From Epinephelus fuscoguttatus (lineage: Eukaryota > Chordata > Actinopteri > Perciformes > Serranidae), in assembly GCF_011397635.1 (NCBI RefSeq), contig NC_064774.1:124001-188000 (forward strand): DNA of 64,000 nt, written 5' to 3'. The position numbers were made by a program, and so were the translations under genes. Below the pieces are notes generated by a model. The model was not told the DNA's origin, searched no databases, and saw nothing but the letters and a program-made list of their open reading frames with translations. This document shows positions 1 through 64,000 of this stretch, one piece after another (the stretch's first letter is position 1; each line of letters begins with the position of its first letter).

Positions 1-131
1 CCACCCCACTGTGTTTCCAATTGGCTAGCAAATTCACAGCCAATTAAGGTCAACTGACAACGGCCAGAGAAGGAGAGGGACACACCCAGAGAGACACAGA
101 GACAGAGCAACAGAGAGTAAATTAGGAAATA

Positions 132-478
132 ATGGCATGCCCCTTCATCGAGGATCCTGTTGATGAGGAGGCCCACATTGTACAGAGGGCCTTCCAACCA
201 CCACTAGACCCAAGGGTCTTCCAGGACAGGACCAGTCCACTGATACAGACGGACTCCTATCTGTGGGAGAGGTACCGGTTCAGCAGGCAGAGCATAGTGT
301 ATCTATGCAGTTTGCTGGAACACACATTATAACGGTCACACGCTGCAGCCAGTCTCTGACCACTGTGCAGTCAGTCTGTACTGCACTGAGGTTCTTTGCT
401 AGCGGTACATTCCTGGATAGTGTTGGTGATGCTGAGAGGCTAAGTAAGGCAGCTGTTTGCAGAGAGGTAAAAAGGGTG
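132..478 (+). pseudogene. PIF/Harbinger transposase N-terminus, broken
   Basis: The reading frame from 132 begins MACPFIEDPVDEEA and continues to YLWERYRFSRQSIVYL, the characteristic start of fish HARBI1-like PIF/Harbinger transposases. Homology then shifts to another frame at about 300-330 and resumes as ALRFFASGTFLDSVGDAE and SKAAVCREVKRV, the helix-turn-helix-like part of the same family. The DDE catalytic core is absent, so this is a 5' scrap. A GT at about 467 could be an old splice donor. Family recognition is from motif order and spacing; the frameshift is seen directly. Confidence 0.75.
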
Positions 479-479
479 T

Positions 480-1015
480 ATTTTCTATTCATTTTGATTA
501 TTTCTAGCATCACCATACATCATGCATAGGGCTTGATTTGTTCACATTAACATATGGTTATCTTTTATACTTATGAATTAACCATGACACAAAACAACCA
601 CATTAAAAAGGGACACACACCATTGTGGTCTGTCTGCTCCTCATCCTACAGCACATTCCATACATTTAAGGGGATTTTCCTTATTTTGATATAATCAGGG
701 ATAGAGCTTACAACTGATGAGAAATAGATAACTGATTCACTATCACCTGCATTCACTTCATAGTTTTCCTCATCTCCACTGAATTGATGGATTTGCTAAA
801 TGGAATTTTCTACAATCAATAGATAAATGTAACGTGATTATTTCCTATAAACTGATCATTTCTGAAATGTCATAATCTACAATCAATTATGTGATAAATG
901 CCATGATTGACATAAAATAGTTTGATTAAATGCATCATCTGAAATGTACATAGGAATCAGTAGATAAATGTGATAAATAGTCGTTGCGTACCACTTACTC
1001 AAAGAACACTCTCTG
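480..1015. other. AT-rich stretch without recognised gene
   Basis: This stretch is AT-rich, with recurring gataaatg/aatcaat words at about 780-970 that hint at a decayed non-autonomous transposon. I could define no termini or coding potential. Confidence 0.4.
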
Positions 1016-1017
1016 TA

Positions 1018-1105
1018 AACGCGGCTCTTCTTCTTCTCTCAATTTATTGGTGGATCGCAACAACTTCCAGGTGCATACCACCACCACCTACTGTACAAGA
1101 GTGTG
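1018..1105 (-). mobile_element. LINE 3' end fragment, minus strand
   Basis: Read on the minus strand this contains gtaggtggtggtatgcacc followed by gaagaagaagag, the 3' terminus typical of fish I/Nimb-like LINEs. The same motif occurs in plus orientation at 2185-2230 and 6815-6880. It is therefore a 5'-truncated copy facing the plus-strand copies. Assignment rests on matching these tails within the window. Confidence 0.5.
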
Positions 1106-1639
1106 CAATGTATCCGAAATCATTCACTATTCCCTACTACATGCCATATAGCCTGTTTCTTAAATCCTACTCGTAAACACGGCTCCTCCTTTTTCTGTGG
1201 TTTAATGGCTGCGGGCCGCTGCGGGCATGCAGACTTACTTCCGCCTCCGGGTGGCGTATTCTGGTTTTCTGACTTGCGCTGTGTGTCTGACCCGACCGAG
1301 GCTACGCTAAATAGCCATATAGAGAAAGGCTTTTTTTTTTTTTTTTTATCGCTGTTGGGTTTAAATAAATATGCGGATCTTCAAGGTGGGGTGATACGAA
1401 CTAGGGACAGTTTTATAAATGGTGAAAAGTTCCACACAGCTGCTTTAAGGAGGGACAAACTTGCATTAGCATACTGGATTCGGTTAAGAGGATGTGGGGA
1501 TGAAAACACTACCAAAAGTGTCCTAAATGAATGTTGGGAATATAATAGTTTTAAGGGAAAAGGGTTTGGATGGAAGATCAAAGATCAGCATTAAACATGA
1601 CACATACAACCAAGATTTAATTTGTAAAGGGTGAACGTA

Positions 1640-2235
1640 AAGCACTAATCAAGAAGAAAATCGATTAATTTTGGCAGAAGAAGTGGGATGAGGACAGTAA
1701 GGGCAGAACTTATTATGGAATACAAAACACAGTTAGAGCACAGAGCATTAAGGGAAGAAGTAGAAGAGAGGAAGTAGTCTTGTCGAGATTAAGATTAGAT
1801 CACACTGGTTTGAATGTAGCTTTATTTTTATTGGGAAAAGTAAATTTGCGGGGTTGTGCAATTTGTAATAAATTAGAAAATGTGGAACATGTAATTATGC
1901 ACTGTACTAAATATAATGAAGAAAGGATTACGTTACAACAAAGGGTGAGAGAGGCAGGACGAGACTGGAATTTGGAAGGGATACAGGGAACCAAGGGAGA
2001 TAAGGTGTGGGGAATGCAGAGGGGAGTAATAGATTTCTTAGTTAGTACTGGTTTGTTTCATAGAATATAGCTGCTGACTGTCTTGTTTGTTTATTGTTAC
2101 TATTTGTTTATTTATTTAGTTATTTATTCTCATATGATATGATATAATGTAAAACCAGATCCTGTTCTACATACTCCGGTACAGTAGGTGGCGGTATGCA
2201 CCTTTTAAGTTTAAAATTGAAAGAAGAAGGAAAAA
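1640..2235 (+). mobile_element. I/Nimb-like LINE, 3' fragment
   Basis: A 5'-truncated non-LTR retrotransposon. The open segment 1780-2070 encodes RLRLDHTGLN and then CAICNKLENVEHVIMHC, a CCHC-type knuckle, and ends FLVSTGLFHRI. This parallels the carboxyl end of the larger LINE at 6300-6588 (CEGCGEEEESVEHVLLWC, ending SIGVYDRI). The 3' UTR ends with an agtaggtggcggtatgcacc tail at about 2183-2230. RNase H and RT are missing, so it cannot mobilise itself. Confidence 0.7.
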
Positions 2236-2946
2236 ACCCGCGCATCGCGGAAACACTTCCTGGATTAAGATCCTCCTTGCTCGGCTTGGAAGCATGGGAG
2301 TGGTCGTCGAGGATGATGACGCCAGAAAAGGGAGACGGTGGCGCAGAGATTTAAAATTGTGTTTGATAAAGAATCTGAGAAGATAATCGACAGAATTAAC
2401 TTTGAGTGAATGTGTGTGAGTTTACGCTGGTCTTCCCACTCCCATGGGTGCAGATCCCGGGGGGGATGAAAAACACAAATTGTCCCCCCCAATTCTAAAT
2501 AACCTAAATGATTGAAATTGAACAAATGTACACAGTAGTCCCATATACTAGGAAAAAAAAGGGAAGATGATGAGGAGAATTGGGAATCTGTGAGAGGCGA
2601 GAGATGAGAACATGAGTAGACATAACATGCCTGAGACCCTGAAACACGAAGTAGCATTAACTAACAGGGAAGCAGTGAAAAGGAGGGGGATGGCTCCATG
2701 TACTATTGGCTTTTTAAGAGAAATAAACAGTAAAGGTAAGCATATGATTCTCTGTGTAGTGCTTTTTGAATGACTTGGTGATGAGCGTCTATGAAATCAT
2801 GAAATATGCTGGCAATCTCAAGCGCTCTGTGGGCATGATTTGCACGTGTGCAATTAAAAAAAAAAAAAAAAAAAAATCACAACTGATTGTGTCCCCCCCA
2901 AACCTGTCATCAGATCTGCACCCATGCCCACTCCAGTCGGGTGAAA

Positions 2947-3243
2947 ATGGGCTCCCGCAGCGGTTTTCGCGGTCGGGGAGGCTTTACTCGTGTTGCAGGA
3001 AATCTGGACCGAGACTCCATGGCTGGGCACAGCTGGTCCGGGAATGGGTCGGGCTCTGAGATAGGGCAAGACTGGAACAATGATGAGATGGAGCTGGAAG
3101 GAAATAAGGGACAGAAGAGGGGAGATCCGAACCAGCAAGAAAGTTTGAGAGGAGGAAACATTCACAAGAGGCAGAGAAGTGAGATAGGTGTGAGTTTGGA
3201 TGAAAGTGTGAAAGGGAGGTTTAGCCCAGAGGGAGGGCAATAA
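2947..3243 (+). pseudogene. LINE ORF1-like N-terminal remnant
   Basis: An open frame begins MGSRSGFRGRGGFTRVAG, rich in Arg and Gly, followed by a strongly acidic/basic hydrophilic stretch that ends EGGQ. Position at the 5' side of the LINE and the basic composition fit the start of an ORF1 nucleic-acid-binding protein, but no zinc knuckle is retained. The frame stops well before the endonuclease remnant, consistent with the internal deletion. The function is inferred from position only. Confidence 0.4.
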
Positions 3244-3476
3244 GCTGGTGGTGATCTTACGCTTTGGGGAGGCTGAGCAGAAAAAGATGAAAGCTATTAA
3301 TCCACTGATGGTGACAAAAGACCTAGGCAGCTGGGGGAGATCAAAAAGTGCTACCTGATGGGAATCTCCTGGTGTCATGCTCAGATGAGGGACAAGTAGA
3401 AAAACCTAAGGGTATGAAAGAAGTAGTAGGTTTGGTCTGAGTCTACTGCACTGTAGGTAGTGATCACTATCCCGTA

Positions 3477-5216
3477 TTGTGCACGCTAGGTGGTCAGGTG
3501 GAGGGGGGTGCAAGGGGTGGTAACACTCGGTGGGTGTTAGGTAAGGCGGACTGGAGTTTATTTAAGATGACTAGTGAAGAGATTTTAGGTAAGATTGACT
3601 TATTGGTGGATGTTGATGAGATAAATAAGGGGTTCTCATCGGGGGTTATAGAGGCAGCAGAGAGAGCGATACCTCAGAGTAGGGGTGGGAGGGAGAGGAA
3701 GCTGGTCCCATGGTGGTCTGAGGAGTGTCAGCAGGCGGTGAAGGAAAGGAATAGGCCATTTAGGTTAGTTAAGAAGACACTTTCCCAACAGCACCTGTTC
3801 CAGTATAAAAGAGCCCAGGCACTTCTGAGGAAGATAGTGAGGAGGGCAAAGAGAGCAGCCTGGAGGGGGTATTGTAGTGGAATAGGGCGGACAGCGCCAG
3901 TGGGAGAAGTGTGGGGGATGATAAAGAAGATGGGGGGAGACAGGAGAGAATGGGGATACCCAGTGTTGGTGTGTGGTGAAGAGACAGCAATATCAGATGG
4001 GGAGAAGGCAGAACTTATGGCCAGATCTTTCTCTAAGGCGCATGATCTGAAGAATCTGTCTGAAGAAGGAATAAGGAGGAGGGAAGCTACCTTGAGTCTC
4101 CATCCGGGTGTGGTAGGTAGGAAGGAGAGGGGAGGGGATATTCTTGATGAACCTTTTACGTTAGCAGAGATGGTAAGAGCTATAAATAAGTCCAAGCCCA
4201 CTTCTCCTGGCAAAGATAGGGTGTGTTATAAAATGCTGCAAAACCTGGGGGATGAGGCTTTGGGGGCGTTGTTGTATATCTACAACAGAGTGTGGGAGGA
4301 GGGGAAACTGCCGCAGGGGTGGAAAGAAGCAGTGGTAGTGCCGGTCCAGAAACCAGGCAAGGACCCTACATTACCATCTAGCTACAGACCAATAGCTTTG
4401 ACTTCTAATATTTGCAAAGTGATGGAGAGGATGGTGACAGACAGGTTATATTATGTGCTGGAGAGGAGAGGTGTACTGGCGGGATATCAGTGTGGTTTTA
4501 GGAGAGGAAGAAACACCATGGTTGCTGTGATTAGACTAGAGGATGAGGTAAGGAGAGCCCAGGCTAACAAGGAGTCAGTGATAGCTGTATTTTTTGATAT
4601 AGAGAAGGCTTATGACATGATGTGGAGAGAAGGTCTGCTGATAAAATTGCACAAGTTGGGAATAGGTGGGAGAATGTTTAATTGGATTAGAGATTTTTTA
4701 ACTGACAGAAAGATTCAGGTTCGGATTGGCTCTGTTTTATCCAGTCAGTTCCAGATCAGTAACGGGACTCCTCAGGGGAGTGTCATCAGTCCTCTTCTCT
4801 TTACTATCATGATTAATGATATTTTTGCTGGGGTACAGGGGGACATAGGGAGGTCCCTATTTGCTGACGATGGGGCTCTCTGGAAAAGGGGGAGATGTTT
4901 GGAAAATGGGGTAAGGAAGGTGCAGGAAGCAATAGATGAAGTGGAGCAGTGGGGGTTGAAATGGGGCTGCAGGTTCTCAGTGGAGAAGACGCAGACTGTG
5001 TTCTTCATGAGGAAGAAGGTGGAGGATGGTCTCAGGCTCAGGTTATATGGGCAAGAGCTGGAGAGGGTTGAGTCTTTTAAGTATTTGGGGGTGGTATTTG
5101 ATGCTCGTCTGACATGGGAAAGCCATGTTAAGAGGATAGGAGAAAGGGGAAAAAAGGTGTTGAATGTGATGAGGTGCTTAGCAGGTAGGAGTTGGGGGCT
5201 AGTTGTGAGGCTCTGA
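3477..5216 (+). pseudogene. LINE reverse transcriptase ORF (5' part)
   Basis: This frame of about 579 codons carries the non-LTR RT core: SYRPIALTSNICKVMERM (motif 1), GYQCGFRRGRNT, AVFFDIEKAYDMMW (motif 3), NGTPQGSVISPLLF (motif 4) and the catalytic box FADDGALW, then FKYLGVVFDARLTW in the thumb. All catalytic aspartates are visible. Downstream protein continues in a different frame at 5192, so a frameshift near 5190-5215 severs the thumb. The upstream edge still shows the endonuclease tail motif SDHYPV. The family is normally one ORF2 polypeptide; here it is split into three frames. Confidence 0.85.
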
Positions 5217-6588
5217 GGGCAGTGTATGTGTCACTGGTGAGGTCGGTGCTGGACTATTGCTGTTTGGTGTATGGGTTGGCGGCCCAGACACACCTCAGGA
5301 AGCTGGATGCGCTTCAGGCCCAGGCTTTAAGGATCTGCAGTGGGGCATTTAAGTCTTCGTCAGTATCTGCTCTGCAAGTGGCCATGAATGAAATGCCACT
5401 GGAAATAAGAAGGGGACAGCTGATGGCTAATTACTGATCTAGTTTGCAGGGACATGGAGACTCTCACCCTACTATGGGGTGCTAAGGGACTGCTGGGAGA
5501 ATGGAAAGAGAAAGAAGAACTTTGGCCGAGTAGGTAAGGATGTGGCAGGAGAGTTTGGAGTAGGGGGGTTACGGTTATGCCCATCGGTGGTGTACCTAGT
5601 CGTGGCTCCCTGGATGTTGGAGTGGCCTGTAGTGGATTGGCGGCTGTTGGAGGAGAAAAAGACTGGAAGAGGGGTGGTGGTAGGGGTCTTTAAGAGTCTC
5701 ACTCGGGTTTCTTATAGGGATTTTACTCTGATATTTACAGATGGATCGAAGGACATGGAGACCGAGGTGACAGGGTTTGGAGTAGTTGTTCCAGAGAAGG
5801 GGGTGTCACTTAACAGGAGGACTACGAACAGACTGAGTGTGTACACTGTGGAGATGGTAGCTGTGCTGATGGCGCTCAGATGGGCTGAGCATGCTCGGGT
5901 GGAGAGCGTGTTAATATGCTGTGACTCGGCTTCAGTGTTAACTAGCTTAAGGTCCTTCCATTCTGGAAGCAGGCAGGGCTTGCTATATGAAATTTTGATG
6001 TGTGTGACTCGGTGTGTGAGTCAGGGTAGTAGTGTGAGATTTCTGTGGGTTCCTGCACATGTAGGAGTGGTGGGCAATGAAGAGGCAGATGCGTTAGCTA
6101 AGAGGGCTCTAAAGAAGGAGAGAGTAGATATGCGTATTAGGATTAGTAAAGCAGAGGCAAAGGGGATAATTTGGGAAAAGGCAAATCAGTTATGGCAGGC
6201 TAGATGGGATAAGGAAGAGAAGGGTCGGCACTTCTACCAAGTGCAGCGTAGTGTTAAAGGGCAGGGGGTCAGGAGTGGCAGCAGGAGGGATGAAATAGGA
6301 TGGATGAGGCTAAGGTTGGGACACTGTGTGCTGAATAAAACACTGAAGATGATAGGGAGGCACCAGTCAGGGTTATGTGAGGGGTGTGGGGAGGAGGAAG
6401 AATCAGTGGAACATGTATTGCTGTGGTGTAGGGCATATGAAGAACATAGGAGAAAGATGAAGGACAAGATGAGAAGTGTGGGGATCCTGGGATTTGAGCT
6501 AAAGGATATACTCAGTGAGGGCAGTGGGGCTAAATTGAAGATGGTGGTGGAGTTTCTGAAGAGCATAGGGGTGTATGACAGAATATAA
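5192..6588 (+). pseudogene. LINE ORF2 C-terminal part with RNase H, two frames
   Basis: The segment 5192-5437 continues the RT thumb (RSVLDYCCLVYGLA, LDALQAQALRICSGAF) in one frame and stops at TGA. From 5479 to 6588 a different frame encodes RNase H: IFTDGSK (first catalytic Asp), TVEMVAVLMALRWA (Glu), CCDSASVL (Asp) and VPAHVGVVGNEEADALAK (His and Asp). A CCHC knuckle, CEGCGEEEESVEHVLLWC, sits near the end. RNase H residues look intact, so inactivation is by frameshift. It matches the I-superfamily architecture. Confidence 0.85.
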
Positions 6589-6609
6589 GGATAAGGGATG
6601 TAGGAAATA

Positions 6610-6770
6610 TGTAACTATTATTATTATTATTTAATTATATTATTATTTAATTAATTAATTTAGTTTTTATTTTATTTATTTATTTATTTGTGTTTTTATT
6701 TCTTTCTTTATTTTTTTTTTTGTTAGTTAATTAAACAATTTATTTCTATTTATTTACTTAGGGCAAGGAA
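6610..6770 (+). repeat. T-rich low-complexity LINE 3' UTR
   Basis: Runs of tta, ttta and tttt form a simple AT/T-rich tract between the LINE stop codon and its terminal motif. Confidence 0.7.
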
Positions 6771-6998
6771 ATAAGCAAGTTGGGTTATTGGAGCCTGACC
6801 CACACCCGGGTCAGAAGGTGGCGGTAATGCCCCGTTGTAAAGGTGGCCAACTGCCGTTAAACTCCACGAAGAAGCAGAAGCATCGGCACAACACGCAACA
6901 TCACGAGCTCAAACGCCTCTAGACATTCAGCTTAAAACAGCACATTTGGAAGAGTTTAAACGCTTTATTTAAACGCTCACTACTTTTAAAGTGTGAAA

Positions 6999-7191
6999 AT
7001 GTCGAACGTCCAAATGCTGAGATCGTTTGTGAAGCAGCGACTAACTCCGGCTGATGGAGAGATATTTGGGCTGTTTGAAAGAACGATAGCAGAGTACGAG
7101 GAGGGACATTGTCGATCAAAAGAGGAGAACGAGCGACAACGGAAACTACTGGACGCTGTTTTCAACCCTCAGCTTCGGTTACACAGAGCAG
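6999..7191 (+). CDS. ZNF-1 exon 1: teleost zinc-finger N-terminal domain
   Basis: This 193-nt exon encodes 64 residues from MSNVQMLRSF to LRLHRA plus one base, ending at a CAG|GTTTGT donor. The partner acceptor at 12818-12819 restores Asp (G|AC) and reads DVQQLL, the usual teleost junction. The sequence is a helical, charged domain (RTIAEYEE, SKEENERQRKLLDAV) found at the start of very many fish C2H2 proteins; I believe this is what has been called FiNZ, but I am not certain. Its role is probably protein contact or dimerisation. Compared with the other copies it has changes such as TPADGEI for TAAAEEI and GHCRS for ELCRS. The true ATG is 6999, since an upstream GTG at 6993 is not needed. Confidence 0.85.
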
Positions 7192-7282
7192 GTTTGTTCA
7201 TTAAACATTACAAGTTCATTATTAATAATATAACTGCAGCTTTGTTCAATAAATATTCAGTCTGTCGACGATTTAAAGCCAC

Positions 7283-8198
7283 GTTAGCTTCTGTGGTGCC
7301 GTTAGCTTCTGTGGTGCCGTTAGCCTCTGTGGTGTCGTTAGCTTCTCTGGTGTCGTTAGCTTCTCTGGTGTCGTTAGCTTCTGTGGCGTCGTTAGCTTCT
7401 GTGGCGTCGTTAGCTTCTCTGGTGTCGTTAGCTTCTGTGGTGCCGTTAGCTTCTGTGGTGCCGTTAGCTTCTCTGGTATTGTTAGCTTCTCTGGCGTCAT
7501 TAGCTTCTTGGGTATTGTTAGCGTCTCTGGTGTCGTTAGCTTCTGTGGTGTCGTTAGCTTCTGTGGTGCCGTTAGCTTCTGTGGTGCCGTTAGCTTCTCT
7601 GGCGTCATTAGCTTCTTGGGTATTGTTAGCGTCTCTGGTGTCGTTAGCTTCTCTGGCGTCATTAGCTTCTTGGGTATTGTTAGCGTCTCTGGTGTCGTTA
7701 GCTTCTGTGGTGTCGTTAGCTTCTGTGGTGTCGTTAGCTTCTGTGGTGCCGTTAGCTTCTGTGGTGCCGTTAGCTTCTCTGGCGTCATTAGCTTCTTGGG
7801 TATTGTTAGCGTCTCTGGTGCCGTTAGCTTCTCTGGCGTCATTAGCTTCTTGGGTATTGTTAGCTTCTCTGGTGCCGTTAGCTTCTCTGGTGTTGTTAGC
7901 TTCTCTGGCGTCATTAGCTTTTCGGGTATTGTTAGCTTCTCTGGTGTCGTTAGATGGTCTGGTGTCTTTAGCGTCTCTGGTGCCGTTAGCTTCTCTGGTG
8001 CCGTTAGCTTCTCTGGTGCCGTTAGCTTTTTGGTGTCGTTAGCTTCTCTGGTGTCGTTAGCTTCTCTGGTGTCGTTAGCTTCTCTGGCGCCGTTAGCTTC
8101 TCTGGTGCCGTTAGCTTCTCTGGTGTCGTTAGCTTCTGTGGTGTCGTTAGCTTCTGTGGTGTCGTTAGCTTCTCTGATGCCGTTAGCTTCTGTGGTAG
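7283..8198 (+). repeat. 18-bp intronic minisatellite, about 50 units (ZNF-1)
   Basis: Tandem units of consensus gttagcttctctggtgcc, with t/g and c/t variants, begin 92 bp after the exon 1 donor. Because 18 is a multiple of three and the unit lacks stops, several frames on both strands stay open. One unit at about 8020-8040 is 17 bp, which breaks the phase. The same array occurs in the same place in ZNF-2 and ZNF-4 and as a remnant at 15778. Confidence 0.95.
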
Positions 8199-8324
8199 TG
8201 GCAATGTGGTAAAAGCCTCCCTGAATATAAAATGTAAATGACAGACAGCAGGAGGGAGCTCCGACAGCTTTGAAATAAAAACGTAGCAAGGTGAAACAGA
8301 ACGGCCCGTCGTAATTTCTGATAT

Positions 8325-9269
8325 ATAATATGCCAGAAACACAAGTCTATCAAGTTGATCAGGATCAGGTGCGGCTCTCTGTTTCTTTACAATATTACCT
8401 GCCGACTAGAGGTTTAACGATACATTGATCTACATCGATTTATTGATTAACGATCCGATTATATCGATGCAAAATGAAAACTTCAATGCATATTGTCATC
8501 TTAAAGATGCACATTTATTTTGAAATTCACATAGCACGTCTGTGTCACCATTTCTGGGCAAGCGCGCCTCCACTCAAACAACAAACTGAGCTCAGAAATA
8601 AAATGGTCAAATCATATTCTAGTTGTTTTTGTGAGTTGATGTAAAAGATTGTGTTAGATGGGCGTATGATATCGCGTCTTATCGATCACAGGCTCCTCAA
8701 TCGAATCGAATCAAAATCGTATCGTGACAGACTTTGTGATATCAGCAAACATCGCATCGTCATCCAAACAAATCGATATAATATCGTATCGTGATGAAGC
8801 TGGTGATTTACACCCCTACTGCCAACGCTCAGAGCACACAGACGTTCCTAGCGCACACAGGTATTTATGGGCCAGCTTTGAGAGTTGCACCTGTTGGACT
8901 CTGTCTCTCCACCAAAGCAGCGGGTTGCTGTCTGCAGAAAGAGGAGTCTCCTTCATGTAGGCTTGCATCTCCAGGATGCCGACACCGCTACCTTTACCAA
9001 AGTTACTGCATTTATACAAGTCCCCAAACAGGCTCCCCATTGCTCCCAGGGCAGCAGCTGCCTTTTCTCCCTCTTGTGTACAGTCACTGTCTGTCTCATT
9101 GTCCTTCATCTCGTGTGATAAGGTATCACTGACGAGATTTCTCTGTTCGGGTGAAAGGTGGATTAAGGGAGAGAACCAGGGGGTCAGAAAGGCTGTTTTA
9201 TTGAGAAGCATCCACTTGCTGCTCTCTTCACTGTAGCGCATTTTCAGATTGGCCACCATCCGGCCTGTG
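8325..9269 (-). pseudogene. hAT transposase C-terminal exon, interrupted by a MITE
   Basis: On the minus strand an exon opens after an ttttcacag acceptor (about 9270) and encodes ANLKMRYSEESSKWM, NPLLWWRDRVQQVQLSKLAHKYLCALGTSVCSER. This is the dimerisation region of hAT (hobo/Ac/Tam3, ZBED-like) transposases. The reading is interrupted at 8826 by a 412-bp inserted element and resumes at 8398 as NIVKKQRAAPDPDQLDRL, the normal end of that domain. A small deletion or frameshift also lies at the junction. The catalytic N-terminal exons are not seen. It sits in ZNF-1 intron 1 in opposite orientation. Confidence 0.8.
8407..8818. mobile_element. Non-autonomous hAT element (MITE), nested
   Basis: A 412-bp element starting tagaggtttaacgatac and ending gtgatttacacccct a gives imperfect inverted termini. 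It is flanked by 8-bp direct repeats ctgccgac (8399-8406) and ctgccaac (8819-8826), one mismatch apart. An 8-bp target duplication is the hAT signature. The interior is rich in atcgat/atcgta words and has no ORF. It is inserted into the C-terminal exon of a hAT transposase remnant. Confidence 0.8.
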
Positions 9270-9748
9270 AAAATAATAAAATAAATTTAGCCCTATATCA
9301 CACACTACGTGAAAATGTAAAACTGCATTCACATCTCTAATTGTATTAGAGATATTAGGCGTTGTGAAAAATATGTATTGTTGCAGTGTAGAGGGTATTA
9401 TGAACTTCATATTTAATAAAGAATAAAAGTCAAATACCTCTCACTTCTTTGATGGCTGGTTTATGCGATGCGTAAATCTGAGAATGCTAATCCACCACGT
9501 TCTTTAGATTTTACTAATGAGTTTGACCATTTTTTTGTTATTCCAAATAAAATTAGTTATCATTCCATCTCTTAAAACTTTGTGGGGGGATTGGAACTGG
9601 TAGGGCTTGAAAAAGGAAGAGGAACTGCAGGAAGACCACCATTTTTACTGTATCTATTCTACTAAAAATAGAATCTGGTATTGTTTTCCATCTGGTCAGG
9701 TCTTGTTTAATTTTTTTCTCTAACTTCTGATAATTAACTTCATAGATT

Positions 9749-10695
9749 TTATTTAGGTCCGAATGGATTGTTATTCCTAAGTATTTGGTACCACTTGAAT
9801 TTGAGGTTTCCTTTTGAGTCTTCTGTTGGTTGTTTACCTATACATATAGACTCACTTTTACTTTCGTTAATTTTATATCCTGAATGTTCACTATATTCTT
9901 TTATTGTTTTAATAAGTTCTTGAAGTGAAGTTTCAGGTGTAGTCAGATAAAGTATAATGATATACATAAAGTGCTAGTTTGACATTCCTGACCTATAAGC
10001 AAACCCTTTATTTCATCTTGCTGTCTGATTGCTTCTGCAAGAGGTTCCATACATAGATTAAAAATTGATGCGGACAGTGGATCTCCTTGTCTGGTTCCTT
10101 TATGTATATGAAAGTGTCTTGATAGGGTGCCATTAACTCTTACTTGAGCCACTGGGTTTTTGTACATTGATTTTAACCATGAAATAAAGGTTGGATGGAA
10201 ACCAAATGCTTTAAATGTTGTAAAGATATATGGCCACAGGACTCTATCGAAAGCTTTTTCAGCATCAAGTGTCAGCAAAAGCAAGTCTTTTCTATTTTTT
10301 TGAGAATCAATCACATTTAAAGTGCGTCTTATATTATCAGATAAAAATCTATTGGAGATAAAACCAGACTGATCTGTATCTATTATATCTGGGAGGATGT
10401 CTTTAAGCCTGTTTGCTAAAATAGATGTTAATATTTTTTGATGTGTGTTCAGTAAAGATATTGGTCTACAGGAAGATCTATCCGTTTTATCCTTCCCTTC
10501 TTTATATATGACTGTGATTATGGATGAGTTCCATGTTGAAGCCCAATTCCCTGATTCTAGGGCAAAGTTATAGGCTTTTTGTAATACAGGTGTCAGGAAT
10601 TCTCCAAACTCCTGATAGAATTCATTAGTGTACCCATCATCTCCTGGGGCCTTTCCTTTTTTTAGCTTTCTAATTTGTTGTTTTCTTTCATCCAT
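9749..10695 (-). pseudogene. L1-type reverse transcriptase remnant
   Basis: 10695-9943 encodes KGKAPGDDGYTNEFYQEF, RPISLLNTHQKILTSILA, TLDAEKAFDRVLWPY and KGTRQGDPLSASIFNLCMEP, the canonical RT blocks. The frame is lost at about 9943-9967 exactly where the catalytic YADD box should be; downstream protein (IILYLTTPETSLQELIK, SGYKINESKSE) resumes in another frame. The active-site motif itself is therefore destroyed. It is recognisable but non-functional. Confidence 0.85.
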
Positions 10696-11117
10696 TGTTA
10701 CTGGTTTAATAAGGTTAGCATTTTTGGATATTGAAACTTGTTTTAATTTAAGTTTGTCAAGATATATTTCTGTTCTTCTTGTATCTATACTTTAAGCATC
10801 ATCCCTGTGTAATTCCTCATAGTATTTTGCAAATGCTTCTGCAATTTCAGTTTTGTCTGTTAGTATTTCTGATTTATCATCCTTTAACTTAGTAATATAT
10901 GATTTACTTTTGTGCTTCTTGAGCCTATAAGCTAAAATTTTCATTGATCTTGGCCCCTCATCGTAATACTCTTGTTTTATAAATATTAATAATTTTTCCA
11001 CTTCTTCTGTCCGCAGTCTAATTCAATGCATTTTTTCTTCAGCTGTTTATTTCATTTCAGATCGCGTGATTTTTATGTTTGTCTTCTCATACTTTTATTT
11101 GTAATTTGAGTTCCATC

Positions 11118-11987
11118 TTAATTTGTTCCCGTTGTCTTTACTGATGAGTACTTCATTATTTCTCCCCTCAAGACAGCTTTCGCCCCCTCCCATAAAATTA
11201 CATTGTTAATTTCCTCCGTGTCATTTAGTTTAAAATATTCAGTAAAGGTTTTTTTGACAGTCTCTTTTAAACTTCCGTTTTGTAAGAGGGAATTATTCAT
11301 CCTCCATACATATTCCTTTACTTGAGTTTAATCTGACTGTTAAGGTGACCGTAGCGTGATCTGATAGCGTTATTGTTCCGATAGTGCATTTTTTAATAGT
11401 TGCTATGTCTTTCTTAAACACGAAGAAGTAGTCCAATCTATTATATGTTGAATGTCTATTAGAATAATATGTATAATTATTTGTTCTTGGATGCAGTGTT
11501 CTCCATACATCCAGCATGCCTAACTCTCTACATGCTTTCCTGAAGATATTTGCATTTTTTTCTGCTTCATGTTTATGTCCTGCCGTTGAATCTATAGAAT
11601 TTAAAACAAGATTCCAGTCACCTCCAATAATAATTATTCCTTTTCCATGTGTCACTATTAAATCTAGAATTTGGTTCATAAGATCAGTGCCTTCGTCTGG
11701 CGGATAGTTAATATTTATAAGTGTTATTTCAATGTTTTCTATTCTGCCCATCAGTAAAACAAACCTTCCTTCCTTATCCATTATACTATTTATCTTCTGA
11801 AATTATATGGTTTTTTTATAATGATCACTACGCCTCTCCTTGATGAGCTATATGAGGAGAAAAAAACTTCAGCGTTTGCGATTTTTCCCAACTTCTTATG
11901 TTCCTCTTGTGTTAAATGTGTTTCTTGGAGAAACAGTTTATCTCCCTTTTCTTTTTTCAATTGTTGTAGAATCTTTTTTCTCTCCAT
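11118..11987 (-). pseudogene. L1-type endonuclease remnant
   Basis: Two minus-strand frames form an APE-like endonuclease: 11987-11790 gives GDKLFLQETHLTQEEH with the catalytic Glu, and 11781-11293 gives GKGIIIIGGDWNLVLN, RLDYFFVFK and TLSDHATVTL with the Asp/Asn, Asp and SDH residues. The SDH triad is intact, but a frameshift near 11785 separates the halves. 11300-11118 holds part of the linker toward RT. Confidence 0.8.
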
Positions 11988-12045
11988 GAATTTCAGGAGA
12001 TTTATACCGAAACCAACGTTCAGTATTCATTCTAACTAGAACTTG

Positions 12046-12819
12046 GGCAGGATCGCAGACCCTCTGTGCAGTTATTCAGCCCTGAAAAGTTTAAGCAAAA
12101 CATAAAACAACAAAAAACAGTAAAACAACAATCCCACATGTGAAATATTATCATTAACATCGTATCAATGGTGCAGTCGGCTTCCTGATAAGCTACCTTA
12201 GAACCAAGGTAGCTGGTTTTTCTCCGTGCGCATCTCATTGCATGGATAGTCTGTGTTCTACTCATGAACAAGAAAAAAGAATATATGTATGTTCCAAACT
12301 AGTAGGCAAATTCCTTTCCTCCCATTTCCTTTAAACGCTCTTCTTTCCTCTAAGCTAAGATGAAATATCTACTCTTCTGATCTGATAAGCAAAAAAAAAA
12401 AAAAACTCACTCAGACACACACACGCACACACACAATTTCTATTTTTCTCTTTTACTTCTCGCTTAATCTAAAAATACAGATACAGGAAACAGATTTTGA
12501 TGGGAGAGCTGTCAGACTTGACTCACAGCAAACTCTGGCATCCCATGGACAGTCATTCTCACATAATTCACATAAGCCTGAACAAATGAAGAGCTGCACT
12601 GGAGCCTCCAAACATGACAAGAGTCTGAATGGATGTTAATGATTGCTGCGAAAATGAAAGCTTAGCTCAACCTCACTCACTCTGACACAGCTGAGTGAAC
12701 ACTGTGAAGCTGTTTGATGCTCAGAGATCTGTAGAAGTTCAGTAAGGAGTTTTTGGGCTGTGATGTGAATGAACGACAACATTTCTCTGTAACATGTGTG
12801 TGTTTCCTGTTTCCTGCAG
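12046..12819 (+). other. 3' part of ZNF-1 intron 1
   Basis: No gene is seen. It contains a short CA microsatellite (about 12414-12435) and, from about 12690, a segment (gaagctgtttgatgctcag onward) conserved upstream of exon 2 in ZNF-1, ZNF-2 and ZNF-3. It ends in the shared acceptor tgtttcctgtttcctgcag. A frame opening at 12753 into exon 2 is intron read-through rather than a start. Confidence 0.7.
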
Positions 12820-15083
12820 ACGTCCAGCAGCTGTTGGTGGTTAAAGAAGAGGTTCCCCCTGAGCAGCAGGAGTGGAGCTCCAGTGTGGACCAGGAGGACC
12901 CAGAGCCTCCACACATGAAAGAGGACCAGGAGGACCCAGAGCCCCCACACATGAAAGAGGACCAGGAGGACCCAGAGCCTCCACACATTAAAGAGGACCA
13001 GGAGGACCCAGAGCCTCCACACATTAAAGAGGAACAGGAGGACCCAGAGCCTCCACACATTAAAGAGGAACAGGAGGACCCAGAGCCTCCACACATTAAA
13101 GAGGACCAGGAGGACCCAGAGCCCCCACACATTAAAGAGGAACAGGAGGACCCAGAACCCCCACACATTAAAGAGGAACAGGAGGACCCAGAGCCCCCAC
13201 ACATTAAAGAGGACCAGGAGGACCCAGAGCCCCCACACATTAAAGAGGAACAGGAGGACCCAGAACCCCCACACATTAAAGAGGAACAGGAGGACCCAGA
13301 GCCCCCACACATTAAAGAGGACCAGGAGGACCCAGAGCCTCCACACATTAAAGAGGAACAGGAGGAACTCTGGATCAGTCAGGAGGGAGAGCAGCTTCAA
13401 GGGCTGGAGGAGGATGATATCATCAAGTTCCTTTTCACTCCTGTCCCTGTGAAGAGTGAAGATGATGAAGAGAAACCTCAGTCCTCACAGCTTCATCAAA
13501 GACACACTGAACAGATGGAAACTGGAGCTGATGGAGAGGACTGTGGAGAACCAGAACCAGCCAGGACCTCAGATCCAGATACACAGATACAACCTGAGAC
13601 TAATGACAGTGGTGATGATGATGATTGGACAGAGACCAGAGAACCTCAGTCAGGCTTAAACTCTCTTAGAAATGATGAAGACCCTGTTAGTGACTTGACG
13701 TGTAGTGCTGATGAGAAACAATTTAGCTGCTCTGAGTGTGGGAAAAGATTTTGTAGAAGTGGAGTTCTGAAAAGACACATGAGAACTCACACAGGAGAAA
13801 AACCATATAGCTGCTCTGAGTGTGGGAAAAGATTTTCTTTGTCAGGTCATCTAAAGGCACACATGAGAACTCATTCAGGAGAAAGACCATTTAGCTGCTC
13901 TGAGTGTGGGAAAAGATTTTCTCAGTCGAGTGCTCTGAAAGCACACATGATAACTCACACAGGAGAAAAACCATATAGCTGCTCTGAGTGTGGGAAAAGA
14001 TTTTGTAGAAGTGGAGTTTTGAAAACACACATGAGAACTCACACAGGAGAAAAACCATATAGCTGCTCTGAGTGTGGGAAAAAATTTTCTTGGTCAGGTC
14101 ATCTAAAGGCACACATGGGAACTCATTCAGGAGAAAGACCATTTAGCTGCTCTGAGTGTGAGAAAAGATTTTCTCAGTCGAGTGCTCTGAAGGCACACAT
14201 GATAACTCACACAGGAGAAAAACCATATAGCTGCTCTGAGTGTGGGAAAAGATTTTCTCTGTCAAATTCTCTGAAGATACACATGAAAACTCATACAGGA
14301 GAAAAACCGTTTAGCTGCTCTGAGTGTGGGAAAAGATTTTCTCGAACAGGTCAAGTGAAGACACACATGAGATTTCATACAGGTGAAAAACCATTTACCT
14401 GCTCTGAGTGTGGCAAAAGATTTTCTCAGTCAGGTGCTCTGAAGACACACATGAGATTTCATACAGGAGAAAAACCATTTAGCTGCTCTGAGTGCAGTAA
14501 AAGATTTTCTCAGTCAGGTGCTCTGAAGGCACACATGAGATATCATACAGGAGAAAAACCATTTAGCTGCTCTGAGTGTGGGAAAAAATTTTATCAGTCA
14601 TGGTGTCTGAAGACACACATGAGAGTTCATACAGGAGAAAAACCATTTAGCTGCTCTGAGTGTGGGAAAATGTTTTCTTTGGCAGGTCATCTGAAGAGAC
14701 ACATGAGATCTCATGCTGGAGAAAAACCATTTAGCTGCTCTGAGTGCGGTAAAAAATTTTCAGAGTCAGGTACTTTGAAGGCACACATAAGAACTCATGC
14801 TGGAGAAAGACCATTTAGCTGCTCTGAGTGTGGGAAAAGATTTACTCGGTCAGGTGATCTGAAGGCACACATGAGAACTCATTCAGGAGAAAAACCATTT
14901 ACCTGCTCTAAGTGTGGGAAAGGATTTTCTCAAACAGGATATCTGAGAAGACACATGTCAACTCATACAGGAGAAAAACCATTTAGCTGCTCTGAATGTG
15001 GGAAAGGATTTTCTCGAACAGGTCATCTGAAGAGACACATGACAACTCATACAGTAGTAATACCATATAGCTGCTCTGAGTGA
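12820..15083 (+). CDS. ZNF-1 exon 2: C2H2 zinc-finger protein, 16 fingers
   Basis: Joined to 6999-7191 this gives 818 residues. Order: [19 protein letters not shown] hinge; 13 tandem 12-residue acidic units (12894-13361); [19 protein letters not shown]; a Ser/Glu/Asp-rich linker with CGEPEPARTSDPDTQ; then 16 complete C2H2 fingers (13722-15065) with TGEKP-type linkers at exact 84-bp spacing. Fingers 1-3 and 4-6 are near copies. The frame ends at TGA 15081-15083, where the second Cys codon of a 17th finger should be TGT; decayed fingers continue downstream. It is probably a nuclear sequence-specific DNA-binding regulator, annotated in other fishes as gastrula zinc finger protein-like. Expression is untested; truncation leaves the array usable. 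Confidence 0.88.
12894..13361 (+). repeat. 36-bp coding minisatellite, 13 units (ZNF-1)
   Basis: Thirteen in-frame copies encode EDPEPPHIKEEQ with M/I and E/D variants. After the first units, the E/D pattern runs E,E,D repeatedly, indicating expansion of a three-unit (108-bp) higher-order block. Every unit retains HxKE(E/D), matching the psi-K-x-E/D sumoylation consensus for the I-containing copies. Confidence 0.95.
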
Positions 15084-15552
<469 letters not shown>

Positions 15553-15574
15553 GCTAAACATGGATGATTTATTC

Positions 15575-15686
15575 ATAACGATAGCAGAGTATGAGGAGGA
15601 ACTTTGTCGATGAAAAGAGGAGAACGAGCGACAACGGAAACTACTGGACGCTGTTTTCAACCCTCAGCTTCGGTTACACAGAGCAG
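15575..15686 (+). pseudogene. Truncated ZNF exon 1 (fifth, dead copy)
   Basis: This matches the second half of the shared exon 1 (TIAEYEEELCR, then KEENERQRKLLDAVFNPQL) and keeps the CAG|GTTTGT donor. The first half is missing and a TCA codon has become TGA (CGATGA near 15609). The usual intron sequence and a short run of the 18-bp repeat follow. Confidence 0.85.
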
Positions 15687-15777
15687 GTTTGTTCATTAAA
15701 CATTACAAGTTCATTATTAATAATATAACTGCAGCTTTGTTCAATAAATATTTAGTCTGTCGACGTTTAAAAGCCAC

Positions 15778-15867
15778 GTTAGCTTCTCTGGTGTCGTTAG
15801 CTTCTCTGGTGTCATTAGGTTCTCTGTTGGCGTTAGCTTCTGTGGTGTCCTTAGCTTCTCTGGTGCC
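15778..15867 (+). repeat. 18-bp minisatellite remnant, 5 units
   Basis: Five diverged units of the same repeat sit at the same distance from the dead exon 1. One more unit and a half appears at 17304-17325 inside a duplicated segment. Confidence 0.85.
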
Positions 15868-16160
15868 ATTAGGTATTTCTACTTCTGGCTGTCATGGGTT
15901 TTTTTTTTCTTTAGATATGTAATAGGACAAACATGCTCTTTTACAATTTAGTGGGATTTCTTAACTCATACGGGACACAGGTAACGTGTTTACTTCCTGT
16001 AAATAGAGCAGTAAATCTGATGTCCATAGATGTATTTTGTATTCATCTGTTTTAACATATCTGTAGCATGTTTTTCTGTATCATAATACATGTCTCAGGA
16101 TTTCAGTCACCAGCCACTTTATTAGGTACATCTTGATAGAACCGGGTTGGATCCCCTTTT
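15850..16160 (+). repeat. Duplicated segment, copy 1
   Basis: From the last minisatellite unit through atttctacttctggc, the ataggacaaacatg block, tcctgtaaatagagcagta and a Tc1 terminus (cagccactttattaggtac), this is about the same as 17304-17610. Copy 1 has extra bases after the acaatttag block and lacks others present in copy 2. Confidence 0.8.
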
Positions 16161-17303
16161 TAACCTCTTTAACTCCGTTCAGACACCGGCGTCTGCGCTC
16201 CCTCCCTCCTCTGTTAAATGGTATCTCACAGGCGCACTACGTCATCAAACCATGTGATGTTTGGTATCACCGGATTCAGGAATCTCTCGGCTTCAGGGCA
16301 GCCTAAACACACAACGTCCAACATCGCAATGAGTGGTGACAAGACATGTCATGCTGTTTTTCGAGGGGAAAAGTTAAAGGATTACTCGCAATCTCATGCA
16401 GAGCCGTCAGTGGCCGGGCAAGTACTTCCCAAATCTACTCCCCATCTAAATTCTGACTTGCCCTGCCTAAGAGGTTCTTATTCTGGCTGTGTGGTGCATA
16501 TTTTCGCTCATGACTTATATGTTACGTGAGCAGAGACGCTCAGCCAATGGAGGCAGCAGCACATAAAAAAGCAGCACACTGCAACTGGCCCCTCCGAGGA
16601 CAGAAACAGGAGAGGAAATACACCATTACAGGCCTGGAATTAAGTCATTTTTAGGGCAAGGCCACTTGGCCTTTGATAAATACAAATTTATTGGGGCACC
16701 AAGGCCAAAACCAATGGCACAATAACAATATGTGCTAACTACATTGAATGACGACAAAACAACATATATGTTGAAAAACAGTACTGAGATTATTAGAACT
16801 GGGTGTGCATGACTGGGGATATATCTCGTTTCTTGTTGTTTTGATTCATGTTCCTTATTTTTTAAGTCTTTGAAATCTCTTTATTCTTTTGTTATCTCCT
16901 AGTTATTAAAAAAAAATATTATTAGAAGAAAATTCTTTATGTTCCTTTCTCAGCACATTACATACATTTGAACTCTGCATTTGACCCATCCTACTGTATA
17001 CACTGGGAGCAGTGGGCAGCCACAGTGCAGCGTCCGGGGACCAACTCTTTTGCCAATGCCAGTGGTCAGGGTCACTGACAGGAGTATTCACCTAACATAG
17101 CCTACATATCTTTAATTATAAAATTATTTATATGTCTCTATGTATATTTTTACATAAATCCCCAATATTTTATTTGCCTTTAAAAAAAAATCCTCTTCCT
17201 TCATTTAATTTGGCAATGTTTATTGTATTGTATTATATGTATGAATTCTCTACAGGATCTTGTATGTTCATTAATGTGTGTTCAATTTATTAAAAGAAAA
17301 GAA
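16161..17303. other. No gene recognised; dispersed repeat scraps
   Basis: An open frame at 16218-16529 has no recognisable family. Around 16625-16735 is a segment naming itself by gggcaaggccacttggcc, and 16970-17095 resembles a common fish repeat tail (gcagtgggcagccacagtgc), but I cannot assign families. The rest is AT-rich. Confidence 0.4.
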
Positions 17304-17610
17304 AGCTTCTCTGGTGCCGTTAGCTATTTCTACTTCTGGCCATCATGTTTCTTTCTTTAGCTATGTAATAGGACAAACATGGTCTTTAACAATTTAGTAA
17401 CGTGTACTTCCTGTAAATAGAGCAGTAAATCTGATGTACATATATGTATTTTGTATTTATCTGTTTTAACACCTCATTTTGACACAAAGACGCAGTCATA
17501 TCTGTCACATGTTTTACTGCATCGTAATACAGTACATGTCTCAGGATTACACTCACCAGCCACTTTATTAGGTACACCATGCTAGTACTGGGTTGGACCC
17601 CCTTTTTAAT
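17304..17610 (+). repeat. Duplicated segment, copy 2
   Basis: The second copy of 15850-16160, about 1.45 kb downstream. It begins inside an 18-bp repeat unit and ends in the Tc1 terminus at 17552, where the Tc1 element continues here but not in copy 1. Confidence 0.8.
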
Positions 17611-18300
17611 TCTTGGTGTCACAGATTAAAAAGGTATTAGAAAGATAGAAAGGTGCTCTATTGGACTGAGATCTGGTGACTGTGGAGGCCATTGGAGTAC
17701 AGTGAACTCACTGTCATGTTTGAGATGATGTGAGCTTTGTGACATGGTGCGTTATCCTGCTGGAAGTAGCCATCAGAAGATGGGTACACTGGTCATAAAG
17801 GGATGGACACGCTCAGCAACAATACTCAGGTAGGCTGTGGTGTTTAAACCATGCTCAGTTGGTACTAAGAAAATCTCCCCCACACATTACACCACCAGCA
17901 GCAGCAGCAGCAGCCTGAAGCGTTGATACAAGGCAGGATGGATCCATGCTTCCATCTGAATGTGGTTTTTCCAATCTTCTGTTGTCCAGTTTTGGTGAGA
18001 AAACCCGTGTGAATTGTAGCCTCAGTTTCCTGTTGTTAGCTGACAGGAGTGGCACCTGGTGTGGTCTTCTGCTGCTGTAGCCCATCTGCTTCAAGGTTGG
18101 ACAAGGTGTTGTTGCTTCAGAGATGCTCTTCTGCTCACCTTGGTTGGAACCAGTGCTTATTTGACTTCCTGTTGCCTTTCTATCATCTTGAACCAGTCTG
18201 GCCATTCTCCTCTGACCTCTGGCATCAACAAGGCATTTTGGCTCACTGGATATTTTCTCTTTTTGGGACCATCCTCTGTAAACCCTAGAGATGGTATGGT
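17549..18300 (-). mobile_element. Tc1-like transposon with decayed transposase
   Basis: The terminus cactcaccagccactttatt at 17553 is the known end of a widespread fish Tc1-like family. On the minus strand 18205-17855 encodes MARLVQDDRKATGSQIST, KQMGYSSRRPHQVPLLSA and SMDPSCLVSTLQAAAAAA, the helix-turn-helix and start of the DDE region of its transposase, with deletions. The catalytic residues downstream are lost or scrambled. The far end is cut at about 18300 where L1-like sequence begins. Confidence 0.8.
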
Positions 18301-18894
18301 AATAGATGTATGACCACCAAGATGGCTGCTGTGGTGTGAGTGTGTGTCACAAGCTGAAGTCTGCTGGCTCAAACATTTGAATGCTATGGTCCATGTGGGA
18401 CAAATCTACTACTTTTTCATCTGATGATATTCCAAGCTACTTGTGGTGCCTCTAAAGATTGGAGTCAGTTTTTCTTAAACCACAAACTTTTCTTGGTCCA
18501 TACTGCTTTCCTCTTTGTGTGGGTGAAGATGGCAGGCCTCACAATGACCAAGACGCTATCTCCCTCCAAACTATCTGGGAGGGGATGCAACAAATAAAAC
18601 TTGAGATGATCTCACATATGGATTCTAAGCTTGACACTGTTAAAGTTAGCCTCAACAAAAGTGAAGGCTCATTCTCTACACTTGGAGAACAAGTTACTGA
18701 GCTGGAGCAGAGAGTCAGCTCCAATGAAGACAATGTACAGGACCTGATACAATGTGTCAAAACACTTGAAAATGATAATGCCCACCTGAAAGATCGAGCT
18801 GAAGCCGCTGAGAACCGGAGCCGGGCCTCTAACCTGCTCTTCATTAATGTCCCCGAGAAGGCTGAGGGTAGGGACATCCTCAGCTTCATGAACC
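18066..18894 (+). repeat. 829-bp tandem duplication, copy 1
   Basis: The 829-bp unit runs from cttctgctgctgtagccc to cagcttcatgaacc. It contains a piece of Tc1 transposase (minus strand), a short leader and the coiled-coil part of an L1 ORF1 (plus strand). Copy 2 follows immediately at 18895-19723 with only a few mismatches, so the duplication is recent. Confidence 0.95.
18510..18893 (+). pseudogene. L1-type ORF1 fragment, copy 1
   Basis: Encodes a coiled coil (LGEQVTELEQRVSSNEDN, CVKTLENDNAHLKDRAEA) followed by ENRSRASNLLFINVPE, the start of the RRM of L1-type ORF1 proteins. It is cut off at the duplication junction, where the frame runs into antisense Tc1 sequence. A caagatggctgctg word at 18319-18332 in the leader resembles a YY1 site as found in L1 5' UTRs. 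Confidence 0.8.
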
Positions 18895-19723
18895 CTTCTG
18901 CTGCTGTAGCCCATCTGCTTCAAGGTTGGACAAGGTGTTGTTGCTTCAGAGATGGTCTTCTGCACACCTTGGTTGGAACCAGTGCTTATTTGACTTCCTG
19001 TTGCCTTTCTATCATCTTGAACCAGTCTGGCCATTCTCCTCTGAACTCTGGCATCAACAAGGCATTTTGGCTCACTGGATATTTTCTCTTTTTGGGACCA
19101 TCCTCTGTAAACCCTAGAGATGGTATGGTAATAGATGTATGACCACCAAGATGGCTGCTGTGGTGTGAGTGTGTGTCACAAGCTGAAGTCTGCTGGCTCA
19201 AACATTTGAATGCTATGGTCCATGTGGGACAAATCTACTACTTTTTCATCTGATGATATTCCAAGCTACTTGTGGTGCCTCTAAAGATTGGAGTCAGTTT
19301 TTCTTAAACCACAAACTTTTCTTGGTCCATACTGCTTTCCTCTTTGTGTGGGTGAAGATGGCAGGCCTCACAATGACCAAGACGCTATCTCCCTCCAAAC
19401 TATCTGGGAGGGGATGCAACAAATAAAACTTGAGATGATCTCACATATGGATTCTAAGCTTGACACTGTTAAAGTTAGCCTCAACAAAAGTGAAGGCTCA
19501 TTCTCTACACTTGGAGAACAAGTTACTGAGCTGGAGCAGAGAGTCAGCTCCAATGAAGACAATGTACAGGACCTGATACAATGTGTCAAAACACTTGAAA
19601 ATGATAATGCCCACCTGAAAGATCGAGCTGAAGCCGCTGAGAACCGGAGCCGGGCCTCTAACCTGCTCTTCATTAATGTCCCCGAGAAGGCTGAGGGTAG
19701 GGACATCCTCAGCTTCATGAACC
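18895..19723 (+). repeat. 829-bp tandem duplication, copy 2
   Basis: Head-to-tail copy of 18066-18894 with scattered single-base differences (for example gatggtcttctgcacacc against gatgctcttctgctcacc). Unlike copy 1, its right edge runs on into the rest of the L1 ORF1. Confidence 0.95.
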
Positions 19724-20085
19724 GCTTGATCCCGCTGCTCCTCGGTGAAGTGAATTTCCCCACTCCTCCTGTCATTGAGCGCTGTCACCGTTCATCCTTC
19801 ATCAAGCTTAACTCCAGAGCCGGACCAAGGCCGATCCTGGTTTAGTTCCTCCACTTCCAGGACAAGATAAAGATTTTGAAGCTCTCCAGGGAAAAGAAGG
19901 AGCTCGTTTTTAATGGAACACGAGTTCTTATCTACCCGGACTTCAGCGCTGCTCTTGTCCAGAAACATCGGCAGTTTGGACCATAGAAGAAGAAGCTGCA
20001 AGATCTGGATTTGACATACTCTATGCTCTTTCCCTGTACGCTGAAGGTGGTCCATGATGGTAAGACAAAACTCTCTCTCGTTCCT
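19339..20085 (+). pseudogene. L1-type ORF1 fragment, copy 2 with RRM and CTD
   Basis: Coiled coil and RRM as in copy 1, then VIERCHRSSFIKLNSRAGPR and FLHFQDKIKILKLSREKK, IYPDFSAALVQKH and KLQDLDLTYSMLFPCTL, which is the C-terminal domain of L1 ORF1p. Stops at about 19843 and 19984 interrupt it. ORF1p is an RNA-binding trimeric chaperone of LINE RNPs; this copy is dead. Around 20085 it passes directly into ZNF linker sequence, in an open frame. Confidence 0.8.
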
Positions 20086-20592
20086 CAGTCCTCACAGCTT
20101 CATCAAAGACACACTGAACAGGTGGAAACAGAAACTGATGGAGAGGACTGTGGAGGATCAGAACCAGCCAGGAACTCAGATCCAGATACACATTTACAAC
20201 CTGAGACACATGACAAGACTGGAGAGTCTTCTGAATCAGAGATTGATGAGACTGATGACAGTGATGATTGGACAGAGACCAGAGAACCTCAGTCAGGCTT
20301 AAACTCTCTTAGAAATGATGAAGACCTTTTAGTGATTTGGAATATAGTGTTGATGAGAAACCATTTAGCTGCTCTGAGTGTGGGAAAAGAGATGGAAACA
20401 GAGGCTGATGGAGAGGACTGTGGAGGACCAGAACCAGCCAGGAACTCCGATCCAGATACACGTTTACAACCTGAGACTGACGACAAGACTGGAGAGTCTT
20501 CTGAACCTGAGACTGATGATAGTGATGATGATTGGAAAGAGACCAGAGAACCTCAGTCATGTTTTTGCTGTGAACTTGTAGCTTCCTGTCAG
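20086..20592 (+). pseudogene. Decayed ZNF linker, duplicated, no fingers
   Basis: Two successive copies of the acidic linker (VETETDGEDCGGSEPARNS and [19 protein letters not shown], each ending in a TREPQS motif) are separated by the last trace of a finger start ([10 protein letters not shown]). The open frame continues from L1 ORF1 sequence at 20011. No complete finger remains. Its 3' half matches 15350-15552, so it is the exon 2 relic of the dead ZNF copy. Confidence 0.75.
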
Positions 20593-21015
20593 TTGTTAGC
20601 AGTTAGCAGAAGGTTAAACTGTTACAGCGGCGCCTTTTCAGTGTCAGGGTTTATTCACTGTAAGCTGGTAACAAACTTACGCCTCTCCAGTTCATGTATT
20701 TATAGTATTTGCCAGTCGCATTGGAGCTCCATGGTCACAAAATGTGACTGCGAGTCACAGTTTGCATCTTTCCTGGTCACACTGTCGTTTAAATCATTAA
20801 GTTCAACTCTTACAGCTGCACTGCTCAACATGGATGTCATGGAAACATGAACAAATTTAAGTTGCTTTAAAATGCTTGTATTTTCATTTTACATATATTC
20901 ACATCATCTCTACATCATAAGGCTGATACTGTATGATTTTTATATTACCATGTTTTATTTTTGATTGTTGTTTGTTGGGCTTAGGTTTGACTCATACGTC
21001 ACAGCATGCAGAGCT

Positions 21016-21047
<32 letters not shown>

Positions 21048-22777
21048 TGTGGTTGAGCTCACGTGTAGTGAAACATGAGTCAAACCCTCCCATGTGGCGT
21101 TGATGGACAGATACTGTCAAACAGCCAACTCTGTTTTGAATTTACTGAAAACCTGTCCGTGGTGTCATCAAGAACTGGGCTTGAGAGCGTATAAAAAGAG
21201 ACAACATTTGGTAATCGTGGCCTTCTTTCAGAGGCCCTGGTCTCTCTGAATCATGTTTTTTTGCTCTGGCAGGAAACTGAACATCAGATTGAATCTTTTA
21301 TCTTCCTTTGTGAAACTCATCGCCGGTGAAAGTTGACTTGGAGCGGCAGCTGGCCCGTGCTGAAGAGCATCTGCTCTCCTGAGGGACCCGTAATAACTCT
21401 CTCACATGGCCTTGAACAGGACGCCAAAGCAGTTAATGTCAGCCGGTTTCTGGACTGATCTTTACTGAAAAATAAAAAGATACAAATTCAGGTGATACAT
21501 TTTGACAAAACCAAATTTAAAATCAGATTTGCCTAATTGAAGGGCTTACAAAACCTATCCAGACCAGTTCCAACTATTTTTAACTTTTTCCAAAAAAAAA
21601 TTGAATTTTAACATTTTTGATTTAAATTCATTTTTGCCTTTTACTATATTATTTGTATCTGACGGAAAACACCTGAATTGAGGGAATAAAAATCATTTTA
21701 CAACTTGAGACATTTCTCTCTGAATCTTTATTCCTCGTGAGTAAGCCACAAACACCAAGGACTGGGGGTATTCTTCACAAGCTCACCGGAGAGCACAATT
21801 TACATGGACTCGCTGTCTTTACTGTGTGTTTTGAATCAACTAAACTTCACAGCACTTCACAGAAACCTCACGGCTGACTAGTGTTCTAAAGGTGTAACTG
21901 CAGAGTGATGCAGACACCTCCGCACAAGCAGAGCCATAGAATCACAAAGGAGGATAAGGGCCATGTTAAAGAAAAAAAACATCTTAGAGTTCGAGACTTA
22001 AGTCATAAATCTACAAGATTAAATTTGTAATTTTAGCAGAAAAAAGTCACAGATTAAAACTGTAAAGTCTGGTTACATGGTATAAAAAGCGTCAAAGTGT
22101 GTACAAGTGTGCTGGGGGTGACAGTAATATTTGTTTTAGCAGTACCGAAGTAATATAATCCACTACCAACAAGATTTTGGGAGATATTACATTTACAGTG
22201 TCACGTAACATTTTAACACATCTGGGTTATGTCTTGTTTTTTCCTCGTCCCTGTTTAACACATCTGGGTTCATGGTATGTGCGTTAGTATGTTGAATGTT
22301 TCTATTCACATCCCCTCCAACTGCAGAGCAACACCAGCACATAGTCACATTGTTGGAAACAATCTTCCATCATCTTTTATTGTTTGGTTCATGGTTTTTC
22401 CAGAACTTTGACAATGTAATAAAGTACAGGGGGCGCCCACTCCATCCGCTAAGCCACCGACACCCTGTGGAAGTTTTGTTTGATTCTTGTTCAGCTGTAA
22501 TCTGATGGGGCCCAAACACACTGGGCAGCGACTCAAAATCAATCACAAAAATATCGTACAGACTGGTAAACATTTTGCTTATAATTATGTCATTCTGTCA
22601 ATATTCGGCTGAGGTTAATTGAACTGCTGTAAAATGACTTCCAATTCACGTAATCTCCTTCATTCTCAGATGGAGCTATTATGGGATGTTGAGTCCCATA
22701 AATGAGCCAATTACACCACAGAATCTTTGCGTTTATGAAAAGTATTCATGAATCATTGCATCATGTATCCACGGAGA
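20593..22777. other. Intergenic, no gene recognised
   Basis: I see no supported coding region or complete transposon. A TG/CG microsatellite lies at 21018-21046. Short frames at 22296-22573 lack recognisable domains. Confidence 0.5.
21018..21046. repeat. (TG)n(CG)n microsatellite
   Basis: A run of tg dinucleotides passes into gcgcgcgc, a potential Z-DNA former. Confidence 0.9.
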
Positions 22778-23135
22778 TTAATTTGCTATTAAAACTGACA
22801 AACCTGCAATTCTGTGGAATTCCTTTTTTCTTTTTTGAAGATTGTTTTTTGGGCTTTTGTTGCCTTTAATGGCAAGACAGCATATCGTTAAGGGGGAGAG
22901 AGAGGGGGAATGACGCACAGTTAGAGAGTGCAGGCTGGAATTGAACCTGCGGCTGCTGCAACAAAGTCCCTGTGCCCCGTGGAACCTGTCTTTGATGATC
23001 CTTTTTGATGTATGCCCCAGGAAAACTGCTAAAACGGGCAAAAATCTTTTCAGAGTCAGAGTCACTTTTCTTATGGCCCGACAAATTGCTGTCTTGCTGA
23101 TATATTCAGTGTTTCTGATGTTATAAAGAAAAGAA
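22778..23135 (-). pseudogene. PIF/Harbinger transposase remnant, split by a SINE
   Basis: The minus strand reads YISKTAICRAIRKVTLTLKR and LAVFLGHTSKRIIKDRF from 23120 to 22985, then after an insertion EFHRIAGLSVLIAN at 22819-22778. This is the HARBI1-like region just before the first catalytic Asp. The insertion is a SINE. The remainder of the transposase is missing. Confidence 0.75.
22820..22978 (-). mobile_element. tRNA-derived SINE, 5'-truncated, minus strand
   Basis: On the minus strand it carries ggttcaattcc (Pol III box B), a body with attccccctctctctccccc and a 3' end with attaaaggcaacaaaagccc, typical of a fish tRNA-SINE. It is flanked by gtggaa on both sides (22814-22819 and 22979-22984), a likely short target duplication. 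Box A is not visible. Confidence 0.65.
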
Positions 23136-23849
23136 TCAAAGGGCAATGCATAAAATTTGCTCCGATGATAATGTAAATCCATGATGTGTAATATTTGATA
23201 TATGTGAGAACAGATCGTTAGATAAATGATAGAGTGACACTCCTCCGGGGAGACATCCATATCATCATCTCCTGACGCAGCAGCCCCTGAATAAACTGTG
23301 CCTCAATGTCCACAACTTCATTCACAAAGGACACGCCATGTCTCTCCTTTCTGCTACACGCTCAGCAGGCGATCAGCCTCAGGCTTAGATGCAAGCCAGT
23401 AGTTTCCCTCATCTCAGAACATTAACATACTCAGAGTTTTCACTAATCCTGCTCTCTGAAATAGGGCCCAGGTGTTCTCTGAGGACGGCTCAGGTTGTGT
23501 TTGAAAGAGTCAGAGACAAAAACTTAGTCAGAGTTAAAGAATGAATTTTCAAACTCAATGAGTATCAGTATTTAAGAAGTGTTTTTTTTTGTTGTTTTTT
23601 TGTTTTAAAATATTCTTTACTTCACATTTCCTTCAGGGGCTACAATCTTGTGATACAGATGAATAAAAGATATGCAGAAAATTACACCAAAAATACGATA
23701 TAATAGAATCTTTATCTCAGAGCACAAATTTAGGGTTTTCACAGTGTTTCTACTGCTTGAGGTAAATGAAGTCCTGATATGGGATTCTGCTTCATTTTCA
23801 AAGGTACGAGAAGTGTTTTCTCTCAGTAATTCCGGTGTTACACTTCATG
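23136..23849. other. Intergenic upstream of ZNF-2
   Basis: No gene or family is recognised. There are T-rich tracts around 23580-23610. Confidence 0.45.
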
Positions 23850-23992
23850 TCTTTTATTTTGAAGTTCAGTATTTCATCTGCCCCGGAAGCTGTATTCCTC
23901 ACTGTGACCAACGTCACATTAGTTTAACAAGATGGCGTCCAGTAGAAACGTGTGTTAGCAGAGTGTCTTTGTTGTGTTTTTAAAGTGTGAAC
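23850..23992 (+). promoter_or_regulatory. ZNF-2 promoter region with ETS and YY1-like motifs
   Basis: This block is alignable with 35180-35316 (ZNF-3) and 45880-46018 (ZNF-4): cttttattttgaagttcag, then ccccggaagctgtattc (ETS core CCGGAAG at 23882-23888), and gttgtgtttttaaagtgtg just before the ATG. ZNF-2 and ZNF-4 also have an AAGATGGCG word (23929-23937) matching YY1. There is no TATA box at the expected place. Conservation among paralogues is seen; promoter function is inferred. Confidence 0.6.
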
Positions 23993-24185
23993 ATGTCTAA
24001 AGTCCAAATGCTGAGATCGTTGGTGAAGCAGCGACTAACTGCGGCTGCTGAAGAGATATTTGGGCTGGTTGAAAGAACGATAGCAGAGTACGAGGAGGAA
24101 CTTTGTCGATCAAAAGAGGAGAACGAGCGACAACGGAAACTACTGGACGCTGTTTTCAACCCTCAGCTTCGGTTACACAGAGCAG
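23993..24185 (+). CDS. ZNF-2 exon 1: teleost zinc-finger N-terminal domain
   Basis: 193 nt, MSKVQMLRSLVKQRLTAAAE to LRLHRA, ending in CAG|GTTTGT. It differs from the consensus by Val for Phe in GLVERT. Phase 1 and sequence match the acceptor at 26331-26333. The ATG at 23993 follows the conserved taaagtgtgaac leader, which supports this start over the GTG six bases upstream. Confidence 0.88.
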
Positions 24186-24275
24186 GTTTGTTCATTAAAC
24201 ATTACAAGTTCATTATTAATAATATAACTGCAGCTTTGTTCAATAAATATTCAGTCTGTCGACGATTAAAGCCAC

Positions 24276-24949
24276 GTTAGCTTCTGTGGTGTCGTTAGCT
24301 TCTCTGGTGTCGTTAGCTTCTGTGGTGCCATTAGCTTCTGTGGTGTCGTTAGCTTCTGTGGTGCCGTTAGCTTCTGTGGTGCCATTAGCTTCTGTGGTGT
24401 CATTAGCTTCTGTGGTGCCGTTAGCTTCTTGTAGTGTCGTTAGCTTCTCTGGTGCCGTTAGCTTCTCTGGTGTCGTTAGCTTCTGTGGTGCCGTTAGCTT
24501 CTGTGGTGCCGTTAGCTTCTGTGGTGCCATTAGCTTCTGTGGTGCCGTTAGCTTCTTGTAGTGCCGTTAGCTTCTCTGGTGCCGTTAGCTTCTCTGGTGT
24601 CGTTAGCTTCTGTGGTGCCGTTAGCTTCTGTGGTGTCGTTAGCTTCTGTGGTGCCGTTAGCTTCTGTGGTGTCGTTAGCTTCTCTGGTGTCGTTAGCTTC
24701 TGTGGTGCCGTTAGCTTCTCTGGTGCCGTTAGCTTCTCTGGTGTCGTTAGCTTCTCTGGTGTCGTTAGCTTCTCTGGTGCCGTTAGCTTCTCTGGTGTCG
24801 TTAGCTTCTCTGGTGCCGTTAGCTTCTGTGGTGCCGTTAGCTTCTCTGGTGTCGTTAGCTTCTGTGGTGTCGTTAGCTTCTCTGGTGTCGTTAGCTTCTC
24901 TGGTGCCGTTAGCTTCTCTGGTGCCGTTAGCTTCTCTGGTGTAGTTAGC
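24276..24949 (+). repeat. 18-bp intronic minisatellite, 37 units (ZNF-2)
   Basis: The same unit as in ZNF-1 begins 91 bp after the donor. Two units (about 24427 and 24550) are 19 bp long with cttgtagtg in place of ctgtggtg. It ends at a final gttagc before tgttacacatgg. Confidence 0.95.
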
Positions 24950-25792
24950 GTGTTACACATGGCTTAGTAGGAACAGTTTCAAACACAAGTACACAAATCA
25001 GCTTCACTATAACTCCACATTCACAGACAAACACTTTGGCATTTTACATTGTATAACAAAGGTAACGTTAGAAAATTGGGCTCCATTACAGCTCACAAGG
25101 TTCACCGACAAAACAACTGTCTTAAGCTAAATACTTTTTCCAAACAAATACAACATGCTAATGTAATTAGCATAAACCTATGTCACTTTACATTGTATAA
25201 GGTAGCCTGGCGACAAGCGAGATTTCCTCCGTTCATATGAAACCAAGATAAATCACACACAAGACGTATGCAGGATTTATACTTATGCGTCAAATCCACG
25301 CCGTATCTATGCCATAGGCTCTGTGTTGAGGAACAGCAGTTTTGGCACTTTGTGTTCATCCTCAGAGGCTGTGGCTTGATTTCTACAAACAAATGCCATG
25401 TTCTGGCGTGTCAGTCAGTATAATTACTATTTTTTGCAGTTTATCAAGTATAATAAAGTGTTTACATATCTGAGACAGTGTCTTAAATATTCTCTGACTT
25501 CTCTCAGGAAATCTTGTCCAGTTTTGACAAGTCTAAGTATGGTGGTTTTTGACCTGGACCTGGTTTAATGTGATCTTCCCATATAGAATGAAGGTTTCAC
25601 AAACCTGAAACTGTGTTTTAAATAATATTTAGCCTCTTTAGGATAATTTAGACAGAAGAATAGACCTTTATTATTGTTGCAGAAGTACAATGAAATTGGG
25701 TGGCTCTCCTTAAAAAACACCCTGATTACAAAACAAGGTGGATCACTATGACAATGAATGTAATTAATGTAACAATTGTATTTATATCTATC

Positions 25793-25867
<75 letters not shown>

Positions 25868-26333
25868 AGGATGTAAAAAAAAACATATAAAACAAAACAT
25901 TGCCCACATGTTTCATTGCACATAATGCTAATGGACGACAGTATCATATTGCACAAGAGATCACAGTGTATGTTAAGTGTTCATATTGAGTGCAGTGATG
26001 GCTCTGGGATATGAACAGTTTTTCAGCCTGTCTGTCTGTGATTTAAAGGCTCTCCAAGTCTTCCAAAGCTTGAGAGGTTTTTGTCACATACAGCAAACTC
26101 TCCTCACAATCCGCTAGCTATATGTCATCTGAATATGCTGTGAAAAAGTCCGGTCTCTGTAGGCAGCCCAGGCTCCGCGACTCATTCACTTAAAGTCTGA
26201 ACGGTTGAGTGAACACTGTGAAGCTGTTTGATGCTCAGAGATCTGTAGAAGTTCAGTAAGGAGTTTTTGAGCTGTGATGTGAATGAACGACAACATTTCT
26301 CTGTAACATCTGTGTGTTTCCTGTTTCCTGCAG
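24950..26333 (+). other. Remainder of ZNF-2 intron 1 with (AT)n
   Basis: No gene. An (AT)n microsatellite preceded by (GT)n spans 25795-25862. From about 26205 the conserved pre-exon-2 block begins, ending in tgtttcctgtttcctgcag. Confidence 0.75.
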
Positions 26334-27586
26334 ACGTCCAGCAGCTGTTGGTGGTTAAAGAAGAGGTTCCCCCTGAGCAGCAGGAGTGGAGCTCCAGTGT
26401 GGACCAGGAGGACCCAGAGCCTCCACTCATTAAAGAGGAACAGGAGGAACTCTGGATCAGTCAGGAGGGAGAGCAGCTTCAAGGGCTGGAGGAAGCTGAT
26501 ATTCCCGAGTTCCCTTTTACTATTGTCCCTGTGGAGAGTGAAGATGAAGAGGAGGAACCTCAGACCTCACAGCTTCATCAAAGACTCATTGAGCAGATGG
26601 GAACAGATGATGATGGAGAGGACTGTGGAGGACCAGAACCAGCCAGGAACTCAGATCCAGATACACATTTACAGCCTGAGACTGATGACAGTGACGATGA
26701 TTGGACAGAGACCAGAGAACCTCAGTCAGGTTTTAACTTTCTGGAAAGTTATGAAGTCCCCGTAAATGATTCACGTGTCAATTTGAAACCATTTCGCTGC
26801 TCTGAGTGTGGGAGAAGATTTGGTCACAGCGGGAATCTGAAGACACACATGAGGACGCATACAGGAGAGAAACCATTCAGCTGCTCTGTGTGTGGGAAAA
26901 AATTTGCAGAAAGTGGAAATCTGAAGATACACATGAGAATTCATACAGGGGAGAAACCGTTTTGCTGCTCTGAGTGTGGGAAAAGATTTTACCACAAGAC
27001 ACACCTGAAGAGACACATGATCACTCACACAGGGGAAAAACCTTTCAGCTGCCTAGTTTGTAAGAAATCGTTCACACAGAGTGGAAATTTGTACACTCAC
27101 ATGCGAAGCCACACAGATGAAACACCATTTGGCTGCTCTGAGTATGGGAAGAGATTGGGCCCCAGGACACATCTGAAGCAAGACAGCAGCTCTGATACAG
27201 GAGAAAAACCTTTCAGTTGCCCAGCTGAGAAATCTTTTTCAGTGAGTGAACATTTACAGACACACATGATGATCCACACAGCAGAGACACCATTCAGCTG
27301 CAGTGTTTGTGACCAAAGATTCACTTGGCCTCATCAACTCAGAGACCATCAGTGTGATAGTCATCAGTCTGATCGGGCTCGTGAAAGTCGGACTGAGGAG
27401 AAGGGAGAGAGCAGGGAGGGAGCAGAGCCTCCAGCCAGCAGCTCAGCTGAACAGATGGAAACAGAAGCAGACCGAGAGGACTGTGGAGGACCAGAACCAG
27501 CCAGGAGCTCAGATCCAGATACACATTTACAACCTGAGACTGATGACAAGACTGGAGAGTCTTCTGAACTTGAGACTGAACACTGA
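26334..27586 (+). CDS. ZNF-2 exon 2: C2H2 zinc-finger protein, partly degenerate array
   Basis: With exon 1 this encodes 481 residues. Hinge [13 protein letters not shown], a single [12 protein letters not shown] unit, the acidic linker, then fingers from 26792. Fingers 1-4 are intact ([48 protein letters not shown]). Finger 5 reads CSEYGKRL...LKQDSSSD, losing a Cys and both His; finger 6 has a deletion (CPAEKSF); the last, [19 protein letters not shown], is the family's odd C-terminal finger. A second acidic linker with [17 protein letters not shown] follows before TGA. Probably a nuclear DNA-binding protein with four working fingers, or an early pseudogene. Confidence 0.8.
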
Positions 27587-28159
27587 TGGTGGTTGTACGC
27601 AGACCGATGAACCTCAGTTATGTATAAACCCATTTAAAAATGATGAAATCCCATTCTGTCTTATGACACTTACTACTGGCTAAAAAACTGAAATTGTGTT
27701 GTAAGAGATTGTCTGCTGGAGTCTGAAGGAACACAAGAATTCATACAGAAAAGAAACCATTGAGTTGCTCAGTGCATGAGCTTGAGTTGGTTTGATTATA
27801 TGCAAACTGGCTTAATCGGCTTTTGTCATTTCAACATAACCCGACCAATTAAACAGTAGCTTACACAAGCAACCGGTGTTGACGGCGTCATGTCGCTAAG
27901 TCCAACTTGTACTGTACCAGTAATAAGCAATAAAACAACTTTCTTAACATAATATGAAGTGTATAAACAGAGTAACAGAGCCACAAGAGTCCAGCAAGCC
28001 AGGCTGGTGTTGGTAACATGAAGGAGATTGAATTTCAGAAGAGGTGGGACGGACAGAGCAGTGCACACTGTTTGTTTATAGGAGAGTTCATATGTTCTTT
28101 GAGTGATGAGAGGATACATGGCAGAGTTGGTCTCAAGAAATTTAGAACTGTGCCAGTAT
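27587..28159. other. Decayed ZNF tail and intergenic
   Basis: 27587-27770 still shows finger-like words (acacaagaattcatacag, gaaaccattgagttgctcag) in broken frames. Beyond that no family is recognised. Confidence 0.5.
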
Positions 28160-28999
28160 CGCCCCGTTTCCACCAAACACTTTCAGTATGGTACCTTTGG
28201 ACCCAACAGTAACCCTTCAGACATGGTACCTAGACCCTCGGTCTGTTCAGACAGTCCTCTTAAATGTGGGCGGGGTTGTTGTCACTCACTGCTCCGTCCA
28301 GCACTTGCTGTATTTCCTCATCAGCGGTGACACAGATGGAAGTCTGCACCTGGTTTATCGTCCACAGAACGAGGCTGCACGCCCACATTTTCACAACAAA
28401 ATAGAACAGGCTGCAGTGAGAGTCTCTCTCCATGGGATATTTAAAAATAGCAGCTTTGTGCATTTAGTCCTTCTCAGGCAAGCTCAGGGGTTTAGTGTTG
28501 CTGTAGCACACAGCACTTTTTTTTTCTCTGAGTGAGGATTAGAATATATGCAGTACATGAAACTAATATGATTAATATATACAAACACTTGAAGATCCAC
28601 TCATTACTAAAAGTGTGTGTCATATAAAAACTAAAGTGATGGTCAAAGTTGTCACAGTGAAATTTAAGGTGTGTTGATGGATTCACGTCGTCAACTCATG
28701 CATTGAGTAACATTACAAGTTAACGTTCCACCTTAAAAGTTGCCGGCAGTCGGCCCAGTGATTGAAGTTATTTTTTCTCAGTCTACAGTTTTGAGAAAGC
28801 TAGTCAACACAGCGTGTTGTGTTCACAGCTCCACCTTTTAGTACCAGATCTCTGTGCTAGGTACCCCAACAGAGGGGGGACCAAACATGGGGACGTTAGG
28901 GAACAGGTCCATTGGTACCATCCACAACTTTTCACTGTGGAAACAGAAAAAAAGCGCACCGAGCTGAACTGAACCGCACTGCTCAGTGGAAACGGGGCG
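28160..28999. mobile_element. Non-autonomous DNA transposon, about 840 bp
   Basis: It begins cgccccgtttccacc and ends gtggaaacggggcg, near-perfect inverted termini. The flanking trinucleotide tat occurs on both sides (28157-28159 and 29000-29002), compatible with a 3-bp target duplication. The interior shows repeated ggtacc/tacca words near both ends, a subterminal inverted structure, and no transposase. Superfamily is unassigned; a 3-bp duplication would suit PIF/Harbinger. Confidence 0.65.
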
Positions 29000-29600
29000 T
29001 ATGGATTTGGAGCTGACAAGAGGTGTCTAAGGTGGCTGCACATGATGAGCTGAACTTTCATGAGATACTGCGTTGCTCGCTTTGAATAACTACAATAGAT
29101 AAAGAACGGCTGATTCATGAAGTTGAAATGAGGATTTATCTCCAAGATGCCTTCTCATTTCACCACAGAAACGTAGCTGAATGTTTCTGGTAAACTAAAA
29201 CACTATTGCTAAAAACAAGCAATGCTACCTGCAGTTGGCTATACTGGATGCCATTTCGAGTAAATGTCTCGGTATTAGATGTATTTTTTGGTTTAAAAGG
29301 TGATGTTACAAATGAGGGAAGATAGCAAGTAAGCTACTCACCCATCTGTGAAGTGGTGAGGCCTCCAGTCTGATCTCGAGGACACAGCTGATAGCTATGT
29401 GTTTAACAGAAGTGCATATTTAATGGATGCAGTGTGGACAGAGATCTCCGATATTACGCCATGCTATGCGATAGTAAGACAATAGTTTGCTGATAGGACA
29501 CAATGTTGCTATGCTCCACTCAGGAGCGGTGTTTGGCTTAATATCAGACCGGTTTAAAAACGTCCACACCAGCCCAACGCTATTTGTGGTGCAAGATTCC
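29000..29600. other. Intergenic, nothing recognised
   Basis: No ORF of note, repeat boundary or RNA gene was seen. Confidence 0.4.
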
Positions 29601-29765
29601 CTTGGAAGGAAAACATTGTTCGTCACATGAGATTTGGTTTCAGCTGCGCAGTTTGTAAGAAACACTCCAGACTGAATGACCATGCTGTGACACACATATG
29701 GGAACCCACATTGGAGAGAAACCCTTCAGCTGCTCAGTGTGGGGAAACATTTTAAACAAAAAATT
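29601..29765 (+). pseudogene. Orphan zinc-finger fragment
   Basis: Contains FSCAVCKKHSRLNDHAVTH-like sequence and then gagagaaacccttcagctgctcagtg in a shifted frame, that is, two broken C2H2 units. A parallel relic with ctgtgacacacatg lies at 41120-41150 behind ZNF-3, so these are decayed 3' fingers of the same gene type. Confidence 0.6.
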
Positions 29766-30963
29766 TGAAAATTAACGGCAGCGGCAGAACAACTACCAAT
29801 TCAGCTGGAACTTTGAGCAGCGATGAAACTCTGGAGCGACAGAGAGTTGAAACAGTTGTGGAGATGTTTGAAATGAGAACAGTTTTCTTCTGCTGTGAGC
29901 AAACAACATTTGGAGTTGGGTATTGTTTCGCTCCAGATATCGATCCTGGTTCTTGCTGGCGTCTGGTAACGGTTCTCCAACTATTTTTATAGTACGCCAT
30001 GAGACGAATCTCCTTATCAACTTTAAATTCAGTCATTCAGTGTTCACTGGTTTATTAAACTGCTTTATTTAAGATAATCTTGAGTGACAAATTTGATGTG
30101 ATCTCTGTTTGTTTATCTGGTGATAAGTTTATGTTTAGACTGATCGATGTGATTTTATATGAAACTGTGATGAACTCGAATAGACTCTACGTGTTGTATA
30201 TATTGATCTGTGTGGGGCATATCTACAACATAGAGAAGCGAATATCCTCCCCTGCATGGCCCCGTTTTCTTTTTTCATTTATAGATGGCTGAGTGATTAA
30301 TTTTTATTGAAATGTGAAATACAAGGAGCCCCGTATGAACGCATCTCCACAGCTGGCAGCGGTCCTGTATAACATTAAACTGTTTAAAAGAACAAAACTT
30401 TAACATTAACTTTGCCTTTGTTTGAAACTTAAGAAAAGGGAAACAGTATGTCGTCTGGATGTGGCTCAATGTTTTCTCTGCGCTCAGAAAATGTTACAAA
30501 ATATGTTTTTATGTAAACTGAGTGGCTTGAATATGTAAAAAATGAAGTGTTTCCCAGACTGATAGAGCTGAATAAAGGCAACAGAACTGAATGACTTAAT
30601 GACATTTTAACAGAAACCGCAACTTCTTTGTGTTGAAAAATGCTTTTTTTTTCCAAGTTCAGAAATTAATCTTCACGCTCAATGAATTCCGTTCTTTCGA
30701 AAGTGGATTTTGATAATTAATCTTACTGTTAATTTTTTTCTGAGTAATTCCAGTAACACTTCAGGACTATTTTTTCCCAACAGTATCATTATTTATTTTA
30801 ACAACAACAAAGAAATACAAACACATAGGAACTAAACACTTACAGATCTGTTAGTGATCAATTAAAACAATGGCTGATTAATACACACACATTTCAGCAC
30901 TAAACTCTTTTCTGCTGCTGCTGCTAATAATAATAATAATAGTAGTAGTAGTAATATGTCCTG
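29766..30963. other. Intergenic, no gene recognised
   Basis: Short trinucleotide runs (ctg, taa, tag) lie at 30916-30952. Parts of 30190-30600 resemble 43200-44000 in a diverged way (tatattgatctgt, acaacata, tgtttgaaactt), suggesting an old duplicated segment. Confidence 0.45.
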
Positions 30964-32458
30964 GGGCCTGTTGTTCGAAAGTAGAATTAACCAATCCAGG
31001 ATAAGTGGAAAAGCGAGGCTGGACAAATTCCCCTGAGTCCATCCTGGCTTAATTGGTTGTTGGAACACCAAGCCAGGCTGAGGAGGAGCGGCTTTGTCAA
31101 GCCAGGTGTAACTTACTCAGGTGAGTGCGCGTCCATGGCTTTCTTAAATAGACCCCGAGATCGATCACAGATTCACTGATGCAGCAATGGAGAGGGCACG
31201 TGCCGCATACTTCTCACCCAGTGAGCAGCGTCTCATCATAGACACTTATGAAGAGGTAAAACATATAATCACGAAGAAAGGAAACACTGCAGCGATAATA
31301 AAGCAGAGAGAGAGTGCGTGGCAAACAACTGCGGACCGACTGAATGCGTAAGTAATCTAAAAACTTGCTGAATCTGTCATAATTACAATTAAAGTTCCTT
31401 CCACAAATTAACAGTTGTACACTTCACCTTAAAGGTGAGCAGTGGATATAATATTACTCGGGAACCAACTGCTGATTTCACACCAGCGGAAGAGCTCGCC
31501 CTGGATCAGAACTGAGGCAGGCCGATGATGGAGGGGATACAGGGGGGACAGCTACAGACTCTGTCCCACCCACAGAAACCGCCCTCTTCATACAAGGTAT
31601 ATTATTCCAGTATACTGTACATGGAATCAATCATTTTATTCATTCATTAATCAACCAGTGGTGTTATGTGGACGGTCTGACTTTGGATTGTCTTGCAGTG
31701 TAAGACAAATTGACAAATTAAAAGAAAGACCTTCAGGAAACTGGACTTGGAAATTAAGAAACTACAGACAGAAGTAAGTGACTTTAATGCACACTGTAAG
31801 CATGACTGTGATGCAATGTATTAATCAATGTTATTTCTCTCTTTCTCTCCACAGCTCAAAGCAGACACTGACTGATTACAGTATTTTTCATTTAAATAAA
31901 ATGAGGTTGAAGAACATTGTGGTTTCATCTTCATGTTTTCATTCATTGATGTAAAGTACACTGGAGTTATTGGTCCAGTTAACTGGGAATATAATTTGGG
32001 AAGGTCACACAGTTATGACACCTAATAACCACTAATTGTGCTAATGCCAAATACACCTACTTGTATGTTTATTCCAACAATTAATCCTTTGTTATTGGTA
32101 AAGATATGTGCATGTCAAAGTATGTTTGGGCTATGACAAAAATAATGTTTTAAATATTTTTTTATTGCAGGCTTAATGTATTTTGTACAAAAATGAGGCA
32201 AATACGTACACAAGAACATGAAATGATGGTAAAACACATTGGTTTCCGATCGCATTGACAGCTGACTGGACAGATAAGGCACCAGGCTAAACTAAGCCTG
32301 GTTGTTAGCCTGGTCGGGACCAGGCTTAGTGCACAGAATAAATCTCCATGGAAACATATGAGCCTCTGCTTTCGAACAACTGAATCAGTGCTAAATTAAG
32401 CCAGGATAACCAAGATATCCCGGCTTAATCCCTTATCTAGGTTTTGAACAACAGGCCC
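30964..32458 (+). mobile_element. PIF/Harbinger-type element carrying only a Myb/SANT-like gene
   Basis: Termini gggcctgttgttcgaaa and, inverted, gggcctgttgttcaaaa bound a 1495-bp element flanked by CTG on each side (30961-30963, 32459-32461). Inner sequences near both ends contain ccaggcttag/taagccagg inverted words. The plus strand has a short spliced gene whose first exon resembles the Myb/SANT-like second protein of PIF/Harbinger elements. No DDE transposase is present, so mobility would need another element. Confidence 0.8.
31187..31347 (+). CDS. Harbinger Myb/SANT-like protein, exon 1
   Basis: The exon encodes MERARAAYFSPSEQRLIIDT, then YEEVKHIITKKGNTAAIIKQ and RESAWQTTADRLN, ending at GC|GTAAGT. 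The pattern (S/T-x-x-E-x-x-L-I-I-D-x-Y, K-x-x-R-x-x-A-W) is the first helix pair of the Myb/SANT-like domain in Harbinger accessory proteins, which bind transposon ends and help import transposase. Later pieces are visible at 31690-31772 (RKTFRKLDLEIKKLQTE, followed by gtaagt) and 31856 (LKAD then stop). The middle exons are degraded, so the gene is probably not functional as a whole. Confidence 0.6.
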
Positions 32459-33319
32459 CTGCTGGTGTTGCAATGTTGATCTGTGTTCAAGATTCAAGAG
32501 GCTTTATTGTCAGTTCTCCAGCTTTGTAACCATTGGGCATGAGGGGGGTACTTGGTCTGCAATGGTGTTTGAGTGGGTGGAACATGTCAGGTGGTATCCA
32601 CATGAATGCCAGAGGTAGTGCCGTGGCAGAAATGAACTGGGGCACACTGTGAAAGATGGGGATATGGGGTCCTTTCACAAGATGAAAAAGTTGTATAATT
32701 TAACAGATGCTAAATTCTTGTCACACCTACAGTAGAGATCAATCTTAAGGTCACTCTCAAAGAATATATCCACGGGGCTCAGCAAGAACTTGATAATAAA
32801 TTGAGTACAAAATTTTACAAATAAAAGTGGCATGGCTGTGATGAGGCAGGATCACTGATGCATCTGTTGTAGCATTGCCGTAATTTGAGACTTGTGTTAA
32901 GTGTTTGTGATTGTGCTTTGGTACCTGCCCTCTCACAGTTCTCAGTTTTGATGTTTTCATGCAGGTCCTCTCTTCATTCTTCGAGTTTCTTTATAGATGA
33001 TACATTGCCTTTTCTACTGTTGACGTGAGGGGATGGAAATTGGTCCTAAATGGGATTGTTCATGGGTTACATATTGTCGGCCCATTTACTACCCACATGG
33101 GCCCCACATACGAATGTTGTCTGAGAAATAAAAAACAGAGAGAGAGACAAAGGAATGGACGAACCAATGAAAGAAAAAAAATGAAGAAAGAAGGAAAGAA
33201 AGAATGAAGAAAGGAAAAACAATAAAGAACAAAAGACAAAGAACAAGAAAGAGAGAAAGAAAGGAACAAACAAAAAAAGAGGCAAACAAACACACAAAAA
33301 AAGGAATTATAGCTGCTGT
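32459..33319. other. Intergenic with purine-rich tract
   Basis: 33120-33305 is almost entirely purine on the plus strand (gaaa/aaag/agaa words). No gene is present; open frames across the tract are compositional. Confidence 0.6.
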
Positions 33320-33830
33320 GCAGCGATGGGTCGGGTCCGGGCATTTTCAGGCAATTCTGAGCAACAAGCAGAAGAATTGGAAGACATTTAGCAACACCAT
33401 CTGCCTTTTGCATCAGCTGAGGCTTGAACTCACAACCTCTGAGACTAAGGATCAGTTTCTATCTCACTGAGCTAATTAGTCAGTGACAATTCATGTGTAG
33501 CTTCACAAACTGACTAAGCCAGACATGCAGGTTTAGCAGGTTTCCATGCATGGAAAAGCAGATTTCAAACCACTGTAAAAAATTCAATTAAGACAAAAAT
33601 CTGAAAATACACATATTGCATCTAGACAGCATGGAGATGTTGGTAATTTGTTAGTAACAATGATTGATTTGCTCCATAAATGAAAAACTGATGTTTAACT
33701 AGTTGAGCTATGTGCAAAGTGAGAAGCTTCAGACGGTTTCACACTGAAGTATTGACACTGGATCTTTGTGCAAAGTTTGGTTTATTTTCAAGCATGAGAA
33801 GGCAGATTTTCTAGCAGGAAGAAGACTTGT
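33320..33830 (-). repeat. Outer copy of inverted-repeat family
   Basis: Direct duplicate of 33838-34220 at about 516 bp spacing (shared tctagacagcatggagatg at 33622 and 34138). On the minus strand it contains a tRNA-like module (ttagctcagtgag box A-like at about 33467-33480 and gagttcaagcctc box B-like at about 33420-33432). Confidence 0.7.
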
Positions 33831-33914
33831 AGATGCTGAACATGGATGAGTCAGGCTCAGGCAATTTTAAGCAATAAGCTGGAGCACAAGAAGATGTTTA
33901 CATTACAATGTGGA

Positions 33915-34800
33915 TTCTGCATCAGTTGAGGCTCAAATCCACAATCTCTAGAACCTAAGACAGTCATCTACCACTCTGAGCTAATTAGCTAGTAGCAACT
34001 CAACAGTGGCTTCACAAATTGAGTAAGCCATTCACTGTTGTGTTGGAAAGCAGCCATCCATGCATGGAAAGGCAGATTTGAAACCACTGAAAAAAATTCA
34101 GTTATTAAGACAAAAATCTGAAAATACACATATTGCATCTAGACAGCATGGAGATGTTGGTAATTTGTTTGTAACAATGATTGATTTGCTCCATAAGTGA
34201 AAAACTGATGTTTAAAATTGCCATTTTTACACTGACTCCAACTGTTCACATTAGAGCAAAATTCAAAATGCTGTCAAAAATTCAGTTTTTGAGATAAAAT
34301 TCTGAAATTTGCCACACATCATCTACCATGACTCTAGAATTTTGTCATTTTTTTCATGAACATTGAAGATTTATTTAGCAAGAATTTGTATGTATATGTT
34401 TACAGTACAGTTTACAGTCAAACATTTTGATGCACTGTAGGCTCAATTTTTGATAAATCAAAAATCTGAGAAACAAAGTTTTTGTAGGACAGTCTGAAGA
34501 TGCTCTGTAGCAAGTTTGGTGTCCTTTGAGCAAAAATTGTGGGAGGAGATAGGTTTAAGAAGTTTTACAGTTTTTGAAAATGATCATAATTTTTAATAGG
34601 TTTAAATGTACAAAAGTTTCTTCAGTATTGGGGCTACAGTTTGATGAAAGTTGTGAAGTTGTAGCACGTATGGTTGATTTGTTATGAATTTTCAAAGTCA
34701 GACGCTTGGCTGAGCCACAGCTGAGGATATCTGTCATGAGACTGGACCTTTGTGCAAAGTTTGGTGAGTTTTCACCCATGGGAAGTATGATTTCCTCGGA
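33915..34800. repeat. Left arm of large inverted repeat
   Basis: This segment pairs in inverted orientation with 36065-37545 (less an inserted element). Examples are tgataaatcaaaaatctgag at 34453 against the inverse at about 37000, and gcacaaagtttggtgagttt at 34753 against the inverse near 36095. It contains the second tRNA-like module on the minus strand at about 33925-33992. Confidence 0.85.
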
Positions 34801-35036
34801 AGAAGAAGAAGAAGAAGAAGAAGAAGAAGAAGAAGAAGAAGAAGAAGAAGAAGAACTAGGATTACAAAGAAAGAAACAAACAAGAAGGAAAGAGAAACAA
34901 AAAGAAAGATAGAAAGAAAGAAAAAAGACAGAAGCAACAAGAAACTAACAAAAAAGGAACAAGAAAGAAAGAAAAAAAACAAGAAAAAGAAACACAAAAA
35001 GAAATAAAGACAAAAAAGAAATGCTTTGGCAATAAC
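34797..35036. repeat. (GAA)n and purine-rich tract
   Basis: About 18 gaa units at 34800-34855 are followed by almost pure purine sequence to 35036. It lies at the edge of the inverted repeat, on the loop side. Confidence 0.9.
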
Positions 35037-35054
35037 ATATCTTTTTTTCTGCAA

Positions 35055-35117
<63 letters not shown>
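35055..35117. repeat. (AT)n(GT)n microsatellite
   Basis: A short at run is followed by about 25 gt units. Confidence 0.95.
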
Positions 35118-35118
<1 letters not shown>

Positions 35119-35179
35119 TTGAGATGAACTGAATTGAAAAGTGACTGTTTTTGTTGTGTCCTGATGAAGTTCACTTCAG

Positions 35180-35316
35180 GACTTTTATTTTGAAGTTCAG
35201 TATATCACCTCCCCGGAAGCTGTATTCTTTACTGCTGCTAGCTTCACCCCGTTTAGCGTCAGGTGCAAACAGGTGTTGTAATAGACGAGTGTTTGTTGTG
35301 TTTTTAAAGTGTGAAC
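35180..35316 (+). promoter_or_regulatory. ZNF-3 promoter region
   Basis: Shares cttttattttgaagttcag, ccccggaagctgtattc (ETS core at 35212-35218) and gttgtgtttttaaagtgtg with ZNF-2 and ZNF-4, but the YY1-like AAGATGGCG word is absent; here the spacer reads gctagcttcaccccgtttag instead. Confidence 0.6.
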
Positions 35317-35509
35317 ATGTCTAGAGTCCAAATGCTGAGATCGTTGGTGAAGCAGCGACTAACTGCGGCTGCTGAAGAGATATTTGGGCTGTTTGAAAGA
35401 ACGATAGCAGAGTACGAGGAGGAACTTTGTCGATCAAAAGAGGAGAACGAGCGACAACGGAAACTACTGGACGCTGTTTTCAACCCTCAGCTTCGGTTAC
35501 ACAGAGCAG
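35317..35509 (+). CDS. ZNF-3 exon 1: teleost zinc-finger N-terminal domain
   Basis: 193 nt, MSRVQMLRSLVKQRLTAAAE to LRLHRA, with CAG|GTTTGT donor. It matches the family consensus except Arg for Lys at residue 3. The following intron keeps the first 80 bp of family sequence to tctgtcgacgat and then diverges without any 18-bp repeat. The exon lies in the loop of the large inverted repeat. Confidence 0.88.
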
Positions 35510-36064
35510 GTTTGTTCATGAAACATTACAAGTTCGTTATTAATAATATAACTGCAGCTTTGTTCAATAAATATTCACTCTGTCGACGATTATTATTGTG
35601 GCGTATTGATTATGAATACAGTCCATCTGATGCTGGTTTTGTTTCATCACTGTAGCCAGTATCTCACTATCACTATCCTCATTCAGATTTTAAGAAGCTA
35701 CAAATTATATTCAGCCACAAAATAAGTCTGAAAAGCTGCAAATCAGAACGGAAGTACAGAGAGCTGTTGCACAGCGATGATACACCGTCTCATCTGGTTG
35801 CATTGGTGGGACCCGGCAGGTTCTTAGAACATTACAGAACAGAGTGTTGACAGTACAGTAGTTGCCTGTTTCAACTCGCATCGTCGTGAATCTTTGGTCT
35901 GAACTGGGTTTAAGAGTAAAATTGGGTCAACAACATTCCACTGTTGTTGTCGTCACTCAAACCAGTCTATCCAGGCGCAGAGGCGTCACCTTAGTGCTTA
36001 GTTATTCAGGGGCCGGGCAGGCAGTCCTGCCAGGACCCTGTTGTTTTCCTGTTCGTTATATCTT

Positions 36065-37545
36065 CTTCCTCCGATCCTACTTCCCGTGCATGAAAAATCA
36101 CCAAACTTTGCACAAAGGTCCAGTCCTATGCCAGATTTGCTCAGCTATAAACACAAGTCAATAGTCCTGATGGTGGCGCTACAGCAAGCGTCCAAAGTTC
36201 AAAACATTAGGCTCGTTCGAGATGAACTGCGCCTCGCCTGAAAAGTAGACGAGAGCAGGCGGCGCAGCAGGGGGCGGTGACAAAAAGCTGCGGTGAAGTC
36301 GGACAGTTTCCCGACAGTTTCCAACAGCCTTCAGTCTGCACAGGAAGTCACAGACACACTAACATCCTGTCTGGAATGATGTCAGTTCGTTAAAAAAGTG
36401 ATCAGACCCATATATCAGTTTGTTTTCACCATCAGTCACACAACATGTTTTCTGTTCACAGAATAAACCTTCAGGTCAGACAAATACAATCTTAATCTCT
36501 AGAATTTAACAAAAATGAGGAGTTTATCTAAAACGTCATCTTGTTGAGTCAACATCTGAACCAATCAGCTGTTAGATCAGGTGAGAGCCAGGCGGTGCAG
36601 TCGGTGGAGAGCAACTGCAGCGCCTGGCTCTAAAAACCGCGGCCGCCTCGCTCTCGCGGTTTTATCGCCGTCCACTTTTGTAATACGTCAGAGCAAGTCG
36701 GGATGAAGTCGGACACAAAAGTAACCGGCATGCATTGTGTGCCGATCGCTGGTGATCGAATCTGCGCAGGCCTGGCTCATCTCGAACTAACCTAATGAAA
36801 ATTCACAACAAATCTATCGTATGTGCTACAGCTTCGCAGCTTATACCAAAAGATAGCCCCAATACTGTAGAAATGTGTCAATTTAAAGCTATTGCAAATT
36901 ATGAAGTCCATCACCTGTCATCCAAACCTATCTCCTCCCACAATTTTCGCTCAATTGACACCAAACTTGCTACAGAGCATCTTCAGACTGTCCTCCACAG
37001 ATTTTTGATTTATCAAAAATTGAGCCTGCAGTGCATCAAGATGTTTGACTGTAAACAGTACTGTAAACATATATATGCAAATTCTTGCTAAATAAGTTTT
37101 CAGTGCTCATGAAAAAAAATTAACAAAATCTTGGAGTCATGATAGATGATGTTCGCCAAATATTAGAATTTTATATCAAAAACTGAATTTTTGACAGCAT
37201 TTTGGATTCTGTCCTCATGTGAACCATTGCTGTCAATGGGAATAGCGCATCTTTACACACCGTTTTTTTCCCTTATGGAGTAAATCAATCATTGTTAAAA
37301 AACAAATTAACAACATCTCCATGCTGTCTAGATGCAAGATGTGTATTTTCAGATTTTTGTCTTGATAACTGAATTTATGACAGCAGTGTGAAATCTGCCT
37401 TGACAGCTGCTGTCATCCTGGTGGCTGGCTTAGTCAATTTGTGAAGTCAGAGAAGAGTTGTCACTTGCTAATTAGCTCACTCAGATAGACGGTGCTACTT
37501 GGTGTCAGAGGTTGTTAGTTCAAGCCTCAAGCCTGATGTTTTTTT
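36065..37545. repeat. Right arm of large inverted repeat
   Basis: Inverse of 33915-34800. It is interrupted by a DNA transposon at about 36208-36796. At its outer end, 37467-37537, is the tRNA-like module on the plus strand (ttagctcactcag, agttcaagcctc). Arm divergence is roughly tens of percent by eye, so the structure is not recent. Confidence 0.85.
36208..36796. mobile_element. Non-autonomous DNA transposon within the right arm
   Basis: Starts ttaggctcgttcgagatga and ends tcatctcgaactaacctaa, inverted termini of about 19 bp with two mismatches. Continuity with the left arm across the site shows it is an insertion. It is GC-rich with an inner hairpin (gagccaggcg ... cgcctggctc at 36584-36634). 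Target duplication is ambiguous because the ends are palindromic (TTA/TAA); superfamily uncertain. Confidence 0.6.
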
Positions 37546-39254
37546 GTTGTTGTTTGCTATGATTTTGTTGTTATTTTTTCCCCTTTGATACCATGGAAAG
37601 AAGAAATCTTCACAATAAAAAAATTAACTGAACTGTTTTAAGGTCATTCCACCCTTCTCTCTGATTGAGCACAAATATAGTCAAGCAAATTTTGAAGCAA
37701 TATAATTGACTTTCACATGAAAACCATCTTTAACTGTACTAGATAATACATCAGAATTATATTGCTGTCAAGACATCAACAAATTCATTCTTCAAACAGC
37801 TGCATCAATTTAAGTTTCTGGCCAAAACTTATGTTTTATAAGATTATATTTTCACACACCGTGAGAAATTTATAAATTATCTTTACCGAATACTAATTTT
37901 TACTCAATAGAGCTTGAACGCATCATAATGTAACTCAACCTCTATCAGGAGTAAGTTGCAGCCACTGACTGCTCATAGCTGACAGCTAACGTTAACTAGC
38001 TCTCCTCCTGCTGACTTTAACACGGATTTGTTGTTTTACAATGTAGCATCATCAGGGACTGCTTCCATTAGTGTGGAACCCCTACTTTTTAAGCCTGTGC
38101 AAAATTAACATGACACAATGTAAAAACATGGGACACTGCCATCGGTGGATGCCACTGGCAGCCAACAAAGTGACTATCGGCAGATACATCAGTGCAAATC
38201 AGTAGAAAAAAGCTGTTTAAAAAGACATAAACTCAACTTAATTATTTACCTTTCACCAACATAAACAGGCACACTCTGGTCTCTAGTCGCCATACAAGAC
38301 AATCTTCAGGCTTAAATGTAGGACTGTGACAATATCAAAAATTTTTGATACCAGGACCAGTGAAATTCCATGATTCGTGATACCCATTTGGATACCACTG
38401 TAAAAAAAAAAAAAAGAAAAAAAAAAAGAAAAACAATAAATCCCCTGTACTTACACATACACTCCTTTCTTTAAAACGTCTATATTAAATGAGATTTTTG
38501 TCGGCGGTGAAACATATATTATACACAGCCTACAATATATTCACATATTGGTCCTCCATTGTTGGTGTTTTTCTTTTGCACTTGCACATGTGAAATGTGA
38601 CGATTGGTTTTTGTGGTTGGCTATTTGTTCTGCCCCTCCTCCACTGTGATTGGGTGGCTGGGTGAAAAGTAGGGCTGCCCCCTAACAGTAGACTAAACGT
38701 CAGTTGAACAGAAAGGTCATTAGTCGGCAAGATTCCATTGGTCGCTTAGTCGAAGGAAAGAAAAAAAAAAAAAACAGGAAGCGTCCACGCTCAGCAGTCA
38801 GACAGGAGTCAGGTTAATTTCCAGGGCTGGTACCTGCGGTTATTCCACAGGCTAGTTAACAACATGTCGGGCAGGAAACTCATCGGGCAGGAAACTCATC
38901 TTCATTGGTCGACTACAAACATGACGTATCATCTGAAACATGGAAGTAGCTACATGCCCATTAGCCCACAGCGTCATTAACAGGCGGCTCGCTCAGTGTG
39001 TGACGTGCACTTGTAGATAAAATATAGGCCTATATTAATGAAGGTTCATTGGTTACACCGCTTCACTGCTCTCTAACAGTATCTACAGGTGACTCTTTGT
39101 GCCACTGATTCACTCAAAGTCTAAATGCAGAATTTAGTGTGAAGCTGTTTGATGCTCAGAGATCTGTAGAAGTTCAGTAAGGAGTTTTTGAGCTGTGATG
39201 TGAATGAAGGACAACATTTCTCTGTAACATGTGTGTGTTTCCTGTTTCCTGCAG
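37546..39254 (+). other. 3' part of ZNF-3 intron 1 with hAT-like scraps
   Basis: No gene. 38320-38400 (gataccaggaccagtg, gatacccatttggatacc) and 38672-38800 (tagggctgccccctaacag, gtcattagtcggcaag) look like hAT-type terminal sequences of known fish kind, without matching far ends. Poly(A) runs lie at 38401-38432 and 38758-38775. The conserved pre-exon-2 block starts at about 39130. Confidence 0.5.
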
Positions 39255-40792
39255 ACGTCCAGCAGCTGTTGGTGGTTAAAGAAGAGGTTCCCCCTGAGCA
39301 GCAGGAGTGGAGCTCCAGTGTGGACCAGGAGGACCCAGAGCCCCCACACATTAAAGAGGACCAGGAGGACCCAGAGCCTCCACTCATTAAAGAGGACCAG
39401 GAGGACCCAGAGCCTCCACACATTAAAGAGGACCAGGAGGACCCAGAGCCTCCACACATTAAAGAGGAACAGGAGGACCCAGAGCCTCCACACATTAAAG
39501 AGGACCAGGAGGACCCAGAGCCTCCACACATTAAAGAGGAACAGGAGGACCCAGAGCCTCCACACATTAAAGAGGAACAGGAGGACCCAGAGCCTCCACA
39601 CATTAAAGAGGAACAGGAGGACCCAGAGCCTCCACACATTAAAGAGGAACAGGAGGAACTCTGGATCAGTCAGGAGGGAGAGCAGCTTCAAGGGCTGGAG
39701 GAGGATGATATCACCAAGTCAATATCCACTCCTGTCCTGAGTGAAGATGATGAAGAGAAACCTCAGTCCTCACAGCTTCATCAAAGACACATTGAACAGA
39801 TGGAAACTGGAGCTGATGGAGAGGACTGTGGAGGACCAGAACCAGCCAGGAACTCAGATCCAGATACACATTTACAACCTGAGACTGATGACCAGACTGG
39901 AGAGTCTTCTGAACCTGAGACTGATGACAGTGATGATTGGACAGAGACCAGAGAATATCAGTTAGGCTTAAAGTCTCTTAAAAATGATGAAGACCCTGTT
40001 AGTGATTCGAAATGTAGTGCTGGTGAGAAACCATTTAGCTGCTCTGAGTGTGGGAAAAAATTTGGTAAAAGTGGAATTCTGAAAGGACACATGAGAACTC
40101 ATACAGGAGAGAAACCATTTCGCTGCTCTGAATGTGGGAAAAGATATGGCCGCAAGCCTGATCTGAAGAGGCACATGCTAACTCACACAGGAGAAAAACC
40201 TTTCAGCTGCTCTGATTGTGAGAAAAAATTCAACACCAAGACAGGTCTGAAGAGACACATGTTGATTCACACAGGAGAGAAACTTTCTACCTGCTCAATT
40301 TGTGAGAAATCTTTTGTACAGATTGGATATCTACAATTACATATGAGAACACACACAGGAGAGAAACCATTTTGCTGCTCTGAGTGTGGGAAAAAATTGC
40401 GCACCAAGACACATCTGAAGCAACACATGAGATCCCATACAGGAGAGAAACCTTTCAGCTGTTCACTTTGTACGAGATCTTTTACACAGAGTGGAAGTTT
40501 ACAGAAACACATGGCCTGCCACACAGGAGAGAAACCATTTAGCTGCTCTGAGTGTGGGAAAAGTTACCCTCGCAAGTACTCTCTTGTTCTTCACATGAAA
40601 ACCCACTCAGGAGAGAAACGTTTCAGCTGCGGTATTTGTGATCATAGATTTACTCACCCCAAATACCTCAGAGACCATAAGTGTGTTGGTCGTCAGTCCT
40701 CACAGCCTGATCGAAGTCAAACTGAGGAGAACAGAGAGGCAGAACCTCCAGCCAGCAGCTCAGCTGAACAGATGGAAAAAGAAGCTGATTGA
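39255..40792 (+). CDS. ZNF-3 exon 2: C2H2 zinc-finger protein, 8 fingers
   Basis: With 35317-35509 this gives 576 residues. Hinge, nine EDPEPPHIKE(E/D)Q units (39329-39652), acidic linker, then fingers from 40034 at 84-bp spacing: KKFGKSGILKGH, KRYGRKPDLKRH, KKFNTKTGLKRH, KSFVQIGYLQLH, KKLRTKTHLKQH, RSFTQSGSLQKH, KSYPRKYSLVLH and a terminal CGICDHRFTHPKYLRDHKC. Seven are canonical; the last is the atypical family end finger. The frame ends at TGA 40790-40792 in EKEAD; the paralogues read GGA (EADGEDCGG) here, so a nonsense change trims the second acidic tail. Likely a functional DNA-binding regulator. Confidence 0.88.
39329..39652 (+). repeat. 36-bp coding minisatellite, 9 units (ZNF-3)
   Basis: Nine in-frame copies of the 12-residue unit; the second has L for H (PPLIKEDQ), the same variant as the single unit of ZNF-2. 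Confidence 0.95.
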
Positions 40793-41155
40793 GAGGACTG
40801 TGGAGGACCAAAACCAGCCAGGAACTCAGATCCAGATACACATTTACAACCTGAGACTGATGACAGGGATGATGACTGGGAGGAGACTAGAGAACCTTTG
40901 TCAGCCTTAAACTCTGAACTATGTTGTATGAGACCTATTACTGTCCAAAAATAGTCAAGTCGCTCAAGAGTGTGTTGAAAGATTTGGCTTTTGGAGACAC
41001 ATGTGGAGTCATACATAGAGAAACCATTTGGTTGCTTGGTTTGTGATAAAGGATTTTCATGGGGGGGGGAATTGGGTTTGTTGCATGAGATTTCATGCAG
41101 GTGAAAAACCTTTGACACAAAGTGACCACGCTGTGACACACATGAGAATCCAGGG
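40793..41155 (+). pseudogene. Decayed ZNF-3 tail
   Basis: The acidic tail ([19 protein letters not shown]) continues in frame after the stop, and traces of three more fingers follow in broken frames (acatgtggagtcatacatag, tgcttggtttgtgataaagg, tgaaaaacctttgacac) with a g-run at 41060-41067. Confidence 0.7.
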
Positions 41156-42800
41156 ATGCACTGTTTGATCAACTGGACATTGGTATCGGCAAATACTCGC
41201 CTCGTTGGCCACCTATCGGCAATTAAGATGACGTTGACTGATGCTGTAGCTACTGTTTTCCTGTTGTGTCACATCAAGGGCTCAAGAGTAATGGCCACAA
41301 ACTTAGATTGATGGGCAGCTAGAACACGAATACAGTTTCGGGTGAGAAACTAAATACAAATAAATACAGAATTTGGAAGGAGACTAAAAAAAAATCTCTT
41401 TTTCAAGAGCACCCTGGCCGAGGCAAGCGGCAACATAAGTTACAGACACAACATAGAACAAAATGTACATCTCCCAAACAATATAATATATAGCAATATA
41501 AAACCCAAAGATTACGACAAAGAAAAGACAGAAAATATGTTGATATATACTAGAGGTTAACCATAAAAGTGCGAAAAGGGCAACTATACATGATTACAAA
41601 GACCAGCTAAGACACACCGTGACATTGGCACGTAGAAGACTGTGTACAAAAATCCTGCAGCAGTGCTTTGAAACGGCCGAGAGGAACCAAAGAGTGCAAC
41701 TTTGAGTCTCCTGCAGAAGATTCCACATATAAGGAACAGAGATGTACCGATACCACTTTTTCCTTCATAATACAGATTCCGATCCCTGAACCTTAGGTGT
41801 CTGCCGATACCGAGTACTGATCTAATACCAGTGCGTAAAATAAAAATGGATGAGATATGAATTGTTTTATGTCTCAACTCCTAAAACTCTATGTAAAATA
41901 TTAAGAGATAAATACATAATAGTAGAATAAATGCCATAGAACTTTATTTTTATTATTATTATCCAGTGTTGACACAGATCAAGACACAGATTAAAGTGCA
42001 GCCACACAATTTGGTAAAAAAAGACATTTTAAAGGCTACAGTAGAATGCTTTTTAAACTCCGCTCCGTTTCCATTTCGTTTGCCTGTAGCGTGCATTAGT
42101 GACGCGCGGGTCGGGTTTTTTCCAACCCGCAGGTCCCGCATTTATGAAATAATTTGAACCGCTCCATCCCGCCCGCACAACCGCATCTATTTTCACAACC
42201 CGCCCCACCCCGCCCCCGTCGCTATTAACTTACCCGTCTTGTGGCTCTCATGCTTGTATAGCTTATCATAGGAATTGCTGCTGTCGTCTGCTGCACTAAC
42301 TACCTCACAGAAACTGTCCCAAACATGAGATTTAGCAGCTTGGCTTTCTTTTCTTTTAACTCTGTACTCTCCCGACTGTAATCTTTCCCTCACTTTTTCT
42401 TCCATCTTCACCGCTTCATTGACTCTGGTTTGTTGTGGCCGCTGCTTGGCTCTTTTGTGATGTCAGGTCGCAGGTTACGTTACGTAACATGCATTTACCT
42501 AACCTACAACAGTGTTGTTAACAAGTAGGCTATATCAAACATATTTAATCTTTAATGACCCGCCCCACCTGCCCCGCCAATAAAGTGAACATTTCTTGAC
42601 CCGACCCGACCCGACCCGCGGGTTACAGATCAGCCCGCGCATCACTAGCGTGCGTATGCATAATGACGTGAGGCATTACGTGGTATCAGATTGGTCATAG
42701 GCTGTACTCGCCAATACCCAAAATAAAAACCCAGTTTCAGCTTCAGCTTTTTCGCGAGTAGTTCAACATCTAACACAATGCCCAGATATTTATAAGATAA
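41156..42800. mobile_element. hAT-like non-autonomous fragments
   Basis: 41156-41235 (cagggatgcactgtttgatc, ggtatcggcaaatac) and 41740-41830 (gatgtaccgataccac, gccgataccgagtactg) resemble terminal parts of widespread fish hAT-type elements; 42660-42740 may be the other end of the second. Boundaries are uncertain. A separate, well-defined element is nested at 42097-42647. Confidence 0.45.
42097..42647. mobile_element. Non-autonomous hAT element, 551 bp, with TSD
   Basis: Termini tagtgacgcgcgggtc and, inverted, tagtgatgcgcgggctg; flanks gcgtgcat (42089-42096) and gcgtgcgt (42648-42655) form an 8-bp target duplication with one mismatch. The subterminal regions are full of acccgcccc/cccgacccg words. 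It is nested in an older hAT-like element. A related fragment (tagagatgcgcggatgg) begins at 53148. Confidence 0.8.
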
Positions 42801-44349
42801 AACACACTCGACGCTTGTGTTCTTTTGTGAAAGCCAAGGTGAAACTTGTTTGTTTGGCTAAAAATGCTTCATTGTAAACAACGAACCATTGTTAAAATCT
42901 GCAGGAGGCGGGCATTGTACATCAGTCCATTGTGGTGCAATTTAGAATTGTTGTGGTGGTGGTGGTGGTGAGGATTTGAGACGAGGGTTCAATTTGTGTA
43001 CGGCTGTGGGTAAAAACTGTTCCTCAGTGTGGACATGCAGCATTTCAGGGTCCTGTAGTGTCTTCCAGAGGGCAGCAGTGTGAACAGGTGATGAAAGGTG
43101 TGAGTTCTGTCTTCAGCAGTCCTGCAGGCTCTGCTGTTGCAGGGAGACCTGTAGATGTCCTCTAGGGGGGGCAGGTGGGGGTGGAGAGCTACCCATACTG
43201 GGTATATTGATCTGTTGGAGCATATTTACAACATAAAAAATTAATCGTCCCGTTGTGTTTCCCCCGACACCGCTGGGTGCCATTAAACTATAACGCTGGC
43301 CTGTTGTCCTCATTCGTGGACACTTTTTTTTGTGCCATCTAGTGGTAGTCAGAGCACAATACACTAAAAACAAGATGGCAGCCATCTCTGCTGAGTCAGT
43401 CTGCAGCCGATCCCGACACCAAAGTGGACAAGGCCCAAAACCTGATCACGTCTCATGGTTGAAACTTGTTTATTTAGGATTAATAATGTTTGTAGTTTAA
43501 TATGGCAACAAAGTTGACCAATTTTAGCAACAGTAACAAGCTGAGACGCTGTTAATTAGGAAGTGCTTGTATGAAGACATTGGGAATAATCAACTTGTTG
43601 AAGGACATTGGGACTTTATTATCGTTGCCTACACTGGGTCCGACTGATCCCAAATAGCGAGAACAAATTTAAAAAGCATACCAAACAAAAACACTCAGGT
43701 CTCAGGAGGATATTCATGAACGTTTGTTGAAATGTGGGGATACAAGGAGTTCTGTGTATCTCCTCCGGTGGCAGCGCTCTTGTACAACGTTCCTATAAGA
43801 ACATTAATGTTGCCTTTAGACGAACCAATTTGTCGGCAACAAAGACAGACGAAATATTAGATTTACAGTCCGAGACCAAAACCTCTGTCTTCTGTTTGAA
43901 ACTTGAAACTTTTGAATGTGATTCATTTTTACCTCAGAGCTCTGGAAATGTAAAAACAATACTTGTCTGTCTTCAAACTGAGTTGGTTGAATATTGTGAT
44001 AAGCACAATGTTGTCCAGACGGTCGGAACTTAATCAAGGCAACACAACTGAAAGAGCTGCTTCATTTATTACATATACTCTATGTGTCCTATTTCTCCAC
44101 ACCTTAAAAACATATCATACCGTAGGATGCCACAACATTCAGTATAATTTACCATGTCATTTAGCGACACCTGAAAATAGATTGCCTGAGGACAACTCAG
44201 GATGTTACAGAAGTGCATTGCATTTAAAATAAAAAAAACCCAACAACCTCATAATAAATCTCATAATTATGACATGAAGATCTCAAAGAAAGTAACCTTT
44301 TCCATCATGGAAATCTCCATTGTCACATCAGTCCAGTCATTTACTGTCA
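42801..44349. other. Intergenic, no gene recognised
   Basis: Contains a (GTG)n run at about 42950-42970 and, at 43020-43180, a segment resembling a common fish interspersed repeat (gtcctgtagtgtcttccag, agggcagcagtgtgaacagg). Frames at 43734-44033 have no recognisable domain. Confidence 0.45.
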
Positions 44350-45710
44350 GACCAACGTGCATCAACTACAGAAGCTTATTGCATTCACTTGACAAATTTA
44401 AAAAAAAAATCTGTTTTATTGAGTAATTTTTTTTCTGGTTTTCGTGGTAATTTTTTTCTGTGGTTTTGTGTTATTTTTTGGGGTTTTTTTCGGGGTGATT
44501 TTTTTCTGTTTTTTTGTGTTATTTTTTGTTTTGTTTTTCGGGGTGATTTTTTCTGTTTTTCTGAGTATTTTTTTCTGAGTTAAGAGAGCAATAGAACAAA
44601 AGACGCTTTCATTCCTTTCTTGAGAGCTGGATATAATGGAAGCAAACATGACCCGCTTGTTTAGTTTAATCCAGTTTTACTTTGTTTTGGGTTACGTGTC
44701 CATCTGATTCTGGAGAAACACTGCAATGTCCAGCAGATCTGAATGGGCTTTTCGTCTGAACAACCGCAAAGTCTTAAGATGCCTACGTAAAGTCGACAAA
44801 CTAATGATGACACCATGTATATGACTTAAAGACAAGAGTATCTCCCAGTGTCTCAAACCCAAAAGAAAGTAAAGTATTGATTTGATGGTTGATTACGGAA
44901 GTGTATTGCATTCACTTGACAAATAAAAAAAAATCTGTTTTATTGGATAATTTTTTCTGTTTTTCAGAGTATTTTTTTTTATTTTTCTGTTTTTCGGTAT
45001 AATTTTTTCTGTTTTTCAGAGTATTTTTTTTCTGTTTTTTGTGTTTTTTTGTTTGTTTGTTTTTCGGGGTAATTTTTTCTGTTTTTCTGAGTATTTTTTT
45101 CTGAGTTAAGAGAGCAATAGAACAACAGACGCTTTCATTCCTTTCATGAGAGCTGGATATAATGGAAGCAAACATGACCCCCTTGTTTAGTTTAATCCCG
45201 TTTTACTTTCCTTTGGGTTTGAGACACTGGGAGATACTCTTGTCTTTAAATCATATAGATGGTGTTATCATTGATTTGTTGACTGACACAGGCACCTTAA
45301 GACTTTGCGGTTGTTCAGACGAAAAGCCCATTCAGATCTGCTGGACATTGCAGTGTTTCTCCAGAATCAGATGGACACATAACCCAAAACAAAATAAAAC
45401 TGGATTAAACTAAACAAGCGGGTCATGTTTGCTTCCATTATATCCAGCTCTCATGAAACGAATGAAAGTGTCTGTTGTTCTATTGCTCTCTTAACTCAGA
45501 AAAACAGAAAAAATTACCCTGAAAAACAAACAAAAAAACCCACGAAAAACAGAAAAACATTGCCGCGAAAAACAGAAAAAAATTACAACGAAAAACAGAA
45601 AAAAAAAAAAATACTCTGAAAAACAAATAATTATTCAATAAAACAGATTTTTTTATTTGTCAAGTGAATGCAATAAGCTTCTGTAATCAACCATCAAATC
45701 AATACATTTT
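44350..45710. repeat. Three-copy inverted-repeat element with simple-repeat core
   Basis: Copy A 44350-44877 (direct), copy B 44873-45230 (direct, shorter) and copy C 45195-45710 (inverted) share ttgcattcacttgacaaat, agagcaatagaac, agctggatataatggaagc and, in A and C, tctgattctggagaaacac. B and C form a near-contiguous palindrome centred near 45205. Each copy contains tandem tttttctgtttttcgg-type 17-22 bp units. No ORF is credible. It looks like a foldback-type element. Confidence 0.8.
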
Positions 45711-45879
45711 GACTCAGGAGCGTTATAGCCTGAATATATATGAAATTGAAATCTAAATGCATATTGAATATGGATTGTATTTCTGTGCAATAAGTCTGAT
45801 TTTTTTTTTTTTTTTTTGGTATTCCCTAAACACATGGTCATGGTTTGCAGCCACCGCCTGTAATTTCGATAACGCTTGT

Positions 45880-46018
45880 GGACTTTTATTTTGATGCTCA
45901 GTAACTCATCTGACCCGGAAGCTGTATTCTTCACTCTAACTTCACACTGTTGACCAAAGATGGCGGCTGGTAGAACCAAGTGTTAGCAGTGTCTTTGTTG
46001 TGTTTTTAAAGTGTGAAC
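45880..46018 (+). promoter_or_regulatory. ZNF-4 promoter region with ETS and YY1-like motifs
   Basis: The family block is complete here: cttttattttgatgctcag, gacccggaagctgtattc (full ETS consensus ACCCGGAAG at 45913-45921), AAGATGGCGG at 45957-45966 and gttgtgtttttaaagtgtg before the ATG. Confidence 0.65.
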
Positions 46019-46211
46019 ATGTCTAAAGTCCAAATGCTGAGATCGTTGGTGAAGCAGCGACTAACTGCGGCTGCTGAAGAGATATTTGGGCTGTTTGAAA
46101 GAACGATAGCAGAGTACGAGGAGGAACTTTGTCGATCAAAAGAGGAGAACGAGCGACAACGGAAACTACTGGACGCTGTTTTCAACCCTCAGCCTCAGTT
46201 AAACGGAGCAG
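46019..46211 (+). CDS. ZNF-4 exon 1: teleost zinc-finger N-terminal domain
   Basis: 193 nt, MSKVQMLRSLVKQRLTAAAE with GLFERTIAEYEEELCRS, ending FNPQPQLNGA before CAG|GTTTGT. The last residues (QPQLNG) replace the family QLRLHR. The intron has lost about 47 bp between cattaaacatt and cactctgtcga relative to the others. Phase matches the acceptor at 48212-48214. Confidence 0.88.
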
Positions 46212-46253
46212 GTTTGTTCATTAAACATTCACTCTGTCGATGTTTAAAGCTAC

Positions 46254-47027
46254 GTTACCTTCTCTGGTGTCGTTAGCTTCTCTGGTGCCGTTAGCTTCTC
46301 TGGTGCCGTTAGCTTCTCTGGTGCCGTTAGCTTCTCTGGTGCCGTTAGCTTCTCTGGTGTCGTTAGCTTCTGTGGTGTCGTTAGCTTCTGTGGTGCCGTT
46401 AGCTTCTCTGGTGCCGTTAGCTTCTGTGGTGCCGTTAGCTTCTCTGGTGTCGTTAGCTTCTCTGGTGCTGTTAGCTTCTCTGGTCTCGTTAGCTTCTGTG
46501 GTGCCGTTAGCTTCTCTGGTCTCGTTAGCTTCTGTGGTGCCGTTAGCTTCTCTGGTCTCGTTAGCTTCTGTGGTGCCGTTAGCTTCTCTGGTGCCGTTAG
46601 CTTCTCTGGTGCCGTTAGCTTCTGTGGTGCCGTTAGCTTCTCTGGTGCCGTTAGCTTCTCTGGTGCCGTTAGCTTCTCTGGTGCCGTTAGCTTCTGTGGT
46701 GTCGTTAGCTTCTCTGGTGCCGTTAGCTTCTCTGGTGTCGTTAGCTTCTCTGGTGCTGTTAGCTTCTCTGGTCTCGTTAGCTTCTGTGGTGCCGTTAGCT
46801 TCTCTGGTGCCGTTAGCTTCTCTGGTCTCGTTAGCTTCTGTGGTGCCGTTAGCTTCTCTGGTCTCGTTAGCTTCTGTGGTGCCGTTAGCTTCTCTGGTGC
46901 CGTTAGCTTCTGTGGTGTCGTTAGCTTCTCTGGTGCTGTTAGCTTCTGTGGTGCCGTTAGCTTCTGTGGTGTCGTTAGCTTCTCTGGTGCCGTTAGCTTC
47001 TCTGGTGTCGTTAGCTTCTACATTCCC
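46254..47027 (+). repeat. 18-bp intronic minisatellite, about 42 units (ZNF-4)
   Basis: Uninterrupted 18-bp periodicity from gttaccttctctggtgtc to gttagcttctacattc. Besides the usual variants there is a ctggtctc type recurring with ctgtggtgcc, suggesting local higher-order copying. Confidence 0.95.
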
Positions 47028-48214
47028 TTCGGATTAATGGCTGATCCTGTTAACTGGCGACTTTCAGCTGGAGGCGTTAGTGATTGTCGTCATGACAACT
47101 GTTGACAGCAGGAAGAGAAACCCAGCTGTCCTCCTTCATCTCTTCACCTCTGTTTAGTTTTTTTTCCATTGTCAAAACACCTGATCTGTGTTTGAAGTCT
47201 TGTTGGAGGAAACATGTCACATCTCACCTCTTCCTCTGCGGGTTCTGACTGAATCACCGTGAATTTTTAATAACTTAAATGTCATTACAGTTGTTAATCA
47301 CAATAAGATACTGGATTATTCTGAGAGAGGATTGTAGCAATCAACTTTTGAGTTCACCAGTGCTGCTAATCAAAACCATCCCTTTTAAACATTTAAAAAA
47401 AATAGCATATTAGGTATGTACAATATTGGATTTTTTGTCGATATCTGGTATGCAGATATATACGGCCGATATTTATTTATTTATTTATTAAAATGATCCC
47501 CATTAGCTGCCACTTAGGTGACGAGCTAGTCTTCCGGGGGTCTGTCTGTCAGTTAACATCTTTGACAATGTGTGTGATGTCACCGGATGATTCTTGTCCT
47601 ATTTTTATAATTATTACCATTATTTCAGTCACTGTGTCTGTTCATGTGCCAGCCGAAATGTTATTGTAGTAACTAAAAAGCTCCAACAGGTGGCAGAAGC
47701 TACATTTGAAGTACCGCATGCAAGCTATGTAAGTCACTGAATCCTCCACAATAAGTTCCTGCAAATGTTTCACAATAAAAGCCTTTTTAGAAAATGAAGG
47801 GATTCTCCCAACTGAAATTATAATGGGCTTTTAATTTCATACAGATACAGGAAGTGCTGAGTTTGAAACCTGCCATTGTCTGCTACCTTGCTTCAGCCGT
47901 GTTTTTATTAAAATGGATATGATATCACATTACTCGTAGATTGCCATAATAAAAGTGGCAACTTTTTTCCATTTCTGCCTTTGAAGTGTGTCGATTAAGA
48001 CATTGAAAAAATGTAAAAAAAAAAAAAAAAAAAAAAAAATTGTAAACAGAAAATTCTTGGTACTGAAGTGAATCCTTTTTTCCCACCCCTGACACATAAT
48101 CTATCGTTGGATTATAATTGTTGATGTATTCATCACTGTAATGTTGCAGCTGGTAAATGTGGAGCTGATTTAAGTTATATATATTTTATATTTTGTGTTT
48201 CCTGTTTCCTGCAG
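47028..48214 (+). other. Remainder of ZNF-4 intron 1
   Basis: No gene. 47407-47490 resembles a hAT-like terminal segment (acaatattggattttttg, ggccgatatttattta), and a poly(A) run is at 48015-48039. Only the final tgtttcctgtttcctgcag is shared with the other acceptors; the longer pre-exon block of ZNF-1 to ZNF-3 is missing. Confidence 0.6.
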
Positions 48215-49122
48215 ACGTCCAGCAGCTGTTGGTGGTTAAAGAAGAGGTTCCCCCTGAGCAGCAGGAGTGGAGCTCCAGTGTGGGCCAGGAGGACCCAGAG
48301 CCTCCACACATTAAAAAAGAAAAGGAGGAACTCTGGATCAGTCAGGAGGGAGAGCAGCTTCAAGGGCTGGAGGAGGATGATATCACCAAGTTCCCATTCA
48401 CTATTGTCCCTGTGAAGAGTGAAGATGATGAAGAGAAACCTCAGATCTCACAACTTCATCAAAGACACACTGAACAGATGGAAACAGAAGTTGAAATAGA
48501 GGACTGGGGAGGACCAGAACCAGCCAGGAACTCAGATCCAGATACACATTTACAACCTGAGACTGATGACAAGCCTGGAGACTCTCTTGAACCCGAAACT
48601 GACATCGATGATGAGTGGAAGAAGACCAGAGAACCTAAGTCAGGTTTAAACTTTATGATACATGATGAAGACCCTGTCAGCGATTGGAGATGTGGTGCTG
48701 GTGAGAAACCATTCAGCTGCTCTGAGTGTGGGAAAAGATTTGGGAAAAGTGGAAATCTGAAGCGACACATGATAACCCACACGGGAGAGAAACCATTCAG
48801 CTGCTCTGTGTGTGGGAAAAGATTTTACCGCAAGACACATCTGCAGGAACACATGCGGTCTCATACAGGAGAAAGACCCTTCAGCTGCCCAATCTGTGAG
48901 AACTCTTTTACACATCGTGGAAATTTACAGAAACACATGATAATCCACACAGGAGAGAAACCGTACAGCTGCTCAGTGTGTGGTAAAAGATTCCCTCGAG
49001 AAGGATACTTAGCTCATCACATGAGAACCCACACAGGAGAGAAACCTTTCTGCTGCAATGTTTGTGACCAAAGATTCACTTGGCTTCACCAACTCAGAAA
49101 CCATCAGTGTGAAACTGTTTAG
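48215..49122 (+). CDS. ZNF-4 exon 2: C2H2 zinc-finger protein, 5 fingers
   Basis: With exon 1 this gives 366 residues, the shortest member. Hinge [13 protein letters not shown], one unit (EDPEPPHIKKEK, in which the acidic residue of the SUMO-like motif is lost), acidic linker with [16 protein letters not shown], then fingers from 48712: KRFGKSGNLKRH, KRFYRKTHLQEH, NSFTHRGNLQKH, KRFPREGYLAHH and terminal [19 protein letters not shown]. The stop TAG at 49120-49122 follows the atypical last finger directly. All four canonical fingers keep their Cys and His, so the protein is plausible as functional. Confidence 0.88.
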
Positions 49123-49960
49123 CTGCTGTAAGTGTGTGGAAAAATTTAGCTGCAAGACACTTCTAAAGAGACGCATTTAAACTCATACAGGAGAAAAAAG
49201 TTTCAGCGGCTCAGTTTGTGTGAAATCATTGAGACAGAGTGGACATTTACACTCATGAAAAACCTCACAGGAGAGAAACCACTTATCTTCTTTGAGTGTG
49301 GGAAGTGATAAGAACCAAGAGAATTCTGAAGCAACACAAAAGATTTCATAGAGAAGAGAAACCTTTTGGCTGCTCAGTTTGTAAAAACTTTTACATAGAG
49401 CAGGGGTTTGCACACACATGATAATCAACACAGGAGAGAAACCCTTCAGCTGCAGTGTTTGTGAACAAAAATTCACTTTGCCTAAACAGCTCAGAATCCA
49501 TCTGTGTGTTGGTTGTCAGTCCTCACAGCCTCATCAAACTCAGCATGGCCTCCAGCCAGCAGCTCAGCTGAGCAGATGGAAACCGAACCAGATGGAGAAG
49601 ACTGTGGAAGACCAGAACCAGCCAGGAACTCAGATCCAGATACACATTTACAACCTGAGACTGATGACAAGGCTGGAGACTTGATTTGGCCGCAAGAGCT
49701 TGAGGACACGTGGATTCATACAGGAGAGAAACCGTTCAGTTGCTCAGTTTGTGATACAGGATTTCCTTGGAAGGAAAAATTTCACTAAATTTCATTTACG
49801 ATAAAACCCTTTTTTGCTGCTCATTTAGTGCGAAACATTTTACACACGTTGTGAAAAACGTAAGAATCCACACAGAGAAGATACTTTTCAGCTCTCAGTT
49901 AATGGTAAAAGTTTTGAAAGCGCTCCAGTCAAAGTTCAAGAAAATCATGTGGAAGATATG
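49123..49960 (+). pseudogene. Decayed ZNF fingers and second linker behind ZNF-4
   Basis: At least five degraded finger units with stops, then an odd end finger (CSVCEQKFTLPKQLRIH) at 49448-49505, a second acidic linker ([17 protein letters not shown]) at 49590-49655 and another broken finger ([17 protein letters not shown]). This is the tail of a longer ancestral array or of a second gene. Confidence 0.75.
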
Positions 49961-51115
49961 ATGCAAATATGACGTTTCTGTTTTGTGTATGTATGTGAAG
50001 AAGGTTACAGTGTCCTAATAGCTCCTCAGAGGTCCACGTTATCAGCTCTTCAGTCAGTCACACGTTTCATTTTTTACATTGTACTTTGTCGCAGTTTGTT
50101 TTTGTTGTTGATACACAAATTTTTCCACCTCAGCCAGGTGTGGAAACTTTTTGCAATAATTGTATTTTTTTCTTTCATTTTCACTTTCATTTTTATGCAC
50201 AGTTTCAAAATGGCGTATAAATAGTTGACTAGGTTACGTTAGGCTTCGGGGATCTGGAGGGATAGTCAAACAATTTTGGTACAAAAAAGACTTTAAGTTT
50301 GGAAGACGCCCTGTTGATTTGTCTGAAGCATCATTCAGCTGTGGCTGAAGCTAAGAATGTATTACTACATTCACTATCGTCTGATTTAGTAAACATCACT
50401 CTACTTTGCACAATTTATCCTGAGATGCTGGCGCAACAATAGGTAAGTAAATTTGGTTGGTTGTGTTTTCAGCAGGAGTAGGGCTGAGGCGGTAGCGGGC
50501 AGATGGATGTGCCTGGCTGGTAAGCTGTGATGGCTGGCTCACTCTCTCATGTTATTCCCTTGCCACCTACAGGAGACAACAGACCTCCTCTCCAAACACT
50601 GTAACAGCTCCTCTGTTTTTCTGTGTTCTCCATCAGCCACACTTAAGGTCACAAGCAGAACCACCGCAACCACTCTAGACAGAGCGAACAGGCGCTCAGC
50701 TTTGCCTCGTACCTAGCAAAGTGTAGCTCGTCCCTCCAGAATGTTGTGATCACAGCAACTAACGCACATTCAGTCAATCCGTGTGAATTCTGCTTAACCT
50801 TGCAATTTTGAACCAATCACTGCAACTTCACCACAAATGTGACCAATGAAAAGGGGTAAAAACTCATTATATTGTAGAGCTGCATGCAGCGTATTGATTT
50901 GTTGAGCTCTGTGCCTGGGACAGAGTCGCACAAACACAGTGACAGGGCTAACTGGCAGCTCCACTAGCATCACACAGCTAACGTTACCCAACAGCTATTA
51001 ATTGGCTTACCGTCAGAGTTGAGCCGTTTGGGTGTTGGTGTCAGATGTAAACCGCTGCTGCAAGGCTTTTGCCCAAGCAGCAAAATCTGACGAGTAGAGA
51101 TGATGTTGTGCTGTG
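49961..51115. other. Intergenic, no gene recognised
   Basis: No supported coding region, RNA gene or defined transposon was seen. Confidence 0.45.
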
Positions 51116-51227
51116 TTAGCTTGTGCTAATTGCAGCATCAGCAGCTGATTGTTGGCACAGATAGATTCTTATTCTGTGGGAAAGAATGAATGCTTGTAAT
51201 ATTAAGCCCCAAATCTGTGACATTTGA

Positions 51228-51313
51228 GCAATTTTCACTGGCGCTGGCGTTTCATCCATCCAGCTGAAAATGGACAGATGGATGGATGAAACGCCAGCGC
51301 CAGTGAAAATTGC
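51228..51313. repeat. Perfect hairpin, 34-bp arms, 18-bp loop
   Basis: 51228-51261 is the exact reverse complement of 51280-51313, with an 18-nt spacer. The arms include ttcatccatcc, the tail motif of the adjoining minus-strand LINE, so it probably arose as a short inverted duplication of that LINE's 3' end. Confidence 0.97.
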
Positions 51314-51735
51314 CTTGGATAAGGCCTGGTAGCAGGGGCAGTAGGCTGAGCAAGGTACTCTCGATGTCCCTTTCCCCACCAACGCTTTCCAGCTCCTCCT
51401 GGGGGATCCTGATGCATTCCCAGACCAGATGAGATATATAATCCCTCCAAGTGTTCTGGGTCTGCCCCGGGGCCTCCTACCAGTGGGACGCACCCGGAAC
51501 ACCTCTAAAGGGAGGTGCCCAGGAGGATCCTGATCAGATGCCCAAACCACCTCAACTGGGCCCTTTCAATGCGATGGAGCAGCAGCTCTACTCTGAGCTC
51601 CCTCCAAATGTCCGAGCTCCTCACCCTATCTCTAAAGCTGAGACCAGCCACCCCACGGAGGGAACTCATTTCGGCAGCTTGTATCTGCGACCTCATTCTT
51701 TCCGTCTTGCACTTCACCGCAAAAAAACGCACCCT
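51280..51735 (-). mobile_element. LINE ORF2 C-terminus and 3' end, minus strand
   Basis: Minus-strand frames encode VAGLSFRDRVRSSDIWREL, RAQLRWFGHLIR and, after a frameshift near 51520, LPLEVFRVRPTGRRPRGRPR. This is the common C-terminal block of a fish non-LTR retrotransposon (Rex-like; clade not certain). The 3' end carries tggatggatgaa. It is 5'-truncated and non-functional. Confidence 0.75.
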
Positions 51736-51739
51736 CTAG

Positions 51740-53640
51740 AAACAGTGCAACATGTATTACAATTTTTTGAAAAGCTACTGTGAAATTTTAGGACACAGCA
51801 AAAACCTGGAGGTACTGATTACTGTTACGTTAGCATTAGCATGGTCAATTTAATGTTAACATAAGCTAACTAACATGGTTGACCTTTATTTTCCAACTTC
51901 CCAATGACACCATTTACTCAAAAGTACTGTATGATCAACCAAATTTTTTCGGCACATGCCAGTACGCCCTTATTAGCATTATTAGCACAGCTGGGCTAAC
52001 CCAAGGATAATTTATGAGCTAGCAGAGAGGTCAGTGGTTAGCTGAGGTGATGCCTTGGGAAACAGCCAGCAGCTAGTGATGGAAGCCACTCTCTCAATTA
52101 TGCAAAACTAAAAGCCTTAATGAAATGTAAACGGGTGAGTTATATATTTAAAAAAAAATTCAGCCCCTGTACAGTTGTCTTTAATGTTGTAATTAGCTAT
52201 AGAGACCAAAACTGTTTTTGTACCAGGCTGTAAAGTTTATTTCTGCCTTAAAGTTGGACATTTCAACATGTCATCTTTGGGGACTGACTCTGTTTTGGAG
52301 CCAGCCTCAACTGCAGTTTTTGGCACTTGCTCATTGGCTTCGTCTTTCAGCCTCGGCGGCCGCTGCCACAGGACAGAGTGGCTCAACTGTGACTGAGAGG
52401 ATGCCTCGCCAATAAGAGTTTTACTGCAGGTCATTGGACTTCCCCATATACCCAGCTCATCTGTGTAGCTGCCCCATTGGCTGATATGCATGTGTATGTA
52501 TATGATTAATTATCTTTTATATGTTATTTTAACCTAACAAATGAATCATACCCCCTCCTATATAAATGCTCTTATAAATGTTCTTTGTAGTGTGTTTTAT
52601 TTGGAGCCTGATGAAGGCCACAAGCTGAAACGCATTGGTCTGAAAGTCAAGTTGTGTTTACTACAGGCGGTGTTTCAGTTCTAACCTCCTCAGACTCGAA
52701 AGTCAAGTTCTGTTTACTACAGGCGGTGTTTCAGTTCCAACCTCCTCAGACTGTTTCCTCTGTCCATGCACCTTGGATGTGGTATCTTGAAGTCACTCAA
52801 CACACTTTTCGACTACTAAAACCACAAGCTCTCTCCAAAGATTTGGGTCGGTTGTGAATCCTCTGCACACAGCGCACAGATCTTAAATTCTCAAGAACAG
52901 CTGGTCAGATTGTACCAACACTGATAATACATGTTATATAAACCACCTATGCAGTGTTTCCCAGACAGAGGTTTTACTTGGGTGGCCCACCCTGGTAGAG
53001 GAACTTATTATTATTTTATTGTTTCCAGTTGATATTGTCCACTGAGATGTAGCGGAGTAAATTGTGATGTCGTGTTAAATGGAAGTACTTCAGCAAAGTA
53101 CAAGTACACACTCACAGACAATAGGTGTGTGTGCAGTAGAGATGCGCGGATGGCAGTTATACCGCGGACCGGGCGGGTTGGGTGATAAAGATGAACAATC
53201 TGATTAATGGCGGATGGGTTATGGGCGGGTGAAAATAATAGCCTAATAATAACTTTTATTTATATCGCACCTTTTAAAAACAAAGTTTACAAAGTGCTTT
53301 GACAAACATTAATGAGGGAAAATACATTGCATGCTCTAAAATGTGAACAGCACATTTTAATATTTATATTTAGTGGGGCACAATCTGGCCGGCGGCCAGA
53401 CTCTCACTGAGCCTGTGTGTGGACCAGAACACCGGAGCATGATGGAGGGCGATTTACTCCTTAAATGTGTCATTTGGAAGGGTTTATTTAACACAGTGAT
53501 CCCCGCAGCAGCAGAAATGAGTGAGTCTCCTCATTAAGAGTGCCAATGTGCGCCTTTACGCACGGAGTAACGGCGCCATTTTATTGATTATTTTAATGTC
53601 AGTCAGCTGACGGGATCGGCCAGGATCTAATCAAACAGCA
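51740..53640. other. Intergenic with small repeats
   Basis: A 56-bp tandem duplication lies at about 52645-52757 (tttactacaggcggtgtttc twice). A hAT-like terminal fragment begins at 53148 (tagagatgcgcggatgg). No gene recognised. Confidence 0.5.
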
Positions 53641-53735
53641 TGGATACCAAGAGGCGAAGCTCCGTTGAATTTTTGCCAACAGCCACTAGGGGCGCTGCCG
53701 CCATTTTGGACTGTTGCGTCCAGACAACATGCAAG

Positions 53736-53854
53736 ATGTCAAGGAGAGAGGAGGAAAAAAGTAAAAGAAAACAGTGTAGTGCAATTAACTGCAACAACTA
53801 TCAGTGGAACACCCCGCACCTGGCCTTCCGCCGTTTCCCGAAGGATCCTGACAG
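53736..53854 (+). CDS. THAP-domain protein, first coding exon
   Basis: From ATG 53736 the exon reads MSRREEEKSKRKQCSAINCN, then QWNTPHLAFRRFPKDPDR, stopping at a consensus donor (ACAG|GTAAGA). CSAINC (C-x4-C) supplies the first two zinc ligands of a THAP domain and FRRFPKD is its hallmark; the C-x2-H ligands would be in the next exon, which I could not find in the window. An in-frame ATG at 53640 exists, but THAP domains normally begin close to the first Cys. Upstream gccgccattttgg (53695) is a YY1-like word. Could be a host THAP gene or a P-element-like transposase relic. Confidence 0.6.
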
Positions 53855-53929
53855 GTAAGAACTCCTGAGGTGTAAGTTTTAAAGTGTTTTAATATCTATT
53901 TAATATGCCAGTTTTGTTCATATATATTA

Positions 53930-54215
53930 TCAGGTTGTCCGTCCGTCTCATTCGTGTGAACGTGATATCTTTTGAAAGAATTTCTTAAGATTTGTCCACT
54001 TGCATTCAACAATGAACTCTTAGATTTTGGTGGTCAAAGGTCAAGGTCACTGTGACCTTGTCAGTCTGCTTGTAAACACAATATCTCAGAAACATTGTGA
54101 TGGAATTTCTTCAAATTGGACACAAACACTCACTTGGATTTATTGATGAACTGATTGAAATTTGGTGCTCAAAGGTCAAAGTCACTATGACCCCAGACTT
54201 ACATCCTGGAGATCG
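53930..54215 (+). repeat. Dispersed repeat with perfect ERE palindrome
   Basis: A segment of a repeat also present at 57335-57740 (shared gtcaaaggtcaaggtcact, ggaatttcttcaaatt and cacttgga words). 54044-54058 is a perfect AGGTCA-n3-TGACCT palindrome; a degenerate second one is near 54179. Confidence 0.75.
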
Positions 54216-55384
54216 CTGTTTATGTCCCATGTTGTGACGTTACATTACATTGATTACAAAAGTGCTTATCCTAATCAAACCATGAGTTATTGTTGTTAGT
54301 ATGTTCCTCCACCAGGTGACACTAATGACTCAATAAAAGACAAACCTCCGTTTGCAAACCTGCCATGCATGTGCAAACCTGCCATGCATGTGCAAAACAC
54401 CTCAACACTGTTTTGGTTGAAAATGACTTTTGGTCATTGGAACAGTGAAGACCTGTTTTATCATGTAGACACATCCGGTGCCTCTTGTGTTGTGTTTATA
54501 AGGGTGAGGGAAAATAATATTGTAAAGTTCTGTTTTAATTCCATCCAAATATTAGTTTACCCAGTTTGTTCCAAATGATTAAGGGCCATCAAAAGACAAG
54601 GTGGTTTTAAGAAAACCAACACACTGATTATTTTTTTCTTAACCATGTTATATTTAGTGGATCATGTTACGACCCAATCACCAGAATAAATATTGGCATT
54701 GTGTTTCTGCAAACCATGGGTATGTTACATTCATACTTGTTTATGTAGCTCATATGTTAAAACCTAACGTCTCTTTGAGGGTTAAGGGCTATGGGTATGG
54801 GTAGGGCATAGGTGTAGGAATGTGTTTGCTGCGACTGTGAAGTACTTTTTTCTGGGTTTTCCTGTGGGCGGACACTCGCTCATTACACCTCAGACTGGAA
54901 GCCAGCATCATCGTGTCCGCCTCGTTCCTCCCTGTCTCCCCTTACAGGTAAGAACAATGGTTGTAATATGTGTACATATGTTTTCTGAGTTACTAGGAAC
55001 ACATTGGCGTTAAATATCTTTGTCAAAAGTCATTTTAGGAGGTGAATTTAGTTAACTAAAACGTTAGAGTGTTGGCTTGCTGGCAGCATGTTTGGTAGCA
55101 TGGGTCAGGCATGCAGCTACTTGCTTATCATCAGGGTTTGGGTGATAGCTATGTGCCAATGTACTGCCGCACCCCAGTTCTCTATACAAGAAACAATGTT
55201 CGTCAAGATATAGAAAGAGGTGAAATCGAGTCTCTGCACATAATTATGAGCTGACACATCAGGGCTTCAGTGACCGTCTGCAAAAGCAGAAACTCACTTG
55301 TCTCTCTATTCAAACACTATAAAACACACCAGTCTGAGGTGCTGAAGGCACGGACTGCATCGTCTCCCAGCAAACTTAGATATG
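54216..55384. other. Intergenic, no gene recognised
   Basis: Short open frames (54369-54578, 54822-55013) show no domain. Parts of 54300-54620 resemble 61420-61620 (gacaaacctc, cccagtttgttcc, gccatcaaaagacaa), an old duplicated segment. Confidence 0.45.
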
Positions 55385-55625
55385 ACATCTGCACAGCTGC
55401 TTGGAAGTGTCAGAATCTTTTGTATACCCTGCGTGCCTATAGATAGGACAGGTCGCCAGACTATCACAGGGCTGACACATAGAGACAGACAACCATTCAC
55501 ACTCACATTCACACCTACGGACAATTTACCAAGTTACCAATTAACCTGCATGTCTTTGGACTGTGGGAGGAAGCTGGAGCACCTGGAGAAAACCCACGCT
55601 GACACGGGGAGAACATGCAAACTCC
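55385..55625 (-). mobile_element. tRNA-related fish SINE, minus strand
   Basis: On the minus strand this reads gcatgttctccccgtgtc, ctccagcttcctcccacag, acatgcaggttaattggt and tgtcagccctgtgatagtc, the body of the same common fish SINE family found in plus orientation at 59464. The tRNA-like head is missing. Confidence 0.75.
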
Positions 55626-56730
55626 CAAACATGCAAATGATACAGCGTAGTATAAGGATATTTTTACATAGTGATATCGCATCATTATACAGACCTGGAG
55701 TATCGATTTTTTTCTGTTATCTAACTCTTATAAACTGAAAGCTAACGTTAATGTAAAAGTTATTTGCTTCTTAACATTACTGTTGTGTGACCTAAATTTG
55801 TACAGTTATATCAAATCAAAATATTAATCTTGTGTCACTGGTGAACTTTGATTAGAAAACCACTACAAGGCTGACCACTTGGTCCCCAAATTGATATCTT
55901 GCCAACATCAGATGCACACCTGTCTAAAACCAATCAGTTGCAAGTATAGGGTGACACAGCTCACCTAGGTGGTGACAACAGGATGTAGGTGTGTCAGGTG
56001 TAGTTATAAAGTGCGCCAGTATCACTGCAATGTCAAACCAAACAGATCATATTCATGCAGTGTAGCAAAAACACAAACCTTGGTTGGGACTTACACTGTT
56101 ATGTAAGCAACATGTTTTTACAAGTTTTAGCCCAAGCTGCTTGCCCAGCTCTGACACAGGCATTTAGTCGTGTGTATGACTCGCATGTCCTTACCTTTGT
56201 TACCTTGTATAATTTTGTTGCTCTCATGTCTTTGTTGCCTCCTTACAAAAACATGCAAGTAGCTGACTACTTGCATGTTTTTGTTTTTGGAACTGGCATG
56301 TCTTTGTCACCACATGAAGAACTGCAGTTAGAATATTTCAAAGTAACCGTGTGTATGATTTTAAAACTCGTTTCTCTTTACTTTTTATTTTACTGCCTTA
56401 TGTGTTAAGGGTGACACGGGATTATGGTTATGTAACAGGATTGTTTCATTTTTCTACAAGCTGAAACGTATACCATGAGATCATTTGAACGGTGCTGTTA
56501 CAGCATTTACCCCTCCCAGTTGTTCTTTGAAACACTCCTGTGACTCAGGGGTTAGGTTGCAGATTGTAATCTGCAGTATTGCTGGCTCAAGTCTGGAGAC
56601 AACAGACCTTAAAGCTCTGATCAAAACCTTAACTGCTGCAGATGAAGTAGATTGCGATTACCATGGATACTGCAATAAAATGTATTCAATGCAGTTATGT
56701 TCTACACTTCACTTCGTAGGTTGGTCTAGT
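55626..56730. other. Intergenic, no gene recognised
   Basis: An inverted pair agtagctgactacttgcatg with acatgcaagtagctgact is at 56250-56280, with gcatgtctttgt/catgtccttac words around it. Frames at 56055-56408 and 56485-56790 have no recognisable family. Confidence 0.4.
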
Positions 56731-56734
56731 GCGC

Positions 56735-57121
56735 AAGCTTCGAACACATTTTCATGGACAAAAAAACAAAACTTTCCCATGACTTTTTAAGGACCCATGA
56801 CGAATGTTGTTGTTTGATTTCTTGCCCCACCTGCCTGGAGATTTCAAACATAGCTAGACCACACGAAGAGAGAGCCCGAATGCAGGGAGAAAATTCAGAA
56901 ACATATCTGATGGTAAACAAAACGTTGTCATTAGAGCTACGTTATGAGGACAGCTACAGAAAATAAATCTGCTGTTGTGTCACATTAAGGAAGGTTATCT
57001 ACAGAAGATTACTGCCACAGTTTCATTACACAAAACAAAATTCCATGACTTTTCCAAAACTTTCAGTGATTTTTACTAATTCCTTGACTTTTCCAGGTTT
57101 TCCATGACGGTGGGAATCTTG
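56735..57121. mobile_element. Possible non-autonomous hAT element abutting the Ig gene
   Basis: The right end gacttttccaggttttccat followed by gacggtgggaatcttg resembles the terminal sequence of a common fish hAT-type element, and the left side has acacattttcatggac. Flanking agtgcgca (56727-56734) and agtgcaga (57122-57129) agree at 6 of 8 bases. Weak but suggestive. Confidence 0.4.
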
Positions 57122-57129
57122 AGTGCAGA

Positions 57130-57193
57130 ATGTCAGGCTGGACAGCTGCTGCCCCACTGATTGTGACTATGACACTCTTCTGTCTTACCGTGG
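57130..57193 (+). CDS. Ig-like membrane protein, exon 1 (signal peptide)
   Basis: MSGWTAAAPLIVTMTLFCLT is a signal peptide followed by V and a GTGAGT donor. Exon length 64 nt gives phase 1, matching exon 2. This short leader exon is typical of immunoglobulin-superfamily receptors. Confidence 0.75.
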
Positions 57194-57339
57194 GTGAGTT
57201 CATCACAAATAATTTTTCATTGTTGCTGCTATCAGAAGCTCATTTCACTGTGCCACGGTTTGAAATGATGACACTCACTAATTTCTAAGTTCTGAAAGAG
57301 AAGCTTTATATTTCCAAACAATCCTATTTACCTCAGATC

Positions 57340-57740
57340 TTTAGAGATATCTCAAGAGAATGCCCCCAGGGAATTGAAATTTGGTGCAAATGGACTCAAT
57401 GCTGAACTGATGACTTTTGGTGGTCATGGCCATGGTCACTGTGACCTTGCATCTGTCACATGTGTCTCATTCTCATGAACATGACATCTCAAGAACACCT
57501 TAAGGGAATTTCTTTAAATTTGGCACAAACGTCCACTTGGACTGAAAAATAAACTGATCTGAATGTTGTGGTCAAAGGTCAAGATCACTGTGACCTCACA
57601 CCACATGTTTTTGGCCATAACTCAAGATTTCATTCACTAATTATGACAAAACTTCACACTAATGTCTAACAGGATAAAATAATGAAGTGATGAGATTTTA
57701 TATCCAAAAGGTCAAAGGTCAACTTCACTGTGACATCATC
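57340..57740 (+). repeat. Dispersed repeat with ERE-like palindromes in Ig intron 1
   Basis: Repeats of ggaattgaaatttggtgcaa, gtcaaaggtcaa and cactgtgacct words. GGTCACTGTGACC at 57434-57446 is a perfect 5+3+5 estrogen-response-type palindrome; 57582-57596 is one base off (AGATCACTGTGACCT). Related to 53930-54215. Confidence 0.75.
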
Positions 57741-57931
57741 ATGTTCTGCATAAAACACTTTATTTCATTATTAAATTATTAAAACGTCATATCTCAGGAA
57801 CAGAAGGGGAGACATTTGGCATTTGAGGGTTAATTCAAGTTGGTACAAGTGTTACGGCCTCTTTGTGATCTCTCTGCCTGTTGGTGTGGTTCCTTTACTC
57901 TGTGTCTGTGTTTCCTCTTTGACCCCTCCAG

Positions 57932-58291
57932 GTCTGACTCCACCCACAGCCAGTGTACCTCAGGACGTCTACAAGGCAGAGGAACACAGTAACGTCACAC
58001 TGAAATGGAGCTTTTCTATCGAGACTGACGTGTTTGTTGACTCACTATATATAGACATTATGTATGGGAAATCATTGAGGAGTATTTACCTTTATGACAC
58101 AAGGTTTGAGGCTGGGCTGTACCAAGATGAGCTCTACAGGGGACGAGTGGGGTGTGACCTAGAGCTCGCCAAGACAGGACGGATTGAATGTCTCTTCACT
58201 GATCTGAGTCTCAACGACACAGGCATCTATGTATTTATCGTTGTTGTCAACGAAGACAGTCACACCCACAACTGTGACCTCAGTGTTACAG
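57932..58291 (+). CDS. Ig-like membrane protein, exon 2 (V-like domain)
   Basis: The 360-nt phase 1-1 exon encodes one V-like domain: ASVPQDVYKAEEHSNVTLKW, YIDIMYGKSLRSIYLYD, GRVGCDLELAKTGRIECLF, TDLSLNDTGIYVFIVVV and HNCDLSVT. The NDTGIY segment is the DxGxY hallmark before strand F, but the usual Cys two residues on is Phe, and the strand B position (TLKW) also lacks Cys. Three other Cys are present (GC, EC, NC). N-glycosylation sequons NVT and NDT are visible. The acceptor is cctctttgacccctccag, the donor G|GTGAGC. Probably a fish-specific immune-type surface protein. Confidence 0.75.
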
Positions 58292-58868
58292 GTGAGCTGA
58301 CATCGCTCCTTATTCAGTTAAATAACACATTGTCCATGACAAATTGTGTGTGCCACACAGTCATTAAATGTAGAATGGTATGATCCTGAATATAAAACAG
58401 CCACTTGCAAACAAAATGCCATACATATATAGTTAGATTAAAAATACCTGTTGTTCCTATTCTTATATGAATATTTAAAGTGATCACCACAGCTGTTTGG
58501 TCTCCACCAACTCCCGTGAAAGTATTTGGCTGTTTAGCTACTAAATGCGTCTCTTTCTTTCTTCTTGAGGTACTTGTTCATTACTTGAATATTTCTGTTT
58601 TCTTTAGCTTAATTCTTACACTGCTCTACACTTTGGCTTAGGCTTTTGCATATATGTATATTATTAACATAAAATATGATCAATTAATAAATTACATTAG
58701 TGTATAAAGGAATTCGAATTAGCACCACCTTCACTGGCTGCAATGTTAAATTAATGCTTATATATTATTCATGCATTAATAGTCATAATTTAATATACAA
58801 GTTATTCTTTACTTTGAATTAATGTTTACTGAAGATTGTTGTCTCATATTTGTTTAATCTCTTTGCAG

Positions 58869-58981
58869 CTGCCAGACATCTACCTGTGAATGCAACATCA
58901 AAGCCAGCAAGCAGAAGAAGGAACAGGCTCTATGCAGGCTTTGCTTTATTCATAGTTGTGACAACAGTATTTGGAGTCTGA
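58869..58981 (+). CDS. Ig-like membrane protein, exon 3 (stalk and TM)
   Basis: After a ctttgcag acceptor it reads AARHLPVNATSKPASRRRNR, then LYAGFALFIVVTTVFGV and TGA. This is a short basic stalk with an NAT sequon and a 17-residue hydrophobic segment with no cytoplasmic tail. The three exons total 537 nt, 178 residues. With no signalling motif it would act through a partner, as a decoy, or be GPI-processed; I cannot tell which. Confidence 0.65.
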
Positions 58982-59463
58982 CGTAGGATTTATGCAAAAG
59001 TTGAACGTCAGCCTCACAAGAAAACCGCACAGTAATTTATATCTAATTAAATGATCAATGTGTAGCAGAGTGAATTTTGATCACTTAATTAATTAAATAG
59101 AAACAAGACCAACACTGTTGGTCTGTGCTTCTTATGTTTAAATTATAATATAGAAGTTTTTAGTTAAATTATGTCTGTTAGATCATATAGTAGAAAAAGA
59201 AATACAGTGGTGAAGGAGCCTATGGTCCACTGATGAAAGCTCTTGCATTTCAAGTATTACAAATTGGGTGTCTGTGGGGACATTCCCAGGACAAATCCAA
59301 ATTGAAGGTCTATTTTTATCATGTACACAACAACTACAGTGAAGCAGTAGTTGGAAATAAAAAATCTTATCTAAGTTAAAGCAAAATCTGAATCTAGAAC
59401 ATGAACTATGACATGTTTAAATACAGAGCTGAAATATAAACATATATTCTGTGACGTGATAAA

Positions 59464-59665
59464 AAAAGGGGGTGGCACGGTGGGGTCAGTGGTCAGCATT
59501 GTCGCCTCACAGCCAGAGGGTACCTGGTTTGAACCTCGAGGTGGGGAAGTGTAATTGGTGACTCTAAATTGTCCGTAGTCTGCCTCCATGTGTCAGTCCT
59601 GTGATTGTCTGGTGACTTGTCCAGGGTGTACCCGCCTCTCGCCCACTGTCAGCTGGGCTATGTTT
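59464..59665 (+). mobile_element. tRNA-derived fish SINE
   Basis: Head ggtggcacggtggggtcagt with gtcgcctcacagccagag and box-B-like ggtttgaacctcg, then body ttggtgactctaaattgtcc and tgacttgtccagggtgtacc. This is a common teleost SINE with an internal deletion compared with the minus copy at 55385. It is followed by an (AAT)n tract. Confidence 0.8.
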
Positions 59666-59688
59666 ACAATACCTCAGTCATGAATTCA

Positions 59689-59689
<1 letters not shown>

Positions 59690-59727
<38 letters not shown>

Positions 59728-59745
59728 TAATAATAATAATTTTAT
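59690..59745. repeat. (AAT)n microsatellite
   Basis: About 17 aat units with one atg interruption, at the 3' end of the minus-strand L2 copy. Confidence 0.95.
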
Positions 59746-60300
59746 TTATAAAGCACTTTTCAAGCCATGCACAAAGTGCTTTCCAAAATATAACAAACAC
59801 AAAAACAAGCAAACACAAAAGACAATAAAAACCATAAAAATAATATGTGATTAGCTGTAGGCCATAGTGAAGAAGCGAGTTTTGAGAAGGCCTTTGAAAG
59901 TTGTGATGGAATCTGTTGATCTTATACAGAGGGGAAGACTGTTCCATAAGCGAGGGGCCATCACAGAGAAAGCACGGTCACCCTTTGTTTTTAATCTCGA
60001 ATGGGGAACCATTAATAAATTTTGCTCAAATCTCAAAGGTCTGGCTGGTGAGTACCGCATTAGATGTTCTTTTATATATTCTGGGGCCAGACCATGAATT
60101 GCCTTATGGGTGATTAATATAATTTTGAACTGAATTCTAAAATGAACGGGCAGCCAGTGCAAAGATTCTAAGATTGGTGTGATATGACATGACCTTCTTG
60201 ATTTGGTTAATAATCTGGCTGCAGCAGGTAAAGAGTGAGTTACAATAGTCCAGGTGTGATGATATAAAAGCGTGAATAACTTAATATATATAAACATGAT
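59746..60300 (-). mobile_element. L2-type LINE, C-terminal fragment, minus strand
   Basis: The minus frame reads RRSCHITPILESLHWLPVH, FKIILITHKAIHGLAPEYIK, HSRLKTKGDRAFSVMAPRLW and NSLPLCIRS. This is the conserved C-terminal block of L2/CR1-group reverse transcriptases. The 3' UTR with aaagtgctttgtgcatgg and the trinucleotide tail follow. RT catalytic motifs are absent (5' truncated). Confidence 0.8.
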
Positions 60301-62100
60301 TGTATTCAGCATCCGTTGAAGTGTCTTAGTGATGAGCTCAGGGCTCATGAGTTCTGAAGTCTTTACTGGCCTTATAATTCGGACTAAAACATACAAACAC
60401 ACAGTCTGTGCTGTGGTGACCTGTCGAACTTGCTAGTTGCAGGGTTCATAAAATCAGCTGATATAATTAAATTAACCAGCTTAGTTTCAAGACAAATTCA
60501 GAGAGGAGGCAAAAGTGCTTTCCTTTTGGAACCTTTGTTAACCAATTGGGCTGCTGCTGCCAGCCCGTGATCTTGATCTTGTGATGAAGTTTTAGCGTCT
60601 TCTCTCTTTTCTCCGTTCTGCCAACAAGCATTTTTATTGTCTTCCTGCAACAACTCACCTGACTTCAACACAAAACTTCTGCTTAAGCAAGACTATGTTA
60701 GACAATAACAATAAAGCTGTCAGACACATAGTCTCACATTGTTAATATATCTGTAGCATAACCAAGCACTTTCAGTGGACATACGTTAATGTCCTGAAGG
60801 GTTACAATGCAGCATTTTTTTTGCTGCTGCCAGCTGCAGCACTTTCTCTTAATACTGGGCCATTAAAAAAAAAAAAAAAAAAAAAAAAAGTTTGGTCCCA
60901 TTTCCTCCCCTGTTCTCTCGCTTATCCCCAGTTCTTTGAAGAATTCAGCAGATTTTCACTCTGGATCATGACTGAGAACTGTGGGGAGAGAGAGTTGTGT
61001 AGAGAGACATCATGAAGTCTGAAAAAGAAACCACATTACTCAGTGGGATTGTGAACTAACTTACAGAAGGAGTCTGTATGAAGTATTTTACAAACGCTGT
61101 CTCTCTTCAGTACTTTTATGTGCATCACTATACATTAAGGTTGAGGTTATCTCAATTAATGTATATTTTCTGTGCAATTCAATTTCCATTTTCTCAGTGT
61201 GTTTTTATGATTTCATTTCTTTAATAAAGTGATGAAAAAAATACATGTCTACATTGTAATTTTCTGTTTTTGTTTTTTTTTTTCTCCAAAAAAGTGTAAA
61301 AAAAAAAGTGTATTATATTTTACTGTTTGGCAGTTTATATAGAGCAATTGCATTTTCAGCAAACTGGGTAAATTTCAACTTGATGATCTGATGTTTAAGA
61401 ATTGCAGACGATCCACTAGTTGGCACTAACGGCTTGATAAAAGACAAACCTCTGTTTTTGAACCTTGCAGTATGAATAAACTCAAAAGACCTTAATGTCT
61501 TTGTTTTGTTTGTACTACTGTACTGTTCTGTTATAATTCAATGCAAATATTAGTTCGCCCAGTTTGTTCCTAATGATTTGAGTTAGGTAAGTGCCATCAA
61601 AAGACAAAGTAAAGTTGTTAAGAAATACAACTTGAATGCTTTATGCATTATATTATTTTAAGTGGATAAGAAGACGCTGCAGGGTCTGGTGTCAGTTGAA
61701 TATCCAACTGAAAACTAACATCATTGTGGTGATAAAGGCAGCTGTGGCTGGCTTGACTGCAGTGTTTTGGACTGGGTGGATGACGGCATTTGCGTCACAA
61801 GGACCAAAGTGGACCCTTGCAGACATGGACGCTGTCAGTGAACGGCGTGTTTGGGTGAGGGGTCATAACCTTAATCTACATCACTGCTTTTTGGTAATGG
61901 TTTCCTGGAAGTTTCCATCTGAAAAACATGTAAAAGAACGTAGATGGACCCACTTTAACACAAATGGGCTGTGCAGAAAGTAGAAACAGATAACAAAAAC
62001 TGTTGTGATCATCTGTACTGTGCACACCAAGAATAATAAAATGTCAGAGAGCAAAAATACATAATAGAACAAGACAAAACAAAACATGTTGAACTGATTT
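60301..62100. other. Intergenic, no gene recognised
   Basis: A poly(A) run is at 60866-60889. The open frame 61636-61983 has no recognised domain or flanking splice evidence. Confidence 0.45.
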
Positions 62101-62110
62101 TAAAAGTTTT

Positions 62111-62135
62111 TTTATTAAATTTTTACAGCTTTATT
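62111..62135 (-). terminator. Two minus-strand AATAAA polyadenylation signals
   Basis: TTTATT on the plus strand at 62111-62116 and 62130-62135 gives two AATAAA signals on the minus strand about 960 bp beyond the stop codon at 63094-63096. That is a plausible 3' UTR length. Confidence 0.5.
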
Positions 62136-63093
62136 ACAGAGTGTACAAGAGTTACAGCAAAAGCAAACTGTTTTTCTTTTATAAGTAGAATAAAAACTCT
62201 AAATAAAGAATTGTTACTGGCTTAATGGCTGGAAGAACAGGCAAATGATAAGCCACTGGAAAAACACGTATTTATGACAAAAACAAAATAAACGAAAAAC
62301 ATCAGTTTCACTGTAAAACAATAAGTTATACACTTGTATGTCAGTTTGATCCAAAGCTTACCTAAAAAAAAAGCAAAATACAGCAGTGAAATGTATTTTA
62401 TTTATTTCTCTTGCATTGCTTTCTAGCCTATAAACAAAAAAAAAAGATTGAGGCCTATTCATTAGAAAATGTCAAAACAAATACTGCAAATCACAACAAA
62501 CAGCATGTATCTATACTTTCTTTTATTATATAGAAAACATACGCACAGTAACTGTGGCTCACATTATTTTGTCTCTACAGGGCCGCACCACAGAAATACA
62601 GTAGAAATTAAAGTTTATTAATAGCTTGTTAGCATATTGCTGTAGTTTGAGAAACTGCGTCGAGCTGATTATAGCAATTAAAAGACTACTAACTAATGTT
62701 AAACTGCAATAAAATAAAGTGTGCTACTATTAAAGGCTCCAGCTAAAAATGCCTAGTCATCATGCTAGCTCGTTAGCTTAGCTAGCTAACGAAGAGTCCA
62801 GGTAACCTAAGCTAACTTGTGTCTGCTGAAGCGAGGACAATAAGGTTACTGTGTCAAAACATTTCGATAAAAACGACCTTATCAGACTGTATATTTTACT
62901 AAATGCATCTAAACGCACCACAACAAAATGCTAAAGCTAGCTTTTTATGTTTACAGCCTGTAGGCTGAGATTTACACGCCTGAACTGGCAGATATTTCTG
63001 GCTAGTTGCGAGCAGGCTGGAAATAAATGTCAAAAATGCTCCTAGCTTTTATGTTTTGTTTCCAGGTTGAACTTGGGGACATCATTCATGGTG

Positions 63094-63236
63094 CTAAGAA
63101 GAAGAGGGAGAGGAGGAGAAGGAGAAAGGAGTGAAGGGGAGAACAGAAGATGAAGCTTCAGGTGAGGTGAGGAACTGATCGCACCACGCCGGTTCGTCAA
63201 GGTTTATTTCAACAAACGGGTCACTGGAACAAACCG
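63094..63236 (-). CDS. Unknown protein, last coding exon, minus strand
   Basis: After a cctttcttcag acceptor the minus strand reads VCSSDPFVEINLDEPAWCDQ, then FLTSPEASSSVLPFTPF and a Ser-rich end to TAG. The first two bases (CG) complete a codon begun by T at the end of the exon at 63510-63677, giving Ser, so the two are phase-compatible. The acidic/aromatic tail (DEPAWCDQF) looks like a conserved C-terminal motif. I do not recognise the protein. Confidence 0.5.
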
Positions 63237-63509
63237 CTGAAGAAAGGAGGAAAAAACAAGTATGAGACTTTCAATATTAACTCAAAGATATTTGTAAAAA
63301 TGTGCTTTTCTTCTCTTTTTGGACGTTAAAATCTCGGCTGACTTTTTTAGCCTAGCTTAGCACCAAGACTAGAAGCAGGTTAGCTCCGTCAAAGGTCCCT
63401 AAGAACTCAAAGTTTGGTTAAAGCAAACTCAGTTCTGAACACATGTTGACAGATATTAGTTGAAAGCATGCTAAGACTGGGATGTAGCCTAGCACTTGAC
63501 GTATCTTAC

Positions 63510-63677
63510 ACGGGTTGTTGTTGTTTTCGTTCTGCTGCTCCTCCCCAATACCATCGAAGAACAGGTTACTGCTCAGTGGGCTGGGAGTCTTATCAGCTGG
63601 GTTGTCGTCCAGCGAGGGACTGGAGCTACTGGCGGGTGAAGGCTGCAGACCGTTTGCATCTGGCTGTTCCTGTGTAG
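63510..63677 (-). CDS. Unknown protein, internal exon, minus strand
   Basis: A 168-nt phase 1-1 exon bounded on the minus strand by a ctccag acceptor and a GTAAGA donor. It encodes QEQPDANGLQPSPASSSSPS, LDDNPADKTPSPLSSNLFFD and GIGEEQQNENNNN: a disordered Ser/Pro-rich region with an acidic patch. Such composition suits a nuclear or scaffold protein. Upstream exons probably lie beyond 64000. Family unknown; coding status rests on splice sites, open frame and phase agreement. Confidence 0.5.
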
Positions 63678-64000
63678 CTGGAGTGAGCAGAGGAAGGGAA
63701 GGTAAGGTGAGTTTAACATTTTTTGAGTGCACTAAAATTAGTGAAAAAAAAGGTGTAGACTAGAATTTGATGACATATTCAGGTTATATGGACAGAAAGG
63801 AACTGAGACAGTCAGGACCCCATCGTCTTCGACATTGTTGTCATTTTTTCTATTTTCTACCAGAGAACCATCTCTCCATTTTTGTCTTCTTGGCTCCTAC
63901 AGTACATTGACATAGTCCCTGTGATCAGTAGTTGATAGTTACACATTTTGTTGTCTCTGCCAGATTGATTGTTGACCTTTTTCCTGTTCAAACATTGTAC

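Follow-up and report, generated by a model that had tools for sequence, protein, structure and literature searches.

A conserved hinge motif multiplied by a coding repeat suggests a SUMO platform of variable length in fish ZNF proteins

Results

The window, i.e. the whole 64-kb stretch of DNA analyzed here, comprises bases 124,001-188,000 of contig C23 (36.9 Mb) in a genome of 1.05 Gb and 26 contigs, and it harbors four ZNF genes of a single family, ZNF-1 to ZNF-4, all on the plus strand. All four share the same plan, in which a first exon of 64 residues is followed by a second exon that encodes an acidic hinge and then the C2H2 fingers. In ZNF-1, exon 1 (6999..7191) encodes the 64 amino acids MSNVQMLRSFVKQRL...LHRA plus one base and ends at the donor GCAG/GTTTGT, while exon 2 (12820..15083), which starts behind a phase-1 intron at the acceptor TTTCCTGCAG/AC, encodes the acidic hinge and 16 C2H2 stretches as identified by Pfam. 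The corresponding exons are located at 23993-24185 and from 26334 onward in ZNF-2, at 35317..35509 and 39255..40792 (hinge and fingers) in ZNF-3, and at 46019-46211 and from 48215 onward in ZNF-4, and similar splice-like signals, consistent with a phase-1 intron, are present in all four genes. Exons 1 and 2 were paired by their order and their splice signals in genomic DNA alone, and the ends given for exon 2 of ZNF-1 and ZNF-3 are the stops of the open frames. The window paralogues separated recently, given that 80 intronic nt are likewise 97.5% identical, a point that weighs against the argument from conservation (see below). The ZNF-1 hinge contains 107 acidic residues and 50 prolines among its 303 residues, a composition which suggests that it is disordered.

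For exon 1 of ZNF-1 and ZNF-3, Pfam returned nothing above its cut-off. With E values of up to 1 allowed, exon 1 of ZNF-1 yielded one family, which was not KRAB, and that of ZNF-3 none, and KRAB was absent among the 21 families listed for exon 2 of ZNF-2 and among 25 of 36 families listed for exon 2 of ZNF-1; these four products are the scope of the KRAB scan. The best match of exon 1 to a solved structure was weak (E 0.19) and confined to residues 28-50.

The genes are surrounded by further repeats and fragments. Minisatellites with roughly 5-51 copies of an 18-bp unit resembling CGTTAGCTTCTCTGGTGT occupy positions 7282-8196, 15777-15865, 24275-24949 and 46253-47019; in three of the four genes they begin about 40-90 bp 3' of exon 1, one is located downstream of an exon-1 remnant at 15578, and the ZNF-3 intron has none among those listed. 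The frames of the three long ones are open on both strands. Additional hinge-tail fragments, some of them with stops, occur after or between the genes (15336-15521, 19990-20622, 40763-40912 and 49567-49680) and might be what is left of additional members of the family, or else represent a second segment of the tail. As judged by eye, frames at 3441-6588 (plus strand) and 9943-11802 (minus strand) resemble the reverse transcriptase, RNase H and endonuclease of non-LTR retrotransposons, and a frame at 57775-58383 resembles an immunoglobulin-type receptor domain.

Within the hinges, a 36-bp unit encoding 12 residues (EDPEPPHIKEEQ) is repeated head to tail 13 times in ZNF-1 (12894..13361, EDPEPPH[I/M]KE[E/D]Q) and 9 times in ZNF-3 (39329..39652), and is present as a single copy in ZNF-2 (26408..26443) and in ZNF-4 (48289..48324, EDPEPPHIKKEK), all on the plus strand; the unit counts and coordinates of the first-pass annotation of this DNA are thus exact, and its observation of a repeated unit is confirmed. 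At up to 3 mismatches the unit has 24 matches in the window, compared to a maximum of 0 in 100 dinucleotide shuffles, and all unit-bearing reading frames are open and continue into the C2H2 fingers. Chance or a frame artefact is ruled out by these open frames, by the lack of matches in the shuffles and by an excess of the motif over composition-keeping shuffles (see below). In ZNF-1 the unit variants follow the order ABCDDCEFGEFGD, units 7-9 being repeated as units 10-12 in an exact higher-order duplication of 108 bp. The reading of the core as IKEE or IKED, proposed in the first-pass annotation, applies to 11 of the 13 ZNF-1 units, whereas units 1 and 2 read HMKEDQ (MKED); the ZNF-4 copy, described there as altered, does read IKKEK, but its IKKE still fits psi-K-x-E. 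The residue before IKE is L instead of H in one ZNF-3 unit and in the ZNF-2 unit. Two further psi-K-x-E sites flank the array of ZNF-1 on the plus strand: VKEE in the constant hinge (12840..12851), which is without special constraint in the family, and VKSE (13449..13460), which is followed by acidic residues, was not listed in the first-pass annotation, and is present in ZNF-1 and ZNF-4, not in ZNF-2 and ZNF-3.

A query with the hinge gave at least 187 matches in the genome; among the 150 listed, 141 are located on two chromosomes, 89 on C23 (74 of these in its first 1.03 Mb) and 52 on C17, and 9 on five other contigs. Exon 1 yielded at least 150 matches, as did the hinge of a sister family. 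Among the sister-family matches listed, 104 fall beyond the clusters that the window family forms on C17 and C23, namely on C1, C3, C4, C6 (where one gene accounts for two matches), C14, C18, C21 and C24 and once at C23:32.0 Mb. No relatives were found by tblastn in bacterial and archaeal GTDB genomes or in IMG/VR viral contigs. For further analysis we used 80 hinges, the four of the window and 76 from elsewhere, which represent 75 of 128 planned outside regions, the remaining 53 all being on C23. Since the hinge query itself contained the motif and the best 150 of 368 candidates were scored, far-diverged hinges without the motif could be under-sampled in this set. Likewise, the 20 sister-family stretches were chosen by hand for contig spread with a query that held both IKEE and a second site, so that far-diverged members that have lost the sites could be missed.

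Some matches required individual treatment. L001, which is the same gene as ZNF-2 of the window, and a second partial hinge copy in L047 were dropped, and matches starting at query residue 34-35 (C23:485721, 497711 and 502127) were left out. Five hinges missed by the anchors were placed by hand, and the unit of L021 (IKEE) was added after its letters had been read. In-frame second hinge copies in L013, L036 and L038 were left uncounted; of their matches, that in L038 holds IKEEQ, and the other two begin downstream of the unit. Also uncounted was an additional hinge fragment of L003 (C23:577347), which has FREEQ in place of IKEEQ and hence lacks the motif; it consists of a hinge half behind a KPF resembling a zinc-finger linker (KPFREEQEELW), within a 112-residue frame without fingers. 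Double query matches, covering residues 1-131 and then 18 onward with starts about 372-378 bp apart, were obtained at C23:604751, 631743, 649091 and 1017846, and would represent a larger tandem hinge duplication that doubles IKEE and VKSE.

A single unit is present in 64 of the 80 hinges, while the remaining 16 (13 on C23 and three on C20) have 2-15. The arrays on C20 are built from a unit of their own, E[D/N]P[E/G/V]PL[H/Q/N]IKEEQ, and thus the same motif was amplified in a second lineage; in a hinge tree calculated with the unit left out, the C20 genes stand apart from the C23 arrays, so that the two expansions may be independent. Surveyed among paralogues, unit number varies even between near-identical ones: L004, L065 and L063 have 1, 5 and 8 units, respectively, in hinges that are 99-100% identical outside the array over 168 bases compared, indicating that unit number changes faster than sequence. 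The variants within the C23 arrays comprise silent as well as amino-acid changing ones. L067 (C23:70091-73901) contains 15 units, two pairs of which are 9 bp short (as in EDPEAPHIKEDPEAQHIKEDQ) with the motif retained.

These features raise the question of whether the array is a coding minisatellite without a function of its own, that is, a 36-bp repeat in repeat-rich surroundings that grows and shrinks neutrally within a disordered spacer hinge provided the frame stays open, and in which SUMO-like sites have been multiplied by accident. We consider this a possibility of some standing, if clearly a minority one. It agrees with the 1, 5 and 8 units in otherwise near-identical hinges, with the exact internal 108-bp duplication in ZNF-1, with the concentration of 13 of the 16 array genes read on C23 and 3 on C20, with the unrelated 18-bp minisatellites that three out of four window genes carry in their introns, and with the mixture of silent and amino-acid changing variants in the C23 arrays. 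However, it leaves unexplained why the motif is retained as a single copy in divergent members and in the sister family. This objection spares copy number, for which the same explanation can still hold: copy number is probably for the most part a by-product of repeat instability tolerated by selection rather than a finely tuned setting, and while it may be tuned, neutral repeat turnover accounts for it equally well.

A psi-K-x-E/D motif is present in all 154 units counted in the 80 hinges if M is allowed at psi, comprising 98 IKEE, 46 IKED, five MKED, three IKKE, one VKEE and the IKEE of L021; 103 of the 154 fit the strict form [VIL]KxE. Hinges with a single unit have on average 2.8 [VIL]Kx[ED] sites vs 0.23 in composition-keeping shuffles (n=64), and in 57 of these 64 the observed count was reached in at most 5 of 500 shuffles; as the hinges are homologous, this reflects one ancestral state and not 64 independent ones, just as array copies, being duplicates, are not independent motifs. 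The arrays alone also say little about selection on the lysine, since its codon is invariant in them (76 of 76 AAA in C23), with neither silent nor amino-acid changes.

More informative are changes across the tree of the 80 hinges. Within the unit, none of 34 nonsynonymous events breaks the motif, compared to 6.4 expected from mutational opportunity (P about 0.0009, this and the following values coming from several post-hoc tests that were chosen after the data had been seen; every tree-based and column-based test on the motifs is reported here). The same applies to a wider block including the slow neighboring segment (0 of 46 events, 4.8 expected, P 0.006) and to the whole hinge (0 of 351, 10.5 expected, P 0.00002), whereas two control lysines outside the motifs in these hinges are altered as often as expected or more often (6 of 55 events with 4.3 expected, and 16 of 58 with 6.1 expected). 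Thus, the Lys and Glu codons do not drift like the rest of the unit; such drift is what the first-pass annotation had named as evidence against its proposal. Tested by itself against its unit, the motif lysine lies at the border of significance (0 events, 2.9 expected, P 0.05). Constraint on VKSE is weak (6 of 70 events break it, 12.2 expected, P 0.03). VVKEE, which the first-pass annotation had listed as a further site of the constant hinge, is present, yet shows no particular conservation (broken by 14 of 55 events, 12.0 expected, P 0.8); together with its retention in 5 of 10 divergent hinges, this argues against VVKEE being part of the conserved signal.

Compared column by column, the nonsynonymous/synonymous ratio is 0.23 at the four IKEE positions; it is 0.54 across the remainder of the unit and 0.75 in the 66 columns that belong to none of the three motifs. 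Among 20,000 random column sets, 156 are as low as IKEE and 236 as low as its K and E, while VKEE (18128) and VKSE (10247) are ordinary; the three core lysines are not unusual (5611), and the three core acidic positions gave 1356. Among 14 hinges that are less than 90% identical to each other, IKEE is present in all 14, VKSE in 12, and VKEE in 5 of the 10 that are ungapped at that position; two control lysines are kept as K in 11 (with two R and one gap) and 9 of the 14. All 20 hinges sampled from the sister family contain IKEE, and 19 of the 20 have an additional [LV]K[QE]E, for which the window family lacks a counterpart at that position.

Part of this conservation may belong to a larger segment, as the adjoining hinge block is slow and the remainder of the unit is also constrained (0.54). 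The block EDPEPPxIKEExEEL might act as a peptide-binding or structural segment, e.g. a helix that docks a corepressor in the way KRAB docks on TRIM28, with the lysine being kept for binding and not for modification. The conservation of the unit and the adjoining segment as a whole and a counterpart in most of the 20 sister-family stretches (xIKEExEExCxSQEGEQL) are in line with such a role; nevertheless, the neighboring ELW block, which is the second half of the segment, has been lost in seven array genes, and all 43 units of these genes retain psi-K-x-E. Moreover, the substitutions that occur in the motif, namely I, V or M at psi, E or K at x, and E or D at the last position, are those that a SUMO motif permits. 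We regard a docking segment as doubtful. The simpler notion that IKEE is conserved merely by hitch-hiking with the ELW block is countered by the same seven genes and by the result for the wider block (P 0.006).

The motif also resembles known SUMO acceptor sites in its context. An acidic residue is located at position +5 from the lysine in 142 of the 154 units, as in the acidic-extended type (NDSM / acidic +5), and at least two acidic residues are located at positions +3 to +8 in 145. Proline stands on both sides of the motif, with at most 4 and at most 3 residues intervening, as in synergy control (SC) motifs, and with glycine uncounted, in 74 of 90 array units vs 0 of 64 single units. This difference is due to tandem copying, which places the proline of the next unit close behind the motif, and flanking of the synergy control type is thus found in arrays only. 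An acidic residue at +5 has been proposed to aid SUMO attachment (PMC1386686), the SC motifs of nuclear receptors have been described as SUMO motifs with flanking prolines or glycines (PMC3554661), and the SUMO site K388 of the progesterone receptor reads IKEE (PMC3373386). For SUMO-only lysines in human data, the enrichment is about 9-fold for IKxE and about 21-fold for IKxEP (PMC13213312); the latter figure does not apply to the 12-residue array units, in which the proline is at +6 and not directly behind the E. According to the same source, numerous proteins that do not undergo SUMOylation likewise contain psi-K-x-E (PMC13213312). In the open full-text literature, we found no paper with the hinge peptides, and none whose title or abstract beginning deals with the amplification of SUMO motifs in fish ZNF genes; the word SUMO is absent from the main text of the two closest papers on fish ZNF genes (PMC10547256, PMC11603059).

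Discussion

Overall, the interpretation of the first-pass annotation, according to which ZNF-1 and ZNF-3 are poly-SUMO platforms of tunable repression strength, is partly supported. Units, their conservation, the rapid change in copy number and the flanking by proline are direct observations. As judged from sequence, they suggest that SUMO could attach to these ZNF proteins along a stretch whose length is adjustable. Our preferred reading, to which we assign a probability of roughly 0.55, is that an old, selectively kept psi-K-x-E motif of the hinge, most likely a SUMO acceptor, was multiplied by unequal exchange in some lineages.

It might be proposed that this motif, positioned in the acidic hinge between the 64-residue N-terminal exon and the DNA-binding C2H2 array, provides a lysine that is a probable SUMO acceptor, and that UBC9 would read I-K-E-E/D together with the acidic residue at +5. 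SUMO attached there may then recruit corepressors bearing a SIM to wherever the fingers bind, and SUMO sites in the hinge itself would shorten the path that leads through KRAB and TRIM28. In one C23 and one C20 lineage, the 36-bp unit has been multiplied to 2-15 copies per protein among the hinges read, probably by unequal exchange of the minisatellite type, and most internal copies thereby become proline-flanked and synergy-control-like. SUMO attachment, recruitment of corepressors and dependence on dose are what we infer from these features.

Alternatively, the hinge could be an acidic degron, in which multiple SUMO sites recruit SUMO-targeted ubiquitin ligases, so that more units would lead to less protein. 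Multi- or poly-SUMOylation can indeed recruit ligases of the RNF4 type (PMC12630355), and the ZNF-1 hinge, of whose 303 residues 107 are acidic and 50 are prolines, is in line with such a role; we nevertheless think that this is quite improbable. Returning to the reading of a conserved SUMO acceptor, its most far-reaching form would be that in ray-finned fish the ZNF proteins themselves are the SUMO platform: their hinge lysines, from two or three to fifteen or more, would be SUMOylated and recruit silencers of the SetDB1 type directly to the target DNA, and the coding minisatellite would let each paralogue change its silencing dose in very short evolutionary time. In this extended form we regard the idea as speculative and rather unlikely.

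The findings bear on how large fish ZNF families act without KRAB and TRIM28. A conserved motif of the SUMO type, in a family with at least 187 matches and in its sister family, which occurs naturally in steps from 1 to 15, constitutes a ready-made dose series. Some of its steps stand in near-identical backgrounds, and the series could be used to address both SUMO load as a function of unit number and repression as a function of load. What appears to be new here, by sequence criteria, is that a SUMO-type motif of a known kind is amplified in tandem by a coding repeat in ZNF hinges.

Among known systems, cyprinid FiNZ genes are similar in that they form a very large C2H2 family of fish with a subtelomeric cluster and a glutamate-rich N-terminal part, and in that a separate N-terminal exon is followed by a finger exon (PMC10547256), a likeness in architecture only that extends to all four window genes. 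In contrast, the FiNZ domain is described as comprising 28 residues and being unique to cyprinids (PMC10547256), which by description sets it apart from the 64-residue exon 1 and the acidic hinge of the window family. Its authors state that recruitment of silencing complexes by the FiNZ domain is not yet known (PMC10547256). With KRAB-ZNF proteins and TRIM28, the family shares a lineage-specific C2H2 expansion with an N-terminal effector part. AutoSUMOylated TRIM28 recruits SetDB1 through SUMO/SIM contacts (PMC7915335). Unlike KRAB-ZNF proteins, the window family is without KRAB among the Pfam families listed for two of four exon-1 and two of four exon-2 products. Ray-finned fish are reported to be devoid of TRIM28 and KRAB-ZNFs, and TRIM33 together with KRAB-like ZNFs has been proposed to take their place (PMC11603059). 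The closest counterpart of the motif itself is the SC/SUMO motif of nuclear receptors (GR, PR with K388 in IKEE, and Nurr1 with K91), which is also a short psi-K-x-E with prolines or a glycine nearby and located outside the DNA-binding domain (PMC3373386, PMC3554661). While only one psi-K-x-E site is depicted for PR (PMC3373386), the window family has up to 15 contiguous copies of predicted sites, and in its arrays, as distinct from the SC motif of the receptors, the second proline is provided by the junctions of a 36-bp coding repeat.
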